This document shows, piece by piece, positions 1-64,000 of a DNA stretch of 64,000 bases. The stretch is from positions 124,001 to 188,000 of the forward strand of contig NZ_JAGHQU010000005.1 in assembly GCF_017744135.1 (NCBI RefSeq), given 5' to 3'. Source of the stretch: Endozoicomonas sp. G2_2 (GTDB taxonomy: Bacteria; Pseudomonadota; Gammaproteobacteria; Nevskiales; Salinisphaeraceae). The notes beneath the pieces were generated by a model. The model made no database searches. It was not told where the DNA came from and worked only from the letters and a program-made list of their open reading frames with translations. Position numbers and translations under genes: made by a program. Within the stretch, counting starts at the first letter, position 1; each line of letters starts with the position of its first letter.

Positions 1-789
1 ACCGCGATCTGGGCCGGCGAAAAGCTCGGCGTGCCGGTGGTCGATCACTGGTGGCAGACCGAGACCGCCTGGCCGATGAGCGCCAACCCGCTCGGCATCG
101 AAAGGCTCGACGTGCCGCTCGGCTCTGCGGGCCGGCCTATTCCCGGCTACGACACCCACGTGCTCGCGCCCGACGGCGCAGAAGTACCCAACGGCGAAAT
201 GGGCGATATCTGCGTGAAGCTGCCGTTGCCGCCCGGCTGCTTTCCCACCCTCTGGCAGAACGACGAGCGCTACAAGTCCTCGTATCTGGAGCAGTTTCCT
301 GGCTACTACCGCTCGGGCGACGCCGGGTATTTCGATACCGACGGCAATCTGTGGGTGATGAGCCGGGTCGACGACATCATCAACGTCGCCGGCCATCGCC
401 TGTCCACCGGCATGATCGAGGAAGTCATCGCCGCCCACCCGGACGTGGCCGAGGCCGCAGTGGTGGGCGCAGCGGATGCCGACAAGGGCCAGCTGCCGGT
501 GGCGATGGTGGTGCTCAAGTCGAGCGCGAGCCGCGCCGCGGACGAGATCGTCGCCGAACTGATCGCCAACGTGCGCGAACAGATCGGCCCGGTCGCGGCC
601 TTCAAGCATGCCGCGATCGTCGATCGCCTGCCCAAGACGCGTTCCGGCAAAGTGGTCAGGGCCACGCTGCGCCAGATCGCCGACGGCAAGGAATGGGCAA
701 CGCCGGCGACCATCGACGACCCGGCGATTCTCACCGAAATAGAAGAGCAGCTGAGTCACATCGGTTACGCAAACAAGCGCGCGGACTGA
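1..789 (+). CDS. Propionyl-CoA/acetyl-CoA synthetase, C-terminal part (5' end outside the window)
   Basis: The reading frame is open from base 1, so this is the last 262 residues of an ANL-superfamily acyl-CoA synthetase (ATP + short-chain acid + CoA to acyl-CoA). The motif DHWWQTET sits near fragment residue 15, the adenylate-binding YYRSGD near residue 102, and the hinge and C-terminal domain follow with DDIINVAGHRLS. The catalytic lysine lies in KTRSGK, encoded around 634-651. The WWQTET form and the ending fit the PrpE/AcsA branch. The exact acid (acetate or propionate) cannot be settled without the N-terminal half. The next gene starts about 70 bases downstream on the same strand but is functionally unrelated. 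Confidence 0.9.
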   Translation, partial: TAIWAGEKLGVPVVDHWWQTETAWPMSANPLGIERLDVPLGSAGRPIPGYDTHVLAPDGAEVPNGEMGDICVKLPLPPGCFPTLWQNDERYKSSYLEQFPGYYRSGDAGYFDTDGNLWVMSRVDDIINVAGHRLSTGMIEEVIAAHPDVAEAAVVGAADADKGQLPVAMVVLKSSASRAADEIVAELIANVREQIGPVAAFKHAAIVDRLPKTRSGKVVRATLRQIADGKEWATPATIDDPAILTEIEEQLSHIGYANKRAD

Positions 790-858
790 AACGCGCGCTT
801 TTCCCAATCGACAGAAACAGGTGTCCGGCCGCCGCAGTTGCGCTACCGTAGCGGCGTG

Positions 859-2277
859 ATGGATTTGGATTCGAGGGGGCCGGGCTTGCGTCTCGGGTGG
901 CGGATCGCCCTTGTGGCGGTCGTGATGATCTCGTGTCTGCCGGCCGTGGCGGCCGCCGACTATGCCGAGGGCGCGCGGGCCTTCGAGCGCCGCGACTATG
1001 CGGCCGCGCACACGATCTGGGCGCCGCTCGCCGAGGCCAACGACCCGCGCGCGCAATATGGTCTGGGCCTGCTGCATGCCAACGGCTGGGGCACGGACCG
1101 GGACGCGCTGCGCGCCCAGCACTGGTACACCATGGCGGCCGAACGCGGGCATCCGGGCGCCCAGTACAATCTCGCGGTGATGCGCGATACCGGCAACGGC
1201 ATTCCCCGCGACTCGGCCCAGGCCGGGTTCTGGTACACGGAGGCCGCCCGCCAAGGCTTGCCGTCGGCGGCCTACAACCTCGCGCTCATGACGCTGGCCG
1301 GCGACGGGCTGCGCCGCGAGCCGGCGAAGGCGGTGGCGTGGCTGGACCGGGCGCGGCCAATGGATCGGGCACGCCTGATCGCCGCATTGCCCGAGGTGGA
1401 AGTCGCCGTGCGAGCGGCCAATATCCGTGCGAAACCGGCGCGCGATGCGGAGATCGTCGGCAACGCGCGGCGCGGCGAGCGCCTGCGCGTGTTCGCCCGC
1501 CAGGGCGACTGGCGCGAGATATGGCAGATGAACGCCGAGGGCGCGACGCGCGCCATTGGCTGGATCGCCGCACGGCTGTTGAATGGCCTGCCGGCCGCCG
1601 ATGCCGCGGCCGTACGCCTCGACCGATTCGAATATGGCCCGCTCACCGATCTGAAGGCACGTTGGGCCCGCCGTCCGGCGCCGCCCACGGTCGCCACGAC
1701 CACCGCCGGCGGCGATGCCCCGCCGGCCTCCGGGCGCCTGTTGCGCAACTCGGGCTGGCTCGCGGGCTTCGACGCCTTCGACGTGGGCGAGACACGCGGG
1801 CGTGCCGTGCGGGTGGCCACCGAGCGGCTGAACGTGCGAGCCGCGCCGTCCACGAACGCCGCGGTACTGCTGCAGCTGGGCCACGACGATATCGTGCAGG
1901 TGGTCGGGCGCCGCAGTGGTTGGCGGCGGATTCTGCTGCCCGGTCAGGCCGGTAGCGGTTGGGTCGCCGCGTTCCTGCTTGGCGATTACCAGCCGCCGCC
2001 CGGCGAGCACCTGCCGGGCCGCGCCGCCCGCATCGGCGCGCGTGACGTGAATCTGCGCGGTGGCCCGAGCATGGGCGCGCGCGTACTCGGCCAGCTCACC
2101 CGCGGCGAGTCGGTGCGCATCATCGACTCGCACCGCGGCTGGCGCGAAGTGACGGTGCCCGGCACATCGCGCCACGGCTGGGTCGCGGCGTTTCTGATTG
2201 CCGGCGAAACACCGCCTCCGATGACCACCGCCGAGAACGCCCGCTCCGACGATCCGGTCGGCGAAAGCGGCGGCTGA
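859..2277 (+). CDS. Exported Sel1-repeat protein with three SH3-like domains
   Basis: About 472 residues from the ATG at 859; an in-frame TTG at 838 is possible but less likely. An N-terminal signal peptide (hydrophobic core, then AVAAADY) predicts export to the periplasm. Residues about 35-165 form TPR-like Sel1 repeats, seen as recurring AQYGLGLLHANG, AQYNLAVM and AAYNLALM. Three bacterial SH3-type domains follow, each with the NIRAKPA/LNVRAAPS/VNLRGGPS signature and a GWIAA/GWVAAF end. Such proteins usually bind peptidoglycan or scaffold envelope complexes; the precise partner is unknown. The next gene is a shorter paralogue of the same architecture about 37 bases downstream, so the two are probably co-transcribed. 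Confidence 0.8.
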   Translation: MDLDSRGPGLRLGWRIALVAVVMISCLPAVAAADYAEGARAFERRDYAAAHTIWAPLAEANDPRAQYGLGLLHANGWGTDRDALRAQHWYTMAAERGHPGAQYNLAVMRDTGNGIPRDSAQAGFWYTEAARQGLPSAAYNLALMTLAGDGLRREPAKAVAWLDRARPMDRARLIAALPEVEVAVRAANIRAKPARDAEIVGNARRGERLRVFARQGDWREIWQMNAEGATRAIGWIAARLLNGLPAADAAAVRLDRFEYGPLTDLKARWARRPAPPTVATTTAGGDAPPASGRLLRNSGWLAGFDAFDVGETRGRAVRVATERLNVRAAPSTNAAVLLQLGHDDIVQVVGRRSGWRRILLPGQAGSGWVAAFLLGDYQPPPGEHLPGRAARIGARDVNLRGGPSMGARVLGQLTRGESVRIIDSHRGWREVTVPGTSRHGWVAAFLIAGETPPPMTTAENARSDDPVGESGG

Positions 2278-2314
2278 CATCATCGCGGGTCGATGGACAA
2301 CCGGGGCGCGCCGC

Positions 2315-3403
2315 ATGGCGGCCGCGGCGCTTGCGGGCTTTGTGCTGCAGCTCGCCGTGCCCGCATGGGGCGATTTCAACGACGGCGTGGCCGCCTATCA
2401 GCGTGGCGACTACGCCGCCGCGCGAAACGCCTGGCAGCCGCTGGCCGAATCCGGCCAGTCGAACGCGCAATTCAACCTGGCGCTGCTGTACGCCAACGGC
2501 CTCGGCGTGGCGCAATCGCCCCCCGAGGCGCGGCGCTGGTTCCAGGCGGCCGCCGAGCAGGGCAATACCCAGGCGCAGTACAACCTGGCGCTGATGCTGC
2601 AGGCCGGCGACGGAGTCCCGCGCGATATTCGCGCCGCGCGGCAGTGGTATGAAAAAGCCGCGCGCGCCGGCCTGGCCGCGGCCCAGAACAACCTCGGGCT
2701 GATGTATCTCAACGGCGACGGCATGCCGCCGGACCAGGCCCGCGCCATTCGCTGGCTGGGCCGGGCCGCGGGGCGCAGCGCGCAGGCGAAGCGTAATCTC
2801 GACCAGTTGGCCGAAGGGCTGTCCAGCGCGCGTGTCGACGCCAGCCGGGTCAACGTGCGTGCCGGGCCGTCGCGCCAGTCACGTGTGGTCGACCAGGTGG
2901 GCGCCAACGATGTCGGGCTGCGGCTGGATGCCCGCGCCGGCTGGTCGCGGCTCTGGTTCGTCGAGCGCGACACGATCGGCTGGATTGCCGATCGCCTGCT
3001 GGCGGGCGGCGAGCCCGAGGCGGCACGCGCCGAAACGGCGCCGAGCGGCGCGCAAACACCCGCGCTCGTCGCGGATGACGACCTGCGCGATCGCGTCGCG
3101 CCGACTTCCGATACGCCGGAACAGACTGCCCCGCCGACGCGCAAGCGCACCCGTTTCACCATTGCCAGCGCCTCGGCCGACCTGCGTGCCGAACCGGCGC
3201 GCGATGCGCCGGTGCGCGAGCGTCTCAAGTACGGCACCGCCGTGGTCCAGCTCTCGCGGGATGGCGGCTGGCGCCGGGTGCGCAGCCTGGATAGCGGCCA
3301 GGAGGGCTGGGTTTCGGCCTTCGTGCTGGCCTGGGACGAAGCCGCGGAGGCCCGTGCCGGCAAGACCAGGCGGCGTGCCGGAGCGGGCAGTGGCGGCGGC
3401 TAG
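2315..3403 (+). CDS. Exported Sel1-repeat protein with two SH3-like domains (paralogue of the upstream gene)
   Basis: 362 residues starting at the ATG at 2315, the only good start after the in-frame stop at 2276. The signal peptide ends near AVPAWG|DFND. Residues about 22-150 are Sel1 repeats (AQFNLALLYANG, AQYNLALMLQAG, AQNNLGLMYLNG). Two SH3-like domains follow (VNVRAGPS near 177 and ADLRAEPA near 287), separated by a Pro/Thr/Ala-rich linker. Same domain order as the preceding gene but with one SH3 unit fewer, which points to tandem duplication with domain loss or gain. Its TAG stop overlaps the stop of the convergent GNAT gene within one CTAG. Confidence 0.8.
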   Translation: MAAAALAGFVLQLAVPAWGDFNDGVAAYQRGDYAAARNAWQPLAESGQSNAQFNLALLYANGLGVAQSPPEARRWFQAAAEQGNTQAQYNLALMLQAGDGVPRDIRAARQWYEKAARAGLAAAQNNLGLMYLNGDGMPPDQARAIRWLGRAAGRSAQAKRNLDQLAEGLSSARVDASRVNVRAGPSRQSRVVDQVGANDVGLRLDARAGWSRLWFVERDTIGWIADRLLAGGEPEAARAETAPSGAQTPALVADDDLRDRVAPTSDTPEQTAPPTRKRTRFTIASASADLRAEPARDAPVRERLKYGTAVVQLSRDGGWRRVRSLDSGQEGWVSAFVLAWDEAAEARAGKTRRRAGAGSGGG

Positions 3404-3915
3404 TGGGGCTCGACCGGCCGCTGCATGATGTAGTCGTCCATCACGAAGCCGTTGCCGATGGGTTTCACGTGGGTCTTTTCCACCTCGAAACCGAAGCGCC
3501 GGTAAACGGCGACCGCGCTGTCGTTGGTGCGATTGACGCGTAGTCGCAGCGTCGTGGCGTTCAGGTCCGCCGCGGTTTCGAGCGCCCATTCGATAAGCCG
3601 GCGGGCGATACCCTGGCCGCGGGCGGTATCGAGCACGTAGAGCTTGTCGAGCCAGGCCGTGTCGCCGTCTTGGGCATCGGGAGAAACCGCGGCGAAGGCC
3701 AGCGCGTTTTGCTCGCGGCAGGCCAGCACGAAGCGCGTGCCGGCAGCCTGCTCGGCGGCGAGGGTGTCGAGATCGTAGCCGTGGGCGAGCATGTACTCGA
3801 TCTGGCCGACGGTGATGATGCCCGGATAGTGTTCGTGCCAGATACGCCGCGCCAGTGCGGCCAGGCGTTCGTGATCCTCGGTGCGCGTGGCCGGTTGCAG
3901 GGTGCAGGCGCTCAT
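3400..3915 (-). CDS. GNAT-family N-acetyltransferase
   Basis: 171 residues. The acetyl-CoA-binding motif is RGQGIARRLIEWA at about 99-111, preceded by LDKLYVLDTA on the beta-4 strand. The C-terminal NRTNDSAVAVYRRFGFE is the typical GNAT motif B. The substrate is not evident; the family acetylates amines on small molecules or proteins. It overlaps the upstream DUF1992 gene by four bases (ATGA), so the two are translationally coupled. Confidence 0.85.
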   Translation of the reverse strand: MSACTLQPATRTEDHERLAALARRIWHEHYPGIITVGQIEYMLAHGYDLDTLAAEQAAGTRFVLACREQNALAFAAVSPDAQDGDTAWLDKLYVLDTARGQGIARRLIEWALETAADLNATTLRLRVNRTNDSAVAVYRRFGFEVEKTHVKPIGNGFVMDDYIMQRPVEPH

Positions 3916-4301
3916 GGCGTGTCGCCGTTGCGGCTGTGAGCCAGCCGGTCGCGGATGGCTGGGCCGTAGGCGTGGTCGGCGAGCAGAGCGCGCCCGCGGC
4001 GTGTCTCGCGCAGCCGGGTTTCAAGCCAGCGCAGCCGGCGCGACAGGCGTTGCGATTCGGCGCTTTCCCGGCGCGTCATGCGTAGCAGATCCTCGATATC
4101 GCGGATCTCGCGCCGTGCCTCGAGCTCGGGCGGTACGAAGCCCGCGTTCTTGAGCAGTCGATAGCCGGCCCGGAGTTCGGGCGGCACGTCGCGATCGTCG
4201 TCCAGATCGAGCGGTTTGCCGGCGCCGGGCAGGTTGTCGAACTCGCCGCGTTCGGCGGCGGCGTCGATATGCGCGTCGGCCAGTCTTTCGAGTAGGCTCA
4301 T
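3912..4301 (-). CDS. DUF1992 (DnaJ-C28-like conserved domain) protein
   Basis: 129 residues. The opening residues, with ERLADAHIDAAAERGEFDNL and then PGAGKPLDLDDD, are the hallmark of the DUF1992 family, which in eukaryotes forms part of DNAJC28. The C-terminal half is a charged, Arg/Glu-rich helix. No enzymatic motif is visible and the bacterial function is not established. First gene of a two-gene operon with the GNAT gene, divergent from the hydrolase at 4373. Confidence 0.85.
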   Translation of the reverse strand: MSLLERLADAHIDAAAERGEFDNLPGAGKPLDLDDDRDVPPELRAGYRLLKNAGFVPPELEARREIRDIEDLLRMTRRESAESQRLSRRLRWLETRLRETRRGRALLADHAYGPAIRDRLAHSRNGDTP

Positions 4302-4372
4302 GCGCTTAAAATAACGTTTTTTGCCGACGGCTTGCAGCCGCTCGCGGCAATCTGCGATATCGAGGAACCTGC

Positions 4373-5332
4373 ATGAACGAGTTTCTGGCCCCCGACCTGG
4401 ACGGCGCGGATGTTGCCGATCGTGTCGAGGCCAACGGCCTTGAGCTGGCCTACGAGCAGTTCGGGCGCGATGATCACCCGGCGCTCATCCTCATCATGGG
4501 GTTGGGCACGCAGCTCACCGGCTGGCCCGATGCCTTCTGTCGCGCGCTCGCGGATACGGGTCTGCGCGTGCTGCGCTTCGACAATCGCGATATCGGCCTG
4601 TCGACCAAGTTCGACCGCGGCGCGCGCTATGACGGCGCCCGCAAGGCCTTCGTCAAGTCGCTGCTGGGCCGGCGTATCCGCACCGCGTACACGCTGGACG
4701 ATATGGTCGCCGACACCATCGGTCTGATGGATGGCCTCGGTATCGACAGGGCGCATCTGGTCGGTGCGTCCATGGGTGGCATGATCGCCCAGCTCGTGAC
4801 CGCCCAGTATCCCGAACGCGTCGCCACGCTGACCTCGATCATGTCCACCTCGGGGGCGCGGGGCCTGCCGCGCGGGCGCATGAAGGTGCTGATGCGACTC
4901 GGCAAGGCGCCGAAACGCAATGACCCGGATATCGTGGCCCGCCACATGGCGCGCACCATGCGCATGATCGGCAGCCCGGAATACGGCCGTAGCCTCGAAG
5001 ACTGGACCAGCGAGATCCGGCGCAACGTCAAGCGCAGCTATTACCCCGCGGGTACCCAGCGCCAGATGCTCGCGGTGATGGCCGCGCCCTCGCGCGTGGC
5101 CATGCTCGGCGAGATCACCCATCCGGCGCTGGTGATTCATGGCAAGGCCGATCCGCTGCTGCCGGTCGCGCATGGTCGCGACACCGCCCGCAGCCTGCCG
5201 AACGCGCAATACGAGGAGATCGACGGCATGGGCCACGACCTGCCGCCGCGCCTGCTGCCGCGATTCGTGGCTTTGATCTCGGCGTTGGCCCACGGCGATC
5301 CGGCGCGCCCGGCCGGCGAGCCGTATATCTAG
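4373..5332 (+). CDS. Alpha/beta-hydrolase fold protein
   Basis: 319 residues, start preceded by a GAGGAA ribosome binding site. The nucleophile elbow GASMGG places the catalytic serine at about residue 133. The acid is probably the Asp in HGKADPLLP and the histidine is in MGHDLPP near the C-terminus. FDNRDIGLST after the first strands is common in esterases and proline-iminopeptidase-like hydrolases. The substrate cannot be assigned. The stop codon shares a CTAG with the stop of the convergent radical SAM gene. Confidence 0.85.
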   Translation: MNEFLAPDLDGADVADRVEANGLELAYEQFGRDDHPALILIMGLGTQLTGWPDAFCRALADTGLRVLRFDNRDIGLSTKFDRGARYDGARKAFVKSLLGRRIRTAYTLDDMVADTIGLMDGLGIDRAHLVGASMGGMIAQLVTAQYPERVATLTSIMSTSGARGLPRGRMKVLMRLGKAPKRNDPDIVARHMARTMRMIGSPEYGRSLEDWTSEIRRNVKRSYYPAGTQRQMLAVMAAPSRVAMLGEITHPALVIHGKADPLLPVAHGRDTARSLPNAQYEEIDGMGHDLPPRLLPRFVALISALAHGDPARPAGEPYI

Positions 5333-6420
5333 CCGAAATCCAGGCTCTGCTGGTCGCCGGTGGCCGGCGGACAGCGAAACCGGCTGCTGTCCAGCGGCAA
5401 GCGTCGGCGTGCACCGATACCGGCGCGCTTGCAGGCCAGTTCGAAGCGCCGTGCGAGCAACTGTGCATGAACGCCGCTGCCGCGCATGCGCGTGCCCCAG
5501 CGGGAATCGTAGTCGCGTCCGCCGTGCATCTGCTGGATCAGGCTCATGACATGATCCGCGCGCTGCGGGTAGTGGGTATCCAGCCATTCGCGGAACAGGC
5601 CGCTGATGCTGTGCGGCAGGCGCAACAACACATAGCCCGCAGTGGCCGCCCCGGCAGCGGCGGATTTTTCCACCAGCGACTCCAGCTCGTGGTCGGTGAT
5701 CGCCGGGATGACCGGCGCGACCAGCACGCCGACCGGCACGCCAGCGTCGGCCAGCGCCGTGATCGCGCGCAGACGTTGCTGCGGCCCGGCCGCGCGCGGC
5801 TCGAGCGTGCGTTTGATGCCGGCATCGAGGCTGGTCATGCTCACCATCACGCTGACCAGACCGCGCTCGGCCATCGCCGCCAGGCGGTCGATGTCGCGCG
5901 TGATCAGCGCCCCCTTGGTGATGATCGACAGCGGCTGGTTGGAGCGATCGGCCACGGCGAGCAGATCACGGGTGACGCCGAGCTGGCGCTCGTCCGGCTG
6001 GTAGGGGTCGGTATTCGCGCCGAGCGTGATGGGTTCGCAGCGGTAGCCGGGCGCGCGTAGTTCGGCCTCGAAGCGCGCCGCGGCATCGGGCTTGTAGTAG
6101 ATCTCGGTTTCGAAATCGAGGCCGGCCGAATGATCCAGGTACTCATGCGTCGGCCGCGCGAAACAGTAGATACAGCCGTGGCTGCAGCCCTTGTAGGGGT
6201 TGATCGAGGCGTTGAAGGGCACGTCCGGCGAGTTGTTGCGGCTGATGACGCGCCGCGCCGGGTCGGCGTGCAGCTGTGTGGCCGGACGCACCGGCGTGTC
6301 TTCTGCATCGTCCGCGCCGCCCCAGCCGTCATCGAAGTCCACGGCATGGGCCGCCGAAAAACGCGACGCACGATTACTGAGCGCGCCGCGGCTCTTGTGA
6401 TGGGTTGGGATATGGCGCAT
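5329..6420 (-). CDS. PA0069-family radical SAM protein
   Basis: About 363 residues from the ATG at 6418-6420. The radical SAM cluster motif CSHGCIYC (CX3CX2C) is at about 79-86, preceded by INPYKG, and the N-terminus carries the family signature SRGALSN. YCFARPTHEYLD and GANTDPYQPDE are typical of the spore-photoproduct-lyase-like PA0069/SplB group. The longer open frame upstream has no better start and lacks family similarity. A perfect LexA-type operator lies 7 bases upstream of the ATG, so induction by DNA damage is likely. PA0069 of Pseudomonas aeruginosa is, from recall, also in the LexA regulon. The reaction catalysed is unknown; a DNA-damage role is an inference. Confidence 0.88.
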   Translation of the reverse strand: MRHIPTHHKSRGALSNRASRFSAAHAVDFDDGWGGADDAEDTPVRPATQLHADPARRVISRNNSPDVPFNASINPYKGCSHGCIYCFARPTHEYLDHSAGLDFETEIYYKPDAAARFEAELRAPGYRCEPITLGANTDPYQPDERQLGVTRDLLAVADRSNQPLSIITKGALITRDIDRLAAMAERGLVSVMVSMTSLDAGIKRTLEPRAAGPQQRLRAITALADAGVPVGVLVAPVIPAITDHELESLVEKSAAAGAATAGYVLLRLPHSISGLFREWLDTHYPQRADHVMSLIQQMHGGRDYDSRWGTRMRGSGVHAQLLARRFELACKRAGIGARRRLPLDSSRFRCPPATGDQQSLDFG

Positions 6421-6424
6421 CCGG

Positions 6425-6446
6425 AAACTGTATAAACGAACAGTTT
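6425..6446 (-). promoter_or_regulatory. LexA operator (SOS box) for the PA0069-type gene
   Basis: Two 7-base arms, AAACTGT and ACAGTTT, are perfectly inverted around 8 bases, matching the gammaproteobacterial SOS consensus CTGT-N8-ACAG exactly. On the minus strand the same stretch contains TATACA, a plausible -10 element. LexA binding would therefore block the promoter directly. The distance to the ATG implies a leaderless or very short 5' leader. Confidence 0.85.
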
Positions 6447-6464
6447 TGAGCGCAAGATGCGCGG

Positions 6465-7223
6465 TCAGGGGGTGATGGTCTTGCCCGCCCAGTCGAAGAT
6501 CTGGCCGCTGTCCTCTGGCGTCAGTGTCGACAGCACGTCGAGCAGGTGGCGCGCGGCGGTGTCGCGCGATTGCAGCTGCTTGTCCGGCACGTTGCGCTGG
6601 AAGGGTTCGGACAGCCCGGTATCGACCGTGCCGGGGTGCAGGCCCACGCAGATCAGCTGTTTCGAGCGCCGGCGCAGCTCGATCGAGGCCGTGCGCGTGA
6701 ACTGGTTCTGTGCGGCCTTGCTGGCACGGTAGGCATACCAGCCGCCGAGCCCGTTGTCCGATATCGAGCCCACGCGCGCCGACAGGCTGGCGATCACGGC
6801 GCGCTCGCCGTGGCACAGCAGGTCGTGAAAATGCTTGATCATCAGCAGCGGGCCGCTTGCGTTCACGGCAAAGGCGCGGGCGAGGTGTGCCGGCTCGACA
6901 TCGGCCAGTTTCTTCTCGGGCCACATGCCCTGATCGTCGTGGAGCAGGCCGCCGCAGGTGATCATCAGATCGAGCCGCGCGGTGAGCGCGCCGATGCGTG
7001 ACCGGGCCGCGGCGATGCTGTCTTCGTCGGCGAGATCGAGCGCCACGACCTGTAGCCGTTCGTCGCCATGTTCCTGCGCGAGACGCGCCAGTGTCGAGGC
7101 CTGCTCGGGGTCGCGCACGCTGGTGATGACGCGGGCCCGTTCGTCGTCAGCCAGCAGCCGTTCGACGAACGCCAGGCCCAGCCCGCGGCCGCCACCCTGT
7201 ATGAAGTAGTGTCGGGTCGGCAT
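6465..7223 (-). CDS. Short-chain dehydrogenase/reductase (C-factor/CsgA-like)
   Basis: About 252 residues from the ATG at 7223; the open frame continues upstream without homology. The cofactor motif is GGGRGLG at 10-16, a variant of TGxxxGxG. The catalytic Tyr and Lys lie in YRASK at about 163-167. The NAG-type motif is replaced by TCGGLL. The overall pattern fits the C-signal/C-factor-like SDR subgroup; the substrate is unknown. It is transcribed divergently from the diguanylate cyclase. Confidence 0.82.
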   Translation of the reverse strand: MPTRHYFIQGGGRGLGLAFVERLLADDERARVITSVRDPEQASTLARLAQEHGDERLQVVALDLADEDSIAAARSRIGALTARLDLMITCGGLLHDDQGMWPEKKLADVEPAHLARAFAVNASGPLLMIKHFHDLLCHGERAVIASLSARVGSISDNGLGGWYAYRASKAAQNQFTRTASIELRRRSKQLICVGLHPGTVDTGLSEPFQRNVPDKQLQSRDTAARHLLDVLSTLTPEDSGQIFDWAGKTITP

Positions 7224-7364
7224 ATATCTCCAATCGTTGTGTCTGCGCATCGTCAGCCGATGGTCGCGGTGTCGCGCCGGGCTGGAATGGCAGATACTAG
7301 GTATGGCGCAACTATTTTTAGTGCAAGCCGACGATGCGTGGGATACTCGCATCGCGGGGAATTA

Positions 7365-8666
7365 ATGAAATCGTCTTCCACTGACCTATATAGCCTGAAC
7401 CTGGCTGTGTCGATGCAGCCTGCCGATACGGCACAGGAGGCGCCGACGCGTCTCATTCAGCGCCAGATTGATCGCGGCTTTGTCGGGCTGCGGTTCATGC
7501 CCGCGCTTGAGCGTGAGTTTCACGGCTATCTGCGTCAGTCCAGCCGCCTGAGCCGGGCCAGCCTGATCTTTCTGGCCGTTGCCGGCGTGCTGTCATCCGC
7601 GCTCATCGACTCGAGCTGGCTGGGCCTGCCTTTCGAACTGGTCGGCACCACGCGACTGATCCAGTTCACCGTGATGATGCCGATGGCCCTGATCTGCACG
7701 CTGTTGTGCCTGCGCTATCCTGCGTCCCGGTCGATGGAGGTCGGCATACTTCTTCTGTTTGCGGTCATGGTCGCCGGTCTGCTGGGCCAGCGTGTGGTGG
7801 ATTCCCAGCAGGGCTTCGACCTGCCGCTGGAACTGATCGGCGCGACCGCGGTTGCCATGTTCTGCCTGTCGCGGGTGCGTTTCTGGGTCCAGTTGCCGTT
7901 GCTTCTGGCCATTGCCGTGGTCACCGTCCTGGTCGAGCTGAGCCTTGTCCACCTCGGCGACTCGGGCTACTACGACATGTTTGCCACCGGGGTCCTGTTC
8001 ATCGTCGCCCTGCTCGCAGGCTATTCGTCCGAATACACCATCCGCTGGACTTGGCTTAATGCGACGCTGCTGCGCTATCTATCGCGGCTGGACCGGCTGA
8101 CCGGGCTGCTCAACCGTCACGCGCTGGAAAGCGCGCTCGCCAGTGCTCACGCCCATGCCCTGCGCGAGCGCAAGGGTTATGCCGTCGCGATGATCGATAT
8201 CGACGCCTTCGGCGCCTACAACGATCATTATGGTCACCAATATGGCGACGCCGCGCTGCAGCAGGTCGCCGACGCGTTGTCCGATCATGCGCGTCGGCCG
8301 CTCGATGCCTGCGGTCGCTACGGCGGTGAGGAATTCGTGCTGCTGTGGATGGATTGCGGCGCCGAGCAATCGCGTGCGCTGGCCGAGTCCGTGCGCGAGG
8401 TGGTCGAGCGCGAGCGTATCGCGCATGCCGAATCACCGGCCGCGCCCTGGGTGACGGTGAGCGTGGGGCTATGCCATGTGGATGCCGATCGCACGGATGC
8501 GCCGATCGAATCGGTGCTGCGCGAGGCCGACCGCGCGCTGTATGCCGCCAAGAGCGAAGGCCGCAATCGGGTGGTCTACACCCGTTATCGCAGCGGCGTG
8601 GCCGATGAGAACGACGAAACCCTGCCCCTTGCGTGGCCGCGCAAGACGCATTCGGGTACGCGCTAG
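7365..8666 (+). CDS. Membrane-anchored diguanylate cyclase (GGDEF domain)
   Basis: 433 residues from the ATG at 7365, preceded by GGGGA. Residues about 62-225 hold about six hydrophobic helices, the sensory membrane region. A GGDEF domain follows, with active-site motif GGEEF at about 320-324. An inhibitory I-site RPLD stands at 311-314, exactly five residues upstream. Both sites intact predicts an active, product-inhibited synthase of cyclic di-GMP. No PAS, HAMP or EAL domain is visible. It shares a CTAG stop overlap with the convergent small membrane protein. Confidence 0.92.
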   Translation: MKSSSTDLYSLNLAVSMQPADTAQEAPTRLIQRQIDRGFVGLRFMPALEREFHGYLRQSSRLSRASLIFLAVAGVLSSALIDSSWLGLPFELVGTTRLIQFTVMMPMALICTLLCLRYPASRSMEVGILLLFAVMVAGLLGQRVVDSQQGFDLPLELIGATAVAMFCLSRVRFWVQLPLLLAIAVVTVLVELSLVHLGDSGYYDMFATGVLFIVALLAGYSSEYTIRWTWLNATLLRYLSRLDRLTGLLNRHALESALASAHAHALRERKGYAVAMIDIDAFGAYNDHYGHQYGDAALQQVADALSDHARRPLDACGRYGGEEFVLLWMDCGAEQSRALAESVREVVERERIAHAESPAAPWVTVSVGLCHVDADRTDAPIESVLREADRALYAAKSEGRNRVVYTRYRSGVADENDETLPLAWPRKTHSGTR

Positions 8667-8956
8667 TGGATCAGCCAGCTCAGCACGATCACGCCGAGCA
8701 CCGTCCATAACAGGGTCGGCACGACCGAGCGGCGCATCAGCGCCTTGGCCGCGGCATAGAGCATGGCGATGCCGATGAGCAGGATCAGCAGCGAGAATAT
8801 CGACGCATTGATGCCCAGCGCGCCGGTCAGCCCGCGGATGAAACTGTCGATCGCGCCGTAGAGATTGTCGAAAAGCCAGCCGAGGCTGTCGACGATGAAG
8901 CGGATCGCGGCGCCGAGCTGCTCGCCGATCCAGTGGAAGAAGTTGTCGATTTCCAT
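8663..8956 (-). CDS. Small membrane protein of unknown function
   Basis: 97 residues. The first half is an aromatic-rich amphipathic region (HWIGEQLG, FIVDSLGWLFDNLYG). A hydrophobic segment follows (ASIFSLLILLIGIAMLY), then a short basic loop and a second hydrophobic helix at the C-terminus. No family is recognised with confidence. Its position convergent to the diguanylate cyclase does not by itself suggest a function. Confidence 0.6.
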   Translation of the reverse strand: MEIDNFFHWIGEQLGAAIRFIVDSLGWLFDNLYGAIDSFIRGLTGALGINASIFSLLILLIGIAMLYAAAKALMRRSVVPTLLWTVLGVIVLSWLIH

Positions 8957-9092
8957 GCGCGCGTCTTGCCGGGTGGTCGGTGAGCGTTTGCTCCAGGCGA
9001 CTCAGTGTAACGGCTTGGCGGCTTGTTGCCGCGTCCGGCGCATCGGCCGTAGTGCTGGCCGTGTGTCGCGAAGTTGCCGCAGGGGCGCGAAA

Positions 9093-9125
9093 GCCGGCCA
9101 CGGCCGCTGGGGCCGCGTGCCGGCC
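9093..9125 (-). terminator. Possible terminator downstream of the entericidin gene
   Basis: A GC-rich imperfect hairpin with GCCGG arms and CACG/CGTG inner pairing, read on the minus strand. Only TTT follows, so it is weak or factor-assisted at best. Confidence 0.3.
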
Positions 9126-9145
9126 GTGAAACGTGGCGGTCCGCC

Positions 9146-9289
9146 TTATTCGGAGGCTTCTTCCTGAACTTCCTCGCCCGCCTGTTCCATGTCTTCGCCG
9201 GCACCCTGGATGGTGTTGCAACCGGCCAGCAGGGTGATCGAGAAAACGGCCAGCGCGAGCAGGCTGGCGATCCTGGACTGACGATTCAT
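9146..9289 (-). CDS. Entericidin-family small lipoprotein
   Basis: 47 residues, too short for most gene callers. It starts at the ATG at 9287-9289, six bases after GGGAG. The signal peptide (SLLALAVFSITLLAGC) ends in a lipobox LAGC with the lipidated Cys at residue 24. The mature part begins CNTIQGAGEDMEQAGEE, the typical entericidin A/B sequence. In Escherichia coli EcnA/EcnB form a lysis-related pair controlled by stress. Here only one copy is present, in its own transcription unit, with an acidic tail (EEVQEEASE). Whether it is toxin-like or antidote-like cannot be told from sequence. Confidence 0.85.
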   Translation of the reverse strand: MNRQSRIASLLALAVFSITLLAGCNTIQGAGEDMEQAGEEVQEEASE

Positions 9290-9388
9290 GCATTACTCCC
9301 TTGTGATCTGGGTTTGCGGCACGACCGTGCGCGATGCCGACCGTACGACGGCTGAATATAGGCGATGCACGGTAGCCGACACCAGGCC

Positions 9389-9874
9389 CTAGCGCGGCGG
9401 CAGCACACGGTCGTGCAGAACGCGGCGCAGCACGAAACTCGAATGCACGCCGGATACACCCTCGATCCGGGTAATGTGCTGAAGTAGCAAGCGCTGGTAG
9501 TCGTCCATGTCGGCCACGGCGATACGCAGCTGATAGTCGGCTTCCTGGCCGGTGATCAGCAGGCATTCCTGGACTTCCGGCAGGGCTTCGACCCGGGCCT
9601 CGAAGTTCGCGAAGCGCTCGGGCGTGTGCTTGTCCATGGAAATGAGCAGCAGCGCGGTCAGCCCGTAGCCGAGCGCGCGGGCATCGACGCGGGCGTGATA
9701 GCCCGTGATCAGGCCGGCCTCCTCGAGTGCGCGCACGCGACGCAGGCACGGCGAAGGCGAGAGATTCACCCGCTCGGCCAGCGCCTGGTTGCTGATCCGG
9801 CCGTCTGCCTGGAGGGCTTCCAGAATCTGACGGTCGAAGCGGTCGATCTGCAGGGTATTACTGTCGTTTTTCAT
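9389..9874 (-). CDS. Lrp/AsnC-family transcriptional regulator
   Basis: 161 residues from the ATG at 9874 (an upstream TTG would add three). The N-terminal winged helix-turn-helix reads FDRQILEALQADGRISN, then LAERVNLSPSPCLRRVRALE. A C-terminal RAM ligand-binding domain follows (GYHARVDARALGYG through DYQRLLLQHITRI). Such regulators bind AT-rich sites as octamers and sense amino acids, most often leucine. The gene is divergent from leuA across a 172-base AT-rich spacer with an inverted repeat. That suggests autoregulation and control of leucine synthesis, which is inference. Confidence 0.9.
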   Translation of the reverse strand: MKNDSNTLQIDRFDRQILEALQADGRISNQALAERVNLSPSPCLRRVRALEEAGLITGYHARVDARALGYGLTALLLISMDKHTPERFANFEARVEALPEVQECLLITGQEADYQLRIAVADMDDYQRLLLQHITRIEGVSGVHSSFVLRRVLHDRVLPPR

Positions 9875-9900
9875 TTGGCGCAATTATTATGCTCAATATA

Positions 9901-9926
9901 GCGTAATATTTAGCAAAATATTGCGC
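9901..9926. promoter_or_regulatory. Inverted repeat between the Lrp-family gene and leuA, likely operator
   Basis: Arms GCGTAATATTT (9901-9911) and AAATATTGCGC (9916-9926) are inverted with one mismatch around AGCA. They lie in a locally AT-rich block in otherwise GC-rich DNA. The centre is about 40 bases from the regulator ATG, as expected for an Lrp/AsnC autoregulatory site. Confidence 0.6.
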
Positions 9927-10046
9927 AATTCGCGAATCGGGCGAAATTTTGGCAATCCGCTGCCGCCCGCGGCGCGTTAGACTGTTCGCCTGATGCACGT
10001 CGGCTACCGGCGACGTGTCCGAAAACACGCCAGTGCGAGGACCACC

Positions 10047-11741
10047 ATGAGCCGTTTTGACCACCGCAAGTATCGCCCCGCCCCGCGGGTGACCGGTTTC
10101 GACCGCACCTGGCCGGATCGCGATCTTCAGAAAGCGCCCATCTGGGTCAGCGAAGATCTGCGTGACGGCAACCAGGCGCTGCTCGAACCAATGACGGTGG
10201 AACAGAAACAGCGGCTCTGGAAGCTGCTGGTGGATGTCGGCATCAAGGAGATCATGGTCGGCTTTCCGTCGGCCAGCCAACCGGACTACGACTTCGTGCG
10301 CTGGCTGATCGACGAGGACCAGATTCCGCACGATGTGACCATCGCAGCACTCACCCAGTCGCGCGATCACCTGATCGATCGCACGTTCGAGTCCTTGGAA
10401 GGGGTGAACAAAGCGATCATCCATCTCTACAACTCGACCTCGACCGTCCAGCGCGAGCGCGTGTTCGAGATGGACGAGGACGGCATCATCGATATCGCTG
10501 TCAAGGGCGCCCAGCGCGTGAAGGAGAACGCGCAGAAGCGCCCGGGCGTGCACTGGAGCCTGGAATATTCGCCGGAGAGCTTTTCCTCCACCGAGGTCGA
10601 GTTTTCCGTGCGCATCTGCGAGGCGGTCATGGATGTCTGGCAGCCCACGCCCGACGACAGAATAATCTTCAACCTGCCGAACACGGTGGAACTGGCCGGT
10701 CCGCATCACCACGCCGACCAGATCGAGTACTTCTGCCAGCACATCAAGAATCGCGAGTCCGTGATCGTGTCCGTGCATACGCACAACGATCGCGGCGGTG
10801 CCGTGGCGGCCGCCGAGCTGGCAATACTGGCGGGTGCGGAGCGTGTCGAAGGCTGCCTGCTGGGCAACGGCGAGCGCACCGGCAACATGGATATCGTGAT
10901 TCTGGCGATGAATCTCTATGGCCAGGGCATCGACCCCGAGCTGGATCTGTCCGATCCCGACGAGATCATTCGCGTGGTCCATGAATGCACCGGCATTCCG
11001 CTGCATCCGCGCCATCCCTGGGTGGGCGAACTGGTCTATACCGCGTTTTCCGGCAGCCATCAGGATGCGATCCGCAAGTCGCTGCGCAAGCAGGGCGAGG
11101 ACGAACACTGGCAGGTGGCCTATCTGCCGATCGACCCGCGTGATATCGGCCGTGACTACCAGGCCGTGATCCGGGTGAACAGCCAGTCCGGCAAGGGGGG
11201 CATGGCGTTCCTGCTCGAGCGCGATTTCGGCATCAATCTGCCGCGCTGGATGATGCTGGCGCTCGCCCCGCACGTGCAGGCCGAGAGCGAGCGTACGGCC
11301 GGCGAGTTGTCCAGCGGGCGCATCCGTGACCTGTTGTTCGAAAAATTCTCGCGCGAGGCGCCGCTCACGCTGGTGGATTACGGCCTGCGGCGTGGCGCCG
11401 AGGGTCAGACGCTGGATGTGACGCTTTCCGACGGCCGCCAGCGTATCGAGCTGCAGGGCCATGGCAACGGACCACTCTCGGCGTTCATCGACGCCTGGCA
11501 TGCGCATGCCGGCGAAGAGATCGCGGTGGCCGACTACTCCGAGCACGCGTTGTCCACCGGCAGCGATGCCGATGCCATCGCCTTCGTGCAGCTGCGCAAG
11601 GACACGGTGCGCATCCCCGCCGTCGCGGAAGACAGCGATACCGTCAGTGCCGCGCTCAAGGCGATCATTGCGGCGCTGAACCTGTCACGCGAGGACGACG
11701 AGACCGGCCAGCGCGGCGGGCTCACGGCACTCGCCAGCTAG
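10047..11741 (+). CDS. leuA: 2-isopropylmalate synthase
   Basis: 564 residues from the ATG at 10047, chosen over an upstream in-frame start because a CGAGGA site precedes it and MSRFDHRKYRP matches family N-termini. It catalyses acetyl-CoA + 2-oxoisovalerate to 2-isopropylmalate, the first step of leucine synthesis. The catalytic barrel begins with SEDLRDGNQALLEP (about 35-48). The metal ligands are in HTHNDRGG (about 244-251) and GNGERTGN (about 273-280). The C-terminal regulatory domain for leucine feedback runs from about 430 to the end. Length and motifs fit the longer type-2 (yeast-like) LeuA form. No other leu genes are adjacent. Confidence 0.95.
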   Translation: MSRFDHRKYRPAPRVTGFDRTWPDRDLQKAPIWVSEDLRDGNQALLEPMTVEQKQRLWKLLVDVGIKEIMVGFPSASQPDYDFVRWLIDEDQIPHDVTIAALTQSRDHLIDRTFESLEGVNKAIIHLYNSTSTVQRERVFEMDEDGIIDIAVKGAQRVKENAQKRPGVHWSLEYSPESFSSTEVEFSVRICEAVMDVWQPTPDDRIIFNLPNTVELAGPHHHADQIEYFCQHIKNRESVIVSVHTHNDRGGAVAAAELAILAGAERVEGCLLGNGERTGNMDIVILAMNLYGQGIDPELDLSDPDEIIRVVHECTGIPLHPRHPWVGELVYTAFSGSHQDAIRKSLRKQGEDEHWQVAYLPIDPRDIGRDYQAVIRVNSQSGKGGMAFLLERDFGINLPRWMMLALAPHVQAESERTAGELSSGRIRDLLFEKFSREAPLTLVDYGLRRGAEGQTLDVTLSDGRQRIELQGHGNGPLSAFIDAWHAHAGEEIAVADYSEHALSTGSDADAIAFVQLRKDTVRIPAVAEDSDTVSAALKAIIAALNLSREDDETGQRGGLTALAS

Positions 11742-11779
11742 GCTTTCACGCGGCAGGCGTCTGTCGCGGCGTACGCGAG

Positions 11780-11807
11780 GGCGGTGGTTTCGGCCACCGC
11801 CTTTTTT
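11780..11807 (+). terminator. Rho-independent terminator of leuA
   Basis: A perfect 8-bp stem, GGCGGTGG with CCACCGCC, around the loop TTTCGG, is followed at once by six T. It lies 39 bases after the leuA stop. Confidence 0.92.
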
Positions 11808-11831
11808 CATGCGCGCGTCGCAGCCGCGCGG

Positions 11832-13058
11832 TCAGCGCCGGAGATTGGTCGGCGTTACCGGCGCGGCGTCGTTGCCCCAGCTGCCGCGGATAAAGCTGAG
11901 CACCGCGGCCAGCTCGCGCTCGCTCAGTTTGTAGAAGGGCGGCATGCCGTGCGGGCGCGGGTTGTCGGCGGTGGCGGCAGCGAAGCCCCCTTCGCGGATC
12001 ATGTTCGCGGCGTTGAGCGGAAAATCCATGGTGACCGCCCGGTTGCCGGCCAGCGCCGGCGCGCCCGCGTCGCCACGGCCGTCGTCGCCATGGCAGCCGG
12101 CACACCGGTCGGCATAGATGGCGCGGCCTTCGGCCATCGCCGTCTGGCGGCCGTCTTCGGACATGCGGATCAGCCGCAGGGGCGAGTCGACCTGCTGTTC
12201 CGGCAGCGCCGTGAGATAGGCGGCCATGGCGCGTGCGTCGTCGTCGCGCAGGTATTGCAGGCTTTCGAAGACCACATCGGCCATCGGCCCCAGCATGGCG
12301 GCATGGTCGCGCTTGCCGCTTTGCAGGAAGTCGGCGGCGTCGGCGATCGATAGTCCCTGCAGCCCGGCCTGTGCCGGGTCGGCCAGTGGCGGCGCATACC
12401 AGCCGTGGATCATCGCGCCGGGGGCATCGTCGGCCGTTTCCATTGCGCCGAAAGCGCCGCGCGCCCGATGGCAGGCATCGCAGTGGCCCAGTCCCTCGAC
12501 GAGATAGCGGCCCCGGTTCCAGTCTGCGCCGCGCGCGTTGTCGTCGGCCTGTTCGCCGGGCTCGAAATAGAGCGCCTGCCACAGGCCCAGCAGGCTGCGA
12601 TAGCGATAGGGAAAGTCCAGATCGTGCGCGGGCTGCGCCTGTTCGACGGGGGCCACGCTTCGCAGATAGGCGTGAATCGCGTCGATATCGTCGCGCGCCA
12701 CGTGCGTGTAGCTGGGATAGGGGCAGGCCGGATACATCGGCGAACCGTCGGCGCGCACGCCCTCGTGCAGGGCGCGATAAAAGTCGTCGGCCGACCAGTT
12801 GCCGATGCCGGTCGCGCCGTCGGGAGTGATGTTGGGCGTGACGAAGGTGCCGTAGTCGCTGTTCAGGTGCAGGCCGCCCGCGAAGGGCTCGCCGCCGGGC
12901 GCGGTGTGGCAACCGCTGCAGTTGCCGATCCGGGTCAGGTATTCGCCGCGCTCGCGCATGGCCTCGTCGGCGGCCGTGGCCGGCAGGGCAAGCGCGAACA
13001 TCAGGCACGCAAGCAACAGCTTCATCATTCGACCGGCGAAAGGGCGTGGCGCGTTCAT
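11832..13058 (-). CDS. Triheme cytochrome c (dehydrogenase-subunit type)
   Basis: 408 residues with a signal peptide (KLLLACLMFALALPATAA). There are three haem c motifs: CSGCH at 47-51, CDACH at 193-197 and CAGCH at 319-323. The spacing and the segments RGEYLTRIGNCSGCH and NRGRYLVEGLGHCDACH resemble the cytochrome subunit of membrane alcohol/gluconate dehydrogenases. It would act in periplasmic electron transfer. No dehydrogenase partner lies nearby. The start overlaps the stop of the upstream cytochrome gene by four bases (ATGA), indicating coupled expression. Confidence 0.88.
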   Translation of the reverse strand: MNAPRPFAGRMMKLLLACLMFALALPATAADEAMRERGEYLTRIGNCSGCHTAPGGEPFAGGLHLNSDYGTFVTPNITPDGATGIGNWSADDFYRALHEGVRADGSPMYPACPYPSYTHVARDDIDAIHAYLRSVAPVEQAQPAHDLDFPYRYRSLLGLWQALYFEPGEQADDNARGADWNRGRYLVEGLGHCDACHRARGAFGAMETADDAPGAMIHGWYAPPLADPAQAGLQGLSIADAADFLQSGKRDHAAMLGPMADVVFESLQYLRDDDARAMAAYLTALPEQQVDSPLRLIRMSEDGRQTAMAEGRAIYADRCAGCHGDDGRGDAGAPALAGNRAVTMDFPLNAANMIREGGFAAATADNPRPHGMPPFYKLSERELAAVLSFIRGSWGNDAAPVTPTNLRR

Positions 13059-13780
13059 GGCGTCGCGGGCTGCGGTACGCTGCCGCAGGTCATGGGGGGC
13101 GCATCGATCGGCTCGGCTGCCGGGCGCGTATCGGCCGGTGTCGGCTGGGCCGCCAGCCAGGCGGCCACGGCTTCCACATCGCGGCCCTTAAGCCGGCTTG
13201 CGATATCGGCCATGCAGTCCGGTGCGGCGGCGTGCCGCGTGCCCACCTGCCAGGCACCGAGCTGCGCCATGATGTACTGGCGCGGCAAGCCCACAAGTCC
13301 CGGCGTGTTCGGCTGTACGCCGGTCAGCCGTTCGCCGTGACAGGCGTCACAGGCCGGGATGCCGGCGGCTTTGTCGCCCTTGCGCGCCAGCTGTCGCCCG
13401 CGTTCGGCCAAGGGCTCGGGCGGCGCGGCCGCGGCGGGTGGATAGGGCGTGTGCTGGTCGGCGAAATACTGCGCGATCTCGAATAGATAGGCGTGCGACA
13501 GATGCGCGACCATGTGATTCATGCTCGTATTGCGGCGCCGGTAGTCCTGATAGTTCACGAGCTGGTTGTAGAGATAGCCGGCCGGCTTGCCATGGATGCG
13601 CGGCACATAGCCGTCCTCGAGTTCGATGCCCTGCGGGCCGTGGCAGGCGCTGCAGGCCGCCACGCGATCCTTCATGCTCGGGCGCGCCGGCTCGGCCGCC
13701 GCGCCCAGCGGCAGCAGCAGAACCAGCGCGATGATGGCCACATAGCCTGCCGTTCGTGGTGTGTATGCATAGCGGGTCAT
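13055..13780 (-). CDS. Diheme cytochrome c (c4-like)
   Basis: 241 residues from the ATG at 13780; the open frame extends further upstream but the signal peptide (VAIIALVLLLPLGAAAE) places the start here. Haem motifs CSACH (43-47) and CDACH (144-148) each begin a c-type domain, as in cytochrome c4-like proteins. The C-terminus is proline-rich with a late single Cys (MTCGS). It is the first gene of a two-gene operon with the triheme cytochrome, so the two probably pass electrons to each other or to a terminal oxidase. Confidence 0.87.
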   Translation of the reverse strand: MTRYAYTPRTAGYVAIIALVLLLPLGAAAEPARPSMKDRVAACSACHGPQGIELEDGYVPRIHGKPAGYLYNQLVNYQDYRRRNTSMNHMVAHLSHAYLFEIAQYFADQHTPYPPAAAAPPEPLAERGRQLARKGDKAAGIPACDACHGERLTGVQPNTPGLVGLPRQYIMAQLGAWQVGTRHAAAPDCMADIASRLKGRDVEAVAAWLAAQPTPADTRPAAEPIDAPPMTCGSVPQPATP

Positions 13781-13963
13781 GCGGCAATCCTGCGCCGAAT
13801 ATTGTGCGGGCCCCCGTGTCGGCCGATAACCTTCTCGAGGGGTGCCGAAAACCGGCTGCATGATAAAGCGTTTCGGCTGCACGCGCAGGGCGGGCCGGGC
13901 GCATCGCCCGCTTCTGTCGATTACGGATGGCGGGGGTGCATGCCGGCACGCTAGGGTAACGGC

Positions 13964-13982
13964 GCTCTCGCGTCGCGAGAGC
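13964..13982. promoter_or_regulatory. Perfect palindrome upstream of the AI-2E transporter gene
   Basis: Arms GCTCTCGCG and CGCGAGAGC around one T, ending 22 bases before the TTG start at 14005. It could be an operator or a 5'-leader hairpin; no regulator can be named. Confidence 0.45.
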
Positions 13983-14004
13983 CATTCAGTTCAGGGAGAA
14001 TGCG

Positions 14005-15135
14005 TTGAGCGAGTCCACAGTCACGCCGGACGGCGGCGACCGGAATCCGGAACAGGGCGACAGCCACGTGCTGCGGCTGTTCGAGCGGCCCATCCAGATC
14101 CGCTCGTTCATCATGACCGCCATTCTGGTGATCCTGCTGCTCTATACGCTCTACTTCGCGCGGTTCATCTTCATCCCGATCGCGCTGGCGCTGATCTTCA
14201 ATCTGCTGCTCGGGCCGGTCGTCACCAAGATGCAGCGCATCTACATGCCCCGCTGGATCAGCGCGCTGCTGTTGATCGGCAGCTTCGCGGCCATCGTCGT
14301 CTACGGCGCCTATACGCTCATGGGCCCGGCGCAATACTGGCTCAATCACGCGCCCGAAGCGTTCACCTCCTTCGACGAGAAGACGAGTCAGCTCCAGGAG
14401 CAGATCCAGGAGATGAACGAGAGCACCGAAAAGATCAAGAAAGCCGCGACCGAGATGATCGGCAAGGCGGCCAATCGCCAGACCATCACCATCAACGAGG
14501 AAGGCCTGCGCGATCAGATCGTGGCCAATCTGCAGTGGACGGCCGGCATCCTGTTCATGACCCTGATCATGCTTTACTTCATGTTGTGCAGTCGCGGGTT
14601 CGTGTTCCGAAAACTGCTGATCATGACGCGAACGGGGCGAAGTCGACGCAACGCAGTGCGCATCGTGCGGCATCTGCAGAGCGATATCAGTCGTTATCTG
14701 GTCACGGTGACCGCGATCAATATCCTGCTGGGCGCGAGCGCCGGGCTGGTGCTTTGGATGATCGGCCTGACCGATCCCATCCTCTGGGGCGTGCTGGTGG
14801 GCGTGCTCAATTTCGCCCCCTATGCCGGAGCGGCGATCTCGCTGGCGGCGATCACGCTTGCCTCCTTCGCCACTTTCGACACGCTCGGGCACGTGCTTGC
14901 CGCGCCAGCGGCGGTGTTTGCGCTCAACGTGCTCGAGGGCAACTTCGTGACCCCGGCCATCCACGGCCAGCGTTTCGAGATGAGCCCGCTGATGGTGTTC
15001 TTCGCGCTGTTCTTCTGGGGCTGGCTATGGGGCGTGGCGGGCATGCTCATGGCCGTGCCGCTGCTGGTGGTCTGCAAGGTCACCTTCGACCACATCGAGG
15101 AGCTGCGTCCGCTCGGTCGCCTGCTCGGGCGCTAG
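14005..15135 (+). CDS. AI-2E family transporter (PerM/TqsA-like membrane protein)
   Basis: 376 residues starting at a TTG five bases after AGGGAGA; the ATG just upstream runs into a stop after one codon. Around eight hydrophobic segments. A long polar loop at about 115-165 (SQLQEQIQEMNESTEKIKK) separates the first three helices from the rest, the usual layout of this family. The C-terminal GVLNFAPYAGA and NFVTPAIHGQRFEMSPL are family hallmarks. Members export autoinducer-2 or act as Na+/H+ or other exporters; the substrate here is unknown. Confidence 0.85.
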   Translation: MSESTVTPDGGDRNPEQGDSHVLRLFERPIQIRSFIMTAILVILLLYTLYFARFIFIPIALALIFNLLLGPVVTKMQRIYMPRWISALLLIGSFAAIVVYGAYTLMGPAQYWLNHAPEAFTSFDEKTSQLQEQIQEMNESTEKIKKAATEMIGKAANRQTITINEEGLRDQIVANLQWTAGILFMTLIMLYFMLCSRGFVFRKLLIMTRTGRSRRNAVRIVRHLQSDISRYLVTVTAINILLGASAGLVLWMIGLTDPILWGVLVGVLNFAPYAGAAISLAAITLASFATFDTLGHVLAAPAAVFALNVLEGNFVTPAIHGQRFEMSPLMVFFALFFWGWLWGVAGMLMAVPLLVVCKVTFDHIEELRPLGRLLGR

Positions 15136-15161
15136 CGTCGCGGCGGCGCGAGCGGGGGCGG

Positions 15162-16493
15162 CTACTGGCGCAGGAAGAGGAAGTAGCCGAGGAACACCAC
15201 CGCGAGCGCGATCATCAGCGGGTGGATTTCGCGATGCCGGCGTGCCGCCAGCATGGTGATCGGGTAAGCGATGAAACCCAGCGCGATGCCGGTGGCGATG
15301 GAATAGGTCAGCGGCATCAGCAGCACGGTGAGAAATGCCGGTACCGCGGTCTCGAAGCGGTCCCAGGCGACATGCTTGAGCGAAGCCGCCATGAGTACGC
15401 CCACCACGATCAACGCCGGTGCCGTCACGGCTTCGGTGACCACCGCCAGTAGCGGCGAGAAGAACAGCGCGAGCAAAAACAGCACCCCGACCACGACCGC
15501 GGTGAAGCCGCTGCGTCCGCCGGCGGCCACGCCCGAGGCCGATTCGATATAGGCCGTGGTCGACGAGGTGCCGATCAGCCCGCTGGCGGTGGTCGCCAGC
15601 GCATCCGCGAACAGCGCGCGCCCGGCGCGCGGCAGCTTGTTGTCGCGAATCAGGCCGGCCTGGCGGGCCACGCCCATGAGCGTGCCGGCGGAGTCGAAGA
15701 AGTCCACGAAAAGCATGGTGCCGATGACCACCGCCATCTGCGGGGTAAACAGGTCGGGCAGATGCGATATCGCCGCGCCGGCGACCGGGCTGATATCCGG
15801 CACAGGGCTGACGATATGCTCGGGCAGGCCCACCAGCCCCGTCGCCATGCCGACGATCGCGGTAATGACCATGCCGAGGAATATGGCGCTGGTCAGGCGC
15901 AGCGTCATCAGGACCACGGTGACCATCAGGCCGAAGATGGCGAGCAGGGTATGCGGATCGGTGAGCGGCGCAAGGCCGACCAGCAGCGCGTCGTCGTTGA
16001 CGATGATGCCGGCATTGGTCAGACCAATGAAGGCGATGAACAGGCCGATGCCGGCGGCCACGGCGTGCTTGAGTTCTTCCGGGATGGCGTTGATCACGCG
16101 CTCACGCAGGCGTGAGACCGTCAGCGCCATGAAGATCAGGCCGGAAACGAACGTACCGGCCAGCGCGGTCTGCCAGTCGATGCCCATGCCGAGCACCACC
16201 GAGAAGGCGAAGAACGCGTTCAGCCCCATGCCCGGCGCCTGGGCGATCGGGTAGCGCGCCAGCAGCCCCATCACCAGCGAGCCGAAGGCGGCGGCCACCG
16301 CGGTCGCGGTGAATACCGCGTCGCGTGGCATGCCCAGGCCGTCGGCGTCCGGCACCGACGCCAGCGACAGCACCGTCGGGTTCACGAACAGGATGTAGGC
16401 CATCGACAGGAAGGTGGTCAGACCGGCCACGCTTTCCGTGCGCCAATTCGTACCGAGGGTTTCGAAATCGAAGTAGCGGGCGATGGCGTTCAA
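15162..16493 (-). CDS. NCS2 family purine permease (AzgA/PbuG-like)
   Basis: 443 residues, apparently from a TTG preceded by GCAGGA. The N-terminal segment with LGTNWRTESVAGLTTFLSM and then AYILFVNP is diagnostic of the AzgA/PbuG hypoxanthine-guanine-adenine branch of NCS2. Further family motifs are APGMGLNAFFAF, FVDFFDSAGTLMGVARQAG and SSTTAYIESASGVAAGGRSG. About 13 membrane segments of a purine:H+ symporter. Specificity among adenine, guanine and hypoxanthine is not decided. Confidence 0.9.
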   Translation of the reverse strand: MNAIARYFDFETLGTNWRTESVAGLTTFLSMAYILFVNPTVLSLASVPDADGLGMPRDAVFTATAVAAAFGSLVMGLLARYPIAQAPGMGLNAFFAFSVVLGMGIDWQTALAGTFVSGLIFMALTVSRLRERVINAIPEELKHAVAAGIGLFIAFIGLTNAGIIVNDDALLVGLAPLTDPHTLLAIFGLMVTVVLMTLRLTSAIFLGMVITAIVGMATGLVGLPEHIVSPVPDISPVAGAAISHLPDLFTPQMAVVIGTMLFVDFFDSAGTLMGVARQAGLIRDNKLPRAGRALFADALATTASGLIGTSSTTAYIESASGVAAGGRSGFTAVVVGVLFLLALFFSPLLAVVTEAVTAPALIVVGVLMAASLKHVAWDRFETAVPAFLTVLLMPLTYSIATGIALGFIAYPITMLAARRHREIHPLMIALAVVFLGYFLFLRQ

Positions 16494-16578
16494 GGCGGAT
16501 CCTGCGCTCGGGCGTTGTCAGGCCGCGCATGATACAAAAAACATGCCGCACGACGCCCGCGCCGCGGGGCCTGGGTGG

Positions 16579-18468
16579 CTAAGCGCGGCCCGTGTCAGAC
16601 TTTTTCGGCCGCCGGCGTTCCATCTGGCGCGCCAGGCGACTGCTGCGCGCCACGTCGGAGAGGGTGAGCACGCCTTCGACCTCGCGCGGATGGCTCATCC
16701 GGCCATCGGCGGTGACCAGCGCGACCTCGCACTTCGCGGCACGCAGGCGCCCGACGATATCGAAGATCATGTCGTCGGCGCCGACCACGATGTAGTCGGT
16801 CTCCATATGCTCGTCGGCCCAGCTGCGAATCCGCGCACGCCGCGTCAGCCGGTAGTGCCGGCGCGAGGAAAAGATCGCCTGGATATTGTGATCGGCGTCC
16901 ATCACCAGCACGTTCGGCGTCTGGCGGCCGAAACGCCGGAAGCGCCGGCGAATCTCGGCCAGGCCGCGGCTGTTGCCGACCCGTACCACCCGCGGGTCGT
17001 AGAAGTCCGAAGCCTTCTGGAGCATGAACAGATTGGTCTCCAGCGAGCCCGGCACCGGATGATTGCGCCGCGTCAGCTTGAAGGTATAGACCGTGTCCGC
17101 CATCAGGAACTGGCGCACGTAATAGGCGATCGACACCACGATGATCATGGGGATGATCACGTGATAGTCGCGCGTCATCTCGAAGATGATCACGATCGCG
17201 GTGAGTGCGGCGCCGGTGGCGCTGGCCACCACGGCGGCCATGCCCAGCACCGCCATGGTCGCGACGTCGAGCTCGAACCAGGGCGCGACGTGCTGCATGC
17301 CCACCGCGAAGGCCCCGCCGAGCGTGGCGCCCAGATACAGCGCCGGCGAGAACACGCCGCCGGATGCCCCCGAGCCGAGCGTGAGCGAGGTCGCCAGCAG
17401 CTTGGCCACGAACAGCAGCAGCAACAGCCACGGGGCGGTCAGTGCATTCTCGAGAATGTCCTGAATCGTGGCGTAGCCCACGCCTTCGATGTAGTAACGC
17501 CCGGTCAGCGAGACGAACGCATACATCATCACGCCGACCAGCCCCATGCCGAGAACATGGCGCAGGTAGTCGTTACCCGGCATGCGCTCGAACGCGCCCT
17601 CGAACAGATAGATGCTGCGCGTGAACACCAGTGCGGCCAGGCCCATCACCACGCCGAACACAACATAAACGCCGAGCAGCTCGGGCGAATTTAGGTCCAG
17701 CGCGTTATTGGCCAGCGCCGGAATGTCGAAGGAGGGCGTATTGCCGAACAGCGCCCGGCCGACGAACGACGCCGCGCCCGTGGCCAGCGCGACGGGAATC
17801 AGCGTGCGCCCGGAGGTTTCGGGCAGGATGATCTCGATGGCGAACAGCAGCCCGCCGAGCGGGGCGTTGAAGGTCGCTGCGATGCCCGCGGCCGCGCCCG
17901 CGGCGATCAGCGTATTGCGCTGCCACTCGCGCAGCATCGTCGCCTGGCCAAGGCTCGAACCGATGGCCGAGCCAATCTGGATGATCGGTCCTTCGCGGCC
18001 CACCGCGCCGCCGGTCGCGATCGAGATCGACGACGCGAGCGCCTTGGTGGCCGCCACGCCGGGACGAATACGCCCGCCCTTGTAGTAGATCGCGTCGATG
18101 ACTTCGGGCACGCCGTGGCCCTTGGCCTCGGGGGCGAAGTTCTGCACCAGAAAGGTCACCGCCACCGCGCCGAGCATCGGCACGATGATGATCCAGGCGC
18201 CGAAGGGGCTGGCCGCGGTGTGCGCGTTGGCGTCGTAGGCCCGCGAGAGTTCGCCGAAGAAGGCGAGATTGTGGAAGACGGCGATCAGATCGCGGAATAT
18301 CGAAGCGCCATAGCCTGCCGCAATGCCCACGCCCACGGCGAGCAGGCTGAGCACGAGGCCAGAACGTTCGATAGTGCGCGGCCGAGCCAATGCCTTCCCT
18401 TGATCGGTGAACCGGACAGGCGAGCCGCCGAGAGCCGTACTCGCGCACCCGTCGGGGCCGATGGACAT
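16579..18468 (-). CDS. ClC-type chloride channel/transporter with C-terminal CBS region
   Basis: 629 residues if translated from the ATG at 18468. A TTG at 18390 after AAGGGAAGG would give a 603-residue protein starting MARPRTIERSG and is an attractive alternative. Ion-pathway motifs are visible: AKGHGVPE at about 115-122, GREGP with the gating Glu at 157-161, and GSGASGGVFSP near 375. The C-terminal 160 residues contain two CBS-like halves, the second ending in GVLTLSDVARSS. Whether it is a channel or a Cl-/H+ exchanger is not decided here. Confidence 0.9.
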   Translation of the reverse strand: MSIGPDGCASTALGGSPVRFTDQGKALARPRTIERSGLVLSLLAVGVGIAAGYGASIFRDLIAVFHNLAFFGELSRAYDANAHTAASPFGAWIIIVPMLGAVAVTFLVQNFAPEAKGHGVPEVIDAIYYKGGRIRPGVAATKALASSISIATGGAVGREGPIIQIGSAIGSSLGQATMLREWQRNTLIAAGAAAGIAATFNAPLGGLLFAIEIILPETSGRTLIPVALATGAASFVGRALFGNTPSFDIPALANNALDLNSPELLGVYVVFGVVMGLAALVFTRSIYLFEGAFERMPGNDYLRHVLGMGLVGVMMYAFVSLTGRYYIEGVGYATIQDILENALTAPWLLLLLFVAKLLATSLTLGSGASGGVFSPALYLGATLGGAFAVGMQHVAPWFELDVATMAVLGMAAVVASATGAALTAIVIIFEMTRDYHVIIPMIIVVSIAYYVRQFLMADTVYTFKLTRRNHPVPGSLETNLFMLQKASDFYDPRVVRVGNSRGLAEIRRRFRRFGRQTPNVLVMDADHNIQAIFSSRRHYRLTRRARIRSWADEHMETDYIVVGADDMIFDIVGRLRAAKCEVALVTADGRMSHPREVEGVLTLSDVARSSRLARQMERRRPKKSDTGRA

Positions 18469-18598
18469 CGTCGGTTGCGGCGCTGCCAGACGCTGGCGCG
18501 GCCGCCTGAATTGCGTGGAGTATACAGCAACCGCGGGCGCAACCGAAGCCGTGGCGTGGCCACGACAGGCGAATTCGGCCTGTTAAGCTCGGTCGGGC

Positions 18599-19402
18599 AT
18601 GAGCACGGCACACCGGATCAACGCACTGCGGCATCGGCTCAAGGCGCCGGTGGTGAAATGGCTCGGCGCGGAGTCGCGCCCGCTGGGCATGCCGCGCAAC
18701 GACTTCGCGCGGCTCTGCGAGCATCTTGCGCGTGCCGATGTCGTGCTCGTCGAGGGGCGCTCGCGGGTGTCCGGCGTGATCCAGAGTGTGACCCTGAGTG
18801 CATGGACCCACGCCGCCCTGCATCTGGGCACGCTCGCAGAAGTCGCCGCGCGGGGCGCCGACGTGCAGGCCCTGCGCCGCGAGGGCGCGTCCGACAACAC
18901 GCCTATCCTGCTCGAGGCCGAACTCGGGCGCGGCGTGCATCTGTCGCCGATCACGCGGTATCGCCACGAGCATCTGCGCCTGTGTCGTGCGCGAGAGCTC
19001 ACCGCCGACGATGCCGATGCGGTGGTCGACTTCTGCCTGCAGCGTCTGGGCACGCCCTACAATCTGCGCCAGATCACCGATCTGCTGCGGTTCTTCTTCC
19101 CCTACGGCCTGCTGCCCAGGCGCTGGCGCTCCACGCTGTTCGAGATCGGGCACGGCGACATGGCGCGCACGATCTGCTCCACGCTAATCGCCCGGGCATT
19201 CGCCAGCGTGCGCTACCCGATCCTGCCCACCCTGCATCGCGGCGAGGACGGCGCGATGGTGTTCCATCGGCGCAATGCGCGGCTGATCACGCCGCGCGAT
19301 TTCGACCATTCGCCGTATTTTGACATCATCAAGTATCCGTTTTTCGGCGACGACGTCGCGCGTTACCGCGAGCTGCGCTGGGAGGACGAGACCGAGCCGT
19401 AG
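18599..19402 (+). CDS. YiiX-like NlpC/P60-superfamily cysteine hydrolase
   Basis: 267 residues. The order of motifs is that of the circularly permuted papain-like group. An early DVVLVEGRSRVSGVIQSVT leads into WTHAALHLG (His) near residue 70. A later LGTPYNLRQ and a Cys in ARTICSTLIARAF near residue 195 follow. Permuted NlpC/P60 proteins such as YiiX act on amide or ester bonds in lipids or peptides; the substrate is unknown. No signal peptide is evident. A GC-rich hairpin with GCCCGGG arms at 19424-19441 separates it from the convergent AhpD-like gene. Confidence 0.72.
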   Translation: MSTAHRINALRHRLKAPVVKWLGAESRPLGMPRNDFARLCEHLARADVVLVEGRSRVSGVIQSVTLSAWTHAALHLGTLAEVAARGADVQALRREGASDNTPILLEAELGRGVHLSPITRYRHEHLRLCRARELTADDADAVVDFCLQRLGTPYNLRQITDLLRFFFPYGLLPRRWRSTLFEIGHGDMARTICSTLIARAFASVRYPILPTLHRGEDGAMVFHRRNARLITPRDFDHSPYFDIIKYPFFGDDVARYRELRWEDETEP

Positions 19403-19444
19403 CCCGTCCGGCAGGCACGGCCGGCCCGGGCCCGCCCGGGCGCG

Positions 19445-19750
19445 TTACTTCGAGAACATGTGCGTGGCGTGGGTAATCGCGCCGCCGGCGCGGATCGCGG
19501 CTGCCACGACGGCCGTCTCGCTGAGCTCTTCGTCCGACGCGCCCGCGTCTCGGGCGGCCTGGGTATGGAGCTCGATGCAGTAGGGGCACTGTGTGGTCAG
19601 CGCCACGGCGACGGCGAGCAGCTGCTTGGTCTTGCCGTCGATCGCGCCGTCGGCAAAGGCCGCCTTGTCGAAGGCCCAGAACGCCTTCATGCCGTCCTTG
19701 GCGTTCTTGTCGAGTTCGCCCAATCGTTCCAGATTTCCGGCTTCGTACAT
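19445..19750 (-). CDS. AhpD-like carboxymuconolactone decarboxylase family protein
   Basis: 101 residues, start preceded by GGAGGAGA. The redox motif TTQCPYCIELHT puts Cys at 55 and 58 and a His at 62, the arrangement of AhpD-type peroxidase partners. The helical scaffold is short and complete for the family. It probably has thiol-dependent peroxidase or related redox activity in the cytoplasm. No peroxiredoxin gene is adjacent. Confidence 0.9.
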   Translation of the reverse strand: MYEAGNLERLGELDKNAKDGMKAFWAFDKAAFADGAIDGKTKQLLAVAVALTTQCPYCIELHTQAARDAGASDEELSETAVVAAAIRAGGAITHATHMFSK

Positions 19751-19933
19751 GGTGTCTCCTCCGATTCCAGTCGGCTGTTAATACTTGGTTTTTATCGCCA
19801 CCGCAGAGATGGCGTCCCATCGACACTGCGCCGGCCTTCGAATGCTGTCAACGCAACGGTTGGCGGCGCGCGGTGAACATCGATGGCCGCCTGCTGTCCC
19901 TAGCCGGTAAGGCTTTCATGGCGGAACAGGGCG

Positions 19934-20935
19934 ATGCGACATATCCACGACAGGCGCTTCGCGCGTAGCCCGGCACGCCGCGTGTTGCTGGGCTGTTTTT
20001 TGGGATTCGTCGCGCTGGGCGGCGCGGGTTGCAGCGGCCACGGCGTGGCTCAGGCACAGTCGGCCGAGAGCGCCCCGGCCTTCGCGCATTACCGCAACGC
20101 GCGCTACGACTATGAGTTCGACTACCCGGCCAGTTTCGAAGCCGAGCCGGTCGCCGGCCACGGCGATGGCCGCGTGATGCGTTCCGATCAGGCCACGCTG
20201 CGCGTGTTCGGTGTGCAGCTGGCGGGGCGTTCGCTGCGCGCGCTGGCCGCCAGCGAGATCGCCGATCCGACCGCGGCAAGCGAGATCCAGAACAGCGAGG
20301 GCAGTGTGGTGCTCGTGCAGGAACAGCCGCACACGACGCGCACCGTGAAAACGATCGCGCTCTCCGGCGACCGGGCCGCGGTACTGGTGATCGACGGCGC
20401 GCTGGCGCCGCCCAACAGCCGCGAACGCCTGCTGGCCAGTTTCAAGCCGGTGTCGCAGGGGGCAGCCGACGACGGCGAAACCGACGCCGATCGGCGCTAC
20501 CGCAATCCGGCGCTGGGTTTTTCCATCGAGCGCCCGCGGGGCGCGCGAGTGTCGCGCGATAGCGCCGACAGCGTGTCCTTTGCCGTTCTCGGCCCCGCGA
20601 ACCAGGCAGCCAGCGAAATCAGCGACGGCTTCACGCTCACCGTGGTGCGCGATACGCGTATCGACGCCGATACGCTGGCGGAATATGCCGAGGCGGTTCG
20701 CCCGGACGGCGCGCCGTCGGCCCAGCGCCTGACCGTGGGCGATCAGCCGGTACTGCGCTACGAGAGCCAGTCGGAACTGGGCGATACGGTTACCCATTGG
20801 CTGTTCATGCCGGCCACCGGCGGTCTTTACCACGTGAGTGCGACGGTCAGCGGGCCGACGCGGGATTATCCGTCCCAGATTCGCGACATGCTGGCGAGCC
20901 TGCGCTTCGACGCGGGCCAGGCATCCGCGCGATAG
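19934..20935 (+). CDS. Lipoprotein of unknown function with two similar halves
   Basis: 333 residues. The signal peptide (VLLGCFLGFVALGGAGC) ends in a lipobox-like GGAGC with Cys near residue 33. Two regions each begin with a tyrosine/arginine-rich motif (YRNARYDYEFDYPASFEAEP and YRNPALGFSIERPRGARV) and end in a short basic strand, indicating an internal duplication of a PsbP-like or MOG1-like fold. The function is not recognised. Confidence 0.65.
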   Translation: MRHIHDRRFARSPARRVLLGCFLGFVALGGAGCSGHGVAQAQSAESAPAFAHYRNARYDYEFDYPASFEAEPVAGHGDGRVMRSDQATLRVFGVQLAGRSLRALAASEIADPTAASEIQNSEGSVVLVQEQPHTTRTVKTIALSGDRAAVLVIDGALAPPNSRERLLASFKPVSQGAADDGETDADRRYRNPALGFSIERPRGARVSRDSADSVSFAVLGPANQAASEISDGFTLTVVRDTRIDADTLAEYAEAVRPDGAPSAQRLTVGDQPVLRYESQSELGDTVTHWLFMPATGGLYHVSATVSGPTRDYPSQIRDMLASLRFDAGQASAR

Positions 20936-20970
20936 ACGTCAAACCGGCGGCAACGCGCCCGCGCGGACGC

Positions 20971-21357
20971 TCAGCGCGGCTGGCTCTGCCGGGCGCCGGG
21001 TGCGGGCCGGGTCGCCAGAAAGACCGCGATCAGGCACAGCCCGGCGATCACGCCGGCCGCCAGCGGCCAGTAATCGATATGCCACCACACGATCACGGCG
21101 CTGACTGCAATCATGGCCAGGGCCGTGCACTTGGTACGTAGCGACAGCGCCCGTTCGCGCTCCCAGCTCACGATGGCCGGGCCCGCGTAGCGGTTGGCAC
21201 GGATCCACGCGGCAAAGCGTGGCGAACCGCGCGACGCCAGCGCCAGTGCAGCCAGCATGAAAGGCGTCGTGGGCAGCAGCGGCAGGAACACGCCCAGTAC
21301 GCCGAGCGCGAACAGAACCGCCGCCCCGGCCACCTGCAGGCGCTGGACGAGCGTCAT
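20971..21357 (-). CDS. YbaN-family (DUF454) inner-membrane protein
   Basis: 128 residues. GVLGVFLPLLPTTPFMLAAL near residue 18, followed by FAAWIRANRYAGPAI, is the DUF454 signature. Two further hydrophobic helices fill the C-terminal half. The biochemical role of YbaN is not established. Confidence 0.88.
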   Translation of the reverse strand: MTLVQRLQVAGAAVLFALGVLGVFLPLLPTTPFMLAALALASRGSPRFAAWIRANRYAGPAIVSWERERALSLRTKCTALAMIAVSAVIVWWHIDYWPLAAGVIAGLCLIAVFLATRPAPGARQSQPR

Positions 21358-21480
21358 GCCGGCACGCCCGACTCAGGCGGCGTGGCGACGCGGTTGTACG
21401 CGCGGGGCAAAGGCATGGCGCGATGCTACGCCGTGCGCCGCGTCGCTGTCATGCGCTCATCCTCGGCGAAGGCGAGCCCG

Positions 21481-21486
21481 TATACT
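21481..21486 (+). promoter_or_regulatory. Possible -10 box of the YihY gene
   Basis: TATACT matches the sigma70 -10 consensus in five of six bases. Transcription would start near 21493, which supports translation from 21516 rather than from the in-frame codon at 21423. No good -35 hexamer is seen at 17 bases. Confidence 0.35.
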
Positions 21487-21515
21487 CGGGTTCGACTCCC
21501 CGCCAGGACGAGGTG

Positions 21516-22550
21516 ATGGTGCACCGTCGCAATGCCAGGAAACTTTCGCTCGACACGCCGGTTCGGCGAGACGGCCGCGGGCGTCGCGCCGGCACGCCGG
21601 TCAACATTCCCTTCAAGGGTTGGCGCGATGTGGTGCTGCGCGTCTACCACGCCTTTAACGACAACAATCTCTCGATCATTGCCGCCGGGGTGTCTTTCTA
21701 CGGCATGCTGGCGATCTTTCCCGGCGTCGCGGCCTTCGTGTCGGTTTATGGGCTCATCCAGGATCCGGCGAACGTCGTGGACCAGATGGAGGCGCTGTCC
21801 GGCGTTGTGCCGCCGGATGTCGTGTCCACCGTCACCGGGCAGATGACCCAGGTGGCCGCCCGGCCGGAAGCCTCGCTGGGTTTTGCCGCGCTGTTTACGC
21901 TGGCGCTCGCACTGTGGAGCGCGCGCAAGGGCACGACAGCGCTGATGATCGCGCTCAATGTCGTCTATGCCGAGCGCGAGACGCGCAATTTTTTCGTCAA
22001 GATCGCGGTATCGCTCGCCCTCACGCTTGCCATCGTGCTCGGTCTGAGCGCGGTGGCCCTGCTGGCGGCGGGTGTGCCGCTGCTGCTGGCCGGGCTGGGT
22101 TTCGGCGACTGGATCGTGGCGGTCGGCCGCGGGGTCGGGCTGGGCGCCGCGGCGCTGCTGCTGATGATCGGCATCGCCGGGCTGTATCGCTATGCGCCCA
22201 GTCGCCGGCCGCCGAAGTGGCGCTGGGTCATGGTGGGCGCGGCAGTGGTCACCGTATTCTGGATACTCGGCTCGCTGGCGTTCTCGGTCTATGTGGCGTT
22301 CTCGGATTCCTATTCCGCGACCTACGGCTCGCTCGGCGCCGTGGTCGTGGTGCTGACCTGGCTCTATATCACCGTGCTGATCATGCTCGTGGGTGGGGAG
22401 CTCAACGCGCAGCTGGAATTCCAGACCGCGCGCGACACCACCACCGCGGGCGATCGGCCCATGGGTCAGCGCGGTGCGTTCGTGGCCGACAATATTGCCC
22501 AGCGCGCCGAGGAAATCGATTTCGAGAAAAACAAGACAGGGCCCGGTTGA
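21516..22550 (+). CDS. YihY/BrkB (UPF0761) family inner-membrane protein
   Basis: 344 residues from the ATG at 21516, which has GGACGAGG close upstream; an in-frame start at 21423 would add 31 poorly conserved residues. Family motifs are AFNDNNLSIIAAGVSFYGMLAIFP, here split over the first helix, then LWSARKGTTALMIALN and YSATYGSLGAVVVVLTWLY. About six membrane helices. The C-terminal tail is charged (EEIDFEKNKTG). Once annotated as ribonuclease BN, the family is now regarded as a membrane protein of unknown function. The stop overlaps the next start (TGATG). Confidence 0.88.
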   Translation: MVHRRNARKLSLDTPVRRDGRGRRAGTPVNIPFKGWRDVVLRVYHAFNDNNLSIIAAGVSFYGMLAIFPGVAAFVSVYGLIQDPANVVDQMEALSGVVPPDVVSTVTGQMTQVAARPEASLGFAALFTLALALWSARKGTTALMIALNVVYAERETRNFFVKIAVSLALTLAIVLGLSAVALLAAGVPLLLAGLGFGDWIVAVGRGVGLGAAALLLMIGIAGLYRYAPSRRPPKWRWVMVGAAVVTVFWILGSLAFSVYVAFSDSYSATYGSLGAVVVVLTWLYITVLIMLVGGELNAQLEFQTARDTTTAGDRPMGQRGAFVADNIAQRAEEIDFEKNKTGPG

Positions 22551-23500
22551 TGACACACGCCGAAGACTTCTGGATCGACAGCAGCGCGGCGCCTGCCGAA
22601 CGGATCCACGTGCGCGAAAAACATGCCGATGGTGAGCCCACGGCCCCCGGCAAGGCCGTGCTCTTCGTGCATGGCGCGACCTATCCGGGCGCGATGTTCG
22701 ACGTGCCGGGCAGCAGTTGGCTCGATCACGCCGTGGCGGATGGCTACGCTGCCTATGCGCTCGACGTGCGCGGTTACGGTGCCTCGACGCGCTCTGCGGC
22801 GCTCGACGCGCCCGCCGCGGACAACCCGCCGTTCGCGCGTGCCGAGAGCGCGGTCGCCGACATCGCGGATGTGATCGCGGCCATCCGCGAACGCGCCGGC
22901 GTCGACACCGTGGATGTGGTCGGCTGGTCCTGGGGCACGATGACCACCGGCATGTATGCCGCGACCCGGCCGGGCACGATCAACCGCCTGGTACTGTTCG
23001 CGCCCGTGTTCTGCTGCGAGCAACGCACCCGCATCGCCGCACTGGCCGATCCCGACGATGCGCTTCGCCTGCGCCCGCTCGGCGCCTACCGCACCGAAAC
23101 CGCTGCCCAGGCGCGCGAACGCTGGGACGCCGAAATCACCGTCGAAGACCCGGCCGAATGGCGCGACCCGGCGATTATCGACGCCTGGTTCACCGCCATG
23201 CTCGCCGACGAGCCGGGTGATGCCGTGCGTGCGCCCAACGGCGTGCTCGTGGATCTGTGGGAGGCGTTCAACGGCCGCGCGCGCTATGAACCGGGCGAGA
23301 TCGACGTGCCGGCGCTGGTGATCCGTGCCACCCAGGACGCCACTGCCGTGCGCGACGACGGGCTGGCGCTGTTCGACCGGCTGGGGAGTACGCACAAGCA
23401 GTACGACGAGATTGGCCGCGGCACCCATTTCCTGCTGCTCGAGCGCCGTGCCCCGCAGCTGTTCACCCGTGTGAGCCGGTTTCTAGACAGCCCGCTCTGA
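22550..23500 (+). CDS. Alpha/beta-hydrolase fold protein
   Basis: 316 residues from an ATG overlapping the YihY stop, so translation is coupled. The oxyanion motif is FVHGATYPG near 40, the nucleophile elbow GWSWGT puts Ser at about 127, the acid is probably in the RATQDAT segment, and the His lies in GRGTHFLLLE near the end. LDVRGYGAST and the wide cap region resemble esterases and haloalkane-type hydrolases, but the halide-binding residues cannot be confirmed. Substrate unknown. Confidence 0.85.
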   Translation: MTHAEDFWIDSSAAPAERIHVREKHADGEPTAPGKAVLFVHGATYPGAMFDVPGSSWLDHAVADGYAAYALDVRGYGASTRSAALDAPAADNPPFARAESAVADIADVIAAIRERAGVDTVDVVGWSWGTMTTGMYAATRPGTINRLVLFAPVFCCEQRTRIAALADPDDALRLRPLGAYRTETAAQARERWDAEITVEDPAEWRDPAIIDAWFTAMLADEPGDAVRAPNGVLVDLWEAFNGRARYEPGEIDVPALVIRATQDATAVRDDGLALFDRLGSTHKQYDEIGRGTHFLLLERRAPQLFTRVSRFLDSPL

Positions 23501-23508
23501 CAGGCCGC

Positions 23509-24774
23509 TCAGCCCAGTACGGCGCGCAGCAGGAAGTAGAACACCGCCGTGAACAGCGCCGCGCCGGGTAGCGTGAGCAGCCAGCCGAGGAACACGCCCC
23601 GGAGCACCGACAGATCGAGCGCGCGCAGCCCGCGCGCCATGCCCACGCCCAGCACGCCGCCGACCAGCGTCTGGGTGGTGGATACCGGCAGCCCGAAGAA
23701 GGTCGCCAGAACCACGGTACTCGCGGCGGCCAGCTCGGCCGCAAAACCACGCGTCGGGGTCAGCTCGGTGATGCGCGAGCCGATGGTGCGCATCACCTTG
23801 TGGCCATAGGTCGCCAGGCCGAAGACGATGCCCGCGCCGCCGAGGATCAGCACCCAGCCGGGCAGCTCCGAGCTTTCGCCGACCGCCTGCGGGTCATTGA
23901 GCACATTGATGATCGCGGCGACCGGGCCGACCGCGTTGGCCACGTCGTTGGAGCCGTGGGCGAAGGCCATGGTGGCCGCAGTGAACACCTGCGCCACCGC
24001 GAAGATGCGCTCGACGTTGCGGTAGCGATCGGAGGCGCGCGCCTCGGCCGACAGATCGATCCGTCGCAGCAGCGCCGCGCTCGACGCCGCCGCGACCAGG
24101 CCGAGGGCCACGGCGCCGGCCACGCCGGCCCCGATGCTCAGCTCCAGACCGATATGCGACAGCCCCTTGATCAGCGTCACGAGGCAGATCACGAACGCCG
24201 CGAGGAATACATAGGCCGGCAGGTAGCGGCGCGCGCCCACGGCCGGGTCCGGATGGTTGAACACCAGCCGGCGGATGGATTCGAACAGCAAAAAGGCGAT
24301 CGCGCCGGCCAGTAGCGGCGATACAACCCAGCTGGCGGCGATCTTGCCGATTTCGCCCCAGTTCACCGGCCCCGCCCCGAAGGCGACCAGCGCGAAGCCC
24401 AGAATGCCGCCGACGATCGACTGGCCGGTCGAGACCGGCACGCCGCGCATCGAGGTCACGACCAGAAAGCTGCCGGCACCGAGCAATGCGGAGAGCATGC
24501 CGATGACCAGCGTGTCCGGGTCGTCGGCGACGATCTGTGGGTCGATGAGCCCGCCGCTGATGGTTTCGGTCACCTCGCCGCCGGCCAGCCAGGCGCCGAG
24601 GAACTCGAAAACGCCGGCGATGATCACCGCCTGACCCAGCGTGACGGCGCCGGAACCCACCGACGTGCCCATGGCATTGGCGACGTCGTTGGCGCCGATG
24701 CCCCAGGCCATGAAGAACCCGAAAAGACAGGCCAGGATCAGCAGCAGATCGGCGTGTTGCGCGATGATCGACAT
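23509..24774 (-). CDS. PiT-family inorganic phosphate transporter
   Basis: 421 residues with two inverted halves. GANDVANAMGTSVGSGA at about 27-43 and HGSNDVANAVGPVAAI near 275 are the paired PiT signatures that bind phosphate and cation. About ten to twelve membrane helices. The protein takes up phosphate (as metal-phosphate or Na+/H+ symport). The DUF47 gene lies upstream on the same strand, 157 bases away, a pairing common in bacteria. Confidence 0.93.
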   Translation of the reverse strand: MSIIAQHADLLLILACLFGFFMAWGIGANDVANAMGTSVGSGAVTLGQAVIIAGVFEFLGAWLAGGEVTETISGGLIDPQIVADDPDTLVIGMLSALLGAGSFLVVTSMRGVPVSTGQSIVGGILGFALVAFGAGPVNWGEIGKIAASWVVSPLLAGAIAFLLFESIRRLVFNHPDPAVGARRYLPAYVFLAAFVICLVTLIKGLSHIGLELSIGAGVAGAVALGLVAAASSAALLRRIDLSAEARASDRYRNVERIFAVAQVFTAATMAFAHGSNDVANAVGPVAAIINVLNDPQAVGESSELPGWVLILGGAGIVFGLATYGHKVMRTIGSRITELTPTRGFAAELAAASTVVLATFFGLPVSTTQTLVGGVLGVGMARGLRALDLSVLRGVFLGWLLTLPGAALFTAVFYFLLRAVLG

Positions 24775-24931
24775 GTAGCAGGCCTTAGCGCGCGCCGCGA
24801 CCGGCGGGGAAGACGTGATCCACGACGGAGCGGCCCATGGGCTCTACGGCGGCGGCAACAAAGCGGTTGGCGTTAACGATGACGACTCTCACGGGTTGGC
24901 GCGGCGCGCGCAGGGTAGCGCAAAGCAAGCG

Positions 24932-25618
24932 TCAACGGGCCATCATGATCTGCAGGCGCGCGCCCACGGCTTCGGCGCGGTCGGATATGCGCCCGATCCA
25001 GTGGATCACGCGATAGAGGAAAATCACTTCCAGCGGGGGCAGTTCCGCTTCCAGTGCCAGCAGCTGGCTGCGAATGCCCACCTGCGCCTCGTCCGCGCGT
25101 TTTTCCAGCCGGCCGAGCTCGACCACCATGTCGGCGATCATCTCGCTGACATTGCGCCCGAACCCGGAGTCCAGCAACTCGTCGATTTCTTCCAGCACCT
25201 TGCGTGCCTGGTGTACGGCCTCGATGGAGATCTGCAGGTATTCGCGGATCGGCGCATCGAGGCTGTCCGGGAACTGCATCTTCCGGCCCGTCATCAGGCC
25301 GGATATGTCCTTGACCTTGTTGATGATCTTGTCCTGCACGTCGATCAGCACGAGCAGGTCGGAGCGCGAGATCGGCAAAAACAGCGTGCTGGGCAGATTG
25401 AGCCGGATCTTGTCCTTGAGGTCGTCGGCGTTGTGCTCGCATTGGGAAATGCGTTCGTGCACTTGTTCGGCGGCCGTCCAGTCGCCGGCGCGGCTGGCAT
25501 CGAGATACTCGACCAGCAACGCGGTGCCGCGATCGACTTCGTGAATATGCTCGGTCAACGCGCCGAACGGCGAGCGGCCGAACAGGCGCGATAGCGGACT
25601 GGTCTTGCTCGGATCCAT
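24932..25618 (-). CDS. DUF47/TIGR00153 family PhoU-like protein
   Basis: 228 residues, mostly amphipathic helices. The sequence around ISQCEHNADDLKDKIRLNL and FLPISRSDLLVLIDVQDKI shows the acidic metal-binding pattern of the PhoU-like DUF47 family. It precedes a pit gene, where such proteins are thought to control phosphate uptake. Direct regulation of the transporter is inference from synteny. Confidence 0.9.
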   Translation of the reverse strand: MDPSKTSPLSRLFGRSPFGALTEHIHEVDRGTALLVEYLDASRAGDWTAAEQVHERISQCEHNADDLKDKIRLNLPSTLFLPISRSDLLVLIDVQDKIINKVKDISGLMTGRKMQFPDSLDAPIREYLQISIEAVHQARKVLEEIDELLDSGFGRNVSEMIADMVVELGRLEKRADEAQVGIRSQLLALEAELPPLEVIFLYRVIHWIGRISDRAEAVGARLQIMMAR

Positions 25619-25721
25619 GGCGTCCTCCTTTTACCCCCGAATATCCACCCGAATGTCCATGATACGGGCAACGTCACGCGCGGGGCGCGATTCGCCGCGG
25701 CAGGCGGCGATCCGGGGCGAT

Positions 25722-26609
25722 CTAGCGGTTGTGGTCGAGATGCGCGGCGCGGCGCGAGCCTTCGGCAAGCGCGGCCAGGTCGAGATCGCCCTCGCCGGCT
25801 GCCAGCGCTTCGCTGAGCCGCTCGCGTACGGCCGCACCCACCGGCAGCGGCACGTTCTCGGCTTTCGAGGCCGCCAGCGCCAGGTCCATGTCCTTGGCGC
25901 CGAGCGCGAGCTTGAAGCCTTCGGGGTTGTCGTATTCGCCTTGGGCCATGGCCGGCGCGTAGCCCATATAGGCCGGGCAGCCGAACACCGAATTCGTGAT
26001 GATCTCGAGAAAATCCGCGCGTTCGATGCCGTAGGCCGAGGTCAGACTGGCGGCCTCGCCCATGGCCTCCACCGCCGAGACCAGCATGAAATTGGTCGCG
26101 AGCTTGATGGCGTTGGCCTTGTAGGCGGCTTCGCCGGCGGGCCAGACTTTCTGGCCCATCGCCTCGAGCGCCGGGCGAGCGCGCTCGATGGCGTCGTGGT
26201 TGCCGGCCGCGACGATATTCAGCTTGGCGGCCCTGGCGATGTCCGGTCGGCCGAGTACCGGCGCGGCCACATAGTGGCGGTCGGCGTTTTCGTGCCGCGC
26301 CGCCATGCGCCGCGCGCACTCGACCGAACAGGTCGCCATGTTCACGTGCACACCGTTGTTCGGCATCGCTTCGATCAGGCCATGCGCGTCGAGCACCGCG
26401 GCGAGCGCGTCGTCATCGGCCAGCATGGTGATCAAAACGTCGGACGCCGCGGCCCCGGCGGGCCGTTCAGCGCGGCGGGCGCCGGCTTCGACCAGTGGCG
26501 CGACCCGGTCGGGGGAGCGGTTCCAGACGGTCACGTCGAAGCCCGCCGCGATCAGGTTGTGCGCCATGTGCTGGCCCATGGCGCCGAGACCGATGAATCC
26601 GATACGCAT
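25722..26609 (-). CDS. 3-hydroxyisobutyrate dehydrogenase-family oxidoreductase
   Basis: 295 residues. The N-terminal Rossmann motif is GFIGLGAMGQHMAHNL (GLGAMG at 7-12). The catalytic lysine is K169 in KANAIKLATNF. KLALGAKDMDLAL near 235 is the C-terminal family motif. Related enzymes act on 3-hydroxyisobutyrate, tartronate semialdehyde or succinic semialdehyde; the substrate here is not evident. Confidence 0.88.
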   Translation of the reverse strand: MRIGFIGLGAMGQHMAHNLIAAGFDVTVWNRSPDRVAPLVEAGARRAERPAGAAASDVLITMLADDDALAAVLDAHGLIEAMPNNGVHVNMATCSVECARRMAARHENADRHYVAAPVLGRPDIARAAKLNIVAAGNHDAIERARPALEAMGQKVWPAGEAAYKANAIKLATNFMLVSAVEAMGEAASLTSAYGIERADFLEIITNSVFGCPAYMGYAPAMAQGEYDNPEGFKLALGAKDMDLALAASKAENVPLPVGAAVRERLSEALAAGEGDLDLAALAEGSRRAAHLDHNR

Positions 26610-26741
26610 AGTCAGGTTTCCGCACGATTAGCTGTAGAGCGCAGGTTAACACCGCGGTCGAACGCCGGACGGGTCGCTGCGCATGCCGTGCATCGGCGCC
26701 GGCGCCATCGATAGGGGAACCTTGGGAAATACGTGTGTCAT

Positions 26742-28652
26742 ATGACTTCACGCACCGCTTTTGCCGACACTCGTTTGCTGATGCTCAATCCGATCACGCC
26801 GGGCGCGGGTCGCGGCCCGCTGTTGCGCTGGCTCGGCTGGCTCGTCATTGCCAATACCCTCGTACTGTCGCTCGTTGCGGCGCGCTATCTCGATGTCGGC
26901 GATCTGTCGGCGGGGCTGGTGGCGCGGACCTTCGGCGTGACCATGTTCCTTGCCCACTTTCTGTCGGTGGCGCTCATTCCGATGCTGCCGGTCATGCTGC
27001 TCGCGCTGTTGTGGCCCCAGCGTCACGTCATTGCGCCGTTGGCCTGGCTGATCAACTTCGCGCTGACCTGCCTGCTGCTGGTGGACACGCTGGTGTTTCA
27101 GCAATACCGGTTTCATCTCAACGGCGCGCTGGTCTCGCTGTTCTTCTCCGGGGCGTCGGAGGAGACCTTCGAATTCTCGTCGATGATGAAAGTCCAGGCC
27201 GGGCTGCTGGGCCTGGCGGTGGCGGTCGCCCACTGGGCGCTGGCCTGGGGCGTATGGCGGTATCTTGTCGCGCGGCGCGCGCCACGGCGCATTGCGGGTT
27301 TCGCCACGACGGCCGGCTGCATTGTGCTGCTGCTGGGCACCAATGTGTTCCATGCCTGGGCCGATGCCACCGGCCAGGGCAGCGTCACCCGTCAGACCCG
27401 GCTGCTGCCCGGCTATGAGCCGTTGACGGCCAAGGGTTTTCTCGAAGAGCAGGGCTTCGATGTGGCCGATTCCACCTGGGGCGGCGCCGAGGCAATCGAC
27501 GGCTCGGTGGACTATCCGCGCGAACCGCTGGCCACCTCAGCGCCGAAAGACAAGAAGAACATCGTCTTCATCGTCATCGATTCCTGGCGTTTCGATGCCA
27601 TGAACGAAAAAGTCACGCCGAATATCGCCCGCTTTGCCGAAAACAATCAGCGCTTCATGAACCATTACAGCGGCGGCAATGCCACCCGCATGGGCATGTT
27701 CAGCCTGTTCTACGGCATTCCCGGCACCTACTGGCACAGTATGCTGCAGACCAACACGCGGCCCGTGCTGGTTAGCCGGCTGCTGGATCTCAGCTATGAG
27801 TTCGGCATCTTCCGCAGCGCGCCGCTGTCCTCGCCGGAATTTCATCGCACCATCTTTTCCGGCATGTCGCATCTGCGGATGGAATCCGAAGGTCACGATT
27901 CGCCCGCGCGCGATATCGACGCCAACCGCGACTTCATCGATTATCTGAAACAGCGCGACCCGGCATCGGACAAGCCGTTTTTCGGCATGGTCTTTCACGA
28001 TTCGCCCCATGCCTATGATTTGCCGGACGATGCGCCGCGCCCCTTCCAGCCGAGCTGGGACAGCATCAACTACCTGACCCTGGACGAAGATACCGACCCG
28101 ACCGGCCTGCACAATCTCTATCGTAATTCCGTGCATTTCGTGGACCGGCTCGTCGGCGAAACGCTCGACGAACTCGAGGCCCAGGGCCTCATGGACGACA
28201 CCATCGTCGTCGTGACCGGCGATCATGGCCAGGAATTCAACGACCTTGATCAGAACTACTGGGGCCACAACGGCAACTTCAGCCGCTACCAGACCAAGGT
28301 GCCGATGATCGTGCACTGGCCCGGCCGCACCGAGCCCGGCAAACGGGTCGAGCGCCTTACCAGCAGCTTCGATGTCGCGCCCACGCTGCTCGACCACGTG
28401 CTCGGGGTGGACAACGCCTACAGCGCCACCAGCGTCGGGCACGACCTGTTCAAGAGCGCCGATCGCCTGCCGCTGGTCATGGCCAAGTATCGCGGTCATG
28501 CGGCCATGACGGAAGACGGCTTCGTGGCGTTCCACCCCTTCGGCCCGGTCGAAGCGCTGGACGCCGACTACCGCCCGCGTGAAGGCGGGCCGTCACCGCA
28601 GGTCATCCAGTCGACGCTTGATCAGATGCAGCGCTTTCGCAAGACCGACTAG
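26742..28652 (+). CDS. PbgA/YejM-like membrane protein with sulfatase-fold domain
   Basis: About 636 residues from the ATG at 26742; a GTG at 26733 is also in frame. Five hydrophobic segments occupy residues 25-210, then a linker, then an alkaline-phosphatase/sulfatase-like domain from about 270 (KKNIVFIVIDSWRFDAM). GGNATRMGMFSLFYG and VTGDHGQEFND mark the former active site. This is the arrangement of PbgA/YejM/LapC, which in enterobacteria senses periplasmic LPS and controls LpxC turnover and is not an active sulfatase. A similar role here is an inference. Confidence 0.83.
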   Translation: MTSRTAFADTRLLMLNPITPGAGRGPLLRWLGWLVIANTLVLSLVAARYLDVGDLSAGLVARTFGVTMFLAHFLSVALIPMLPVMLLALLWPQRHVIAPLAWLINFALTCLLLVDTLVFQQYRFHLNGALVSLFFSGASEETFEFSSMMKVQAGLLGLAVAVAHWALAWGVWRYLVARRAPRRIAGFATTAGCIVLLLGTNVFHAWADATGQGSVTRQTRLLPGYEPLTAKGFLEEQGFDVADSTWGGAEAIDGSVDYPREPLATSAPKDKKNIVFIVIDSWRFDAMNEKVTPNIARFAENNQRFMNHYSGGNATRMGMFSLFYGIPGTYWHSMLQTNTRPVLVSRLLDLSYEFGIFRSAPLSSPEFHRTIFSGMSHLRMESEGHDSPARDIDANRDFIDYLKQRDPASDKPFFGMVFHDSPHAYDLPDDAPRPFQPSWDSINYLTLDEDTDPTGLHNLYRNSVHFVDRLVGETLDELEAQGLMDDTIVVVTGDHGQEFNDLDQNYWGHNGNFSRYQTKVPMIVHWPGRTEPGKRVERLTSSFDVAPTLLDHVLGVDNAYSATSVGHDLFKSADRLPLVMAKYRGHAAMTEDGFVAFHPFGPVEALDADYRPREGGPSPQVIQSTLDQMQRFRKTD

Positions 28653-28675
28653 CCGCGTAGCGGTCGCTGACGGGG

Positions 28676-29551
28676 TCAGACGAACGGCGACCAGACATGC
28701 GGCAGAAAGCGATAGCCGTCGCCGTCGGCCACCACATAACCGATGCCGGGGAAATCGATATGGTGGCCGGCGATCGGCTCCCCGCTTTCGGCCACCTCGG
28801 CGAACAGCGCCTGGCGCGAACGCACCGCCTGTGCCGGGTCGGTATCGAACATCACATGCGCGTCCGGGCGCGCGAACTGGATCTGCGGCAGATGCACGAT
28901 ATCCGCCGCAATCAGCAGGTTCTCGCCGTTGGAAGCGATGCGATAACCGCTGTGGTCCGGCGTATGGCCTGGCAGGGGATATCGCGTGATGCCGGGCCGG
29001 ATCTCGTCGTTCTCGATTTCCCGCAGGTTCGCCGCGCAGGCATCGAACACACGCTGCGCGCTCGCGAACTGGTTGCGCAGCATGTCACTGGCATCTGCCG
29101 GCACGTCGCCGCGCCAGAACGCCAGTTCGCCGGCCGGCACCCAGACGTCCGCCTGCGGGAATATCGGCTTGTCGTCCTTATCGATCAGCCCGCCCAGGTG
29201 ATCCGGATGGCTGTGCGTAAGAATCACGCGGTCGATATCCGCCCGTGAGAGCCCCATTTCGCTGAGCCCGGCCTCCAGCCGCGCGCCCTCATCGCCCACC
29301 AGCACGCCCAGACCGGTATCGATCAGAATGCGCTCGTCGCCCGTATCCACCAGATAACAGTTCAGCGTGATCTTCGGCGGCGTCGGCCGCCGGCTCGCCG
29401 CGTGCAGATCCTGCACGGTTGAATCATCCAGGTTCGTGATCAGCCCGAACCCGCCCTGCAGATAAGCGTCCTGAATGGTCGTGACCACAAAATCGCCCAC
29501 CCGCAGGTGATGGATGTTGGTGGATTGGGTCTGGGGTTGCTCGTGCGGCAT
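28676..29551 (-). CDS. MBL-fold metallo-hydrolase
   Basis: About 291 residues from the ATG at 29551. The zinc motif is THSHPDH at 112-118, with further ligands likely at GHTPDH (about 196-201), the Asp of AADIVH and the His of GHHIDFPG. The layout matches the lactonase/quorum-quenching-like MBL subgroup, but lactonase activity cannot be assigned from sequence. It lies at the edge of the lower-GC restriction island. Confidence 0.85.
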   Translation of the reverse strand: MPHEQPQTQSTNIHHLRVGDFVVTTIQDAYLQGGFGLITNLDDSTVQDLHAASRRPTPPKITLNCYLVDTGDERILIDTGLGVLVGDEGARLEAGLSEMGLSRADIDRVILTHSHPDHLGGLIDKDDKPIFPQADVWVPAGELAFWRGDVPADASDMLRNQFASAQRVFDACAANLREIENDEIRPGITRYPLPGHTPDHSGYRIASNGENLLIAADIVHLPQIQFARPDAHVMFDTDPAQAVRSRQALFAEVAESGEPIAGHHIDFPGIGYVVADGDGYRFLPHVWSPFV

Positions 29552-30010
29552 GTCGGTTCGCCGGCGGGAAGCCAATACGAACGGAGGTGGTGATGAACGC
29601 GTGGCTTTAAAGCGGCAGTCGAGCGAGCCAATGGTTGTCATAATCGCCTGAATGGGGATCCGGCAGATTCTGCTTAACGTATCGATCGAACTCGGTTCTA
29701 TGGACGCGTCCGCGGCCATGTCGAAGCGAACGATATTCACGCGGATGTAAAACTACTCATAAGGGGCGCATATGCCAGTCGCTACGAGTGGCTACGCTGC
29801 GCGGCTCGGCGCTAAGTTAAGCCCGCTTAATTAGCAGCATGCTAAGTAAACGAAATGCAGGTTTGCTTTATTAACGCTCGGCGAATCAGTTAATGAGGGA
29901 GATGTACCGCCAGCCCTAGCGAATATTGCTAAGGCGAAATCCAAACACGGGGCGATAGTGCTCGCGCCATCGACAAACTCTTGTTGTGCTTGGCCTTTCG
30001 CATGCTGGAA
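29552..30010. other. Gene-poor junction between the MBL gene and the restriction island
   Basis: 459 bases without a convincing coding region. GC content falls after about 29740, and the stretch around 29811-29850 carries several GCTAA/TTAGC motifs. No integrase, tRNA or flanking direct repeat was found. Confidence 0.6.
29811..29835. repeat. Imperfect inverted repeat downstream of hsdR
   Basis: GCTAAGTTAAGC and GCTTAATTAGC are inverted around CC with a one-base indel. A related GCTAAATTAGC palindrome lies upstream of hsdM at 37451. It has no T-run on the minus strand and so is not a typical terminator. Confidence 0.4.
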
Positions 30011-33000
30011 CTACTCGTGATATCCACGGACATTCTTGAAAATCTCGGCAGCCAAATGCTCGTGCGCGGCGGAGCGGAACGATTGATCGCCCATGACGCG
30101 TGAGAAGATTTCCTCGTTGCCTTCCATGCGTTCGATGAACAGTTCATCCATGATGCGTTCAAGGTAGGACTTGAAGTTAGGCCACGTGTTGGCCTTTGCC
30201 GCCTCGCTGATCTTTTCGTCCTGTTCGGCGGATACACGTATCTGGTCGAAGAAATGCTGGTCCGCCTCGGTGAAGTTGGTACCGAAGCGTTCGTTGAGCT
30301 TATCTACGAGCGTCGATAGCGGGACGTGTTCGTCCTTGACGCCGGCGGTGCCGACTTCGGTCGGGCCTTTAAGCGGATAAGGTTCGCCTTCCCCAAGCTC
30401 GATCGAACCATCGGTCAGCTGTTGGATGCGGTAGTAACGCAAGGCCACATCGTCTTCGAGCGTAAACGGCCGGCTGTCGTCCGGCAGTGGAAGTTTTGTA
30501 AGCAGGTTTCGGACGAACGTATAGAGCTTTTCCAGCTCACTGTCCTGGTACGGAATGATCTGTGATAGGAAAGAGTAGAGATTGCGAAACGCGGTCAGCT
30601 GGCCGCGAAAGCGGGACTGCTCTTCGTGGCTTAGGTCGTTGAAGCGCGCCACCACACGGTCGAGAACGCTCGACATCTGCTGATGTTCGCGCCCGCTATG
30701 TTCGCGTTTGCGCAAGTACCAGATCGCGGCAAAGGCGCCTACATCGTCCGGAGAGAACACGGCCCACTGCAATAGCTCGTGATGCAGTTCATTGAGACGC
30801 TGCGGGTCGGCATTCTCTTCAACCGGTGTCGTCTCGTAGTAAGGCTTGAATGCCTGGTAGATGTCCGCCTCGTCGTTGACGAAATCGAGCACGAAGGTAC
30901 GCGCCTTGCCTGGTGCCATCCGGTTGAGACGCGAGAGCGTTTGTACTGCCTGAACGCCGGCGAGGCGTTTGACCACATACATGGTTTGCAACAGAGGCTG
31001 GTCGAAACCGGTCTGATATTTATCGGCGACAAGCAGTACCCGGTAATCGTCGCGCTCGAATGCTTCGGGCAGTTCGCGCTCCGGCAGCCCATCATTCATT
31101 GCCACTTCGGTATACGAAACGTCCGAATCCGGGTCATCGACGGTTCCGGAAAAAGCGACCAGCGAGCGGATGCCCGTGTAGCCTTGATCTTTCACATACT
31201 TATCGAACGCCTTCTTGTATTTCACGGCCGCGAGGCGCGATCCCGTTACGACCATCGCGCGGGCTCGGCCGCCGATTTCGTGCATTACGTTCAGCCGGAA
31301 ATGCTCCACGATGACCGACACCACCTGGTCGATATTCACCGGGTGCAATTCCATGTAGCGCGAAAGCGCCTTCGCTGCTTTCTTGCGCGGGACTTCCGGG
31401 TCCGCCTCGGCCTGTTTTACGAGGCCATAGAAACGTTTATAGGTCGTGTAGTTGGCCAGCACGTCCATGATGAAGCGCTCTTCAATCGCCTGGCGCATCG
31501 AGTATTCATGGAAGGGCGACGTGCCGTTTGGCCCGGGCTCGTCGAACAGTGCCTTGGTCTTGAACTTGGGCGTCGCCGTGAAGGCAAAGAAGCTAAGGTT
31601 GGGCTGCCGCTGGCGACGCGCCGCATCGCGCAGCAGATTGGCTTTCGCGTCATCCGATAGCTCGTCATCTTCCGCGTCGGATAATTGCGCCGCGATGGTT
31701 GATTCGATGCCGTCCTTGTTCAGCATGCCTCGCAGCGCGCCGGCCGTTTCCCCGCTCTGTGAGGAGTGTGCTTCATCCACGATCACGGCAAAGCGTTTGT
31801 TCGCCGTATCGATTCGAAGGCCTTCGCCTTTCTCGTCCAATTTTTCGAGCGCCTGGGCGATGAAGGGGAATTTCTGAATCGTCGTAATGACGATCGGCGT
31901 GCCTTGCGACAATGCCCGTGCAAGTTGCTGGGTGTCTTCGTCGATCTTTTCGACCACGCCCGTCTTGTGCTCGAACTGATAAATCGTGTCCTGCAGCTGG
32001 GTATCGAGTACGCGACGATCGGTGACCACAACCACCGAATGAAACACCTTGGCATCGGTCACGTCATGCAGGCTGGCCAACCGATGGGCGAGCCAAGCGA
32101 TAGAGTTGGATTTACCCGAGCCGGCTGAATGCTGCACCAGATAGTTATGGCCTGAGCCATTGGCCTGGGCGTGGCCGACGAGCTGGCGTACCGCATCAAG
32201 CTGGTGGTAACGCGGAAAGATCATCGTTTCCTTGCGCACCGTGCGTATGCCCCGGCCTGCCGGTGTCTTGCGCTCGGTTACCTCCAGATGAATGAAGCGC
32301 TGGAGGATATCCATCAGGCTATCTGCCTGTAGCACCTCATCCCATAGGTAATGCGTTTTCCAGTTGTCCGCGACTGGCGGATTACCGGCGCCGTGGTTCA
32401 CGCCGCGGTTGAACGGCAAGAAGAATGTGTCGTCGCCCTTCAACCGGGTCGTCATCCACACTTCGTCCGGGTCCACGGCAAAATGCACGAGTGCGCGCTG
32501 CTTGAAGCTAAACAACAGATCGCGCGGGTCGCGATCCCGTTCGTATTGCTTTATCGCGTCCGCCGCACGTTGCCCGGTCTGCGGGTTCTTCAGCTCGGCG
32601 GTGACGACCGGCAGGCCGTTCACGGCTAGCACAACGTCGATAATGCAGCGTCGATGCTTACCGTCCGGCCGTTTTAGCACGGAGGTAAAAGCGACTTGGC
32701 GCGTAATCGTCAACCGGTTCTGCTGATAGCGCGCGGCCGCCTCCGGATTCATGCCCGAGTTCGGCTGGAAATACGCCAGGCGCAGGAGCTTGCCGTAGCA
32801 CTTGAAGCCATGCCGCAGGACATGCAGCGTGCCCTTGAGCGCAAGCTCCTTGGTCAGGCTGTCCAAGACGGTGGCCGCAGTCTTGTCGGCGAGCAGCGCT
32901 TCAAGCTGTGTCCAGCGTTTGGGTTGTGAAAGCTGGATAAATCCGATGGCATCGTCGGGGAACAGCGCCATCGTTTCGTCGTAGGCGCTCGGGTCGCGCT

Positions 33001-33073
33001 TTTCGTAGCCACCTCGGTCGATCAGGCCTGCTTCGATCGCGGTTTCGAAATCATGTTCGGTATGTGCCGGCAT
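30011..33073 (-). CDS. hsdR: Type I restriction enzyme, R (endonuclease/translocase) subunit
   Basis: 1020 residues, ATG at 33073 preceded by GGGGA. The N-terminal PD-(D/E)xK nuclease core is IIDVVLAV with D146 and AELK with E160 and K162. The helicase motor follows with Walker A HSAGSGKS at 315-322, Walker B VDEAH at 432-436 and FTATPKFKT. YQTGFDQPLL and LSRLNRM are later motor motifs. The subunit translocates DNA and cleaves unmethylated targets in complex with HsdM2HsdS. It is last in the minus-strand operon, with a 286-base-plus separation from hsdS filled by the DUF3800 gene and a 116-base structured spacer. Confidence 0.95.
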   Translation of the reverse strand: MPAHTEHDFETAIEAGLIDRGGYEKRDPSAYDETMALFPDDAIGFIQLSQPKRWTQLEALLADKTAATVLDSLTKELALKGTLHVLRHGFKCYGKLLRLAYFQPNSGMNPEAAARYQQNRLTITRQVAFTSVLKRPDGKHRRCIIDVVLAVNGLPVVTAELKNPQTGQRAADAIKQYERDRDPRDLLFSFKQRALVHFAVDPDEVWMTTRLKGDDTFFLPFNRGVNHGAGNPPVADNWKTHYLWDEVLQADSLMDILQRFIHLEVTERKTPAGRGIRTVRKETMIFPRYHQLDAVRQLVGHAQANGSGHNYLVQHSAGSGKSNSIAWLAHRLASLHDVTDAKVFHSVVVVTDRRVLDTQLQDTIYQFEHKTGVVEKIDEDTQQLARALSQGTPIVITTIQKFPFIAQALEKLDEKGEGLRIDTANKRFAVIVDEAHSSQSGETAGALRGMLNKDGIESTIAAQLSDAEDDELSDDAKANLLRDAARRQRQPNLSFFAFTATPKFKTKALFDEPGPNGTSPFHEYSMRQAIEERFIMDVLANYTTYKRFYGLVKQAEADPEVPRKKAAKALSRYMELHPVNIDQVVSVIVEHFRLNVMHEIGGRARAMVVTGSRLAAVKYKKAFDKYVKDQGYTGIRSLVAFSGTVDDPDSDVSYTEVAMNDGLPERELPEAFERDDYRVLLVADKYQTGFDQPLLQTMYVVKRLAGVQAVQTLSRLNRMAPGKARTFVLDFVNDEADIYQAFKPYYETTPVEENADPQRLNELHHELLQWAVFSPDDVGAFAAIWYLRKREHSGREHQQMSSVLDRVVARFNDLSHEEQSRFRGQLTAFRNLYSFLSQIIPYQDSELEKLYTFVRNLLTKLPLPDDSRPFTLEDDVALRYYRIQQLTDGSIELGEGEPYPLKGPTEVGTAGVKDEHVPLSTLVDKLNERFGTNFTEADQHFFDQIRVSAEQDEKISEAAKANTWPNFKSYLERIMDELFIERMEGNEEIFSRVMGDQSFRSAAHEHLAAEIFKNVRGYHE

Positions 33074-33131
33074 CGCCGTCCCCTATCGATCGGCTTGATT
33101 CTGACGCGCCTGCGCCTTATATTTTCTTTAG

Positions 33132-33180
33132 CGACTAGAGGGCCGTTCCCAAAAGCGGCCTAACCCACGCGGTCTAGTCG
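33132..33180 (-). promoter_or_regulatory. Stem-forming spacer between the DUF3800 gene and hsdR
   Basis: Outer arms CGACTAGA and TCTAGTCG (8 bp, perfect) enclose inner arms GGCCG and CGGCC. It sits in the 116-base gap just upstream of hsdR. It might limit hsdR expression relative to hsdM and hsdS; no T-run follows. Confidence 0.4.
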
Positions 33181-33189
33181 TTCCGAACA

Positions 33190-33903
33190 TCAAGGCCAGT
33201 GCTGGATATGCATATCAGCACTGGCCTTTATCTTTTCCCATATCTCCCAGACCTTGGCATCGTGCCATTTTTCCGGCACCTCGGCCTGGTGGAGATAACG
33301 CCCCGCCATATACACCACCACGTCGGCCAGCTGTAGAAACCGGCTATGGTGCGATTGTGTGAAGTACACCGTATCCACGAGTCGCCCCAGCGGGCGGCCG
33401 TAGTGCATCGGCGTCTTGCCCGAGGTCTTGTACTCGGAGAAGTCGACCACTGAGCGAGCGACTTCGTCCTGCTCGTAATCGCCGAATGCGATCCCCAGGT
33501 CGTCGACCGAATCCAGATAGTCGCAGGCGCGCTCCAGAAACAGCATCAGCCCCAGCCGATATTCCGGCTCAGGGTAGGTGTATTTCCCGCGATGCCGATT
33601 CACGTCGATATGGATCAACCGGATCGGGATCGCGTTGTCCACGAGGAACGTGGCCAGATAATCGAATAGCTGAACGCGTTCCGCCAGCTTGCGGCCCTTG
33701 AACGGGCCTTTGCCGTGGAACATCTCCTTGCCGTGAAACTCGTTTTGGGTCGTGAGATGGCTGCTGCCAAAGAAATTCGACTGAATCTTGGTCAGTGTTT
33801 CATCGAGCTCCAGCACCTTTGCTTCCGGCACCAGCACGCCGCCAATCGTGAAGAACGGATTGGCTTCGCTGTATTTGTTTTCGTCGAAGTAAATTAGGTG
33901 CAT
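33190..33903 (-). CDS. DUF3800 domain protein embedded in the type I restriction operon
   Basis: 237 residues. The start MHLIYFDEN carries the conserved early Asp/Glu, IRLIHIDVNRHR is the central strand, FGDYEQDE contributes acidic residues, and LQLADVVVYMAGR is the C-terminal DUF3800 signature. The fold is thought to be RNase H-like, so a nuclease is plausible but unproven. It begins four bases after the hsdS stop and precedes hsdR, so it is expressed with the restriction system. DUF3800 genes are often found in defence islands. Confidence 0.82.
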   Translation of the reverse strand: MHLIYFDENKYSEANPFFTIGGVLVPEAKVLELDETLTKIQSNFFGSSHLTTQNEFHGKEMFHGKGPFKGRKLAERVQLFDYLATFLVDNAIPIRLIHIDVNRHRGKYTYPEPEYRLGLMLFLERACDYLDSVDDLGIAFGDYEQDEVARSVVDFSEYKTSGKTPMHYGRPLGRLVDTVYFTQSHHSRFLQLADVVVYMAGRYLHQAEVPEKWHDAKVWEIWEKIKASADMHIQHWP

Positions 33904-33907
33904 TCAG

Positions 33908-35215
33908 TCACGTTTGAGTTATATGTCTTCCAGTGACAGCGCCCGTAACAAGCGAATCGCGGTATTCGAGTAGTTTGGAAATCGATTCGTCGATCTTTGC
34001 ACCCGCTTTAGAAAGAGCTGTGACCGTCTGGTCAAGGCGACTAGCTATTTCTTTCTGCTCATCGATCGGCGGGATGCATACGACATATTCGTTAACGCTT
34101 GATTGGGAAATATTATTTGCGAGACCTTCGGCTCCACTGATGGAAAGCGCAATTTGTACTCTTAAAGGCTTCGAAGCCATTAAATAAGTAAAAAATTGTG
34201 GGGCCATTTGTTCAGTATCGAGAGTAATCCGATAAGTCTTGTCGGAAAACATCAGGTGCGGTCGAACACTTTCTACGAGAGCCACAGATCCGATGAAAGC
34301 TGTGGAACCGCTAGCGCGACACATCAGTACATCGCCCGTTTTTACTTCCAGTAAAGGCTTAGGATCCACTCCAGCAGGAAGCGTTTTGTGTTCGTCTTGA
34401 TTAAAAACGCCCGCGTTTACGCAGCCGCTCTTGAGAACACCCCATTCATCTAAGGCTGCCCTTTTGTCGTCGGCCGACGGGCTCCAGCCTTGCTCGATTT
34501 TAGCGATTACCCGTTTTAAGGGAAAAATATGCCAGTGCTCGGGTACACAGCTGAGCCAGTCAACACCTGGCTTCTTCAGAGCTATATGTAGATCTAGCCC
34601 TCGTGTGACGGTTTGAGTAATTAGCGCTTGGCGTTTTTCGGCCAGCCGATCAAGAAGGACGCGCTTCTTTTCGATCAGCGCATCGATTCGGGCAGTTTTT
34701 CGATCGAGGAAGCAAGCGATTTCTTCTTGCTTTTCAATGCCGGGTACATCTGCTTTGATATTTAAGAAGCTGTTCGTGTCTAGGTTCTGTATCCCCGTGC
34801 TCTGTTTAATGTGGGGGTATGTACCGCGAGCGCTATATATGGCCAGCATCAGGTAGTTCAGGAAGCTGGGGTTCGTTCCGGAAGCTGGCCTTAACCGAGC
34901 CAAGAAGTTAGAGCAGATGCTTTTTTGAACGTCCTCGAACAGCACGGATCGGCCGACTAACTGCTTATCCCCGCCGCCCGATTTTTCAATGATTAAGTCG
35001 CCTGGTCGAAGTCCGACTTTACGATATGTCGGTTCGTCGATCGACCTGAACGTTCGTTCGAGGTTCTTAAGCTTACCTAGTTGCTTATCGAAATCGGCTG
35101 CGCGAATGCAAGCGATGTCGCCTTTGCCAGTTGGTTCGTCTCCCCATGCGCCGTTCTGGCACCCCTCAAAAAGCCATTTGATTCGAGTAGCCCGCTCTTT
35201 TCCTGAAAAAATCAT
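33908..35215 (-). CDS. hsdS: Type I restriction-modification system, S (specificity) subunit
   Basis: 435 residues with two target-recognition domains. The first covers about 15-160 and the second about 210-385. Each ends in a conserved helical spacer: FLDRKTARIDALIEKKRVLL, then RLAEKRQALITQTVTRGLD, and later LDQTVTALSKAGAKIDESIS. These helices set the spacing of the two half-sites. Its base composition is lower in GC than the flanks, typical of hsdS. It overlaps hsdM by four bases (ATGA). The recognised sequence cannot be predicted. Confidence 0.93.
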   Translation of the reverse strand: MIFSGKERATRIKWLFEGCQNGAWGDEPTGKGDIACIRAADFDKQLGKLKNLERTFRSIDEPTYRKVGLRPGDLIIEKSGGGDKQLVGRSVLFEDVQKSICSNFLARLRPASGTNPSFLNYLMLAIYSARGTYPHIKQSTGIQNLDTNSFLNIKADVPGIEKQEEIACFLDRKTARIDALIEKKRVLLDRLAEKRQALITQTVTRGLDLHIALKKPGVDWLSCVPEHWHIFPLKRVIAKIEQGWSPSADDKRAALDEWGVLKSGCVNAGVFNQDEHKTLPAGVDPKPLLEVKTGDVLMCRASGSTAFIGSVALVESVRPHLMFSDKTYRITLDTEQMAPQFFTYLMASKPLRVQIALSISGAEGLANNISQSSVNEYVVCIPPIDEQKEIASRLDQTVTALSKAGAKIDESISKLLEYRDSLVTGAVTGRHITQT

Positions 35216-37383
35216 ACGGACAAGTCTTTGAGGAGGCTGGTTATTTCGCGCTCGAGTGACGCGATATCAGCCTCTATTTCATCGACAGCCCGAGGAGGAC
35301 GATAGACGTAGAAGTGCCGGTTGATCGGAATCTCGTAGCCGATCTTCGTCTTGTCATAGTCCACCCAGGCGTCCGGTACGTGCGGCAAGACTTCGCGCGC
35401 CATGTAGGCGTCGATATCGTCCCGAAAGGCCTCGACCAGTTCGTCATTCGGCTTGTCTGGCCCGAAGCTCATCGGCAACGGTAGCGTCGTGTTACGCGGC
35501 AGCGGAATGTTTTCGGTATCCCGGAGTTCGCTATCCGGCTCCGGACGCCCCTTGCCGTCGTAGCAGATTTCGGCGTCCGGATCGCGTTCGCCGAGCGCGT
35601 TGAAGATCGCTTTCTTGAGCGGGGCGGCTAGTTTCACGTCGGGTTGTTGCGCTGCCTGTTTCAGGTCGTGCTCGAATGCCGCGCGATCCATGTATCGACC
35701 GTTCGCGGCCAGGCCGGCAAGCAGGGCACGAATGGCGGCTTGCAATGCTTTACCGGCGGCGATCTCCCTGGCCGCGGCGTCTTTATCCTTGCGTTTCTTG
35801 GATTGGGCCAGGTTGGCGAACGCGGTTTGATCGTCGAGTCGGGCGATGCGTTCGGGCGTGGCCTCGAAGTTCATACGCAAGGGCCGTTCGACGGTGACCT
35901 TTAGAAAGCCGAACTCGTGGTTCTTGAATATCCGCGAGACAACGCGGTTTTCGGTTTCGCCGCCGATGACGACGTCCGCCGTTTCGCCGTCCTGGTAGCG
36001 CCCGTAAATCCGCGTCAAATCGTCGATCTGATCGTCGCCGATTTCGTGGCGCTTGTTGTTCAGGCTTTTCTTCATGCGCTGGAAAAAGCGCGTGCCGTCG
36101 ATGAGCTGCACCTGGCCACGACGTTCTTCCGGCTTGCGATTGGAGACAAGCCAGATATAGGTATAGATACCGGTGTTGTAGAACAGCTGATCGGGCAGGG
36201 CGACGATGGCATCCAGCCAGTCGTTTTCGATAATCCATCGGCGAATGTTCGACGGCCCAGAACCGGCATCGCCGGAGAACAACGGCGAGCCGTTGAATAC
36301 GACGGCGATACGCGAGCCTTCGCCGCCGTCTTTGGGCGCGGCGTGCATCTTAGAAATCATGTGCTGGAGGAACAGCAGCGAGCCGTCGTTGATCGGCGGC
36401 AGGCCCGCACCGAAGCGGCCATTGAAACCGTTGGTCTTGTGCTCGCGTTCGACGCCGCTCTTCTGGTCTTTCCACTCCACGCCGAACGGCGGATTGGCGA
36501 GCATGTAGTGGAACTGTTGGCCTTCGAAGCCGTCCTTGGTCTTGCCGTCACCGAGCGTATCGCCGAGGACGATATTGCTTGTTTCCTCATCCTTGATGAG
36601 CATGTCGGCACAGCAGATCGCCCAGGATTCCGGGTTGTACTCCTGGCCGAAGAGCGCGAGGTTGGCGTCTTCGTTCTGGCCGTAGATGAATTTTTCGGAT
36701 TCCGAGAGCATGCCGCCCGTGCCGCAGGCCGGGTCGTAAATGGTGCGATAGATGCCGGGCGTATAGACGTCCTGTTCGCCGGTGTAGACGAGGTTCGCCA
36801 TCAGGCGGATGACTTCACGCGGCGTGAAGTGGTCGCCGGCTTCTTCGTTGGCCTGCTCGTTGAAGCGCATGACCAGATGCTCGAACAGATAGCCCATTTG
36901 CAAGCTGTCGATCCGGTCCGGATGCAGATCGAGCGCTGCCATTTCCTTGACGATGGTGAACAGCCGATTACTGGAGTCCAGCTTTTCGATCTGCTCGGTA
37001 AAACCGAACTGTTCGAAGATATCGCGCGCGATGGGGGAGAAGCCGTTGATATAGGCCACCAGGTTCGGCGCGATGTTCTCCGGATCGCCCAGCAGCTTGT
37101 CGAAGGTATACGGGCTGATATTGTAAAGCGCCTGTTGCCGTTTCGGGTCTGCCGCACGGCCGAGTAGCTTTACGAGCGTGTCGGTATCGTGATTCTGATG
37201 CTTGAGACGCTCGTATTCCGCGAGTACGTATTGCTTGCGCTCTTCGACAACGCAATCCAGCCGCCTCAACACCACCATCGGCAACATGACAAGCCGGTAC
37301 TGCGGCGGCCGGTAAGGGCCACGCAGACGGTTGGCAATCTCCCAGATCGCGCCTTTGAGTTGTTCGTGCGCTTGAACGTTCAA
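35212..37383 (-). CDS. hsdM: Type I restriction-modification system, M (N6-adenine methylase) subunit
   Basis: 723 residues starting at TTG (37381-37383) five bases after AAGGGGA; no ATG is available near the N-terminus. The HsdM helical N-domain is followed by the SAM-binding motif DPACGTGG at 217-224 and the catalytic NPPF at 297-300. The C-terminal region from about 480 is longer than in classical EcoKI-type HsdM and ends in a coiled helix (EIEADIASLEREITSLLKDL) that would pack against HsdS. It methylates adenine in the target and protects host DNA. Confidence 0.95.
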   Translation of the reverse strand: MNVQAHEQLKGAIWEIANRLRGPYRPPQYRLVMLPMVVLRRLDCVVEERKQYVLAEYERLKHQNHDTDTLVKLLGRAADPKRQQALYNISPYTFDKLLGDPENIAPNLVAYINGFSPIARDIFEQFGFTEQIEKLDSSNRLFTIVKEMAALDLHPDRIDSLQMGYLFEHLVMRFNEQANEEAGDHFTPREVIRLMANLVYTGEQDVYTPGIYRTIYDPACGTGGMLSESEKFIYGQNEDANLALFGQEYNPESWAICCADMLIKDEETSNIVLGDTLGDGKTKDGFEGQQFHYMLANPPFGVEWKDQKSGVEREHKTNGFNGRFGAGLPPINDGSLLFLQHMISKMHAAPKDGGEGSRIAVVFNGSPLFSGDAGSGPSNIRRWIIENDWLDAIVALPDQLFYNTGIYTYIWLVSNRKPEERRGQVQLIDGTRFFQRMKKSLNNKRHEIGDDQIDDLTRIYGRYQDGETADVVIGGETENRVVSRIFKNHEFGFLKVTVERPLRMNFEATPERIARLDDQTAFANLAQSKKRKDKDAAAREIAAGKALQAAIRALLAGLAANGRYMDRAAFEHDLKQAAQQPDVKLAAPLKKAIFNALGERDPDAEICYDGKGRPEPDSELRDTENIPLPRNTTLPLPMSFGPDKPNDELVEAFRDDIDAYMAREVLPHVPDAWVDYDKTKIGYEIPINRHFYVYRPPRAVDEIEADIASLEREITSLLKDLSV

Positions 37384-37450
37384 TCGCGTCCCCTTCGTAT
37401 AACGCGCAATTAGCCGGTCGCGTGATTGAATGCGTCACCGGTGTCACTTA

Positions 37451-37482
37451 GCTAAATTAGCCAAGTAGTTTAGTAACTTGGC
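37451..37482. promoter_or_regulatory. Two overlapping inverted repeats upstream of hsdM
   Basis: GCTAAATTAGC (37451-37461) is a palindrome around one A. GCCAAGT (37460-37466) and ACTTGGC (37476-37482) form a perfect 7-bp inverted repeat with a 9-base spacer. They lie in the 136 bases between mrr and hsdM, as expected for an operator or for an mrr transcript end. Confidence 0.45.
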
Positions 37483-37519
37483 GCTTGCAGTGCGATGGGC
37501 CAAAAGGCGGAGATCGAGG

Positions 37520-38527
37520 CTAATCCGCCCATGCAGGCCAGTACGTCTTTTCGAGTGGCAGCAGCGTTCGAGTCTTGGCATCGGCGTTTTCGTAATACTC
37601 GAGTAAGGCGCTGACGAGTTCGTCGAGATCCATGAGCATGAGCGGGATCTTGGCTCGGTCGGCTTCGTAGCGGGCGTCTTTGGTGAAGCCACCGGTGCTG
37701 ACGTACAAGCCCTTGTCGTTGTCGTGTCGGCCGCCCAGGAATGTCCGTAGCTCCTGTGCACCCATGGCGGTACTGGAACGATGTTTCACCTCAACAACGA
37801 TGCGAGGCGATTCGAAGCCGAAGCCATCGGGCGACGCCATGACGTCAATACCGCGGTCCGCCCCCGTGGGCGATACTCGCGTTTTATAGCCCATTGCCCG
37901 GAGCAAGCCGGCAACGAGCTGTTCCATCTCGTTGGCATCCAGGCGATTCACTCGGTCCTTGATGAATTCGATAGCGCGTGATTTGGAGTCGGCGAGAATC
38001 GTATTCTCGTCTTTATCCGCATCCTCTTCGTCGTGCTCAGGTGTCGCCACTTGGCCGGCGAGCGCACGTTCGATTTCCTCGGCCGCGGACTCGGATAATC
38101 GGAAAAGCGTGAGCGTTGAGCCGAGTGTATTTCGCGTTGCAACGGAGAGCCTATCTCGTTCGACCACGCCGACCCAGGCAACCTTTCTGACGTTTGGATA
38201 TTCGGGCAATAAGTCAGGTCTATGCAGATAGTCGCTTTCGACCGTGCCTACGTGATAGATACGGCGGCTGGAGTCGTAAGTCACGACTCGGTCGCCCACG
38301 CTTAGACCGAGACGGAATCTCTGGAGCTGACTGGACGAAGATCTATGGCGCCCGGTTGGCCAGTCTGGATACTCTTCGCGAATGGCCGATTCGATCGCCG
38401 ATTTCTTGTCGAATTCATCCAAGGGGCCTATGTCGCCCCACCCGATGCCGACTAGGCCTTTTTCTACGAAATCATCTGCCACAAGACCGCCGCTGCCCGC
38501 GCGTACCATCCAGCAATTCGGGGCCAT
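37520..38527 (-). CDS. Mrr-type restriction endonuclease with an extra N-terminal domain
   Basis: 335 residues. The C-terminal Mrr catalytic domain has EQLVAGLLRAMGYKTRVSPT, then GADRGIDVMAS with Asp228 and VVEVKHR with Glu246 and Lys248, the PD-(D/E)xK pattern. The N-terminal 150 residues (CWMVRAGSGGLVADDF, GIGWGDIG, LSVGDRVVTYDSS) form a separate beta-rich domain, possibly a DNA- or modified-base-recognition module. Mrr enzymes cut methylated DNA (type IV restriction). It lies directly upstream of hsdM, so the island pairs modified-DNA and unmodified-DNA restriction. Specificity is unknown. Confidence 0.88.
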   Translation of the reverse strand: MAPNCWMVRAGSGGLVADDFVEKGLVGIGWGDIGPLDEFDKKSAIESAIREEYPDWPTGRHRSSSSQLQRFRLGLSVGDRVVTYDSSRRIYHVGTVESDYLHRPDLLPEYPNVRKVAWVGVVERDRLSVATRNTLGSTLTLFRLSESAAEEIERALAGQVATPEHDEEDADKDENTILADSKSRAIEFIKDRVNRLDANEMEQLVAGLLRAMGYKTRVSPTGADRGIDVMASPDGFGFESPRIVVEVKHRSSTAMGAQELRTFLGGRHDNDKGLYVSTGGFTKDARYEADRAKIPLMLMDLDELVSALLEYYENADAKTRTLLPLEKTYWPAWAD

Positions 38528-38782
38528 ATAACCTTATCCTTCTTAGGTGCGCGGTAAGCGCGAATCGGGATATATATAGTTTTTGGCGATTTGTATGCAC
38601 GTTAAGAGCGACGTGTTCAATCTAGGACTGAAACTATGCACGTCGCCTCGGGTTTGGTGCATATTCGCCGGTTCGGCAGGGGAACTGCCGAGGATTTTCC
38701 GTAACTGCGGTTGCGAGGAGCCGCCGAACACGTAAGGAATAGTTAGCTGTTCAAGATCACGACGGCCATCGAGCGGTTCGGT

Positions 38783-39406
38783 CTATGAGCCGCTGGCCGG
38801 GATTATGGTCAAAGACCGCACCCCCTGTGCCCCGCGCACAAGCACGCCTTCGATATCTGCAGTCGCGGACGGGCCGGTGTGGAAGACGGTGTAACGGGCA
38901 CCGGCGAAATCGTCGCGTTGGTAGGCGCGGTGCAGGTTGGTGACGATTTCGGCCGGGTCGAGCAGCACGACGAGGTGCTGGGCGAGATAGGCGACGGCGT
39001 TGACGGTGAGTTCTTTTTCCGTGAAAGCGACGCTGCCGGTTTCGGCGACGCCGAAGGTCGCACGCAGCACGGCGATGTCGACATCGTGCAGCGTTGTCGG
39101 ATCGTCGTTTTCGTTGATGCCGCGATTGCCGGCGACTTCCGACACGTTCGAGGCGATGACCGCGTCTTTGAAAGGTTTGCCGAGCTTGTCGGCGAGCGCT
39201 TCCTGCAGGGCATCGTCCAAATTCTGGCCGTCGGTGGGCGCCTGCCAGATGCCACCCATGGTGGTCAGTCGTTCCGCAAATAAAGCGGTGAGATGCTCCC
39301 GGTCTTGCGGGTAGCCGTCGTCGTAGCTGGGCACGGCCGGGGCGGGTGCATTCATGGCCGGTTTGCCGGCGCGAATGGCGCCGAGGATATCGTCGCGCGC
39401 GCTCAT
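38783..39406 (-). CDS. lutC: Lactate utilisation protein C (LUD domain)
   Basis: 207 residues. The LUD-domain segments FGVAETGSVAF and AQHLVVLLDPAEIV, with GPSATADIEGVLVRGAQGVRSL at the end, are typical of LutC/YkgG. It works with LutA and LutB in FAD-independent oxidation of L-lactate to pyruvate. Last gene of lutABC; its start overlaps the lutB stop by four bases. Confidence 0.92.
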   Translation of the reverse strand: MSARDDILGAIRAGKPAMNAPAPAVPSYDDGYPQDREHLTALFAERLTTMGGIWQAPTDGQNLDDALQEALADKLGKPFKDAVIASNVSEVAGNRGINENDDPTTLHDVDIAVLRATFGVAETGSVAFTEKELTVNAVAYLAQHLVVLLDPAEIVTNLHRAYQRDDFAGARYTVFHTGPSATADIEGVLVRGAQGVRSLTIIPASGS

Positions 39407-40899
39407 CGGCTGTCGCTCCCGGTCTTCGTCTGGCCGCTCAGACGGTTGCGCTTGTACCAGTCGTGAAAGGTGCCGTGTTCGGGCGGCGTGGGCATCTCAC
39501 GGCCTTCGCCCCAGGCGTTCATGCGGTTGTAGAGCGCCCAGCGCGGCAGGTGCTTGAGCGCGGAGTTCGTGGTCTTGATCGCGGCGCGATAGCCCTTGGG
39601 GCTGGCCAGCACCTTGCCGGCGGCGCTCAGTGCGGTCTTTTTCGTCCAGGGCAGGTGGCCGTCCTCGGCCAGCACCTGGCGCCAGCCGAAAATTTGTTCG
39701 TGGATGTTGATCTTGACCGGGCAGACATTGGTACAGCTGCCGTTGAGCGTGGACGCGAACGGCAGGTTGGAATAGCGGTGTGCGTCGAAGCTCGGGTTCA
39801 GGATCAGGCCCAGCGGGCCGGCATAGGTCGCGCCGTAGCTCAGCCCGCCCGATCGGCGATAGACGGGGCAGGTGTTCATGCAGGCGCCGCAGCGAATGCA
39901 CTTGAGCGACGACCAGAACTTGTCCATGCCGAGCCGCTTGGAGCGGCCGTTGTCGACCAGCACGATATGCATCTCGCCGCCTTGCTTCGGGGCGCGAAAA
40001 TGCGAGGTGTACTGGGTGATGGGCGAGCCGAGTGCGGAGCGCGACAGCAGGCGGATGAACACGCCCATGTCCTCGACCTTCGGCACCAGTTTCTCGATCC
40101 CGATTGAGGCGACGTGCAGGTTCGGCACGTTGGCCGACAGGTCGGCGTTGCCTTCGTTGGTGCAGACGACGAAGCCGCCGGTTTCGGCCACGGCGAAGTT
40201 CGCGCCCGTCATGCCCGCATCGGCGTCGAGGATCAACGGGCGGGTGGCGTCGCGCTGGGCGCCGGCCAGGTAGTGGGCGTCGTCGTTGTCGGGATCGGAG
40301 CCGAGTTTTTCCGCGAACAGGCGCGCCACGTCGGAGCGCATCTTGTGCACCGGCGGGACCACGATATGGCTCGGGTCCTCGCCGTCGAGCTGCTGGATGC
40401 GCTCGCCCAGATCGGTCTCGATGATCTCGATCCCCACGCTGTCCATGTAATGCCGGAAACCGCATTCCTCCATGAGCATGGACTTGGACTTGATCACGCT
40501 TTTCACGCCGTGATTGTCGAAGATGTCGTGGACGATGCGGTTGTGCTCGGCGCCGTCGCGCGCCCAGTGCACGTGTATGCCGTTGGCCTTGGCGTTGGCC
40601 TCGAACTCTTCGAGATAGCTGCCGAGGTTGGTGAGCGTGTGCGTCTTGATCTGGCTGGCCAGCTCGCGCAGCTCTTCCCATTCCTCGATGGTATGCGCCT
40701 GCTTGTCGCGCTTCGTGCGCATGGCCCAGACGCGGGTGTCGTGGGACTTCGCGTGTTCCGGCGCGTTCAGGAACTGTTTCGCCGACCGCGCATGATCCAC
40801 GCGCTTGCCGTCGGGCGCTTTTGCCGGGCGCGGCTGGGGCTCGCGGGTGGCGGTCTTGCTCTGAATGGTCGCGGCGGGATCGGGCTGATTCGTGCTCAT
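39403..40899 (-). CDS. lutB: Lactate utilisation iron-sulfur protein B
   Basis: 498 residues from the ATG at 40899, which overlaps the lutA stop (ATGA). The N-terminal LUD domain includes SKSMLMEECGFRHYM and AETGGFVVCTNEGN. The 4Fe-4S clusters are held by CIRCGACMNTCP (Cys at 334, 337, 340, 344) and CTNVCP (389, 393). The N-terminal 55 residues are unusually long and Pro/Thr/Lys-rich for the family. It is the electron-carrying subunit of the lactate oxidase complex. Confidence 0.94.
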   Translation of the reverse strand: MSTNQPDPAATIQSKTATREPQPRPAKAPDGKRVDHARSAKQFLNAPEHAKSHDTRVWAMRTKRDKQAHTIEEWEELRELASQIKTHTLTNLGSYLEEFEANAKANGIHVHWARDGAEHNRIVHDIFDNHGVKSVIKSKSMLMEECGFRHYMDSVGIEIIETDLGERIQQLDGEDPSHIVVPPVHKMRSDVARLFAEKLGSDPDNDDAHYLAGAQRDATRPLILDADAGMTGANFAVAETGGFVVCTNEGNADLSANVPNLHVASIGIEKLVPKVEDMGVFIRLLSRSALGSPITQYTSHFRAPKQGGEMHIVLVDNGRSKRLGMDKFWSSLKCIRCGACMNTCPVYRRSGGLSYGATYAGPLGLILNPSFDAHRYSNLPFASTLNGSCTNVCPVKINIHEQIFGWRQVLAEDGHLPWTKKTALSAAGKVLASPKGYRAAIKTTNSALKHLPRWALYNRMNAWGEGREMPTPPEHGTFHDWYKRNRLSGQTKTGSDSR

Positions 40900-41639
40900 T
40901 GGGTCGCCCCGTTGAGAATCTCGGCGATGTGCTTGAAGCGGATCGGCGCGCCGATGCGTGCGCCGCAACCGGACTGGTGCATCAGGCAGGACGAGTCGGC
41001 GGAGACGATGTATTCGGCGCCGTTGCGGCCGTGATCGGCGATCTTGTCGCGGCCCATCTGGGCCGAGACTTCCGGCTCGGTCACGGAGAAGGTGCCGCCG
41101 AAACCGCAGCACTCGTCCGGCCGGTCGATGGTCACCAGTTCGATGCCGGCGACTTTTTCCAGCAACGCCCGCGGCTTGGAGAAGTATGCGCCGTGCAGCT
41201 CGCTCGGCTTGCCGTGGCCGAGGTTGCGCAGCGTATTGCAGGAATCGTGATAGCCCACGCGGTGCGGAAAGTTCGCCCAGGGAAATGCGTCGACCTTGAG
41301 CACATCGTGCAGGAACTCGACGAGTTCGAGCGTGTTTTCGCGAACGTGCTTCACTTCCGGCGTCTGCTCGACCGCGGTCAGATTGTCGCGTACCTGATGC
41401 ACACAGCTGCCGGATGGCGCCACGATCACGTCATATTTGGCGAAGTTCTCCACGAACAGTGCTTCGGTGGCCCGGGCTTCCGCGTGGCAGCCCGAGTTGA
41501 CCATCGGCTGGCCGCAGCAGGTCTGGTCGAAGGGGTAGTCGACATCGCAGTCGAAACGCTCCAGCAACTCCAGCGTCGCGATGCCGACGTTCGGATAGAA
41601 GGCGTCGATGAAGCAGGGGACGAACAGTCCGATTCGCAT
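40896..41639 (-). CDS. lutA: Lactate utilisation protein A (CCG-domain)
   Basis: 247 residues with two cysteine-rich CCG domains: DQTCCGQPMVNSGC near 40 and DECCGFGGTFSV near 170. Each binds iron-sulfur or a related cofactor, as in heterodisulfide-reductase-like proteins. First gene of the lutABC operon. No GntR-type LutR regulator or lactate permease is adjacent, so control is elsewhere. Confidence 0.93.
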   Translation of the reverse strand: MRIGLFVPCFIDAFYPNVGIATLELLERFDCDVDYPFDQTCCGQPMVNSGCHAEARATEALFVENFAKYDVIVAPSGSCVHQVRDNLTAVEQTPEVKHVRENTLELVEFLHDVLKVDAFPWANFPHRVGYHDSCNTLRNLGHGKPSELHGAYFSKPRALLEKVAGIELVTIDRPDECCGFGGTFSVTEPEVSAQMGRDKIADHGRNGAEYIVSADSSCLMHQSGCGARIGAPIRFKHIAEILNGATQ

Positions 41640-41805
41640 GGGGTCTCCGGCAGTCGGCAGCGATGCGCTATCGACAACATTGGCATGCCGCCGCGCGGAT
41701 CGCGCCGGCCGCGACGGCAGGAATCATTGCAGTACGTACATGATAGCGAATCAGACGTACCGCATGGTGGCGGCGCCGAACACGGGTTGCGGTGGCCGTA
41801 ACCTG

Positions 41806-42579
41806 CTATTTCGGGCCGAGAATCTCCTCGCGCAGGGCGCCCTGGGGCATGCCCTGCTTGATCGCGATCTTGCCGGCGTCGTTGCGATAGACCAGCCCCG
41901 GCGTGCCCTGGATGCCCAGCGACGACATGAGGATGTTGTTGTTTGCCACCTTCTGGCGCAGCGCGGCGGGGATGTCGTCCATCGGCTCGATGCCGCCGCG
42001 GCGATAGTTGGCCTCGTGCCTGGCGAGCGCCGCGCTCGGGTCGTCCGCGCCGAGAATGGCCGCGGACTTGGCCGTGCTGGTCGGTTTGAGGATACCCACG
42101 GGGATATGGCGCAGCTGGACCTTGCCGGCTTTAACCCACGGCCGCGCCGCCTGGTGGAATTTGTGGCAGTAGGGACAGTTCGGGTCGGTGAAGACATAGA
42201 TCGTGCGCGGCGCGTCATCCGCGCCGTCGGCGACCCAGTTCGATTGCTCCAGTTTCGGCCAGGCGCTTTGCAGGTCCGGCTTCTCGATCGCCTCGTCGAG
42301 TATCGGCTTGGTGACGTTGTTGCCTTCGGCATCGAGCATGGTGCCCACGATCACGTGCTTGCCGTCCGGCGTGAGATAGAGCGCCAGAGGCCGGTTGCCG
42401 GCGCGCGCGGCAAAGCCGGTGAGCCCGCCCGGCCCCTTGAACTGCTTGACGATGGTGACGCCTTTTTCCTCGATGCTGCGGATCGGTGCGGGCCAGGGTT
42501 GGGACAGCGCGGACAGACTAACGAGCAGCAGGGCAGACAGCGCGAGGCCGTGAACAGCAAACCGGGCAAGGCGCGGCAT
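41806..42579 (-). CDS. dsbG: Thiol:disulfide interchange protein DsbG-like
   Basis: 257 residues, start at the ATG at 42579 with AGGAG upstream. The signal peptide (GLALSALLLVSLSALS) exports it to the periplasm. The thioredoxin-fold active site is CPYC at 135-138, and the cis-proline loop is GIQGTPGLVY near 222. The N-terminal cystatin-like dimerisation domain and the CPYC motif fit DsbG better than DsbC (which has CGYC). It would reduce sulfenylated or misoxidised periplasmic cysteines. No dsbD is adjacent. Confidence 0.85.
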   Translation of the reverse strand: MPRLARFAVHGLALSALLLVSLSALSQPWPAPIRSIEEKGVTIVKQFKGPGGLTGFAARAGNRPLALYLTPDGKHVIVGTMLDAEGNNVTKPILDEAIEKPDLQSAWPKLEQSNWVADGADDAPRTIYVFTDPNCPYCHKFHQAARPWVKAGKVQLRHIPVGILKPTSTAKSAAILGADDPSAALARHEANYRRGGIEPMDDIPAALRQKVANNNILMSSLGIQGTPGLVYRNDAGKIAIKQGMPQGALREEILGPK

Positions 42580-42881
42580 GAAAGGCTCCTGAATCGAAAC
42601 GGGTGGCCCGATGGGTCGGCCGGCCAGTCTAGCGGATCGTCCGCGGCGTAGTCCCGGGCTGTTCGTGGCGCTGTTATGTTGCAGTGCCGCAATATCGGGG
42701 CAACAATGAGCGCAATCGGCGTGGCCGTGCCGTGACATCGACCTGCGGCCACGCATGCAACGCCCAACATCATGCGTCTTGGACTGCCGGCAGATGGCCG
42801 GTGCGGGCGCTTTGTCGGGGCGGGCCGGGATGAAGCCGGCGCGCGAGGCCGCGGGGTCTGTTCGACTATGGAATGGTAACC
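42580..42881. other. Divergent spacer between dsbG and the first DUF4282 gene
   Basis: 302 bases. No coding region or clear promoter can be supported. The only recognisable signals are the AGGAG site of dsbG at its left edge and a weak GGTAACC before the DUF4282 start. Confidence 0.5.
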
Positions 42882-43283
42882 ATGAAACGACTACACGAGA
42901 TGCGGACCGACGGCGGCAGCCTGCTGGCGGGCCTGTTCGACCGCCAGTTCACGACGGTGATTACCACCCAGATGGTGCCGACCATCTATACGCTGGGCCA
43001 GCTGCTGTCGGGCATCGCGACGGTTTACGTCATCTTCTGGGCGTTCCAGCAATCGCTGATCAGCGGTGCGGTGTGGCTGTGCCTGCTCGGGCCGGCCATG
43101 TTCCTGGCGCTGATCGTGACGATCCGCGTGCTGCTGGAGTTCGTGCTCACGGTATTTCGTATCGCCTTTTTCCTGGAGGCGCTGGGCGGACAGATCGAAA
43201 CCATCGCCAGCCAGGCAGAAGAGATTCACGAGGATCTGCCGCGCATCCGCTTCTGGCGAAGGCCGCGCGATAATGGACGGTAG
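42882..43283 (+). CDS. DUF4282 small membrane protein, copy A
   Basis: 133 residues; the ATG at 42882 is chosen because the copy at 47158 begins at the matching residue. Two hydrophobic segments (residues about 35-55 and 65-100), with TTQMVPTIYTLG before the first and VLLEFVLTVFRIAFFLEAL in the second, match DUF4282. The tail is acidic then basic (HEDLPRIRFWRR). Function unknown. It stands alone, divergent from dsbG and convergent to the 485-residue gene. Confidence 0.78.
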   Translation: MKRLHEMRTDGGSLLAGLFDRQFTTVITTQMVPTIYTLGQLLSGIATVYVIFWAFQQSLISGAVWLCLLGPAMFLALIVTIRVLLEFVLTVFRIAFFLEALGGQIETIASQAEEIHEDLPRIRFWRRPRDNGR

Positions 43284-43315
43284 CGCGAGTTGGATCCGGT
43301 GCGGATCCGGGGTCG

Positions 43316-44773
43316 TTAGGCGGCCGGTTCATCGAACAGCGGCGCGAAACCCTGCCACCGGTTCTGGGCGATCGCGGCGTCCTTGAAGCGTTCTGTCGCG
43401 TTGGTGCCACGGGCCTGGATGCGGTCGGTAGCGGTTTGCCGGTCGTTTTCCTCGTCGAGTGCGCCGACGATCGTGGTGATGAGCGCCCAATCCGCGTCGT
43501 TTTCGGCGCGTTCGATCAGCCGGCCAAGGGTCTCGCCGTCGCGGGCAACCACGGCTGTTGCAACTTGTTGGCGGGCCGGGCCTGTCATACGGTCAACCAC
43601 ATCGTGTACCAGCGCGGTATGACCAGTCTGCGTGGCCGATTCGAGCAGCGTCGCGAGCAGGCGCCGCTGGGTGAGCGCGGGTAGTTGCGACAGCCGGTCG
43701 CGCTCGGCGTCGTCGAGATGTGCCGCCAGCGTCAAAGCTTCACGCCACGCGCCGGCCCGATGGGCGGCCCATAGCACGGCATCGGCAATCTCGTCGTCCT
43801 GGCGCAGCGCGGCATGGGCCACGGCGCGCTGAGCGTCGGCCCGCATGGGCGCGGTCAGCGGTAGGGCGATATCGAGCAGGCCGTGTTCGTGGGCGGCGAC
43901 GATCAGCCGGCCCAGCAGCGCTTCGTCGCGCAGGGCGGGCAGGTTGACGATCTTGCGGTGGTAGCGGGCGTCCATGCGCTTGATCGCGCGCAGCACGGGC
44001 GGCCAGAGGGCTTGCCGGTCGGCGACCGTCACCAGATCGTCCAGCGTATCCGTATCCTGCTCGGCCATCAGTCCGGCCAGGCGGCCGGCGGTGGCGGTGT
44101 CCACGTTGTCCACGATCGACAACGCCTCGGGCCAGAGTTCGCGGGTGGTGCCGGTGCGCATGATGCGCGCCACGCGGTCGTTATCGATGAGCTGGACGAT
44201 ACGCGTGAGCTGGGTCTTGTCGGTCATCGCAAAGGCGATATGCAGCAGCGTGGCGTCGTCGTCGACGGCGTCGACTACGGCCCGGATCGCGGGCGCGGAC
44301 AGCGCGTCGGCGAAGCGCCCGAGCACCACGGGGTCGTCGCGCTTGATCAGCACCAGCGCCGCGTCGCGCACCAGTTCCGCCGGCAGCTGCGCCACGATGG
44401 GCCGCACGCGGGCGGGGTCGATTTCCGGCGCGGCGTCGGCGATGAACGCGGCCGGTAGACGCTTGGCGACCTTGACCGCGCGCAGCGTGTCCATTTCCCC
44501 GACCAGGCGGCCGGCCAGGCGCGGCCCGAAACTGTGCTGAGCCAGCCGTGCGAGCGTGCCGGCTGGAAACACACCGACCAGGCGCGCCAGTCGTTTGAAA
44601 CGCGGCCGGCGGCGTTCGAATACCGCGGTTTCGATATCGCCGCGCAGGCGCTTCAGCTGGGCGGCGTCGGGACCGGCAAGGGCGTCGCGCTGTGTTTTGC
44701 TTAAGTCGAGTAGGCGCTGCCAGCGCATCAGTTCGGCGCGGGTTTCGAGCGGGGCGTTCATCGGCGTCGTCAT
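43316..44773 (-). CDS. Helical-repeat protein of unknown function (485 residues)
   Basis: 485 residues, Ala/Leu/Asp/Arg-rich. A series of 40-45-residue helical units is seen from about 90 to 330, each with patterns such as LPAELVRDAALVLIKRDDP and IDNDRVARIMRTG. These recall the FliG/MgtE-N or HEAT type of superhelical repeat. No signal peptide, membrane segment or catalytic motif is visible. It probably acts as a cytoplasmic scaffold. The gene starts seven bases after the 73-residue gene and lies between the two DUF4282 copies. Confidence 0.62.
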   Translation of the reverse strand: MTTPMNAPLETRAELMRWQRLLDLSKTQRDALAGPDAAQLKRLRGDIETAVFERRRPRFKRLARLVGVFPAGTLARLAQHSFGPRLAGRLVGEMDTLRAVKVAKRLPAAFIADAAPEIDPARVRPIVAQLPAELVRDAALVLIKRDDPVVLGRFADALSAPAIRAVVDAVDDDATLLHIAFAMTDKTQLTRIVQLIDNDRVARIMRTGTTRELWPEALSIVDNVDTATAGRLAGLMAEQDTDTLDDLVTVADRQALWPPVLRAIKRMDARYHRKIVNLPALRDEALLGRLIVAAHEHGLLDIALPLTAPMRADAQRAVAHAALRQDDEIADAVLWAAHRAGAWREALTLAAHLDDAERDRLSQLPALTQRRLLATLLESATQTGHTALVHDVVDRMTGPARQQVATAVVARDGETLGRLIERAENDADWALITTIVGALDEENDRQTATDRIQARGTNATERFKDAAIAQNRWQGFAPLFDEPAA

Positions 44774-44779
44774 GCGCCG

Positions 44780-45001
44780 TCAGCCCAGCAGAACACGCAC
44801 AAAGGGCGCGACGTAGAACGGCAGGTCGGCGGCGGCGCGCTCGGCAGCGGCGTCCAGTTCCCGGTCTTCCTCGATGAGCCTCGCCTCGATGACATCGGCG
44901 ATACTGGTCGCCGTATCGTCGGACAGATGGTCGACGAACGCCACGCGCTCTTCTGCAGTACCGATGGCGCGCTGGATCCGCTGGGCCGGCGTATCACTCA
45001 T
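44780..45001 (-). CDS. Small acidic protein of unknown function (73 residues)
   Basis: 73 residues, acidic and helical, with a hydrophobic C-terminus (PFYVAPFVRVLLG) that could attach to a membrane. No family is recognised. It is the first gene of a two-gene minus-strand operon with the 485-residue helical-repeat gene and is divergent from the DUF4393 operon. Confidence 0.6.
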   Translation of the reverse strand: MSDTPAQRIQRAIGTAEERVAFVDHLSDDTATSIADVIEARLIEEDRELDAAAERAAADLPFYVAPFVRVLLG

Positions 45002-45199
45002 GACGGCGAGCGCGCGCTGAAACGGGGGGCGGGGTGCGACGTGCGATGAAGTCCGTGCATGGCGGCCTCGTCGTTATCATTGGTTGTTGTCAACGTTAGA
45101 AGCTGCTAATGATTGAAGTCAAGCACGCCGGCGGCCGCCGCCGGCGCGGCCGATAGACCAACAAGAACATGCCGCGAGCATGCCGAGAGGAGAAAGCCG

Positions 45200-45910
45200 A
45201 TGCCATCAGCGGTGACGGTGTCGCGACGTCTTTTGCACCGAGTGGGCCGCGGATTGCGTCATCTGCCCGGCGCGGACCGGCTTGAGGCCCGGGCGCGCGG
45301 CGTCGAGCGGCTCGTGCTGCGCGCGCTAGAGCTGCGGCTGGCACGTATCCGCGTGGATCAGGCAGCGCTGTCCGACAACAGCGCGTCTTCCTCGGGCCAT
45401 GGCGCCGCCGGCTGCGGTGCGCGTATCGAAACACTGATGGCCGAATCGCTCGATCAGCGCCCGGAGCACGCCGAGCGCGCTCTCTATGATCAACTGATCT
45501 CGCAGATCGTGCCCGACGAGATGCGTATCGTCGCCGCGCTGTCCGACGGCTCACGCCTGGCCGCCTGCCACGTGGACGTGGTGTCGCCGCTGGGCGGATC
45601 GCGCACGCGCGTGCTGTCGCACGCCAGTCGCGCAGGCACGCAGGCCGGGGTGATGCTCGACGAGCACACGCCGTATTATCTGGCCCATCTCGAACGACTC
45701 GGTCTGCTCGAAACCGGCCCGGAAGACAGCGCCCACGCCGAGACCTACGAGCTCATCGAAAACGATTCCGCCGTGCGCCGCCTGTGCACGGAGGTGGAGT
45801 CGGCCTCGCGCCGCAAACCCAAGCTCACGCGCCATACCCTGCGCCTGTCGGCGCTAGGCCACCAGCTCTGGGCCCAGCGGGAAGAACGCGGCGAGGGAGC
45901 CGCATCATGA
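45200..45910 (+). CDS. Abi-alpha/DUF4393-like protein
   Basis: 236 residues from the ATG at 45200, preceded by GAGAGGAGAAA. The C-terminal three quarters match the DUF4393 (Abi-alpha) pattern by recall: QLISQIVPDEMRIVAALSDG, LSHASRAGTQAGV, PYYLAHLERLGLLE and LTRHTLRLSALGHQLW. The N-terminal 40 residues are basic and amphipathic. DUF4393 was named from abortive-infection-like loci, but many members have no tested role. It overlaps the DUF445 gene by four bases (ATGA) and heads a three-gene operon. Confidence 0.65.
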   Translation: MPSAVTVSRRLLHRVGRGLRHLPGADRLEARARGVERLVLRALELRLARIRVDQAALSDNSASSSGHGAAGCGARIETLMAESLDQRPEHAERALYDQLISQIVPDEMRIVAALSDGSRLAACHVDVVSPLGGSRTRVLSHASRAGTQAGVMLDEHTPYYLAHLERLGLLETGPEDSAHAETYELIENDSAVRRLCTEVESASRRKPKLTRHTLRLSALGHQLWAQREERGEGAAS

Positions 45911-47136
45911 GCGCGTTCGCCGACCTGTTCGCCCATCCGTGGCTGTATCTGTCCATGCCGGTCGTCAGCGCGCTCGTGGGCTACGTCACGAACATCGTCG
46001 CCATCTACATGATGTTTCACCCGCTGGAGTTCATCGGCGTCTGGCCGCCGGTGGGCGGCTGGCAGGGCATTATCCCGCGGCGCGCAGCGAAGATGGCCTC
46101 GATATCGGTGGACACCATTACCGAAAAACTCATCGATCAGCGCGAAATCTTCGAGCGGCTGGACTCCGAGCGCATCGCCGAGGAGCTGGAGGGGCCGCTG
46201 CTGTCGCTGATCGAGGACATCACCAATCGGGTGATGCTCGAGCACCAGCCGGTGTTGTGGGAGTCGCTGCCGGAGGTGGTGCGCCGGCGTATCTATCGCC
46301 GGCTCGAGCGCGACATGCCCGAGGTCATCAGCGAGATCATGGACGAGCTCAAGGACAACCTCGAGCGCATGTACGACCTCAAGGACATGGTCATCACCAC
46401 GCTCACGCGCGACAAGGAACTGCTCAACACCATCTTCCAGGAAGTTGGCCACGAGGAGTTCAAGTTCATCGGCCGATCCGGCATCTATTTCGGTGGTCTG
46501 TTCGGCCTGGTACAGATGTTTGTGTGGCTGCTCTTTCCGGCCTGGTGGATCCTGCCGGTATTCGGGCTGGCCGTGGGCTATGCGACCAACTGGCTGGCGC
46601 TGAAGATGATCTTCAATCCCAAGGAGATCTTTCGTTTCGGCCCGTTCCGTATCCAGGGCCTGTTCATGAAGCGCCAGCCCGAGGTTGCGCGCGACTACGG
46701 CCGGCTGGTGGCGGCCCAGGTGATCACCCCGGCCAACATCATCGAGGCCGTGCTCAAGGGCCCGTATTCCGACAAGGTCTTTTCGCTGATCGGTCGCCAC
46801 GTCCAGCGCGCGATCGACGAGCAGTCCAGCATCGCCAAGCCGTTCGTCACATTTACCGTGGGCACCGAGAACTATCGCCGCATCAAGACGTCGGCGGTGG
46901 ACAAACTGGTCGAGCAGCTGCCCGACACGCTGCACCACATCGAGTCTTACGCCGACGACGCGCTGGATCTGCAGAACACGCTCCAGACGCGGCTGCAGGC
47001 ACTCACGCCGGAGGAATTCGAGGGCATGCTGCGTCCGGCCTTCGAGCAGGACGAGTGGATTCTGATCGCAGTGGGCGCCTTGCTCGGCTTCGCGGTCGGC
47101 GTGTTCCAGCTGGTGGTGATGTTCGGTGGCGGCTGA
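45907..47136 (+). CDS. DUF445 family membrane protein
   Basis: 409 residues. An N-terminal membrane segment (VVSALVGYVTNIVAIYMMF) carries the family motif GYVTNxxAIYMMF. A long helical region follows, then a central membrane pair (FGLVQMFVWLLF and WILPVFGLAVGYATN) repeating the GYxTN-type motif, and a final hydrophobic helix at about 384-405. DUF445 proteins are conserved envelope proteins of unknown function. Between DUF4393 (overlapping by ATGA) and DUF4282 copy B (22 bases away). Confidence 0.87.
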   Translation: MSAFADLFAHPWLYLSMPVVSALVGYVTNIVAIYMMFHPLEFIGVWPPVGGWQGIIPRRAAKMASISVDTITEKLIDQREIFERLDSERIAEELEGPLLSLIEDITNRVMLEHQPVLWESLPEVVRRRIYRRLERDMPEVISEIMDELKDNLERMYDLKDMVITTLTRDKELLNTIFQEVGHEEFKFIGRSGIYFGGLFGLVQMFVWLLFPAWWILPVFGLAVGYATNWLALKMIFNPKEIFRFGPFRIQGLFMKRQPEVARDYGRLVAAQVITPANIIEAVLKGPYSDKVFSLIGRHVQRAIDEQSSIAKPFVTFTVGTENYRRIKTSAVDKLVEQLPDTLHHIESYADDALDLQNTLQTRLQALTPEEFEGMLRPAFEQDEWILIAVGALLGFAVGVFQLVVMFGGG

Positions 47137-47157
47137 CATGCCGAAAAGGAGACATCA

Positions 47158-47571
47158 ATGACCCGGCTCAAGGACATGCAAAACGACGGCGGCAGCCTGC
47201 TGTCCGGACTGCGGGATCTGCGTTTCGAAACCGTGGTCACCACCCAGATGGTACCCACCATCTATACCCTGGGGCTGGTGTTCTCGGCATTGTCGACGCT
47301 ATACATGATCGCCTGGGGGTTCGGGCAGTCGTTGTGGATTGGGAGTGCCTGGGTCGTGGTGCTCGGGCCGGCGATGTTTCTTGCATTGGCGATCACCATT
47401 CGCGTGTTGCTCGAGTTCGTGCTCACGGTATTCCGGATCGCGTTCTTTCTCGAAGCGCTGGGCGGGCGCATCGACAGCATCGCGGGTCAGACCGAGGAAA
47501 TCGCCGAAGATCTGCCGCGTATCCGCTTCTGGCGATCGCGCCGCAACCGCGACAATACGACGCAGAAGTAA
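47158..47571 (+). CDS. DUF4282 small membrane protein, copy B
   Basis: 137 residues, preceded by AAAAGGAG. Roughly two thirds of residues match copy A at 42882, with long identical blocks (VVTTQMVPTIYTLG is V/I apart, LGPAMFLAL and EDLPRIRFWR are identical). The same two hydrophobic segments are present. Third gene of the DUF4393-DUF445-DUF4282 operon. Function unknown. Confidence 0.8.
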   Translation: MTRLKDMQNDGGSLLSGLRDLRFETVVTTQMVPTIYTLGLVFSALSTLYMIAWGFGQSLWIGSAWVVVLGPAMFLALAITIRVLLEFVLTVFRIAFFLEALGGRIDSIAGQTEEIAEDLPRIRFWRSRRNRDNTTQK

Positions 47572-47635
47572 GCCGTGGCGCGCCGTCGCCCGGAGATCGA
47601 CGTGGCCGGCGTTTCGAACAACCCGAAGCGGCGAG

Positions 47636-48688
47636 TCAGTCCGCCGACACCGCGTGGTCTGGTTCCGCCCGCGGCAGCGTGACCACGAGCGTGCCGTCAT
47701 CGCGCATGCCGAGGCGCCCGCGTGCGATCTGGGCCTTGTAGTCGGGGATGCTGAAGGCCATCGACTGGCCCGATTCCGGCTCTACGAGCACATGGGCGTT
47801 GACGATCAGCTTGTCGAGCGCGGCCAGATCCCCGGCCTGCACCCAGATATAACTGTCTCCCGCATCGGCCGGCGGCTCGAGGGTGACTTCGGGCGCACGG
47901 TCGAAGCAGATGGTCACGCCCTGGTCGTCGACGTTCAGGCGGTCGGGCGTGGTGGTGATGGTGGGCGGCGGAAATACTTTCGTCACGTCCAGATCGATCG
48001 CATATTCGCCAACCGTCACGCCCGGCCGGTCGATCGACAAGAGCTGGTCGAGCGCGATATGGGTCAGGTGGAGCACCTGATGGGCGCGCACCTTGAGGGC
48101 GTCAATCCGGTCCGGACGGTAGACGAGCTGGCCGTTATTCAGCGTGAGCGGGCCGCGCAGATACAGCGGCATCCAGAAACCGGGAAACCAGCTCCAGAGC
48201 TTGATCTGGCCGTTGATGGTCAGCGTATCGGCCGTGGTGCTAAGCGCAAGATCGTTCAGGGGCCGGGGCTCGTAATCGAGGATATGATCGTTGAACAGCG
48301 CCGAGAGCTGGGCCGGTGACAACCGCGCGCAGCCGTGCGCGACCTGTACGGAGAAACCCGCCGGGTCATTGAGATCCACCGGCGTCCCCGGCGTTTCGGG
48401 CACCAGTTTGGCGGTGACGTCCTGGGCGTAGAACCCGACATCGCCCTTGAAATACAGATCCACGTTGCGGATGCGTACCCACACGCCCCCCACGCCCGAG
48501 TCATAGGCATCGACCGGCGCGGTCGGTGCGTCGACGCCGGCCGGCACGTCCGGCGTTTCCCAGCCCTGCCGTTGCGCGTGGTAGGTCGACTGCTGGCGCT
48601 CGATGAATGCCGGTTCGGCCTGCGCGGCCGCCGCCGTAAACAGGATCAGCGTCAGCGCGAAGGCCGTGCGCACGATCGCGGGGTTCAT
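47636..48688 (-). CDS. Exported protein of unknown function, paralogue 2 of a tandem pair
   Basis: 350 residues with a signal peptide (ALTLILFTAAAAQAE). Shared motifs with the upstream paralogue: an early SPAQLSALFND where the other has SADELAALLNR, a central HLTHIALDQLLSID, then VFPPPTITTTPDRLNVDDQGV. The all-beta pattern suggests a lipid- or polymer-binding periplasmic fold (LmeA/DUF2993-like), but this is not secure. The start overlaps the paralogue's stop by four bases (ATGA). Confidence 0.6.
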   Translation of the reverse strand: MNPAIVRTAFALTLILFTAAAAQAEPAFIERQQSTYHAQRQGWETPDVPAGVDAPTAPVDAYDSGVGGVWVRIRNVDLYFKGDVGFYAQDVTAKLVPETPGTPVDLNDPAGFSVQVAHGCARLSPAQLSALFNDHILDYEPRPLNDLALSTTADTLTINGQIKLWSWFPGFWMPLYLRGPLTLNNGQLVYRPDRIDALKVRAHQVLHLTHIALDQLLSIDRPGVTVGEYAIDLDVTKVFPPPTITTTPDRLNVDDQGVTICFDRAPEVTLEPPADAGDSYIWVQAGDLAALDKLIVNAHVLVEPESGQSMAFSIPDYKAQIARGRLGMRDDGTLVVTLPRAEPDHAVSAD

Positions 48689-49743
48689 GGCGTGCTCCCG
48701 AGCGTATCGAGATTGGGAATACGCGCGATGAAGACCTCGCGCGGGCTGCGCTCGAAGTTGAAATAGCCGGCGACGACCTGGCGGCGGTACTGATACAGGG
48801 ACAGATTCAGCCGCATGCCGGCGTCGATGGGCAGCAGCTCCAGATTGGCGCCGCGCACCACCGTACGCATGATCTTGACGTCGCCGCCTTGGACCAGCAC
48901 ATAGCTGTCGGCGTCGCTGGTGGGCTCCAGCGCGGGCACGTCGACGCCGTCGTCCACGTCCAGCACCACGCCGTCGTCGCGCACCTGCGCGGCGCGGACC
49001 GACAGCTGCATGGCCGGCGGCGGGAACATGTCGAGCACGTGGAGTCGGATGGTGTTGCCGGACAAGACGACGCCGTTGGCGCTGACGTCGAGAATATCGT
49101 CGAGCTCGACGTGAGCGGCGGCCAGCAACTCGGCGGCCGGGTGGCCGGCGACGGTGATCTCGTCGGCGACGAATTTCAGCGTCTGTGGATTCTCGACCTC
49201 GAGCGCGCCGTGCATGGTGAAATCCACCCAGCCGTCGCGGTAATACTGGCCCGCGAACCCGAGCTGCCCGTCGCGCGTGGTGATCCGGATCCGGCGCAGC
49301 GGCGCGCCTTCGAAGGCGAAGCTGTAACGATTGAGCAGGGCAGCAAGCTCGTCGGCGCTCATGATGACCCGGCCAGAGTGCACCACGATTCTGAACGCCG
49401 TGGGATCGCCCAGACGCAACGGTTCGGCCGGATCGCTGGGATAGGCGCTGGCGGTCAGCGATTCGAGCGTGAAGCCGATGCCGACATCGAAATGCAGCCC
49501 GGCATTGCGCGCGAACAGCAATGTTTCATCAATGCCGGACGCCCGCGAGGAGCCGGCGCCGGACGTCGCGAGCGCATAATCGCCAATCTGGCGGCCGGTT
49601 GGCAGCGTGCCCTCGCTGACCAGCGCGCCTGAATCGGCGGTCGCCGGTGCCGAAGCGTTCGATGCTTTCGGCGGTACCGTATTTGCACAGGCGACCGCCG
49701 CGCATAGTACGAGCGCAAAGGCGCCGCACAGGCCCTGTCGCAT
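48685..49743 (-). CDS. Exported protein of unknown function, paralogue 1 of a tandem pair
   Basis: 352 residues, GAGGAGA upstream. The signal peptide (GAFALVLCAAVACANT) may have a lipobox-like Cys. After a low-complexity region (residues 22-60), the same core seen in the downstream gene appears: VHSGRVIMSADELAALLNRY, HVELDDILDVSANGVV and DMFPPPAMQLSVRAAQVRDDGV. First gene of a two-gene operon. Function unknown. Confidence 0.6.
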   Translation of the reverse strand: MRQGLCGAFALVLCAAVACANTVPPKASNASAPATADSGALVSEGTLPTGRQIGDYALATSGAGSSRASGIDETLLFARNAGLHFDVGIGFTLESLTASAYPSDPAEPLRLGDPTAFRIVVHSGRVIMSADELAALLNRYSFAFEGAPLRRIRITTRDGQLGFAGQYYRDGWVDFTMHGALEVENPQTLKFVADEITVAGHPAAELLAAAHVELDDILDVSANGVVLSGNTIRLHVLDMFPPPAMQLSVRAAQVRDDGVVLDVDDGVDVPALEPTSDADSYVLVQGGDVKIMRTVVRGANLELLPIDAGMRLNLSLYQYRRQVVAGYFNFERSPREVFIARIPNLDTLGSTP

Positions 49744-49866
49744 CGCGTCTCCTCGCCGTCATTGTTGTTATTGCGCCGCGTATGCACGCGCTGTTCTAAC
49801 CGCATTGGAGCGGCACGGACGCGATCTTGTCAATGTTCGATGGCGAGGTCGGGCGCCGCCGGCCGC

Positions 49867-50616
49867 TCAGACGCCGCCGTCGACGTCCAGGAACGCACCG
49901 GTCGTGAACTGGGCTTCGCTGAGATAGAGAATCGCCTCGGCGATGTCCTCGGGCTGGCCCACCCGGCCCAGCGGGATCACCGACTTGGCCTGCTCCGGTT
50001 TGTCCGGCAGGCCGCCGCTGGCGTGGATCTCGGTATCCACCACCCCCGGGCGTACCGCGCTCACGCGGATCTGCTCGGGCGCGACTTCCTTGGCCAGGCC
50101 TTCGGTAAAGGTGTCGATCGCACCCTTGGAGGCACCGTAGTCGATATACGTGTTGGCGCCGCCGCTACCGGCCGCATGGCTGGCTGCCGACGAGACGTTG
50201 ACGATCACGCCGCCCGGGCCGCCGTAGGAGGTGCCCATGCGGCGAATGGCTTCGCGCGCGCACAGGAACGGGCCGACCACGTTGACGCTCATCATTCGGG
50301 CGACGCGTTCGGCCGCCATGTCGGCGACCTTGGCGGGCTGATCCACGATCCCGGCGTTGTTCACCAGCGCGGTGATGCGCCCGAGTTTGTCCTCCACCGT
50401 GGCGAACAGGCGCACGACATCCTGTTCGTCGGCCACATCGGCCTGGATGGCGAGCGCCTTGCCGCCCTCCTTCTCGATGGCGGCCACCACGGCGTCCGCG
50501 GCCTCGCGATTGCTGTGATAGTTCACCGCCACGGCATAGCCGTGCTTGGCGGCCATCAGGCAGGTGGCCGCACCGATGCCCCGGCTGCCGCCGGTGACGA
50601 GCATGATCTTGTCCAT
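49867..50616 (-). CDS. Short-chain dehydrogenase/reductase (FabG/glucose-dehydrogenase-like)
   Basis: 249 residues with the full classical SDR set: TGGSRGIG (8-15), NNAGI near 86, NVSSAAS and the catalytic YGASK, and the C-terminal GAFLDVDGGV. The substrate is not clear; such enzymes reduce ketones or oxidise secondary alcohols with NAD(P)H. A TauE-like gene follows upstream on the same strand but is probably unrelated. Confidence 0.9.
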   Translation of the reverse strand: MDKIMLVTGGSRGIGAATCLMAAKHGYAVAVNYHSNREAADAVVAAIEKEGGKALAIQADVADEQDVVRLFATVEDKLGRITALVNNAGIVDQPAKVADMAAERVARMMSVNVVGPFLCAREAIRRMGTSYGGPGGVIVNVSSAASHAAGSGGANTYIDYGASKGAIDTFTEGLAKEVAPEQIRVSAVRPGVVDTEIHASGGLPDKPEQAKSVIPLGRVGQPEDIAEAILYLSEAQFTTGAFLDVDGGV

Positions 50617-50673
50617 AGCGAAAACGCAGTCTGAAGATTTGCCGCCAGCCTAGACAAAGACGCGCCGTGCGCG

Positions 50674-51414
50674 CTAGCCGCGGATGAACATCAGCGCAGT
50701 CATCGCCAGCCCTATCACCACGATCCCCGCGCGGTGCCATTGCGGTGCGATGCGATAGCCGAAGGACGCGCCGATCCAGCCGCCCAGCATCGCGCCGGTT
50801 GCCATGAGTGCGGCGATCGGCCAGTCGATGAGCCCGAACAGGGCGTATACGGTCACCGAGATCGTGGTCAGCGTGGCCGACATGACGGCTTTCATCGCCA
50901 CCGACGTCAGTAGCCGGCTCTGGCCGAGCAGCCCGAGTAGCGCGATGACGATGATGCCGACGCCGCCGTTGAAATATCCGCCGTAGGTACAAGCCAGATA
51001 GAGCGCGATCGCCGCGACGGGCGTGCTTGCCTCGCGCGCCGCCAGCGCGCTCTTGATCCACGGTGCGGCAGCAAAGATCGCGGTGGCGACCAGCATCAGC
51101 CAGGGCACGATGGCCGAGAACGCGCGATCCCCGGTGGCGAGCAGCAGCGCCGCGCCACTGACACCGCCGGCCGCGGCAATGGCGACCATCGCGATCAGCG
51201 ACAGCGAGGCCGGCGGTTCGACGTCCTTGCGAAACCGAAACAGCGTCGTGGCATAGCCGGGCAGCACGGCGGTCGCGCTGGTGGCGTTGGCCACCGTTGG
51301 CGGCAGGCCGTGGAACAACAGCGCGGGTAGCGTGATGAAGCTGCCGCCGCCGGCCAGCGCGTTGATCGCGCCGGCCGCCAGCGCGGCGGCAAACAGCAGG
51401 GCCAGTTCCAGCAA
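50674..51414 (-). CDS. TauE/SafE family sulfite/organosulfur exporter
   Basis: 246 residues with about eight hydrophobic segments. The N-terminal AGAINALAGGGSFITLPAL and TVANATSATAVLPG, and the later CTYGGYFNGGVGIIVIALLGL, are family signatures. It probably exports sulfite, sulfonate or related anions; the specific substrate is unknown. Confidence 0.88.
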   Translation of the reverse strand: MLELALLFAAALAAGAINALAGGGSFITLPALLFHGLPPTVANATSATAVLPGYATTLFRFRKDVEPPASLSLIAMVAIAAAGGVSGAALLLATGDRAFSAIVPWLMLVATAIFAAAPWIKSALAAREASTPVAAIALYLACTYGGYFNGGVGIIVIALLGLLGQSRLLTSVAMKAVMSATLTTISVTVYALFGLIDWPIAALMATGAMLGGWIGASFGYRIAPQWHRAGIVVIGLAMTALMFIRG

Positions 51415-51540
51415 GCGTCAGTCCCCGGGCGAGAAAGACGGCACTCTAGCGTAATCGCATCCGTGCCTGTGCTCGCATGGATTCAACGCCCCGGCGCGGG
51501 CACGCGCCCGCGCTGGTGCTCGTCGCCGTGCTGCGATGTT

Positions 51541-52095
51541 TCATGCGCGCTCGTCGCCCTTGGTCATGCGCGCGATCATGGGTTGTTTCCAGGCGTAGGT
51601 ATGCACGAACGCCATGATGATATGGCCGGCGATGAGCGCGAACAGGGTCCAGCCGACGAAGCCGTGCCAGTCGTTGCCCAGGTTCGACATCCACTCGATC
51701 TTGGTCGCCTGGCCCGCGAAGAAGTCGATGCCCAGCGCCGAGAAGGGGCGCGTACTGCCGTAGGCGCGAATCAGCGCGATCACCGGCACCGCGATCAGTA
51801 GCGCATACATCGCCACGTGGCCCAGTGCCGCCACGCGATCCAGGCCGCCGCTGTGCGCCGGGCGGCGCGACAGATTGAGCAGCCCCCAGAACCCGCGCAG
51901 GATCGTCAGTCCGAGCAGCAGCACCCCGTTGGCGAAGTGGTAGCCGAAGAAGAAATCGGTAATCGGCGTGTCGTCGAGAAAATAATGCAGTGCTGCAGAA
52001 ATCACCTGCCAGAGCAGTAGCAGGACCATCGCCCAGTGGAAGAAACGACTGACCAGACCGTAGCCGTACGCGTGATCCATAACGCGGGTATCCAT
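51541..52095 (-). CDS. Cytochrome b561
   Basis: 184 residues, four hydrophobic helices with histidines placed to ligate two b-type haems: RFFHWAM (H20), GYHFANG (H53), LGHVAMY (about 92) and DWHGFVGW (about 143). It would pass electrons from the quinol pool to an acceptor such as superoxide or a periplasmic partner. Divergent from glutamate dehydrogenase, with 174 bases between. Confidence 0.88.
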   Translation of the reverse strand: MDTRVMDHAYGYGLVSRFFHWAMVLLLLWQVISAALHYFLDDTPITDFFFGYHFANGVLLLGLTILRGFWGLLNLSRRPAHSGGLDRVAALGHVAMYALLIAVPVIALIRAYGSTRPFSALGIDFFAGQATKIEWMSNLGNDWHGFVGWTLFALIAGHIIMAFVHTYAWKQPMIARMTKGDERA

Positions 52096-52269
52096 GTGTT
52101 CGATCCTCGTGCTTGCGAGTAGAGTTTCCCAGCCTAGCGGAACTTGTATGACAACGTCCTGATTTCAGGCATCTTTGATGCCGGAGGCGGCGACATCCGT
52201 GGCATGCCGGACTTGAATCGGTCGCGGCGCACAGGCAGATATTGGGCTTTCGCGAACCTTTGGATTGTC

Positions 52270-53526
52270 ATGCCCAGCCTGTTCGACGGTGCCAGTGCCC
52301 GAATCGAAGCCGCACTGGCACACACGCAAATTTCCGACGACATCGCCCAGCAGCTGGCCCAGCCGGATACCGCGCTCAAGGTGTCCGTGCCGCTGCGCCA
52401 CGACGACGGCGCAATGAAGCTCTATCCCGGCTATCGGGTGCGCTACGACAACACCCTTGGCCCGTCCAAGGGCGGTATCCGCTTTCATCCGGACGTGAAC
52501 GCCGACGAGGTCTCGACGCTGGCGTTCTGGATGACTATGAAATGCGCCGTGCTCGGTCTGCCTTTCGGCGGCGGCAAGGGCGGTATCTGCATCGACCCCA
52601 AGCAGCTTTCGCCGGCCGAAATGGAGCGCCTGTCGCGCGCCTATATCGACAAGGTCGCCGATTTCATCGGCCCCGATACCGACATCCCCGCGCCGGACGT
52701 GAACACCAACCCGCGCGTGATGGGCTGGATGATGGACCAGTACCGCATCATCAACCGCGCCGAGGAACGCGCCGTGATTACCGGCAAGCCGGTGGAAATG
52801 GGCGGCTCGGTGGGCCGCACCACGGCCACGGGCGACGGCGCTTTTCACACCCTGCAGACGATGATGCAGCGCTGGGACCGCAAGGCCCAGGGGACGACCG
52901 TGGCCGTCCAGGGCTTCGGCAATGCCGGGCAGCAGTTTGCGCGGCTTTGTGCCGATGCCGGCTATACCGTCGTCGCCGTGAGCGATTCCGGCGGCGGCAT
53001 TCACGACGCGAACGGGCTGGACGTGGACGCCGTGGCCGAAGCCAAGGCGGCCGAAGGCTCGGTATCCAGCGCCGCGGGCGAGACGCTGTCCAACGCAGAA
53101 CTCGTCGCACTCGATGTCGACGTGCTTGCGCCGGCCGCGCTGGAAAACGTGATCACGGCCGAAAACGCCGGCGAAGTGAAAGCCGGCGTGCTCGTCGAGA
53201 TCGCCAACGGCCCCGTCGCCAGCGAGGCGGACGCGACCTTGATCGACAACGGCGTGCAGGTCTTGCCCGACATCCTCGCCAATGCCGGCGGTGTCACCGT
53301 GAGCTATTTCGAGTGGGTCCAGAATCGCCAGGCGTGGTACTGGGATGCCGAGACCGTCTCCGAGCGGCTCGAGTCGCGCATGGTCGATGCCACGCAGCGC
53401 GTTGCCGATCGCGCGGATCGGCTCGATATCGACTATCGCACCGCGGCCTATGTGCTCGCGCTGGAAAAGCTCGAAAACGCGGCGCGTGCGCGCGGTACCA
53501 GCGCGTTCTTCCGCGAGGGCGCCTGA
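52270..53526 (+). CDS. Glutamate dehydrogenase
   Basis: 418 residues from the ATG at 52270, preferred because MPSLFDGASARIEAALAH aligns with family N-termini; the ribosome binding site is weak and an upstream frame is open. Glutamate-binding and catalytic motifs are PSKGGIRFHP (65-74), MKCAVLGLPFGGGKGG with Lys91 and Lys103, and DIPAPDVNT. The Rossmann motif is GFGNAG (215-220). It interconverts glutamate and 2-oxoglutarate + ammonia. The 418-residue length fits the hexameric small-subunit class; cofactor preference is not clear. Confidence 0.93.
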   Translation: MPSLFDGASARIEAALAHTQISDDIAQQLAQPDTALKVSVPLRHDDGAMKLYPGYRVRYDNTLGPSKGGIRFHPDVNADEVSTLAFWMTMKCAVLGLPFGGGKGGICIDPKQLSPAEMERLSRAYIDKVADFIGPDTDIPAPDVNTNPRVMGWMMDQYRIINRAEERAVITGKPVEMGGSVGRTTATGDGAFHTLQTMMQRWDRKAQGTTVAVQGFGNAGQQFARLCADAGYTVVAVSDSGGGIHDANGLDVDAVAEAKAAEGSVSSAAGETLSNAELVALDVDVLAPAALENVITAENAGEVKAGVLVEIANGPVASEADATLIDNGVQVLPDILANAGGVTVSYFEWVQNRQAWYWDAETVSERLESRMVDATQRVADRADRLDIDYRTAAYVLALEKLENAARARGTSAFFREGA

Positions 53527-53920
53527 CCCGCGAAACAGCGAACGGCGTCAGGCGCAATGCCCGGCGCGCGGGCGTTTTCGTCGTATTTGCGCGATCGCAG
53601 TGCAACATCGCACGTTTGCAGTGCAGCATGATCCGGCCGGCGATATTTTAATTTCGCCGGCGGCGCGCCGCTGCAAGCCACTGAGATACGACATGAAACC
53701 ATGTTTCGGCAGGGCGTGTCCGGCGGCGGCGTGGCCGGCGATCCCGTTGTAGGCCTGGGTTGGCGCTTGACGAATTCGTCGTAGCGGTGGATTACTCACC
53801 CAGTCGTTGAAATCGAATTTCGCAATTCGGTTCTGCGGCCTGAAAACACGACGAACATAACCAATTAGCGCACCCGAACCGTCCACCACAGAGACGGCGG
53901 TGACGCACGAGGGGATATAC
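53527..53920. other. 394-base non-coding region between glutamate dehydrogenase and the lipoprotein hydrolase
   Basis: Contains a weak GC-rich hairpin with GCCCG/CGGGC arms followed by GTTTT at 53559-53578, a possible terminator for the dehydrogenase gene. The direct repeat GCAGTGCA-rich segment (around 53597-53628) and the hairpin at 53636-53661 follow. A minus-strand open frame here shows no recognisable protein. Confidence 0.5.
53636..53661. repeat. Hairpin with AT-rich loop
   Basis: Perfect 8-bp arms GCCGGCGA and TCGCCGGC around TATTTTAATT. The AT loop stands out in GC-rich DNA. Function unknown. Confidence 0.5.
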
Positions 53921-55345
53921 ATGACGGATCTACGCTGGACGAAAGTCCTGGCGCTCACGATGGTGGGCGCGCTGGTGGTCGGCTGTTCCGATAGCGGGGG
54001 CAGTGACGATAATGTGGATACTGGCGATCAGGCGACCCGTGTGCAGGACACGCGCGAATTCGCGGTTCAAGAGGAAACGTTGGCGTTCGAGGCGATCGAC
54101 GGTGTCGAGACCGATCGCTGGACCGGGGTCATGGACAACGGCGCGGGTTATCGCGTCGAAGTGCCGGCCGAAGGGAACTGGAACGGCATGCTGGTCATGT
54201 ATGCCCACGGCTACCGCGGTGAAGGCTCTGAGTTGACAGTGAGCAGCCCGGCTCTGCGTAGCTACTACATTAGCCGGGGCTACGCTTGGGCCGCCTCGAG
54301 CTACAGCACGAACTACTACGACGTGCGTACTGGCGTCGAAGACACCAACGCGCTGGCCAATGCGTTCGTGGATATCGCCGCCCAGAACGGCCGCACGCTG
54401 ATGGCGCCGTCCAAGATCTATATCACCGGCGATTCCATGGGTGGCCATGTGACCGCGGCCGCGATCGAAGCCGAAACCCAGGCCACGGCCGCGAACAAGG
54501 TCACCTATGCCGGTGCCGTGCCGCGCTGTGGCGTGGTGGGCGGCACCTACGAGTTCGACTACCTGTTGAACTTCACCTTCGCCGCTCAGCATGTCGCAGA
54601 TATGGGGCCGACGAGCTACCCGGCGACAGACTTCGACCAGGCCGCCATCGACGACGTGCTGTGGACCACCACGCCGAGTTTCGCGGCGCAGGGGGTGCCG
54701 ACAGAGGCCGGCCTGCAGCTCGAGAACATCGTTCGCACGCTCAGCGGTGGCGATCGTCCGACCTTCGAACAGGGCTTTCGCGGCGGCTACTACAACGTGG
54801 TCATGGGCACCGGCGGTCGTGACGGCACCGTCAACGGCATCCTGCTGCGCAACCTGAGTGGCAACGAGGGCGTGAATTACAACCTCGACGGCGACCCGGA
54901 CAACAGCACGTCTGAGGAAACGGCATTCAACGAGTCCATGTTCCGCGTCATGGCCGATCCGGCCGCCAATCCGCTGCGCAACGACGGCGTGCGCTGGATC
55001 CCGCAGGTCAACGGCGAGTTCACCGTGCCGGTGGTGAGTCTGCATAACCTGGGCGATCTGTACGTGCCGTTCGTGCACGAGCAGATCTATCGCGAGCGTG
55101 CCGAGGCCAACGGCAGCGACGCCTGGCTGGTGCAGCGGGCCATCCGTTCCTCGCCGCACTGCAGTTTCGAAGCCGCCGAACTCATCAGTGCCTTCGACGC
55201 CATGATTGCCTGGGAGCAGAATGGCACCAAGCCGGAAGGCGACGACGTAACCACGGCCAGCGTGGTGGCGGACGAGAACTACGGCTGCCGATTCACTACC
55301 GCGACGCGCACGGGGGTGCCAGCCTGCCCGGCGACGGTGCAGTAA
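53921..55345 (+). CDS. Lipoprotein of the alpha/beta-hydrolase fold
   Basis: 474 residues from the ATG at 53921, with GAGGGG upstream. The lipobox VVGC gives lipidated Cys22, followed by a Ser/Asp/Gly linker. The core has HGYRGEG near 96 and the nucleophile elbow TGDSMGG with Ser172. A late His lies in SPHCSFEA. FEQGFRGGYYNVV and VVSLHNLGDLYVPFVHEQIY match no subfamily I can name. It is probably an envelope-anchored esterase, lipase or peptidase. The gene ends at a strong terminator. Confidence 0.78.
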   Translation: MTDLRWTKVLALTMVGALVVGCSDSGGSDDNVDTGDQATRVQDTREFAVQEETLAFEAIDGVETDRWTGVMDNGAGYRVEVPAEGNWNGMLVMYAHGYRGEGSELTVSSPALRSYYISRGYAWAASSYSTNYYDVRTGVEDTNALANAFVDIAAQNGRTLMAPSKIYITGDSMGGHVTAAAIEAETQATAANKVTYAGAVPRCGVVGGTYEFDYLLNFTFAAQHVADMGPTSYPATDFDQAAIDDVLWTTTPSFAAQGVPTEAGLQLENIVRTLSGGDRPTFEQGFRGGYYNVVMGTGGRDGTVNGILLRNLSGNEGVNYNLDGDPDNSTSEETAFNESMFRVMADPAANPLRNDGVRWIPQVNGEFTVPVVSLHNLGDLYVPFVHEQIYRERAEANGSDAWLVQRAIRSSPHCSFEAAELISAFDAMIAWEQNGTKPEGDDVTTASVVADENYGCRFTTATRTGVPACPATVQ

Positions 55346-55655
55346 GCGCCGCGTATTGTTGAACCGGTGTACGGGCCGGGGCTGACGCCCCGGCCTTTTT
55401 TTGTTTTGCCGGAGTTGGTGGGCGTTCGCGGCCCCGCGCTGTGTGCGCTCCATAGCGCGACGCCTCGGCAAGGTGTCGGTGCCGCGCGGCCCGGCGGGCC
55501 GCTAATCGGCAGGCGTACGCGCCACCGCGTCGTGCGCTCTATTGCAGGTCCCGTGACGCAGCCCTGGAGCACCGAAGCCGAGCGCGCGCACGCCACGCCC
55601 CTGTCGGCGCAAGGGGATCCGGCGGCTGAAACGCGCGTCGTGCGCGTTCAGCGGG
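55346..55655. other. 310-base spacer after the lipoprotein hydrolase
   Basis: Holds the terminator at 55374-55402 and otherwise no feature that can be supported. GC-rich short direct and inverted stretches occur but without clear structure. Confidence 0.55.
55374..55402 (+). terminator. Rho-independent terminator of the lipoprotein hydrolase gene
   Basis: A perfect 8-bp stem, GGCCGGGG with CCCCGGCC, around CTGACG, followed by seven T. It lies 28 bases after the stop codon. Confidence 0.93.
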
Positions 55656-56627
55656 TCAGTGCGATTTTCGGCTGCTCATCAGGCTCGCCACGGTCGTCAC
55701 GATCAGAACGCCGATGATGATCGACAGCGACAGCCAGATCGGGATTTCCGGCACCAGATGCACTTCCTGGCCGCCGTTGATGAAGGGTAGCTCGTTGGTG
55801 TGCAGCGCGTGGATCATCAGCTTGATGCCGATGAAGCCCAAAATCACCGCCAGACCGAGCGAGAGATAGACCAGCCGGTCGAGCAGCCCGCCCAGCAGGA
55901 AGTAGAGCTGGATCAGGCCGAGCAGGGCGAAGGCGTTGGCGGTGAACACGATATAGGGCTCCTTGGTGAGCCCGTAGATCGCCGGGATCGAATCCAGCGC
56001 AAACAGGATATCGGTGGCGCCGATGGCGATCATCACGATCAGCATGGGCGTGATGACGCGCTTGCCGTTTTCGATCGTGAACAGGCGCGTGCCGTCGTAC
56101 TCGTCGGTGGCCGGCAGGTATTTCTGCGCCAGGCGCACGAGAATATTGGGCTCGTATTCCTCGTCCTCGTCGTGCGAGGTACGCGCCAGACTCCAGGCGG
56201 TATAGATGAGAAACAGCCCGAAGATATAGAACACCCAGGAGAAGTTCTCGATTGCGGCTGCACCGAGGGCGATGAATATCGTGCGCAGGATGAGCGCGAT
56301 CACCACGCCGACCAGCAGCACCTTCTGCTGGTATTCGGCCGGCACGTTGAACGACCCCATGATGATGACGAACACGAACAGATTGTCGACGGACAGGCTC
56401 TTCTCGGTGATGTAACCGGCGAAGTACTCGATGCCGTGATCGTGGCCCCAGACCATCCACAGGCCGATGCCGAAGATCACCGCGAGTACCACGTAGAACA
56501 CCGACCAGCCGCCGGCCTCCTTGAGCGACGGGGCATGCGGCGTGCGCACGTGTGCATAGAAGTCGAAGATGAGCAGGGCCAGAATGCCCGCAATCGTGCT
56601 GCCCCAGACCCAGACCGGTACGTCCAT
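55656..56627 (-). CDS. TerC family membrane protein
   Basis: 323 residues from the ATG at 56627 with GAGGAG upstream. About eight helices, with family motifs EYFAGYITEKSLSVDNLFVF and ATDILFALDSIPAIYGLTKEP carrying conserved Asp residues that bind metal. TerC proteins are linked to manganese or calcium export to secreted proteins and to tellurite resistance. No ter cluster is nearby and no Mn2+ riboswitch was seen upstream. Confidence 0.9.
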   Translation of the reverse strand: MDVPVWVWGSTIAGILALLIFDFYAHVRTPHAPSLKEAGGWSVFYVVLAVIFGIGLWMVWGHDHGIEYFAGYITEKSLSVDNLFVFVIIMGSFNVPAEYQQKVLLVGVVIALILRTIFIALGAAAIENFSWVFYIFGLFLIYTAWSLARTSHDEDEEYEPNILVRLAQKYLPATDEYDGTRLFTIENGKRVITPMLIVMIAIGATDILFALDSIPAIYGLTKEPYIVFTANAFALLGLIQLYFLLGGLLDRLVYLSLGLAVILGFIGIKLMIHALHTNELPFINGGQEVHLVPEIPIWLSLSIIIGVLIVTTVASLMSSRKSH

Positions 56628-56710
56628 CGAATCGTTCTCCTCATGGCGCGCGAAAGCGGCGCGCCGTCGTTGCCGCGATGCTACCCGCATGGGCGTCAAC
56701 GCATTGTTAA

Positions 56711-56748
56711 CGCGGGCGACGGCCCATGGGCCACGGCGATCGCCCGCG
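56711..56748. repeat. Nested inverted repeat between terC and the permease gene
   Basis: Outer arms CGCGGGCGA and TCGCCCGCG (9 bp, perfect) enclose a 12-base palindrome GGCCCATGGGCC at 56721-56732. It lies in the divergent spacer and could be a shared operator. Confidence 0.45.
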
Positions 56749-56846
56749 GCATCATCGCACGTTAGCGGTGTGCGTCACGGGAATTGCGAGGGCGACGGGC
56801 TGGCCGGCGATGCTATCTTACGCGCCTCGAAATTCAGGGAGAGTTG

Positions 56847-58223
56847 ATGGTGCAGTGGGCAAAACGCACGGCAGGTGAATCGCCGTACTGGGGCGCGGGG
56901 CCGTTCAAGGTTCGGTTACCGTTCTTGCATTACCGCTTCGAATGGCCGGATTACCTGCAGGGCCTGTTGATGTGCGCGGTCGACCTGGCCGCGATTCCGC
57001 TGATGACCGATCTGCTGGGCATGCCCTTCGAGGCTGCTCTGGCCGTGGTCATGCTCAACGGTCTGTTCTATCTCACCCATCATCTGTTGGGCGACCCGGT
57101 GGTGCCGGGCTGGATCACCCCGGCGATTCCCCTGCTCATCGCCTACTGCGAAGGCTTTCCGGAGGGCGTGGATCGCGTGCATGCGCTCATTGCCTTTCAG
57201 TTCATGCTCGGGGCGCTGTCGATAGGCCTCGGCGTGACCGGGCTGGCCAAGCATGTCGTGCGCTTCGTGCCGCCTGCGCTCAAGGCCGGCATCATCATGG
57301 GCGCGGGCCTGGCCGCGGTGAACAGCGTGTTCTCCGACGGCGGGCGTTTCTGGACGTTTCCGTTCACCATCTCGATCGCCGTGGGGCTGGCCTTCCTGCT
57401 GATCTTTTCGCAGGGCTTCAACGTGCTCAAGCAGCGCAACGCGGTGTTCGGGCTGATCGGCAAGCTGGGCATCTTCCCGATCATCGCGCTCGCCATCGTG
57501 ATTGCGCCGCTCTTCGGCGAAGCGCCGTGGCCGAACGTGGAATGGGGCTTTTCCAAGCCGGACTTCGCGACCCTGTGGGCCGAGTACACGGTGTTCGGCG
57601 TCGGTCTGCCGCCAGCCTGGTTCTTCATCCAGGCGCTGCCGATGGTTGCGGCGACCTATATCGTGCTGTTCGGCGACGTGCTTCAGTCCAAGGCGCTGCT
57701 CGACGAAGCCGATAGCGCGCGCCCGGACGAGGACATCGACTACAACCCGGACCGCGCGCACATGATCTTCGGCGCGCGTAACGCGAGCATGAGTATCCTC
57801 GGCCCGGATGTTGCCATGTGCGGCCCGCTTTGGGCGGCCATGCATGTGGTGATCGTCGAGCGCTACAAGGAAGGCCGCAAGGCCATGGATTCCATCTTCG
57901 GCGGCTCGGGTTCGTTTCGCTGGGGTACCAACACCGGCCTGCTGCTGCTGCCGATCGTGTCCGTGATCCAGCCGATTCTGGGCGTGGCCCTGGCGCTGAC
58001 CCTGCTCATTCAGGGCTATGTGAGCGTGCGTATCGGCATCATGGAAGCCCGCAGCCAGCGCGATCTGGGTATCGCAGGCGTGACCGCCGGCGTGCTCGTC
58101 ACCCAGGGTGCGGCCTGGGCGTTCGGCATCGGCATCGGCCTGTGCCTGCTCATCTACGGCAAGCGGTTCTTTTCCGGCGAGGTCGATGAAACCTTCGTCA
58201 AGGATACGGACGGTGACCGCTAG
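56847..58223 (+). CDS. NCS2/SLC23-like or related permease
   Basis: 458 residues, start after AGGGAGA. About twelve hydrophobic segments. GDPVVPGWITPAIPLLIAY at the first helices and a repeat of the nucleobase-ascorbate-type fold suggest an NCS2-related carrier, but the canonical QH and NxG motifs are not obvious. FGDVLQSKALLDEADSARPDED and GPDVAMCGPLWAA are characteristic of this particular subgroup. Substrate unknown; it differs clearly from the NCS2 permease at 15162. Confidence 0.62.
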   Translation: MVQWAKRTAGESPYWGAGPFKVRLPFLHYRFEWPDYLQGLLMCAVDLAAIPLMTDLLGMPFEAALAVVMLNGLFYLTHHLLGDPVVPGWITPAIPLLIAYCEGFPEGVDRVHALIAFQFMLGALSIGLGVTGLAKHVVRFVPPALKAGIIMGAGLAAVNSVFSDGGRFWTFPFTISIAVGLAFLLIFSQGFNVLKQRNAVFGLIGKLGIFPIIALAIVIAPLFGEAPWPNVEWGFSKPDFATLWAEYTVFGVGLPPAWFFIQALPMVAATYIVLFGDVLQSKALLDEADSARPDEDIDYNPDRAHMIFGARNASMSILGPDVAMCGPLWAAMHVVIVERYKEGRKAMDSIFGGSGSFRWGTNTGLLLLPIVSVIQPILGVALALTLLIQGYVSVRIGIMEARSQRDLGIAGVTAGVLVTQGAAWAFGIGIGLCLLIYGKRFFSGEVDETFVKDTDGDR

Positions 58224-58232
58224 CCCGATCGC

Positions 58233-58802
58233 GTGGTTCGAGTCTGCGCCGTGAGCGGGGTGCGCAGTGTTTGTGTCTACTGCGGCTCGCGCGACGGTGC
58301 GCGGGCCGACTACCGACAGGCGGCGAGCGCGCTGGGTGGGCTCATCGCCCGGCGCGGCTGGCGGCTGGTCTATGGCGGTGCCCAGATCGGGCTGATGGGC
58401 GCAGTCGCCAATGCCGCCCTCGCGGCCGGCGGTGACGTGCTGGGCGTGATTCCCGAATCCATGATGGATCGCGAGATTGCCCATGTCGGGCTGACCGAGC
58501 TGCAGGTGGTATCCGGCATGCATGCGCGCAAGCTCGCGATGATGGACGCCGCCGATGCCTTCGTCGCGCTGCCCGGCGGCTTCGGTACCCTGGAAGAGCT
58601 GTTCGAGGTGCTGACCTGGCACCAGCTCGGCTGGCACGACAAGCCTTGCGGCCTGCTCGACGTGGGCGGTTTCTACGCGCCGCTGGTGCAGGCGATGGCC
58701 CACATGCGTGACGAAGGCTTCGTCTCGGCGACGCATGTAGAGCGCATCAAGGTTGCCAACACCCCCGCCGGCCTGCTCGAATCGCTTCAAACAGACGCCT
58801 GA
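58233..58802 (+). CDS. LOG family protein (cytokinin riboside-5'-monophosphate phosphoribohydrolase-like)
   Basis: 189 residues from a GTG at 58233; another GTG at 58251 is possible. YGGAQIGLMG (47-56) and PGGFGTLEE (114-122) are the two nucleotide-binding signatures of the LOG/TIGR00730 family. The enzyme hydrolyses AMP-like nucleoside monophosphates to base and ribose-5-phosphate. Nine bases after the permease stop, so possibly co-transcribed, which might point to a nucleobase link. Confidence 0.9.
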   Translation: MVRVCAVSGVRSVCVYCGSRDGARADYRQAASALGGLIARRGWRLVYGGAQIGLMGAVANAALAAGGDVLGVIPESMMDREIAHVGLTELQVVSGMHARKLAMMDAADAFVALPGGFGTLEELFEVLTWHQLGWHDKPCGLLDVGGFYAPLVQAMAHMRDEGFVSATHVERIKVANTPAGLLESLQTDA

Positions 58803-58866
58803 GGCGTCTTGCGAACCCGCGCGCACCACAGGCAGACCGTCGCGCTGCCGTATTCGGAGACTACCC

Positions 58867-60375
58867 ATGAGCCCCAGTCAGGACAGCGTTTCCTCCAACC
58901 AGCAGAAGGCGCATTCGACCAGCCGCGCCGGGCGTATCGGCCTGTTTCTCGGCCCGCTGCTGATGCTGGTCACGCTGGTGCTGCCGGCGCCGGCCGGCAT
59001 GGAAACCGCGGCCTGGCATTGCGCGGGTCTGGCGCTGTTCATGGCCACGTGGTGGGCAACCGAGGCAATCCCGATTCCCGCCACCTCCCTGCTGCCGCTG
59101 GCCATCGGCCCGGCGATCGGCGTGGGCGGCATCGAGGATCTCGCGGCGTCCTATGCCGACGACATCATCTTCCTGTTTCTCGGCGGCTTTTTGCTGGGTC
59201 TGGCGATGCAGCGCTGGAATCTGCATCGGCGCATTGCGCTGGCCACGCTGCTGGCGGTCGGCTCCAGCCCGGCCCGTCAGATCGCGGGTTTCATGATCGC
59301 CACGGGCTTCATCTCCATGTGGGTGTCCAACACCGCGACCTCGATCATGATGCTGCCGATCGGCATGTCGGTGGTCAGTCTTATGGCTGAAAACCCGGGC
59401 GAAGAACGATCGCCCGCCGTCGACCGCTACGCCACGCGCCTGTTGCTGGGCATCGCCTATGCCGCCTCGATCGGCGGCGTGGCCACGCTCATCGGCACCC
59501 CGCCCAACGCGCTGCTGGCGGGCTATCTGTCGTCGGACCAGGGCATCGATATCGGCTTCGCCCAGTGGATGATCGTGGGCATTCCAGTGTCGATCACCAT
59601 GATGGCTGCGGCCTGGGCATGGCTGGTGTGGGGCGGCTTCGACCTGGACAACAGCCAGTCCGGCCGCGACATGCTCAAAAGCGAGATGGACAAGCTTGGC
59701 GCGCTCACGCCGGCGGAGAAACGTGTCGGCGTGATGTTTATGCTCGCCGCCGGCCTGTGGATATTCCGGCCGCTGCTCAACAGCGCCGGTCTCGACTGGT
59801 TGTCGGACGCGATGATCGCCATGGCTATTGGCGTGGCGTTGTTCGTGGTCCCCGCCGGCAGTGGCCGCGTCGGTCCCGATCGCGAACCCGCCGAAAGCGG
59901 GCGGTTGATGAACTGGGAGAACGAGGCGAACGTGCCCTGGGGCGTGCTGCTGCTGTTCGGCGGTGGCCTGGCGCTGGCCGGTGCGATCAAGAGCACCGGG
60001 CTGGCGGAATGGATCGCCACCCAGATGGAGGTCTTCGGCGTGCTGCCCAGCGTGCTGCTGATCGGCGCTGTCGTGCTGGTAATCATCTCGCTGACCGAAG
60101 TCAGCTCGAACACGGCGACCGCGGCCGTTTTCATGCCGCTGCTCGGGGCGCTGGCCGGCTCGGTCGGCGTCGACGTGCTGCTGTTGACCGTGCCCGCCGC
60201 GATCGCGGCCAGCTGTGCCTTCATGATGCCGGTCGCCACGCCGCCCAACGCCATCGTGTTCGCCACCGGGCGCATGCGTATCCAGTCGATGATGCGGGCA
60301 GGGCTGGCGCTCAACGTGGTCTGCGTGATCCTGGCCACGCTGATTCCGTATCTCATCATCAGTACGTTCTGGTAA
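58867..60375 (+). CDS. DASS/SLC13 family anion (dicarboxylate/sulfate) transporter
   Basis: 502 residues from the ATG at 58867. Two inverted halves with the motifs SNTATSIMMLPIG and later SSNTATAAVFMPLLG, and GTPPNALLAGYL and ATPPNAIVFATG, the carboxylate- and sodium-binding sites of the INDY/VcINDY type. About 11-12 helices. Likely an Na+-coupled uptake system for succinate, malate or a similar anion. Confidence 0.92.
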   Translation: MSPSQDSVSSNQQKAHSTSRAGRIGLFLGPLLMLVTLVLPAPAGMETAAWHCAGLALFMATWWATEAIPIPATSLLPLAIGPAIGVGGIEDLAASYADDIIFLFLGGFLLGLAMQRWNLHRRIALATLLAVGSSPARQIAGFMIATGFISMWVSNTATSIMMLPIGMSVVSLMAENPGEERSPAVDRYATRLLLGIAYAASIGGVATLIGTPPNALLAGYLSSDQGIDIGFAQWMIVGIPVSITMMAAAWAWLVWGGFDLDNSQSGRDMLKSEMDKLGALTPAEKRVGVMFMLAAGLWIFRPLLNSAGLDWLSDAMIAMAIGVALFVVPAGSGRVGPDREPAESGRLMNWENEANVPWGVLLLFGGGLALAGAIKSTGLAEWIATQMEVFGVLPSVLLIGAVVLVIISLTEVSSNTATAAVFMPLLGALAGSVGVDVLLLTVPAAIAASCAFMMPVATPPNAIVFATGRMRIQSMMRAGLALNVVCVILATLIPYLIISTFW

Positions 60376-60385
60376 GGGGCCGGCC

Positions 60386-60979
60386 TTGGCCCGCCCCATT
60401 GAGGCGCCGGTGCGCGCCGACCGCGTGCCGGATTTCATCGCCATCGACGTGGAAACCGCGAACAACGACGCGGGCAGCATCTGCCAGATCGGCTTCGCGA
60501 CCTTTGCCGACGGCGCGCTGGTGGACAACTGGTCGTGGTTGATCAATCCGCGTACCTGGTTTTCCGGTCACAACATCGCGATTCACGGTATCCGCGCGGC
60601 CGATGTCGCCGACGCCCCCGGCTGGGACGAACGTTACGACGAGATCGCGGCGCTGCTCGCCGGGCGCACCGTGGTCTCGCATACGGCCTTTGACGTCACC
60701 GCGACGGCACGCGCCTGCGCGCGCCACGACTTGCCGTTGCTGGCCGCGCAATGGCTGGACTCCGCCCGGGTCGCGCGGCGCGCGTTTCGTCAGTTCGCCC
60801 GGCGCGGCTGGGGGCTCGCCAGCCTGTCCGCGCATCTGGCGATCGATTTCGAACACCACGATGCGGGCGAGGATGCCCGTGCCGCGGGCCTGGTGGTGAT
60901 GGCCGCCGTCGAGGCCAGCGGCCGTTCGGTTAGCGATTGGCTCACCGACGCCCACCGGCCGCTGCGCGAGTTTGCGTAG
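60386..60979 (+). CDS. DEDDh 3'-5' exonuclease
   Basis: 197 residues, probably from a TTG at 60386 after AAGGGG. Catalytic acids are DVE (D21 and E23), D103 in HTAFDV, and the HD pair His158/Asp163 in HHDAGEDARAAG, the DEDDh set. Related to the proofreading epsilon subunit and other exonucleases. Likely role in repair or RNA/DNA trimming; substrate unknown. Ten bases after the DASS transporter stop. Confidence 0.85.
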   Translation: MARPIEAPVRADRVPDFIAIDVETANNDAGSICQIGFATFADGALVDNWSWLINPRTWFSGHNIAIHGIRAADVADAPGWDERYDEIAALLAGRTVVSHTAFDVTATARACARHDLPLLAAQWLDSARVARRAFRQFARRGWGLASLSAHLAIDFEHHDAGEDARAAGLVVMAAVEASGRSVSDWLTDAHRPLREFA

Positions 60980-61007
60980 CCGCGTTCGCCCGGCGTGCGA
61001 GACGACG

Positions 61008-61035
61008 GCTAAAAGTGCACGCGTGCAGTTTTAGC
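61008..61035. repeat. 28-base near-perfect palindrome
   Basis: GCTAAAA and TTTTAGC arms (7 bp) and an inner TGCAC/GTGCA pair, with one G-G mismatch, leave no loop. It sits in the 121-base gap between the exonuclease and MpaB genes and could be an operator or transcript-end signal. The T-run is only four bases. Confidence 0.5.
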
Positions 61036-61100
61036 GGCGCCACGCGCATCTGCCGGCCCAGGCGCGCGGTATAGTCGAAAGCCTGTTTTCATCGAGTTTC

Positions 61101-62048
61101 ATGCCGGTGTTCGATCGTTTCACCCAGCGCCTGCCTGCGCCGAATCAACTGCTCACGCCGCTGCACAAGCGTCTGCGCGACTGGATCGTGGGTGTGGTCG
61201 CGACGACCGAGGACTTCGGCATCGACTACGACGCGCCGGTCGGCGACGCCGGCCTGTTCGGCCCGGACAGCGTGACCTGGAAGATCCACGGCGATTTCCC
61301 CGGCATGATGTCCGGCGGCATTGCCGCGCTCATGCTGCAGACGCTGCATCCGCGTGCGCTCGCGGGGGTGTGGGATCACTCCAATTTCCGCGACGACCCG
61401 CTGGGTCGGCTGCGGCGCACGACCATGTTCGTGGCCGCGACCACCTATGCGCCGACCGCCGACGCCGAGCGCATCATCGAGCTGGTCGACCGTATCCACG
61501 ACCGCGTGCGCGGCACCACGCCCGAAGGCGAGCGCTATTCCGCCCACGATCCGGATCTGCTCACCTGGGTGCACTGCACCGAGATGGCGAGTTTTCTCGA
61601 CGGCTATATGCGCTATCGCCGGCCCGACCTGAGCGTGGCCGTGCAGGATCGCTACTTCGACGAGACCCGGCGCATCGCCGAAGCGCTCGGGGCACAGAAT
61701 GTTCCGGGCTCGCGCGCCGAGATGGACGACTACTTCGCCGCCATGCAGCCGCGGCTGCGCTTCGACGAGCGTTCTCGCGCGACGCTGGCGGTGCTCGAAG
61801 CCATGGAGCTGCCGATTCCCATCGCCGGCGTGTCGCGGCGCATGTTTCTCGGTGCCGGCGCGGCACTATTGCCGCTCTGGGCGCGTGAACTCATTCACCG
61901 CACGCCGCGTCAGCGGTTGATCGATCGCGGGGCTGCCGAAAGCCTCAACCGTGTCGCGCCGCTCATTCGTGCGGCGATGTCGGAAGGCGTGGCCGTGCGC
62001 TCGGCCCGGCGGGCTGGGGCGGACAGGGATTGTCTGCGTTTCGACTGA
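61101..62048 (+). CDS. MpaB/DUF2236-family oxygenase-like protein
   Basis: 315 residues. The segments FGPDSVTWKIHGDFPGMMSGG, DPLGRLRRTTMFVAATTYA and LLTWVHCTEMASFLDGY (conserved His) are typical of the DUF2236/MpaB group, which includes rubber oxygenase (Lcp) and binds haem or iron. The specific substrate is unknown. Confidence 0.85.
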   Translation: MPVFDRFTQRLPAPNQLLTPLHKRLRDWIVGVVATTEDFGIDYDAPVGDAGLFGPDSVTWKIHGDFPGMMSGGIAALMLQTLHPRALAGVWDHSNFRDDPLGRLRRTTMFVAATTYAPTADAERIIELVDRIHDRVRGTTPEGERYSAHDPDLLTWVHCTEMASFLDGYMRYRRPDLSVAVQDRYFDETRRIAEALGAQNVPGSRAEMDDYFAAMQPRLRFDERSRATLAVLEAMELPIPIAGVSRRMFLGAGAALLPLWARELIHRTPRQRLIDRGAAESLNRVAPLIRAAMSEGVAVRSARRAGADRDCLRFD

Positions 62049-62136
62049 GGGTTATCGAACAAAACTAGTTCGGTGCTTTGTAACCTCTTGTTTCGGGCTG
62101 CCGGTTCTGTAGCACTCACGAGTTTGTTGGACCGAT

Positions 62137-62207
62137 GGTTTCGCACTGCTGTGCGAGTCACTTCTCTTTGCTTGTCCAAAGAGAAGTAACCAAGAGAAAA
62201 GACACCC
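62137..62207 (+). repeat. Left terminal inverted repeat
   Basis: Outer 22 bases are a perfect inverse of 62722-62743. Hairpin arms are ACTTCTCTTTG (62160-62170) and CAAAGAGAAGT (62177-62187). Confidence 0.8.
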
Positions 62208-62672
62208 GGGTTACGCGCCGGCGCGGAGCGCCGGTGCACTGCGATGCTCGGTCCGAAGGGATGCGGCCAGAACTCGCGTCGCTTTGGCGACGCTCAAACA
62301 GCTGGCCGCACCGGCGCAGTGCGCCGGACACCCTTCGGCCCTGTGCTTCTCGTCGCTTCACAAGGGGCCCGAATACAGGCGCCGCGGCCCGACTGTCGCC
62401 GTTGGAACAACTGCCGAGTAGAGGTTGGATCGGATGGCTGCGTTCCGGTCGGACTTGCCTTCGGCATTGTCCGACGAAGATCGCTTTGCGATCTTGGCGA
62501 AGCGTCAGCGAGCCGGTCTTCGTTTGTATTAGGCCCCCTTGGGCGCAGCGCCGAGCAGCGCGGGCCGCAAGCGGATCAAGGCGGCCGGATGTTTGAGCGC
62601 AGCGAGTTTCCGGCTGGCCCGCTTGCGGCCGGAGCCGCGCAGGGCACCGATGCGTAGCCTCGGCGCAAGACA

Positions 62673-62743
62673 GGGTGTCTTTTGTTTTGGTGCCTTTTAT
62701 TTGGACAAGCAAATAAAAGACACTCGCACAGCAGTGCGAAACC
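62673..62743 (-). repeat. Right terminal inverted repeat
   Basis: Hairpin arms are CTTTTATTTG (62694-62703) and CAAATAAAAG (62710-62719). The loop GACAAG is the reverse complement of the left loop, while the stem bases differ from the left arm in paired fashion. Confidence 0.8.
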
Positions 62744-62856
62744 CCAAGTAAAAATTCACCCGCATCGTCGGTTCAAACACTCGCGCTATCAAGTGGCGAG
62801 CCTCAGCCTGACGGTGAGAGTCGATTCCGATCGAGCACGCTCAAAAGCCACCCAAA

Positions 62857-63969
62857 TCAACTCTCCGGCAACCGAGGCGGCGGCCCCAGAAACGGTGCCG
62901 GGTCGACCGGCCCGAAGCCGGTATAGATGCCGAAATGCAGATGCGGCGGCGTGGTCCGCGCATTGCCGGTATTGCCGACCGTGCCGATCACGTCGCCCGC
63001 CTGCACGCGGCTGCCCGACTCGACCGAGAAATCGTCGAGATGCGCGTAGTAGTAGCGCGCGCCGCCGATGCCGAGCATGCCGGACGACAGCCAGACGTGG
63101 TTGCCGCCGATCCCGCCCGTACCGGTGCGCACGCGCCCGTCGGTAACCGCCCGAACGGGCGTGCCGCGATCGGCGAATATGTCCACGCCGTGATGTTCGC
63201 GCGAGCCGCCGTCGCGCGGCGCACCGAAGCCGCTGCCGATATCGTGCGCCGCTGCGCCCTCGACCGGGAAGGGAATCGAGCCGCCACGGGCCATGGCGAT
63301 CTCGTAGCTGACCCCCGCCGCGAGCTCCGGCTGGAGGACGACGCGATAGTCGCCGTTCTGGTCGACCACACGGCTGTCGGTCTCGCCGCCGGTGTCCAGC
63401 GTGGCCACCGTTGTCCAGTCGGCCGGGTCATCGCTGTCGGCGGCACGCCGTTCGAGGCTCGCGTAGAGCGCGTCGCGGCCGTTTTCGCACGGGGCGTCGC
63501 GGCGCAGACGGATGTCGAAACGCTCGCCGCGTTGCAGCGCGGTTTCGTACACATGCGCCTCGATCTGGTCGGCGGCGAATTCGTCGCGGGTGGCGTAGCG
63601 AGTGGTGAAACGTCGCGGGTCGGCGCCTGCGCGTTCGACCGCGCTGCGCCAGCGCTGGCCCAGCGCGCTGTCGTGCAGACCCGCCACGCGCAGGCGTAGG
63701 GCATAGACCGCCCGCGGCGAGATGTTCAGCCCGTCCATCACCGCGCTTCGTGTCGTTTCCAGTGCATCGTGACGCAGTTCCGGGCGTTGCACGAGCAGCG
63801 CGATGAGGGCGGCCAGCAACAGCAGCAAAAGCCACGGCCGCCAGCGTGCGCGCGCAGGCGTGGCCGGCGTCTGTGTCTCCGGCATGGACGCGTTTTCCGG
63901 GGCGGCGACCGGTTCGGCGACGTGTTCGTCCGTCGGTGCCGTCGAGTCCCGCTCGCTATCGTCATTCAT
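62857..63969 (-). CDS. M23-family (LytM-type) peptidase, membrane-anchored
   Basis: 370 residues. A polar N-terminus rich in Thr, Glu and Pro is followed by a membrane helix (WLLLLLLAALIALLV) at about 44-60 that anchors it to face the periplasm. The C-terminal M23 domain has HHGVDIFADRGTP (HxxxD zinc ligands) and a later HLHFGI with the third and catalytic His residues. GTVGNTGNARTTPPHLHFG is the classical LytM end motif. Both zinc motifs are intact, so an active peptidoglycan endopeptidase is expected. Downstream on the minus strand lies the 607-bp repeat element. Confidence 0.92.
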   Translation of the reverse strand: MNDDSERDSTAPTDEHVAEPVAAPENASMPETQTPATPARARWRPWLLLLLLAALIALLVQRPELRHDALETTRSAVMDGLNISPRAVYALRLRVAGLHDSALGQRWRSAVERAGADPRRFTTRYATRDEFAADQIEAHVYETALQRGERFDIRLRRDAPCENGRDALYASLERRAADSDDPADWTTVATLDTGGETDSRVVDQNGDYRVVLQPELAAGVSYEIAMARGGSIPFPVEGAAAHDIGSGFGAPRDGGSREHHGVDIFADRGTPVRAVTDGRVRTGTGGIGGNHVWLSSGMLGIGGARYYYAHLDDFSVESGSRVQAGDVIGTVGNTGNARTTPPHLHFGIYTGFGPVDPAPFLGPPPRLPES

Positions 63970-64000
63970 GTATTGGATCGACTCGGATCGGATGCGCTCG

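Follow-up and report, generated by a model that had tools for sequence, protein, structure and literature searches.

A predicted LexA operator overlying the promoter of a radical SAM gene of the PA0069 family, and a probable place for the enzyme in the DNA-damage response

The locus and its SOS box

The window (the whole 64-kb stretch of DNA that was analysed) harbours on its minus strand a gene for a radical SAM protein of the PA0069 family, preceded by a gene for an SDR-family oxidoreductase, and the gap of 44 bp between the two genes holds a predicted SOS box. The features, in the direction of transcription, are as follows.

6465..7223, minus strand: SDR-family oxidoreductase gene, 44 bp upstream of the radical SAM gene and a possible source of read-through
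6450..6455, minus strand: −35-like element TTGCGC, 17 nt before TACAGT, with its TTG at a fixed distance in 13 of 13 genus members
6425..6446, minus strand: predicted LexA operator (SOS box), AAACTGT-N8-ACAGTTT, two 7-base arms in perfect inverted repeat with 8 bases between them
6443-6428, minus strand: CTGT-N8-ACAG core, CTGTTCGTTTATACAG, perfect in 13 of 13 genus carriers
6427..6432, minus strand: −10-like element TACAGT, which overlaps the SOS box, stands six bases before the ATG and is present in 13 of 13 genus loci
6418..6420, minus strand: start codon ATG, also the predicted (inferred) transcription start of a leaderless mRNA
5329..6420, minus strand: PA0069-family radical SAM gene, 363 aa, with the cluster motif CSHGCIYC (NF033668, 472.1 bits against a cut-off of 360; PF04055)

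The encoded protein, scoring above the curated cut-off with an intact CxxxCxxC, has the same cluster motif as the PA0069 family (NF033668) and no family-level difference from it; the model is of the hypothetical equivalog type. The next best model, that of the Rv2578c family (NF038135), gave 226 bits, so far below that family's cut-off of 430 that it points to a sister family and not to membership. Rv2578c is LexA-regulated, and PA0069 belongs to the LexA regulon of P. aeruginosa; our literature search returned no confirmation of LexA regulation for Rv2578c, and the literature found naming PA0069 makes no mention of LexA. The ATG at 6420 is the only in-frame ATG, GTG or TTG between the box and a conserved RG segment, and on sequence grounds is the only plausible start of the radical SAM gene.

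The SOS box reads AAACTGTATAAACGAACAGTTT in the window, and seven bases (TTTCCGG) separate its core from the ATG, the extended arm being four bases away. The first-pass annotation had described a perfect SOS box with AAA/TTT arms seven bases from the ATG, and the sequence at 6425-6446 bears this out. The exact core occurs once in the 64-kb window; at least one copy appeared in 27 of 100 shuffled windows (mean 0.31), and the whole genome has 10 such sites against 17 for a reversed control pattern. A match to the core is thus not rare by itself, and the evidence lies in its position and conservation. The site has the properties of a gamma/beta-type operator, namely a CTGT-N8-ACAG core with A/T-rich flanks, placed before a start codon and conserved in orthologues (all genus carriers, and 13 perfect boxes among 111 loci of the class).

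The genome encodes LexA (201.4 bits, cut-off 110.95), with a recognition helix that we take to be as expected, judged against the E. coli helix. Four of the 10 exact sites have A/T-rich cores, and these lie before a Y-family polymerase gene, a TIGR03916 gene, an imuA gene and the PA0069-family gene. The polymerase matches Pol IV models with every score under the cut-off, and the imuA gene scores 151.6 bits (cut-off 150), with ORFs downstream that resemble imuB and dnaE2 by eye. The TIGR03916 (UDG-linked radical SAM) gene scores 550 bits (cut-off 343.5) and is followed by an ORF that looks UDG-type by eye. It likewise encodes an uncharacterised radical SAM protein, and its perfect box (G000:C11:273996-274011) ends two bases before the ATG; in one relative (G279) a similar TIGR03916-like gene has its box one base before the start. 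In the remaining six exact sites the core is more mixed or G+C-rich, and by eye these sites fall in or across ORFs, two of them (L007 and L009) also shortly before an ORF. Before lexA stands a degenerate box, CTGGATATTCTTACAA, with 6 of 8 letters and one base from the ATG. No close box precedes recA, where the only site (7/8) is 295 nt upstream. A second RecA is encoded at G000:C14:15750-16703 (469.6 bits), with no SOS box of at least 7/8 close upstream.

Conservation within the genus and between classes

The PA0069-family gene was found over cut-off in 13 of 14 genomes of the genus, and every carrier has a perfect CTGT-N8-ACAG followed by an ATG after 7 or 8 nt. In the alignment of these upstream regions the invariant columns are the TTG, the box with the T that follows it, and the coding start, and the sequence outside the box and promoter elements has mostly diverged.

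In an even sample of the class, the family was over cut-off in 117 of 369 genomes. Three partial matches (G085, G062, G366) and one gene with a stop (G314) were dropped beforehand, 111 loci including our own were analysed, and two further loci were read separately, of which one (L243) has a 7/8 site, CTGGATATCCATACAG, before the start and the other (L244) has none. A perfect box is present in 13 of the 111, always 234-269 nt before the cluster motif and so just before the start, and nowhere else in 293,710 bases of these loci. Three more loci (L039, L082, L115) were taken by eye as likely 7/8 boxes for the tree, and L051, with a 7/8 site at the right distance, was left out of the count. The boxed loci so defined (13 perfect and three 7/8 by eye) fall into 10 families, and their distribution needs nine changes on the tree, at least three of them forced by starred branches. 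This leaves 95 of 111 loci (94 if L051 is counted) without a counted box. Absence of LexA does not account for them: in 80 of the 112 other class genomes with loci, a LexA-family match over cut-off was found in all 16 boxed genomes and in 55 of 64 unboxed ones (60 of 64 at E <= 0.001, some matching the protease half only). LexA control of the family is therefore not universal. At two loci of one family (L091 and L098, in G155:C8 and G266:C4) an ATG on the opposite strand lies six bases past the box, perhaps an operator shared by divergent starts.

The named loci are the 80 that most resemble the query alignment, and are therefore not an even sample. GTTC-N7-GTTC is the alphaproteobacterial LexA motif. 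Among these 80 it lies in the upstream zone of 32 of 35 alphaproteobacterial loci, with one match elsewhere in 199,392 bases, and the three other loci have 7/8 letters each. CTGT-N8-ACAG lies in the same zone of 19 of 35 gamma- and betaproteobacterial loci, with one match elsewhere in 193,673 bases. Neither set has the motif of the other class in its upstream zone (0/35 and 0/35); outside the zone the gamma/beta loci contain seven matches to the alpha motif and the alpha loci a single match to the gamma motif, and in the class sample the alpha motif occurs once in the upstream zone and seven times elsewhere. Ten of the 80 carry neither class label, and of these three have the gamma motif, four the alpha motif and three neither. 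One record titled Mycobacterium sp. KBS0706 (L153) joins an alphaproteobacterial-type LexA box to a PA0069-family gene; this record may be misnamed or contaminated. Within the best 80, all nine Pseudomonas loci have a perfect box (none is titled P. aeruginosa), and the seven Lysobacterales and three Nevskiales loci have none. The Xanthomonas-type box is TTA-N6-TACTA, and it was found before none of the 111 class and 35 gamma/beta loci in which it was sought. The consensus of 35 perfect gamma-type boxes (13 from the class sample, 22 named) is LexA-like at positions that the search left free, TACTGTATAT...ATACAGTATT.

The motif switches with the class while the target gene stays the same, a pattern for which there is hardly any explanation other than selection for control by DNA damage. 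The first-pass annotation had called the site an SOS (LexA) site and had put forward a search for CTGT-N8-ACAG upstream of homologues, which was positive in 13 of 13 genus carriers, 13 of 111 class loci and 19 of 35 named gamma/beta loci. The reading as a LexA site is strongly supported by this footprint in the genus, by the change of motif in Alphaproteobacteria and by the like boxes before imuA, the TIGR03916 gene and the Y-family polymerase gene, and LexA control of the PA0069-family gene is, on this sequence evidence, very likely. A functionless palindrome placed before the gene by accident would fit the unremarkable frequency of the core in shuffled windows and genome, but it is very improbable and is contradicted by conservation, since all 13 carriers hold the box 7-8 nt from the ATG, matches are absent elsewhere in the class loci and the motif follows the class.

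Promoter design and the predicted leaderless transcript

Our alignment suggests that the operator covers the promoter itself. All 13 genus loci have the arrangement TTG-N20-TACAGT-N6..8-ATG. A looser form, TTG-N19..21-TANNNT-N5..8-ATG, has a single match in the whole window, the site itself, and 13 matches in 105,318 strand-bases of genus loci, equal to the number of sites. TTGCGC is a weak match to the sigma-70 consensus and TACAGT only a partial match to that of the −10; a stricter consensus scan predicted no promoter at the site, and a search for a terminator there found none. The first-pass annotation had proposed TATACA as a −10 overlapping the box. That hexamer is indeed present (6434-6429), but its first T is found in only three of 13 genus members, and TACAGT, invariant across all 13, takes its place.

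With the −10 inside the box, transcription is predicted to start on or beside the ATG. We consider it most likely, from these sequence features, that the start falls within 0-2 bases of the ATG and yields a leaderless mRNA; the near-leaderless transcript suggested earlier for this gene gains support from the invariant promoter-to-ATG spacing, the start itself being a prediction. A −10-like hexamer, if only a partial consensus match, stands 6-7 nt before the ATG, and no Shine-Dalgarno-like motif intervenes. Among the 35 perfect boxes the first in-frame ATG follows within 1-10 nt in 13 loci and farther away in 19, and three have none. A Shine-Dalgarno-like motif is absent from all 13 short-spaced loci, which is weak evidence because just six of the 19 leadered loci with an ATG have one. 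Other SOS-type genes of the genus are spaced alike: the distance from box to ATG is 1 nt for lexA in three of three species looked at, 2 nt for imuA-like genes in three of three species and 1-2 nt for the TIGR03916-like gene in the two found, with the genes of the relatives named by eye. Leaderless SOS transcripts have a precedent in M. tuberculosis lexA, for which PMC2897130 reports transcription and translation starting at the same base. The evidence there is experimental; here the start is a prediction that concerns several SOS genes of a gammaproteobacterium.

The true transcript might instead start upstream and carry an ordinary leader, the box blocking only elongation or a weak internal promoter. 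The lack of a consensus sigma-70 promoter at the site and the same-strand SDR gene 44 bp upstream speak for such a start. So does a genome-wide scan of 12 genomes for TATAAT-N5..8-ATG against N12..15, where strict TATAAT makes a blunt test: three genomes of the genus gave 24 matches against 17 (18 in the reversed control), so that a general excess of leaderless starts in the genus was not clear, and we dropped the idea of one. We nevertheless judge an upstream start to be unlikely. First, the promoter arrangement is kept in all 13 loci, and its loose form is found in the genus loci as often as there are sites. Second, the upstream neighbour differs between the two genus relatives compared: one locus (L112) has a same-strand SDR-like ORF, and another (L109) is without one and keeps the box. 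Lastly, lexA shows similar spacing in each of the three species looked at.

A leaderless mRNA would, we propose, leave read-through from the upstream SDR gene poorly translated. Leadered loci show another feature. In 10 of 22 leadered loci the box is flanked by an inverted repeat (p < 0.05 compared with shuffled flanks, uncorrected for many tests). One short-spaced locus out of 13, that of the window, has such a repeat, and so does one of 26 lexA boxes, which a slightly looser box pattern had picked out in a scan of 33 lexA loci. Among the ten, three Pseudomonas sites are almost identical, which leaves about eight distinct repeats of differing sequence. At three Pseudomonas loci (L145, L149, L155) the SOS box forms the apex of a 15+15 inverted repeat that ends in a T run, so that operator and terminator-like hairpin coincide. 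Predicted folds of the read-through RNA range from -20 to -42 kcal/mol in eight examples, and folds from the box end onwards from -3 to -8; the lengths are unequal and the comparison is illustrative only. In the window itself a hairpin over the start codon (GCGCATCT / GGATGCGC) was matched in 0 of 500 shuffles, but it is not common to the genus, where only two of 13 loci, the window included, have one at p < 0.05, and we put no weight on it.

Leaderless and hairpin designs may both keep read-through transcripts silent. We tentatively extend this to a possible rule for PA0069-type genes, by which protein would be made only from the LexA-controlled transcript. In some lineages, this genus included, the mRNA would be leaderless, the start codon serving as transcription start beside the operator. 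In others the operator would form the apex of an inverted repeat. In read-through RNA this repeat would fold, masking the ribosome site or terminating transcription, whereas a transcript begun at the operator would contain only half of it. The same tentative proposal holds the enzyme to be of a second radical SAM DNA-lesion type, different from spore photoproduct lyase and possibly harmful to undamaged cells.

Fold, missing cysteine and proposed role of the enzyme

The predicted structure has a pLDDT of 83.5, with residues 1-42 poor. Ranks 1-6 of a Foldseek search of the PDB are all spore photoproduct lyase, which is also the best fold match of the model (Z 19.1, 3.2 Å over 260 residues; next family 15.2). 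The enzyme and spore photoproduct lyase (PDB 4fhc and relatives) thus have in common the fold, over about 260 residues, and the CxxxCxxC motif. In contrast, identity is about 15%, the catalytic cysteine is lacking, and Pfam SPL (PF20903) matches neither the protein, where PF04055 is the only match, nor any other in its own genome; across the phylum it is over cut-off in five of 299 genomes. In a low-confidence profile alignment with three Pfam SPL-matched proteins, anchored on T-D-P and placing the cysteine two before T-D, the position of the lyase's catalytic cysteine (C140, the residue changed in PDB entries titled C140S and C140A) is cysteine in 0 of 191 loci and instead T, A, I, S, V, G, M or Y. 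Spore photoproduct lyase has a Tyr before the third cluster Cys. All 191 loci keep this Tyr, and after the third Cys 115 of them have Phe and the other 76 Tyr. In 116 loci a Cys precedes N-T-D by eight residues, close to the position of the lyase Cys without coinciding with it, and could be an alternative hydrogen donor in some members. The fold without the catalytic cysteine points to a radical SAM enzyme that apparently lacks the known lyase chemistry.

SOS control of related genes has been published for other groups. Earlier work places splB/COG1533 radical SAM genes under SOS control in Alpha- and Betaproteobacteria (PMC3323433) and in Bacteroidetes (PMC8565304), includes a radical SAM protein in the core SOS regulon of Gram-positives (PMC7739468) and describes a paired UDG / COG4277 system as likewise SOS-controlled (PMC8565304). 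PMC3323433 (2012) argues from two divergent LexA motifs, calls the gene a predicted photolyase and states that the trait was not observed in Gammaproteobacteria. We assume that the published splB is the PA0069 family. What is common to that work and ours is a LexA site before a spore photoproduct lyase-like radical SAM gene and the argument from two motifs; the differences are that the trait is present here in Gammaproteobacteria (nine of nine named Pseudomonas loci, 13 of 13 carriers in our genus) and that the catalytic cysteine is absent. SplB-like (COG1533) proteins of other groups have already been reported as SOS-controlled, so the principle is known and the Gammaproteobacteria are an extension of it; as far as our literature search reached, the additions beyond what is known are the missing cysteine and the promoter designs.

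A LexA box directly before the gene, in a wiring that recurs in many bacteria, makes it very probable that the enzyme belongs to the DNA-damage response, and the DNA-damage role proposed for it in the first-pass annotation is supported as regulation by the conserved LexA-type sites. From the operator, its conservation, the family, the predicted fold and the missing cysteine, all read from sequence, we infer LexA binding, induction, the start site and the substrate. With undamaged DNA, LexA would sit on the −10 region and the earliest transcribed positions and so keep the gene off; upon damage, RecA filaments would bring about LexA self-cleavage and so induce it. The [4Fe-4S]/SAM enzyme would then reverse or process a damaged base by a radical route unlike that of spore photoproduct lyase, and by analogy this base most likely belongs to DNA or to the nucleotide pool.

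Two other views of the enzyme bear on this. The gene could be a true member of the SOS regulon whose product acts on something other than DNA (RNA, protein or a cofactor) during damage recovery, as would suit the many substrates of radical SAM enzymes with the same fold (NifB, lipoyl synthase, SkfB and others reach Z 13-15), the absence of the lyase cysteine from all 191 loci and the 95 of 111 class members without a counted box. We regard this as less likely, though it is the most serious of the alternatives, given that a DNA-lesion enzyme is the best fold match by 3.9 Z units and that two classes whose LexA motifs differ have both kept the regulation. Identity of the enzyme as a genuine spore photoproduct lyase (photolyase) would agree with the top six fold hits and with the splB (COG1533) naming in PMC8565304 and PMC3323433; with the catalytic position non-cysteine in 191 of 191 loci and PF20903 unmatched in protein and genome, it is highly unlikely, and the missing cysteine makes the label 'photolyase' unsafe.

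We therefore favour, with considerable confidence, the explanation that a LexA operator lies over the promoter of this PA0069-family gene and that the gene most likely encodes a lesion-type radical SAM enzyme, induced by damage and probably from a leaderless mRNA. A widespread and uncharacterised family would thereby join the DNA-damage response in Gammaproteobacteria, a class for which an earlier survey reported the trait as not observed. With the key cysteine missing, which lesion the enzyme handles becomes directly testable. The promoter design suggests protection from accidental expression, which hints that the enzyme may be costly or harmful when there is no damage.
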